From Streptosporangiaceae bacterium (GTDB taxonomy: Bacteria > Actinomycetota > Actinomycetes > Streptosporangiales > Streptosporangiaceae): a DNA stretch of 9,638 nucleotides. Where the stretch lies: positions 1 through 9,638 of the forward strand of contig JASIJN010000430.1 in the NCBI GenBank assembly GCA_030050125.1, read 5' to 3'. The notes below the pieces were generated by a model. That model did no database searches. It was given only the letters and a program-made list of their open reading frames with translations, and was not told where the DNA came from. The translations under genes were made by a program, and so were the position numbers. Shown one piece after another: positions 1 through 9,638 of the stretch; the first letter of the stretch is position 1, and every line of letters starts with the position of its first letter.

Positions 1-1
1 G

Positions 2-58
2 CGCCTGCTCGACCGGGTGACCCAGACGGAGGCCCCGACGCAGGAAAGGGCGGCCTGA
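2..58 (+). CDS. 3' end of an upstream gene, probably coxM (CO dehydrogenase flavoprotein subunit), partial
   Basis: An open frame enters from the left edge and ends at TGA 56-58, giving an 18-residue C-terminal tail (RLLDRVTQTEAPTQERAA). The stop is three bases before the coxS start, and the purine-rich coxS ribosome binding site (42-50) lies inside this frame, as expected for a tightly coupled operon. In known aerobic CO dehydrogenase operons the FAD-binding subunit CoxM usually precedes CoxS and CoxL, so coxM is the likely identity. The tail itself carries no diagnostic motif, so this is an inference from gene order. Confidence 0.5.
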   Translation, partial: RLLDRVTQTEAPTQERAA

Positions 59-61
59 TCG

Positions 62-619
<558 letters not shown>

Positions 620-638
620 TCTAGATGGGAGACGGCAG

Positions 639-3032
<2,394 letters not shown>

Positions 3033-3047
3033 CAGGGGACGTCACCG

Positions 3048-3977
3048 ATGGACGGCTGGGGAGTCCTGGAGCAGGCGGGCGAGCTGACCCGGCGCGGGCA
3101 GGCGTTCGCGCTGGCCACGGTGGTGTGGCGGCAGGGCCCGTCCTCCGGCCAGCAGGGCTCCCGGGCGATCATCACCGCCGAGGGCGAGGTACACGGCTGG
3201 ATCGGCGGCGCGTGCGCGGAGCCGGTGGTGATCCGCCAGGCGCAGCAGGTGATAGCCACGCGAGAGGCCCGGCTGCTGCTGCTCGGCACGCCGGAACAGT
3301 TCGGAGAGGCCGTGCCCGAGGGCATGACCGTCGTCCCGATCGCCTGCCACAGCGAGGGCGCGCTCGAGGTCTACATCGAGCCGGTGCTGCCCGCCCCCCA
3401 CCTGGTGATCGTGGGCCGCTCGCCCATGGCGCACACGCTGGCCGACCTGGCCCGGGCCCTCGGCTGGCGGGCCGAGCTCATCGACGGGACCGACTTCGCC
3501 GCCGCCGACGCCGACCAGCGGTCGATGGTGGTGGTCGCCACCCAGGGCCACCACGACGAGGAGGCGGTGGAGCAGGCGATCGCGGCCCGGCCCGCCTACC
3601 TCGGCCTGGTCGGGTCGCACCGCCGGGGCGCCGCGCTGCTCGGCTACCTGGCCGAGCGCGGCCTGCCCAAAGAGCAGCTGGACCGGGTCCGCGTGCCGGC
3701 CGGGCTCGACCTGGGCCGGACCACGCACGAGGAGATCGCGGTGGCCATCCTGGCCGAGCTGGTCCAGCTGCGCGCGTCCGGGGCACTGCCCCCGCCGGTG
3801 GCGGTCACGCCGCGCGCCGAGGCGAGCGACCCGGTCTGCGGCATGGCCGTGGCGGCCGACGCGTCCGGCCGGCCGCTGGAACACGACGGCGTCACCTATT
3901 ACTTCTGCTCGGACGGCTGCCGCCGGGCGTTCGAGCAGGACCCCGCCGCCTACCTGAAGAGAGAGACCCGATGCTGA
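3048..3977 (+). CDS. XdhC/CoxI-type molybdenum cofactor maturation protein with C-terminal YHS domain
   Basis: This 309-residue protein has three parts. Residues 1 to about 70 are the XdhC_CoxI domain, with the conserved cysteine in WIGGACAEPVV (C56). Residues about 117-240 are the XdhC Rossmann domain, beginning LVIVGRSPMAHTLA and including LGLVGSHRR at 185-193. Residues about 260-303 are a YHS domain, opening DPVCGM and with cysteines C264, C287 and C291. XdhC proteins bind the molybdenum cofactor and help install the terminal sulfido ligand; CoxF and CoxI fill this role in cox clusters, and I cannot say which one this matches. YHS domains often accompany metal handling, so a role near copper or sulfur insertion is conceivable but unproven. 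The nucleotide-binding loop is degenerate (GRSPMA instead of a GxGxxA pattern). The start at ATG 3048 follows AGGGGA, 15 bases after coxL. The end overlaps the coxG start by seven bases. Confidence 0.92.
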   Translation: MDGWGVLEQAGELTRRGQAFALATVVWRQGPSSGQQGSRAIITAEGEVHGWIGGACAEPVVIRQAQQVIATREARLLLLGTPEQFGEAVPEGMTVVPIACHSEGALEVYIEPVLPAPHLVIVGRSPMAHTLADLARALGWRAELIDGTDFAAADADQRSMVVVATQGHHDEEAVEQAIAARPAYLGLVGSHRRGAALLGYLAERGLPKEQLDRVRVPAGLDLGRTTHEEIAVAILAELVQLRASGALPPPVAVTPRAEASDPVCGMAVAADASGRPLEHDGVTYYFCSDGCRRAFEQDPAAYLKRETRC

Positions 3978-4561
3978 TCAAGAACGAGTTCGAGGTCGCC
4001 GAGCCGGTCGAGAAGGTGTGGCGGTTCTTCGACGACATCCCGCAGGTGGCCGCGTGCCTGCCCGGCGCCGAGCTGACCGAGAACCTCGGCGACGACCGGT
4101 ACAAGGGCCGGGTGGCGGTCCGGATGGGCCCGGTCCGGCTGCAGTTCGGTGGCACCGCCGAGATCACCGAGCGCGACGAGGCGGCCAGGCGCGTGGTCGT
4201 CCACGCGGCCGGCGCCGAGGAGAGGGGCCGCGGCCAGGCCAGCATGGTGGTCACCGCGACGCTGCGCCAGGCCGGGCGCGGCACAAGGGTGGGCGTCGAG
4301 CAGGACCTGCAGCTTTCCGGCGCCGCCGCGCAGTACGGCCGGGGCATGATCTCCGACGTCACGGCCGTGCTGATGCGCGACTTCTCCGCGAACATGCAGG
4401 ACCGGATCGAGCGGATCGAGCGCGGTGAGTCGGCAGAGCAGATCGCCGCCGCGTCCGGCGCGACGGCGGCCGGCGGCTTCGCGATCGCCATGCGGGCCGC
4501 GCTGATGGCGCTGGCCCGGGTGTTCCGCCGCTTCTTCATGCCGTACCAGCCCGCGAGCTGA
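3971..4561 (+). CDS. coxG: CoxG, SRPBCC-fold membrane-recruitment protein for CO dehydrogenase
   Basis: This 196-residue protein has the CoxG/SRPBCC fold over residues 1 to about 150. Typical features are the opening FEVAEPVEKVWRFFDDI, the CLPGAEL motif at 29-35, YKGRVAVRMGPV at 44-55, and a long last helix ending in DFSANMQDRIERI. A linker rich in Ala and Gly (about 155-168) leads to a hydrophobic and basic tail (about 169-192) that could lie on or enter the membrane. In Oligotropha CoxG is needed to anchor CO dehydrogenase at the cytoplasmic membrane, and work on the mycobacterial protein links CoxG to menaquinone delivery. The start is ATG 3971, inside the end of the XdhC gene (ATGCTGA overlap), so translation is probably coupled. 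An open frame continues far upstream of this ATG but only as a shadow of coxL and the XdhC gene. The five membrane-protein genes follow 46 bases downstream. Confidence 0.93.
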   Translation: MLIKNEFEVAEPVEKVWRFFDDIPQVAACLPGAELTENLGDDRYKGRVAVRMGPVRLQFGGTAEITERDEAARRVVVHAAGAEERGRGQASMVVTATLRQAGRGTRVGVEQDLQLSGAAAQYGRGMISDVTAVLMRDFSANMQDRIERIERGESAEQIAAASGATAAGGFAIAMRAALMALARVFRRFFMPYQPAS

Positions 4562-4607
4562 GGGTGGGAGCAGAGCCGCGGCCGATGCAGAACAGGAGGG
4601 CCAGCCA

Positions 4608-4862
4608 ATGGTCTTGTGGTGGATAGGCAACGCGATCCTGCTGGTCGTGGTGCTGCCCGTGGTGATCTACCTGCTGAACCGGGTGCTCGCCGCGCTGGAG
4701 CGGATCCGCGGCGCGGCCGACGCGGTCCTGGCCGGCGGCGTGGACCTGATCGGGGAACTCGACGGCGTGCCGGCCGCGCTGGCCACGACCGACGCCACCG
4801 TCAGGGAAGTCTCCGTCGGCGCGGTCCGCTACGCGGGCTCGGTCGCGAAGCTTCTGGGCTGA
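4608..4862 (+). CDS. Small single-helix membrane protein 1 of the cox operon
   Basis: This 84-residue protein is not recognised from any named family. Residues about 3-26 form one strongly hydrophobic helix (WWIGNAILLVVVLPVVIYLL), followed at once by LLNR (22-25) and a helical tail of mixed charge. The tail contains DLIGELDG at 46-53 and ends in KLLG. No cysteine, histidine pair or known cofactor motif is present. ATG 4608 has a near-ideal AGGAGGG at 4594-4600, seven bases upstream, which fixes the start and argues that the gene is real despite its size. It is the first of five such genes behind coxG, with 17 bases to the next. Its LLNR-to-LIG spacing (25 residues) resembles that in membrane protein 5 and, more loosely, protein 4, suggesting common ancestry. 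By topology it recalls DUF948-like proteins, but I cannot confirm membership. Confidence 0.85.
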   Translation: MVLWWIGNAILLVVVLPVVIYLLNRVLAALERIRGAADAVLAGGVDLIGELDGVPAALATTDATVREVSVGAVRYAGSVAKLLG

Positions 4863-4879
4863 GAGGAAGGGGAACGGTC

Positions 4880-5107
4880 ATGCCGGCCGCCGCCTGGTTC
4901 ACGCTGATCGTCTCCGCCGTGATCGTCGCGATCACGGCGGTGGGACTGATACGGGTCATCTTCCACCTGCGGGCGATCCACAAGACGCTCGTGGCCACCA
5001 CCGGGGGTGTGCAGGCCGTCGCGCAGCTGACCAGCACCGTGCCGGACCGGCTCACCTCGGTCAACGCGAGCCTGAAGCCGGTTCGCGACTTCTGCGAAAC
5101 GGTCTGA
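4880..5107 (+). CDS. Small single-helix membrane protein 2 of the cox operon
   Basis: This 75-residue protein is of unknown function. A hydrophobic helix spans about residues 6-28 (WFTLIVSAVIVAITAVGLI, then RVIF). It is followed by a basic juxtamembrane stretch (HLRAIHK, 29-35) and a soluble tail containing LTSTVPDRLTSVNASLKPV. The positive charges directly after the helix suggest the tail faces the cytoplasm, where CO dehydrogenase also resides. The start at ATG 4880 is supported by AGGAAGGGG at 4864-4872, seven bases upstream. The open frame extends further upstream only as a shadow of the preceding gene. It lacks the LxR/LI spacing seen in proteins 1, 4 and 5, so its relationship to them is the least certain of the set. 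Confidence 0.8.
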   Translation: MPAAAWFTLIVSAVIVAITAVGLIRVIFHLRAIHKTLVATTGGVQAVAQLTSTVPDRLTSVNASLKPVRDFCETV

Positions 5108-5116
5108 GGAGCCGCC

Positions 5117-5389
5117 ATGCAAGCACACGTTCTCGCCGCGGGCGGCAGCAGCGCCGGCTGGGTCATCGGCTGGACCATCGGCGTCGTGCTCGCCGTGGTC
5201 GTGGTGGCGCTGGTGGTCACGATCCTGTGGCTGGCCAAGTCGATCGGCGACGAGGCACCGAAGATCAACGACGCGCTGACCAAGGCCGTGCACAACACCG
5301 CTCCGCTGGCCGCGCTGCGCACGACCATCGAGCACGCCACGATCATCATCGGCGGGCTGCAGCGCGGCCGCGCCCGGCTGGGAGGTTAA
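5117..5389 (+). CDS. Small single-helix membrane protein 3 of the cox operon
   Basis: This 90-residue protein is of unknown function. A short polar N terminus (1-13) precedes a long hydrophobic helix at about 14-40, ending in ILWLAK. The tail contains KINDALTKAVHNTAPLAALR (49-68), a second mildly hydrophobic stretch (ATIIIGGL, 74-81) and an Arg-rich end. The ANTA/HNTA segment and its distance from the membrane helix resemble membrane protein 4. The ribosome binding site GAGGAG (5106-5111) overlaps the stop codon of the preceding gene, and ATG 5117 follows five bases later, so the two are probably translationally coupled. Only three bases separate its stop from the next start, and its last two codons contain the next gene's GGAGGT ribosome binding site. 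Confidence 0.82.
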   Translation: MQAHVLAAGGSSAGWVIGWTIGVVLAVVVVALVVTILWLAKSIGDEAPKINDALTKAVHNTAPLAALRTTIEHATIIIGGLQRGRARLGG

Positions 5390-5392
5390 CCG

Positions 5393-5683
5393 ATGCACAC
5401 CCTGGCCATGTCCTCGGCCGAGCACACCGACTGGCTGGTGGCCGACGTCGTCGGCATCGTCTTCGTGGTCGCCGCGGCCGCGCTGCTGACGATCCTGGTC
5501 CTGCTGGTCAAGATCATCGACCGGCGGGTGGTGACGGTGCGCGACACGCTCAAGGCGGCCGCGGCGAACACCGCGGACACCAAGCTCATCCCGCAGGTGG
5601 CCGGCGGCGTGGAGGCGGTCCTGGCCGAGGGCCTGCAGCACCACCTCTTCCTCGGCCGCGTCCTCGGAAAGGTCAAGTCATGA
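5393..5683 (+). CDS. Small single-helix membrane protein 4 of the cox operon
   Basis: This 96-residue protein is of unknown function. Residues about 15-41 are a continuous hydrophobic helix (from LVADVVGIVFVV to LLVKI), followed by IDRRVVTVRDTLK, a charged amphipathic segment, and then AANTADTKLIPQVAGG at 57-72. The IDR-to-LIP spacing of 24 residues matches the LNR-to-LIG spacing of proteins 1 and 5. The C terminus is basic, with a double histidine (HH, 83-84) that has no obvious metal partner. A perfect GGAGGT at 5381-5386, six bases before ATG 5393, fixes the start. The stop overlaps the next start as ATGA at 5680-5683. Confidence 0.84.
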   Translation: MHTLAMSSAEHTDWLVADVVGIVFVVAAAALLTILVLLVKIIDRRVVTVRDTLKAAAANTADTKLIPQVAGGVEAVLAEGLQHHLFLGRVLGKVKS

Positions 5684-6042
5684 CCGGGCTCGTCGTCTTC
5701 ACCGTCGTCGACATCGCCCTGCTGATCGCGGGCCTGGCGTTCTACCTGTTCTGGGTCGGGACCCTGCTGAACCGGATCGGCGCGAACCTCGAGGAGTGCG
5801 CGCAGATCGTGCGCACGATCGTGGGGGACGCCAAGCTGATCGGTCCCGGGGTGGACCACATCAACGAGACCGGCGCGGTGGTGGCCGGAGCGCTGCCCCT
5901 GCTCTACGGCATGGCCGAGGAGATCGTGACCGACGTCACCCCGCGTCCCGAGGCACCGGCCGTTCCCGAGCCCGCCCGGCCGGCGTCCGGCACGCGACGC
6001 TCGCGCCTGCACGACGCGGTGGGATTCGTTCCGCAACGCTGA
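5680..6042 (+). CDS. Small single-helix membrane protein 5 of the cox operon, with Pro-rich tail
   Basis: At 120 residues this is the longest of the five. The hydrophobic helix lies at about 4-29 and leads directly into LLNR (29-32). The soluble part has a KLIGPGVDHINETGAVVAG segment at 52-70, where LIG (53-55) sits 24 residues after LLNR, nearly as in membrane protein 1. Residues about 88-108 are rich in Pro and Ala, followed by a basic tail ending FVPQR; this tail is absent from the other four. The start is ATG 5680, overlapping the preceding TGA by four bases, with GGAAAGG at 5666-5672. It is the last gene of the plus-strand operon. Its function is unknown. A scaffold or docking role for CoxG or CO dehydrogenase is only inferred from operon position. 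Confidence 0.85.
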   Translation: MTGLVVFTVVDIALLIAGLAFYLFWVGTLLNRIGANLEECAQIVRTIVGDAKLIGPGVDHINETGAVVAGALPLLYGMAEEIVTDVTPRPEAPAVPEPARPASGTRRSRLHDAVGFVPQR

Positions 6043-6051
6043 GACTCGGGG

Positions 6052-6083
6052 CGAGGCCGGTTCCGCGCGGGCGGCTGGCCTCG
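6052..6083. repeat. 7-bp inverted repeat in the convergent intergenic region
   Basis: CGAGGCC at 6052-6058 is complementary to GGCCTCG at 6077-6083, with an 18-base GC-rich loop. It begins nine bases after the stop of membrane protein 5. There is no T-run on either side, so it would be at best an inefficient terminator or an RNA-stabilising hairpin. A second short dyad, CCGGCC/GGCCGG, lies at 6105-6121. In DNA of this base composition such repeats also arise by chance. Confidence 0.3.
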
Positions 6084-6164
6084 GGGAACGTCCCGGCGCA
6101 GGCACCGGCCGGGTCGGCCGGGTGAGGAGGGGCACCCGGACCGCCCGGCCGGTCTCGCGCGTTG

Positions 6165-6199
6165 GAGAGACGGGGCGTAATGAACGGCTCTCTTGATTT
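6165..6199 (+). terminator. Possible weak intrinsic terminator of the cox structural operon
   Basis: GAGAGaCG at 6165-6172 can pair with CGgCTCTC at 6185-6192 (seven pairs and one internal mismatch, loop of 12), followed by TTGATTT at 6193-6199. It lies about 120 bases after the last plus-strand gene and abuts the stop codon of the opposing GIY-YIG-like gene, where two convergent transcripts should end. The stem is weak for an actinobacterial terminator and the T-run is interrupted. Confidence 0.35.
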
Positions 6200-6633
6200 C
6201 AGGCCTGGTCGGGGCCGCGGCGGGAGACGGGGCCGGTAGTGGGGGCGCGGTATTCGCCGATCCACTCGGCCTTCCAGGCGTGGTCGTACTGCTGGGCGTT
6301 GCAGCCGGGACGGTAGATCGCGGTGAGCTCGCGGGCGATCTGCTCCCGGTGCGGGCGGCCACCGCCGGGCACCTCGTAGGTGCAGATGAACACCTTCCAC
6401 TTCGATCCGGCGCGGCGCACCCAGCACGACGCGCGGGGGTGCTGGAACGGGAAGCGCTCGGCGGACAGGTCGTCGGCGTGGCCCACGTAAATGACCGCGT
6501 ACCGGTCCGGCCTGGTCTCAGGCTCCGGCTTGCACAAGATCGCGTACACGGCCGGTACCTGCGGCGGCGTCCATCCGCCGAGCAGGCGCGGGCCCTCGAA
6601 CGGGTAGCCGGCCAGCGACCCCAGACGGATCAT
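6199..6633 (-). CDS. GIY-YIG-like domain protein in the coxDE operon
   Basis: This 144-residue protein resembles the GIY-YIG nuclease fold in motif order. AVYAI at 28-32 stands in for GIY, IYVGHADDL at 48-56 for YIG and its following loop, and R60 falls where the catalytic arginine would be. An acidic helix with E97 and E102 is followed by IYRPGCN at 106-112, like the E..LI..P..N end of the family. The gap between the two tyrosine motifs (19 residues) is longer than usual, because of a Pro/Glu/Arg insert around 35-44. GIY-YIG domains cut DNA or are adapted to other roles; activity here is not established. The start is ATG at 6633, overlapping the stop of the 92-residue gene as ATGA. The frame stays open much further upstream but would then cover that gene and coxE. 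No link to CO oxidation is known to me. Confidence 0.75.
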   Translation of the reverse strand: MIRLGSLAGYPFEGPRLLGGWTPPQVPAVYAILCKPEPETRPDRYAVIYVGHADDLSAERFPFQHPRASCWVRRAGSKWKVFICTYEVPGGGRPHREQIARELTAIYRPGCNAQQYDHAWKAEWIGEYRAPTTGPVSRRGPDQA

Positions 6634-6908
6634 GGCAGCTCGTCCTCGTCCTCGCTGATCGCCTCGGCCCGTGTCACCGGCGCCTCGGGCAGGCCGGCCG
6701 CGGACGCGGCGCTGACGAACACCTCGGTCGCCTTGGCGATCGCCTCCTCGCGGGTGACCGCGTCGACGACCAGCTGGGCCCCGTACCGGGTGGTGCCGAT
6801 GCCGGTAGCGATGCCGTTGCACGCCGCGACCGCGTCGGCCAGTTCGACGACCTCCTCGCGGGACAGTACCCGGTCGCCCTCGGCCTCCAGGCCCACGCTC
6901 CACCGCAT
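6630..6908 (-). CDS. 92-residue hypothetical protein with acidic tail, paired with the GIY-YIG-like gene
   Basis: I do not recognise the family. The protein begins MRWSVGLEAEG, and by eye suggests strand (2-9), helix (17-29), two strands (33-39, 42-50) and a helix (53-70), as in a small ferredoxin-like or ACT-like alpha/beta fold. The last ten residues are very acidic (SEDEDELP). Translation is strongly supported: AGGAGG overlaps the coxE stop codon (about 6917-6922) and is placed eight bases before ATG 6908, and the gap to coxE is 12 bases. The four-base overlap with the next gene suggests the two products are made in fixed ratio and may act together. The acidic tail could mask a basic, nucleic-acid-binding partner, which is speculation. 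Confidence 0.78.
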   Translation of the reverse strand: MRWSVGLEAEGDRVLSREEVVELADAVAACNGIATGIGTTRYGAQLVVDAVTREEAIAKATEVFVSAASAAGLPEAPVTRAEAISEDEDELP

Positions 6909-6920
6909 CGGGAGACCCTC

Positions 6921-8201
6921 CTAACTCAGGGTCGGCAGCAGCGCCGCGAACTCCTCGAGGCTGCTCAGGTCGTGGCCGGACAGGGTCAGGTCGATGTGCG
7001 GCGCGGCGACCATCATCCCGAGCGTGCTGGGCCGGAAGGACCGGTCGTCGCCCTTGTGCGGGTTCATCCACACCACCTTGTGGCTGAGCCGGGCGAGCCG
7101 TTCCATGGCCGAGGCCAGCACGTCCGGGTCGCCGCGGTCCAGGCCGTCGGAGCAGATCACCACGATTCCGCCGCGGCACAGGCCGCGCCGCCCCCAGTCC
7201 CTGACGAACGCGTCCAGCGAGGCACCGATCCTGGTGCCACCCTCCCAGTCAAACACGGTCCGCGTGGCGCGCTCCAGCGCGTCGTCCGGACGGCGGTGAT
7301 CGAGTTCGCGGGTGATGCGGGTGAGCCGGGTGCCGAAGCAGAACACCTCGACCCGCTGCGCGGCACGCCGTGCCGAGTAGGCGAACTGCAGGAGGTTCCT
7401 CGAGTAGTCGGCCATCGAGCCGGAGACGTCCAAGATGAGGATCAGCGGCCGCAGCCGCACCCGGCGGCGGCGCCAGAACAGCTCGGCGGGCTCGCCGTGC
7501 ATGCGCAGCGACTCCCGGGCCGTGCGGCGCAGGTCGGGCGAGCGTCCGGACGGCGCGCTCCGGGTCCGCCGGGTGCGCCGCTTCGGCGGGGTGAGCCGGA
7601 TCCTGGCCATGATCCGCCGCACCGCCGCGAGTTCCTCCGGGGTGCAGGCCCCGAACGACTTGTGCCGCAGCGCCTCGGCGTCGGACGCCATCAGTCCGAG
7701 CGTGGCCTGCTCCTCCGGCTGGCCCTCTTGGGCCGGGTCGGTGGCCGGCACCTCCAGCACGGCATCGGCCTCGTTGGTCACCTGGGCCCGGAGCGCGAGC
7801 ACCTCTTTGACGGGGTCGCCGCCGCCGAGGAAGAACCGCCGGAACACCTCGTCATAGACCGGAATGCTGTCACGCCGGGTGACCAGCGTGGCCCGGCCCG
7901 CCCAGTACAGATCCACCAGATCGGTCGGGTCCAGCGGGCCCATCGCGGAACAGAAGTCGACCATGTCTCCGGAGCCCACCGGCAGCCCGGCCGCGCGCAG
8001 CTCACGGGAGAACGAGACGAGCACTCCGACCAGCGGAGCACGGTCCCGCCCCGGCGCCGGATCCCGCCCCGGCAGGGGGTCCCGCCCCGGCAGGGGGTCC
8101 CGGCCCGGCAGCGGGTCCCGCCCGGGCAGTGCCTCCCGGTCCGGCACCCCGGCCTGCCCAGGCATCAGGTCCCGCTCAGGCATCAGGTCCCGCTCAGGCA
8201 C
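6921..8201 (-). CDS. coxE: CoxE, VWA-domain maturation protein, with an N-terminal hexapeptide repeat
   Basis: This 426-residue VWA_CoxE protein works with the AAA+ protein CoxD in assembling the copper- and sulfur-containing active site of CO dehydrogenase. The core begins near residue 57. An Arg-rich linker lies at about 202-250. The VWA domain (about 250-426) has an intact metal-ion-dependent adhesion site: DVSGS at 258-262 (D258, S260, S262), T323 in GGTRIG, and D352 in CSDGLD. Residues 1-54 are nine hexapeptides of the kind LPGRDP or MPERDL, encoded by an 18-bp tandem repeat, and are not part of the known family. The first possible start is GTG 8201, overlapping the coxD stop by eight bases. 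In-frame ATGs at 8183 and 8165, or GTG at 8024 just before the core, are alternatives, and none has a strong ribosome binding site. The stop is TAG at 6921-6923. Confidence 0.93.
   Translation of the reverse strand: MPERDLMPERDLMPGQAGVPDREALPGRDPLPGRDPLPGRDPLPGRDPAPGRDRAPLVGVLVSFSRELRAAGLPVGSGDMVDFCSAMGPLDPTDLVDLYWAGRATLVTRRDSIPVYDEVFRRFFLGGGDPVKEVLALRAQVTNEADAVLEVPATDPAQEGQPEEQATLGLMASDAEALRHKSFGACTPEELAAVRRIMARIRLTPPKRRTRRTRSAPSGRSPDLRRTARESLRMHGEPAELFWRRRRVRLRPLILILDVSGSMADYSRNLLQFAYSARRAAQRVEVFCFGTRLTRITRELDHRRPDDALERATRTVFDWEGGTRIGASLDAFVRDWGRRGLCRGGIVVICSDGLDRGDPDVLASAMERLARLSHKVVWMNPHKGDDRSFRPSTLGMMVAAPHIDLTLSGHDLSSLEEFAALLPTLS
8044..8200. repeat. 18-bp tandem repeat array coding the N terminus of CoxE
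   Basis: Six consecutive 18-base units run from 8044 to 8151, with plus-strand consensus TCCCGCCCCGGCAGGGGG. A diverged unit follows at 8152-8169, then two copies of TCCCGCTCAGGCATCAGG, the second cut at 8200. The two units at 8062-8097 are identical. On the minus strand each unit codes one hexapeptide of CoxE residues 1-54. Among the four units that code LPGRDP every base difference falls in a third codon position (Pro CCC/CCG, Gly GGG/GGC, Asp GAC/GAT, Pro CCG/CCC), which suggests selection on the peptide. Confidence 0.93.
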
Positions 8202-9069
8202 CGGAGGTGATTTCTTCGAGATTGTCCTGGACCAGATCGAGGTCGTCGCGCTCCTTCACCACGGCGCCGAGCGTGTCCGCGGCCACAGCGGGATCGAGGT
8301 CGGTCTGCCCGAGGAAGTCCAGCGTGCGCACCCAGTCGATGGTCTCGGCCACACCAGGCGGCTTGGCCAGGTCCATCTCCCGCAGCCGGTTGACCGCGGC
8401 GACGACCTTGCGGGTCAGCGCCTCGGACACCCCGGGCTCGCGGACCAGCACGATCTCGACCTCGCGCTCGGCCGACGGGTAGCCGATCCAGTGGTAGAGG
8501 CAGCGCCGCTTCAGCGCGTCGTGCAGTTCCCGGGTGCGGTTGGACGTGAGGATGGCCAGCGGCGGCGTCTGCGCTCTGATCGTCCCGATCTCCGGGATGG
8601 TGATCTGGAAGTCGGACAGCAACTCCAGCAGGAAAGCCTCGAACTCGTCGTCGGCCCGATCGATCTCGTCGATCAGCAGCACCGCCTGGTCGCCGGCCCG
8701 GACGGCCTCCAGCAGCGGCCGCTCCAACAGGAACTTCGGGCCGAATAGCTTGTCAACGGCCGTGTCGTCGGCCATCTGGCGCTCGGACAGGGCCCGGATC
8801 TGCAGCATCTGCCGGGCGTAGTCCCACTCGTATAGCGCCTGGTTGGTATCAATGCCCTCGTAGCACTGCAACCGGATCAGCTTGCGGCCGAACACCTGGG
8901 CGAGGACCTTGGCCACCTCGGTCTTGCCCACCCCGACTTCGCCCTCGAGCAGGATCGGCCGCTGCAGATTGAGCGAGACGAAAAGCGCGGTGGCCAGGCC
9001 GCGGTCGGCCAGGTAACCCCCCTGGCGCAAGATCTCGGTGAGCCTACCGACGGTCTCCGGACGCTCCAT
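8194..9069 (-). CDS. coxD: CoxD, MoxR-family AAA+ ATPase for CO dehydrogenase active-site assembly
   Basis: This 291-residue AAA+ ATPase is of the MoxR/CoxD type. Walker A is GEVGVGKT at 43-50 and Walker B is LLIDEID at 131-137 (D134, E135). Sensor 1 is in LTSNRTREL (N177), and the RR at 188-189 in LKRRCLYHW is in the usual arginine-finger position. The C-terminal helical lid follows from about residue 200. In Oligotropha, CoxD is a membrane-associated ATPase needed to put sulfur and then copper on the molybdenum centre; CoxE is its VWA partner. The pairing here, with an eight-base gene overlap, fits that. ATG 9069 is preceded by GAGGAGAG (plus-strand 9076-9083), and the protein begins at the usual point of the family. 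The length is normal and all ATPase motifs are intact. Confidence 0.96.
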   Translation of the reverse strand: MERPETVGRLTEILRQGGYLADRGLATALFVSLNLQRPILLEGEVGVGKTEVAKVLAQVFGRKLIRLQCYEGIDTNQALYEWDYARQMLQIRALSERQMADDTAVDKLFGPKFLLERPLLEAVRAGDQAVLLIDEIDRADDEFEAFLLELLSDFQITIPEIGTIRAQTPPLAILTSNRTRELHDALKRRCLYHWIGYPSAEREVEIVLVREPGVSEALTRKVVAAVNRLREMDLAKPPGVAETIDWVRTLDFLGQTDLDPAVAADTLGAVVKERDDLDLVQDNLEEITSGA

Positions 9070-9162
9070 GCAGCGCTCTCCTCGCCGTCGGCTCGGGGAC
9101 GATCAGCGTATCTTCGGTCAGCGGATATGCGGCCACCGGGTATGCGGCCGGGCGGACGGCGG

Positions 9163-9450
9163 CTATCGGCGCGCCTTCGCCGGGCGCAGGACCAGGTCCC
9201 GGACGCTGCCCGCCTCGGGATTCAGCTTGCCCTCCCGCCGCAACTGCTCCCGCCAGGCGGCATGCAGGTCGGCGTTGGTTCCGCTGCCCGTGCCCTGGGC
9301 CGCCTCGGCCAGCCCGTCGAACCCGACATCGGCCATCTTCTTGCACGACTTCGTCGTGCCACAGGCCTCATCAAGATCCACACTGGTCTGTCCCTGGGCG
9401 CTCCACACCTCGCGGAGCACTTCCAGGGCCTCATCCTGCTGACCACTCAT
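9163..9450 (-). CDS. 95-residue hypothetical protein upstream of coxD
   Basis: I do not recognise this protein. It starts with an acidic helix (about 5-19). A short segment with two cysteines, CGTTKSC (C30, C36), follows, then a Gly/Thr-rich loop (52-58), a helix containing AAWREQLRREGKLNP (about 64-78) and a basic end (RPAKARR). No membrane helix or signal peptide is seen. GGAAGG (plus-strand 9460-9465), nine bases before ATG 9450, supports the start. The 93-base gap to coxD is larger than others in this gene set, so it may be the first gene of the maturation operon or a separate transcript. A minus-strand frame at 9044-9346 overlaps it in another register but has lower-quality composition and no ribosome binding site. 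The two-cysteine segment might bind a metal, but nothing else supports this. Confidence 0.65.
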   Translation of the reverse strand: MSGQQDEALEVLREVWSAQGQTSVDLDEACGTTKSCKKMADVGFDGLAEAAQGTGSGTNADLHAAWREQLRREGKLNPEAGSVRDLVLRPAKARR

Positions 9451-9529
9451 CGGCAGATACCTTCCGGCCGGGTGTTGCTGTCCTGAACTCGACTCTAATT
9501 CCTGCTGGCAAGTTCGGGCGACCGCGGAT

Positions 9530-9543
9530 TAAGGGATCTCTTA
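9530..9543. promoter_or_regulatory. 14-bp near-palindrome, candidate operator upstream of the minus-strand genes
   Basis: TAAGGGATCTCTTA is an inverted repeat with one mismatched base pair. It stands out as AT-richer than its surroundings and lies 80 bases upstream of the ATG at 9450, in the only stretch of the window likely to hold the promoter of the maturation genes. A regulator site is plausible but no protein is assigned, and I see no convincing -35/-10 pair at standard spacing. Confidence 0.3.
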
Positions 9544-9607
9544 TCGTCTGACCAGGGATGTCCGTCTCGGGTGCCCCGGTGCCACCTGCCGTGGCCGACC
9601 ATCGTGG

Positions 9608-9638
9608 ACCCGGTCACCCGGCTACCGGGTTTACCCGG
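9608..9638. repeat. Cluster of ACCCGG/CCGGGT hexamers at the right edge
   Basis: ACCCGG occurs at 9608-9613, 9616-9621 and 9633-9638, with the inverse CCGGGT at 9625-9630. The last three make two mutually exclusive hairpins (9616-9630 and 9625-9638). This could be the end of a terminator or attenuator belonging to a gene beyond the window, or an operator array. The window ends here, so it cannot be resolved. Confidence 0.35.

Follow-up and report, generated by a model that had tools for sequence, protein, structure and literature searches.

HucM, the membrane stalk and scaffold of the group 2a [NiFe]-hydrogenase Huc of Mycobacterium smegmatis, is described as a protein of 188 residues that forms a homotetramer and is peripherally associated with the membrane (PMC10017518). 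In the CO dehydrogenase field, the cox cluster of Oligotropha carboxidovorans is given as coxBCMSLDEFGHIK, with CoxD, CoxE, and CoxF assigned to metal-cluster maturation (PMC4240915). CoxG is proposed to bring the enzyme to the membrane and its quinone (PMC4240915, PMC13240472), and a 2026 survey, with reference to Kropp et al. 2025, describes it as menaquinone-binding (PMC13240472). For high-affinity hydrogenases, three conserved hypothetical proteins, HhaABC, are reported from group 1h operons (PMC6776052; similarly PMC5900883). Access of cytosolic CO dehydrogenases, and of related hydrogenases, to the membrane quinone is at issue here: the M. smegmatis CO dehydrogenase is reported as primarily cytosolic (PMC6794299), and a group 1h hydrogenase is described as membrane-associated although its subunits have neither a membrane helix nor a signal peptide (PMC7174314). 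Here, we describe a run of five small genes, labeled A–E, that lies downstream of coxG in a 9,638-nucleotide stretch of DNA from a Streptosporangiaceae bacterium (the window); no such five-protein module was described in the literature searched. The window encodes the following features:

62–619, forward strand: coxS, [2Fe-2S] small subunit (Pfam Fer2_2; Fer2)
639–3032, forward strand: coxL, form I CO dehydrogenase large subunit (TIGR02416; Pfam MoCoBD_1/2)
3048–3977, forward strand: XdhC/CoxI-type accessory protein with a C-terminal YHS domain (Pfam XdhC_C, XdhC_CoxI, YHS)
3971–4561, forward strand: coxG, 196 aa, directly upstream of A (Pfam COXG, 7e-16)
4608–4862, forward strand: gene A, 84 aa, predicted single-helix membrane protein, predicted N-out/C-in, paralogue group A/C/D
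4880–5107, forward strand: gene B, 75 aa, predicted single-helix membrane protein, paralogue group B/E
5117–5389, forward strand: gene C, 90 aa, predicted single-helix membrane protein, paralogue group A/C/D
5393–5683, forward strand: gene D, 96 aa, predicted single-helix membrane protein, paralogue group A/C/D
5680–6042, forward strand: gene E, 120 aa, predicted single-helix membrane protein, paralogue group B/E
6199–6633, reverse strand: 144-aa frame, no Pfam match
6630–6908, reverse strand: conserved 92-aa protein between E and coxE, function unassigned, no Pfam family over cut-off
6921–8201, reverse strand: coxE-like VWA protein, convergent with the A–E run (Pfam VWA_CoxE, 4e-56)
8194–9069, reverse strand: coxD-like AAA+ ATPase of what we take to be the MoxR type (Pfam AAA_5, 4e-13; NCBIfam MadB_ATPase below cut-off)

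CoxL scored 1100.4 bits against TIGR02416 (cut-off 991.15), which places it in form I by that model and bears out the operon type assigned in a preliminary description made from the sequence alone. The CoxL translation also contains AYRCSFR, presumably the form I CO dehydrogenase motif, and CoxS and CoxG are encoded together with it, as in a form I cluster. CoxG itself matched PDB 8uds chain D, annotated as CoxG family, with an E value of 7.4e-30. CoxM is not visible in the window, which begins 61 bases ahead of coxS.

Open reading frames and hydrophobic stretches agree with the preliminary description of five consecutive small single-helix genes behind coxG. Gene A starts 46 bases after coxG ends, and the spacing from A to E is 17, 9, 3, and -4 bases. 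The ribosome-binding sites, all described earlier as good, are purine-rich for A (AGGAGG), B (GAGGAAGGGG), C (GAGGAG), and D (GGGAGG); that of E (GGAAAGG) is weaker. Each protein has one hydrophobic stretch (Kyte-Doolittle mean 2.5–3.1 over 19 residues), with no lysine or arginine ahead of it and one to four within the 15 residues after it. Among the window's five proteins, none reached the cut-off of any Pfam or NCBIfam family and no recognized cofactor-binding domain was found in either collection, in keeping with the earlier view that they are more likely structural than redox-active. Comparison with six relatives gave pN/pS values of 0.13–0.64. CoxB, CoxC, CoxH, and CoxK of O. carboxidovorans, likewise encoded as accessory proteins in a form I cox cluster, are membrane proteins larger than A–E.

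The same five-gene run was sought in other actinobacterial loci through a scan of genome contigs. Among the best 80 of 93 confirmed loci, all five genes occur in the same order in 71, the remaining nine being interrupted by a contig end (in one locus, L001, an assembly gap interrupts the E frame). As in the window, coxG lies directly upstream of the run in 75 of these 80 loci, and only four have no cox gene in the stretch, so that the run is not mostly found away from cox genes in this set; in two of the four genomes concerned, the cox-free run is the sole copy found. One run-bearing locus (L049) belongs to a cultured species, Pseudonocardia dioxanivorans CB1190. Relatives of the 92-aa protein occur in 49 of the same best 80 loci. 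A–E are thus real genes, conserved as a unit. Relatives are also numerous in the protein database (at E ≤ 0.01, 4996 of 5200 candidates for gene A and 4259 of 4390 for gene E). Viral contigs yielded 23 pattern matches, none a relative of E, and plasmids yielded neither a DNA match to the run nor a protein match to D. The association with CO dehydrogenase is not general, however: family A is absent from 24 of 38 genomes with form I CoxL, implying that the enzyme has no general need of the module. A CoxL tree was computed from 48 of 112 extracted sequences plus that of the window.

Nor is the module specific to cox loci—the same five families accompany a clade of [NiFe]-hydrogenases, here named type X and distinct from group 1h. 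Across a sample of 246 genomes from a single phylum, Actinomycetota, family A was present in 27. Its places numbered 47, of which the 16 with lower scores were discounted as cross-matches to paralogues within the same genomes; of the other 31, 28 lay within about 11 kb of structural or maturation genes for CO dehydrogenase or hydrogenase. Families A and D occurred together in 26 genomes, A alone in one, and D alone in none. Family A was present in every one of the 13 genomes that encode a type X large subunit (Fisher 1.4e-14). Four loci (L128, L140, L141, and L142) have the gene order small subunit-C-D-E-A-B-large subunit, and a fifth (L143) follows it until the contig is cut ahead of the large subunit. 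With fragments counted, 24 type X large-subunit matches at an identity of at least 51% were considered and 21 of their stretches examined: the module was found with 13 of the 24, only single or weak A–E-like matches (17–51 bits) with four (L166, L177, L178, and L179), and no A–E in the stretch with four (L164, L167/L188, L186, and L187, of which the last two lie on contigs that are short or cut). A twin-arginine motif was absent from all 13 small-subunit frames of module-bearing hydrogenase loci, and this hydrogenase is thus probably cytosolic.

Type X large subunits carry RACGVCGG and DPCMPCTTH, with SCDGC as the remaining hydrogenase signature. Classic 1h-like loci instead show RICGICGD and DPCLPCGVHM (eight loci) and SCDGD (the seven showing that region), a pattern that we take to mark group 1h. 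Type X thus has neither the large-subunit signatures nor the small-subunit Asp form of that group, and its large subunits share 38–43% identity with the classic ones. A general association with group 1h was rejected, since sixteen classic group 1h-like stretches lack A–E and, of the 27 genomes that gave non-X hydrogenase matches, only four carry family A (Fisher 0.51). Like HhaABC, A–E are unnamed conserved genes in hydrogenase operons; what sets the two apart is the lack of any A–E match in the sixteen classic stretches. No CoxG match was found in the 21 hydrogenase-context stretches (15 genomes) that carry module genes. With the five families at CoxG-free hydrogenase stretches and family A missing from many CoxL genomes, the module amounts to an optional add-on common to two unrelated gas-oxidizing enzymes.

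In hhalign comparisons, the five cox-type families paired with the five hydrogenase-type families at 98.5–99.7% on the diagonal, against at most 27.6% for the reversed control, although these values carry a risk of circularity as the hydrogenase-type profiles were recruited jointly with the cox-type ones over three rounds. Independent support comes from profiles built only from cox-type members, which matched at hydrogenase loci for A (found in 25 genomes) and E (20 genomes), all of them among the 27 family A genomes. For the loci ordered small subunit-C-D-E-A-B-large subunit, the cox-only E profile gave no match at E ≤ 1e-4; correspondence there rests on the cox-only A profile, on matches in L128 (D at 39 bits, B at 31 bits, and C weakly at 19 bits), and on the iterated profiles. 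Reversed decoys of the frames of L151–L170 gave no matches.

A cytosolic C-terminus is favored by charge balance for 347 of 371 members of the cox type and 62 of 66 of the hydrogenase type. AlphaFold2 predicts helices 8–61 and 67–95 for D and one continuous helix, 2–86, for E. The C-termini follow the enzyme: HHLF occurs near the end of D in 72 of 73 cox-type and none of 13 hydrogenase-type members, and a basic tail on E (RR..R..VG) in all 69 cox-type members longer than 100 aa (one truncated E was omitted) and none of 12 hydrogenase-type members. A heme-bearing multi-helix anchor with ligand histidines inside the membrane does not fit, each protein having a single hydrophobic stretch and the cox-type alignments no invariant histidine within it; the invariant histidine of B, residue 29, lies two residues beyond the stretch, and the HHLF histidines of D sit near the C-terminus. 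Against PDB chains, the A, B, D, and E profiles found no trustworthy natural relative. Their matches were coiled-coil designs and chance stretches of enzymes, including a tryptophan synthase (E 6e-4) attributable to composition, and we read the weak similarity to designed coiled coils as heptad-like composition rather than kinship. For these four profiles, no HucM chain was among the matches listed at E ≤ 1 in the PDB copy searched.

The occurrence of five families beside two gas-oxidizing enzymes suggests a common membrane mount. We infer that A–E form a non-redox membrane module that docks a cytosolic gas dehydrogenase by the quinone pool, a reading to which we assign a probability of roughly 0.55. 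The five proteins would be subunits of one complex, each with one membrane helix continuing into a cytosolic helical part, together building a helical stalk or bundle that may hold the enzyme at the inner face of the membrane, where the enzyme, or the quinone carrier CoxG, could reach menaquinone. The same module would serve form I CO dehydrogenase and the unrelated [NiFe]-hydrogenase clade, which presumably share the need to hand electrons on from a soluble enzyme to quinone in the membrane, and the enzyme-specific tails of D and E may confer partner specificity. The likeness to HucM is that of a non-redox helical protein proposed to tie a soluble gas-oxidizing enzyme to the membrane and menaquinone; however, HucM, as described, is one protein in a homotetramer, whereas A–E are five different proteins, each predicted to have a membrane helix, and their partner enzymes are of two kinds. 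CoxG shares the operon and a proposed role at the membrane, but has an SRPBCC/Bet v 1-type fold, unlike the single-helix A–E, which also occur in CoxG-free stretches.

An unlikely alternative, though the strongest of those considered, is that A–E are assembly or maturation factors that recruit apo-enzyme to the membrane with the CoxD/CoxE AAA+/VWA pair and then leave the finished enzyme. CoxD- or CoxE-like genes do occur in 51 of the best 80 of 93 loci and in hydrogenase loci L117, L118, L119, and L165, several module-bearing hydrogenase clusters include HypC/HypD and a protease, and the maturation role assigned to CoxD, CoxE, and CoxF in O. carboxidovorans fits this idea. Module-free CO dehydrogenase loci (L144, L145, L146, and L148) nevertheless keep both CoxD and CoxE, so that maturation does not depend on A–E; the position between two hydrogenase structural genes better suits subunits; and the metal centers of the two enzymes differ, making a common insertion factor improbable. 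A narrower idea, to which we give little credence, is that the module is a receptor for CoxG specifically, with CoxG carrying menaquinone from the receptor to the CO dehydrogenase. The adjacency of coxG to the run and its reported menaquinone binding agree with this, but CoxG is missing from the module-bearing hydrogenase stretches and present in module-free cox loci (L144–L149). The platform of the preliminary description thus survives as a conserved run tied to cox loci, and not as one particular to CoxG.

That A–E line an alpha-helical conduit leading menaquinone from the bilayer to the enzyme, in the manner of the HucM stalk, seems to us still less probable than a maturation role, if somewhat less remote than a dedicated CoxG receptor. 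The long predicted helices of D and E are compatible with it; the cytosolic parts of the window's proteins, however, are not significantly amphipathic (shuffle p 0.08–0.42), which leaves a quinone-lined tube without direct support, and the proposed mechanism does not rest on one. The lack of a trustworthy natural PDB relative and the availability of CoxG as quinone carrier in cox loci also argue against a conduit. As doubtful as the CoxG receptor is the notion that A–E are co-transcribed bystanders, for instance DUF948/YoxC-type proteins of stress or envelope function, traveling with gas-oxidation clusters. DUF948/YoxC-like proteins are small and combine a single N-terminal membrane helix with a helical tail, and hydrogenase-type B and D of L128 resemble DUF948 (PF06103) weakly (16.7 bits, E 0.009, and 17.0 bits, E 0.007), as does a larger L121 paralogue (16.7 bits), all below the gathering score of 37.2 bits; of the 120 relatives listed for hydrogenase-type D, three bear the name YoxC in their source. 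The window's A–E gave no DUF948 match at E ≤ 1, and bystanders would hardly be expected to be tied to two classes of enzyme across several gene orders, with co-occurring A and D families and enzyme-specific D and E tails.

If A–E mount some of these enzymes, the question of quinone access becomes directly testable through five small genes, from a family well represented in public sequence data (4996 relatives of gene A). The run also serves as a simple genomic marker, separating two kinds of CO dehydrogenase locus and marking one hydrogenase clade. More tentatively, and with somewhat less than even confidence, we suggest that A–E represent an unnamed five-part hetero-oligomeric membrane module, made up of two ancient paralogue groups (A/C/D and B/E), that acts in Actinomycetota as an exchangeable mount linking molybdenum CO dehydrogenase and nickel-iron hydrogenase to the quinone pool. 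If so, CO dehydrogenases would divide into stalk-mounted forms and freely cytosolic forms relying on CoxG alone.

The five small genes downstream of coxG in the window, here called A to E (letters that also denote the protein families, with "run" or "module" for all five together), are separated by gaps of 17, 9, 3 and -4 bases, in exact agreement with the preliminary description, and none of the five products (0/5) scored over any cut-off in Pfam or NCBIfam. The gene map of the window reads as follows.

62-619, +, coxS
639-3032, +, coxL
3048-3977, +, XdhC/CoxI protein with a YHS tail
3971-4561, +, coxG
4608-4862, +, gene A, 84 aa
4880-5107, +, gene B, 75 aa
5117-5389, +, gene C, 90 aa
5393-5683, +, gene D, 96 aa
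5680-6042, +, gene E, 120 aa
6199-6633, -, 144-aa protein located between E and coxE, without a Pfam match over cut-off
6630-6908, -, 92-aa protein located between E and coxE, without a Pfam match over cut-off

The last two genes, together with coxE and coxD, are convergent to A–E.

Scanning genome contigs with family A gave 93 confirmed stretches, the best 80 of which, from many Actinomycetota families with Acidimicrobiia among them, were taken as loci. The five-gene run, which the preliminary description had proposed to seek by profile at other actinobacterial loci, was complete and in the same order in 71 of these 80—the remaining nine being interrupted by a contig end—and CoxG was encoded immediately 5' of it in 75. 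One further stretch (L021) begins at A and has coxE and coxD downstream, and four of the 80 (L015, L051, L062, and L070) contain no cox gene within the stretch. These four are Streptosporangiaceae assemblies; among genomes with such orphan runs, G004 and G005 carry an additional copy near a CoxL, and in G006 and G007 the orphan is the sole copy found. Closed relatives of the 92-aa protein occur in 49 of the 80 loci. Median spacing across loci, with start codons chosen by script, was 12 bases from CoxG to A and then 16, 12, 2, and -4, and pN/pS (against six relatives) ranged from 0.13 to 0.64, highest for C. Relatives in the protein database at E<=0.01 numbered 4996 for A and 4259 for E. A–E are genuine genes.

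We surveyed 246 Actinomycetota genomes, drawn evenly and including the centre genome G001, which itself carries the module. Profiles built from cox loci only matched in 25 genomes (A) and 20 genomes (E), and merged profiles in 27 (A) and 26 (D); A and D occurred together in 26 genomes, and A without D in one. The neighbourhoods of these matches were of two kinds, form I CO dehydrogenase (CODH) clusters and [NiFe]-hydrogenase clusters, the latter with genes for both hydrogenase subunits, large and small, for a maturation protease and, in many cases, for HypC/HypD. Of 47 places listed for A, the 31 scoring at least 46 bits were kept, and the 16 below this were set aside because they resemble cross-matches to paralogues. 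For 28 of the 31, a structural or maturation gene of CODH or hydrogenase lies no more than about 11 kb away; the exceptions are two contig ends (G131:C188 and G110:C70) and G174:C2:589758, where the distance to a CoxL is about 17 kb. The module is not cox-specific; it occurs with both enzymes.

On the CODH side, CoxL was matched in 38 genomes, 37 of them over the curated cut-off. Family A was not found in 24 of the 38; in the others it lay at the cox locus in 10 (in G196 by CoxG alone) and at hydrogenase loci in four. A CoxL tree was built by a quick method, with SH-aLRT support only, from 49 selected rows, namely the window and 48 of 112 extracted full-length sequences. On it, CoxL sequences next to a module formed two supported groups lying apart from each other, one of 18 rows together with the window (100) and one of G215 and G107 (100). 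The module label changed twice on this tree, against about 16 times in shuffles; "no module" was assigned from 10-20 kb of surrounding sequence for L144–L150 and, for other rows, where the genome had no A or had it only at another place. In G215 and G107 the run precedes coxS and coxL and reads C-D-E-A-B, an order resembling that of hydrogenase loci. Several loci (L013, L033, L036, L040, L049, and others) also encode a second CoxL, about 50-61% identical to that of the window, on the opposite strand, a few kb upstream of the cox cluster that carries the module.

The hydrogenase partner, which we call type X, has HofG (5aa5) as the nearest PDB relative of its large subunit (L122; 459 bits, next 187), yet that subunit shares only 38-43% identity with the classic, group 1h-like (HofG-like) ones found in these genomes. 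Its signatures are RACGVCGG, DPCMPCTTH, and SCDGC, versus RICGICGD, DPCLPCGVHM, and SCDGD in the classic form. All 13 genomes with a large-subunit match of at least 51% identity contained A (Fisher 1.4e-14). None of 16 classic stretches (L151–L163 and L168–L170) had an A–E match. Counting against the association, the module does not stand beside every type X copy: of 24 large-subunit matches, a figure that counts fragments, the fetched stretch held the module in 13, single or weak A–E-like matches only in four, and no A–E match in another four, and three lay outside the fetched stretches. Four loci (L128, L140, L141, and L142) read small subunit-C-D-E-A-B-large subunit, a run that in L143 is interrupted before the large subunit, and in L122, L123, and L127 A-B and C-D-E units flank the two subunit genes. 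CoxG was found in none of 21 hydrogenase-context stretches (15 genomes), and a twin-arginine motif in none of 13 small-subunit frames from module-bearing loci. Further genes in hydrogenase clusters encode CoxD/CoxE-like AAA+ ATPase and/or VWA proteins (L117, L118, L119, and L165) and, in module-bearing clusters, TPR-like and biotin-ligase-like proteins (L122 11582-13617; L119 2948-5548). Two large-subunit-like matches beside C-D-E (G147:C48:132034 and G243:C110:3921) each contain one in-frame TAG, and that of L132 has neither large-subunit signature by pattern.

Profile-profile comparison paired the cox-type and hydrogenase-type families one to one, with diagonal values of 99.7, 99.0, 99.1, 99.1, and 98.5%, each the top of its row, and at most 27.6% in a reversed-column control. 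Off-diagonal values were also high for B with E, C with D, and A with C and D; from these, A–E appear to be ancient paralogues that fall into an A/C/D group and a B/E group, and whose split would predate the two enzyme contexts. The hydrogenase-type sets were gathered by iterated profiles, so independence rests on the cox-only A and E searches, of which A alone matched at the loci reading small subunit-C-D-E-A-B-large subunit; at L128, D, B, and C matched at 39, 31, and 19 bits.

Each window protein has a single hydrophobic stretch near its N-terminus, preceded by no K or R. Charge balance favoured a cytosolic C-terminus in 76/80 relatives of A, 71/75 of B, 66/74 of C, 72/73 of D, and 62/69 of E, with seven opposite (four C, three E) and 17 ties. 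AlphaFold2, run for D and E, predicted one helix in E (residues 2-86; mean pLDDT 80, pTM 0.36) and two in D (8-61 and 67-95; pLDDT 78, pTM 0.41). Amphipathicity of the cytosolic parts was not significant for the window's own A–E (p 0.08-0.42). The tails differ by host enzyme: HHLF near the C-terminus of D occurs in 72/73 cox-type versus 0/13 hydrogenase-type members, and the basic RR..R..VG tail of E in 69/69 versus 0/12. At several loci (L114:2971-4865, L121:2358-4271, L115, L117, L119, and L171), two or three larger paralogues of about 190-240 aa accompany A–E, extending the module to up to eight members; they have one membrane helix and a long repetitive helical tail, several with paired C-terminal cysteines.

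In the portions of the literature covered (subscription papers and preprints fell mostly outside it), we found no account of the run, no statement that CODH and hydrogenase share it, and no mention of the module in the part of PMC13098282 consulted. The cited papers describe a group 1h hydrogenase as membrane-associated without membrane helices (PMC7174314), group 1h loci as encoding three conserved hypothetical proteins (PMC5900883), hhaABC as conserved hypothetical proteins (PMC6776052), and M. smegmatis CODH as primarily cytosolic (PMC6794299); CoxG is described as recruiting CODH to the membrane (PMC4240915) and as binding menaquinone (PMC13240472), and PMC10017518 is our source for HucM.

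The best reading, in our view, is that A–E form a hetero-oligomeric docking stalk, given their predicted C-in topology and long helices, the lack of a redox domain, their siting between structural genes, and their enzyme-specific tails. The genes, their conservation and their neighbourhoods are observed; the complex, the docking and the access to quinone are inferred from them. Three rivals are kept beside it: the module might supply maturation factors, it might be a conduit, or A–E might be bystanders. The preliminary description had proposed a membrane platform of single-helix proteins for CoxG or CODH; that outline is strengthened and its substance changed, the module being common to two enzyme classes and not a part specific to CoxG—CoxG, unmatched in the 21 hydrogenase-context stretches, cannot be its general partner. 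The metal centres of CODH and hydrogenase are unrelated, and the one common need that the module could serve is to link a cytosolic dehydrogenase to membrane quinone: docked by the A–E stalk, the enzyme would gain quinone access and pass its electrons to the membrane.
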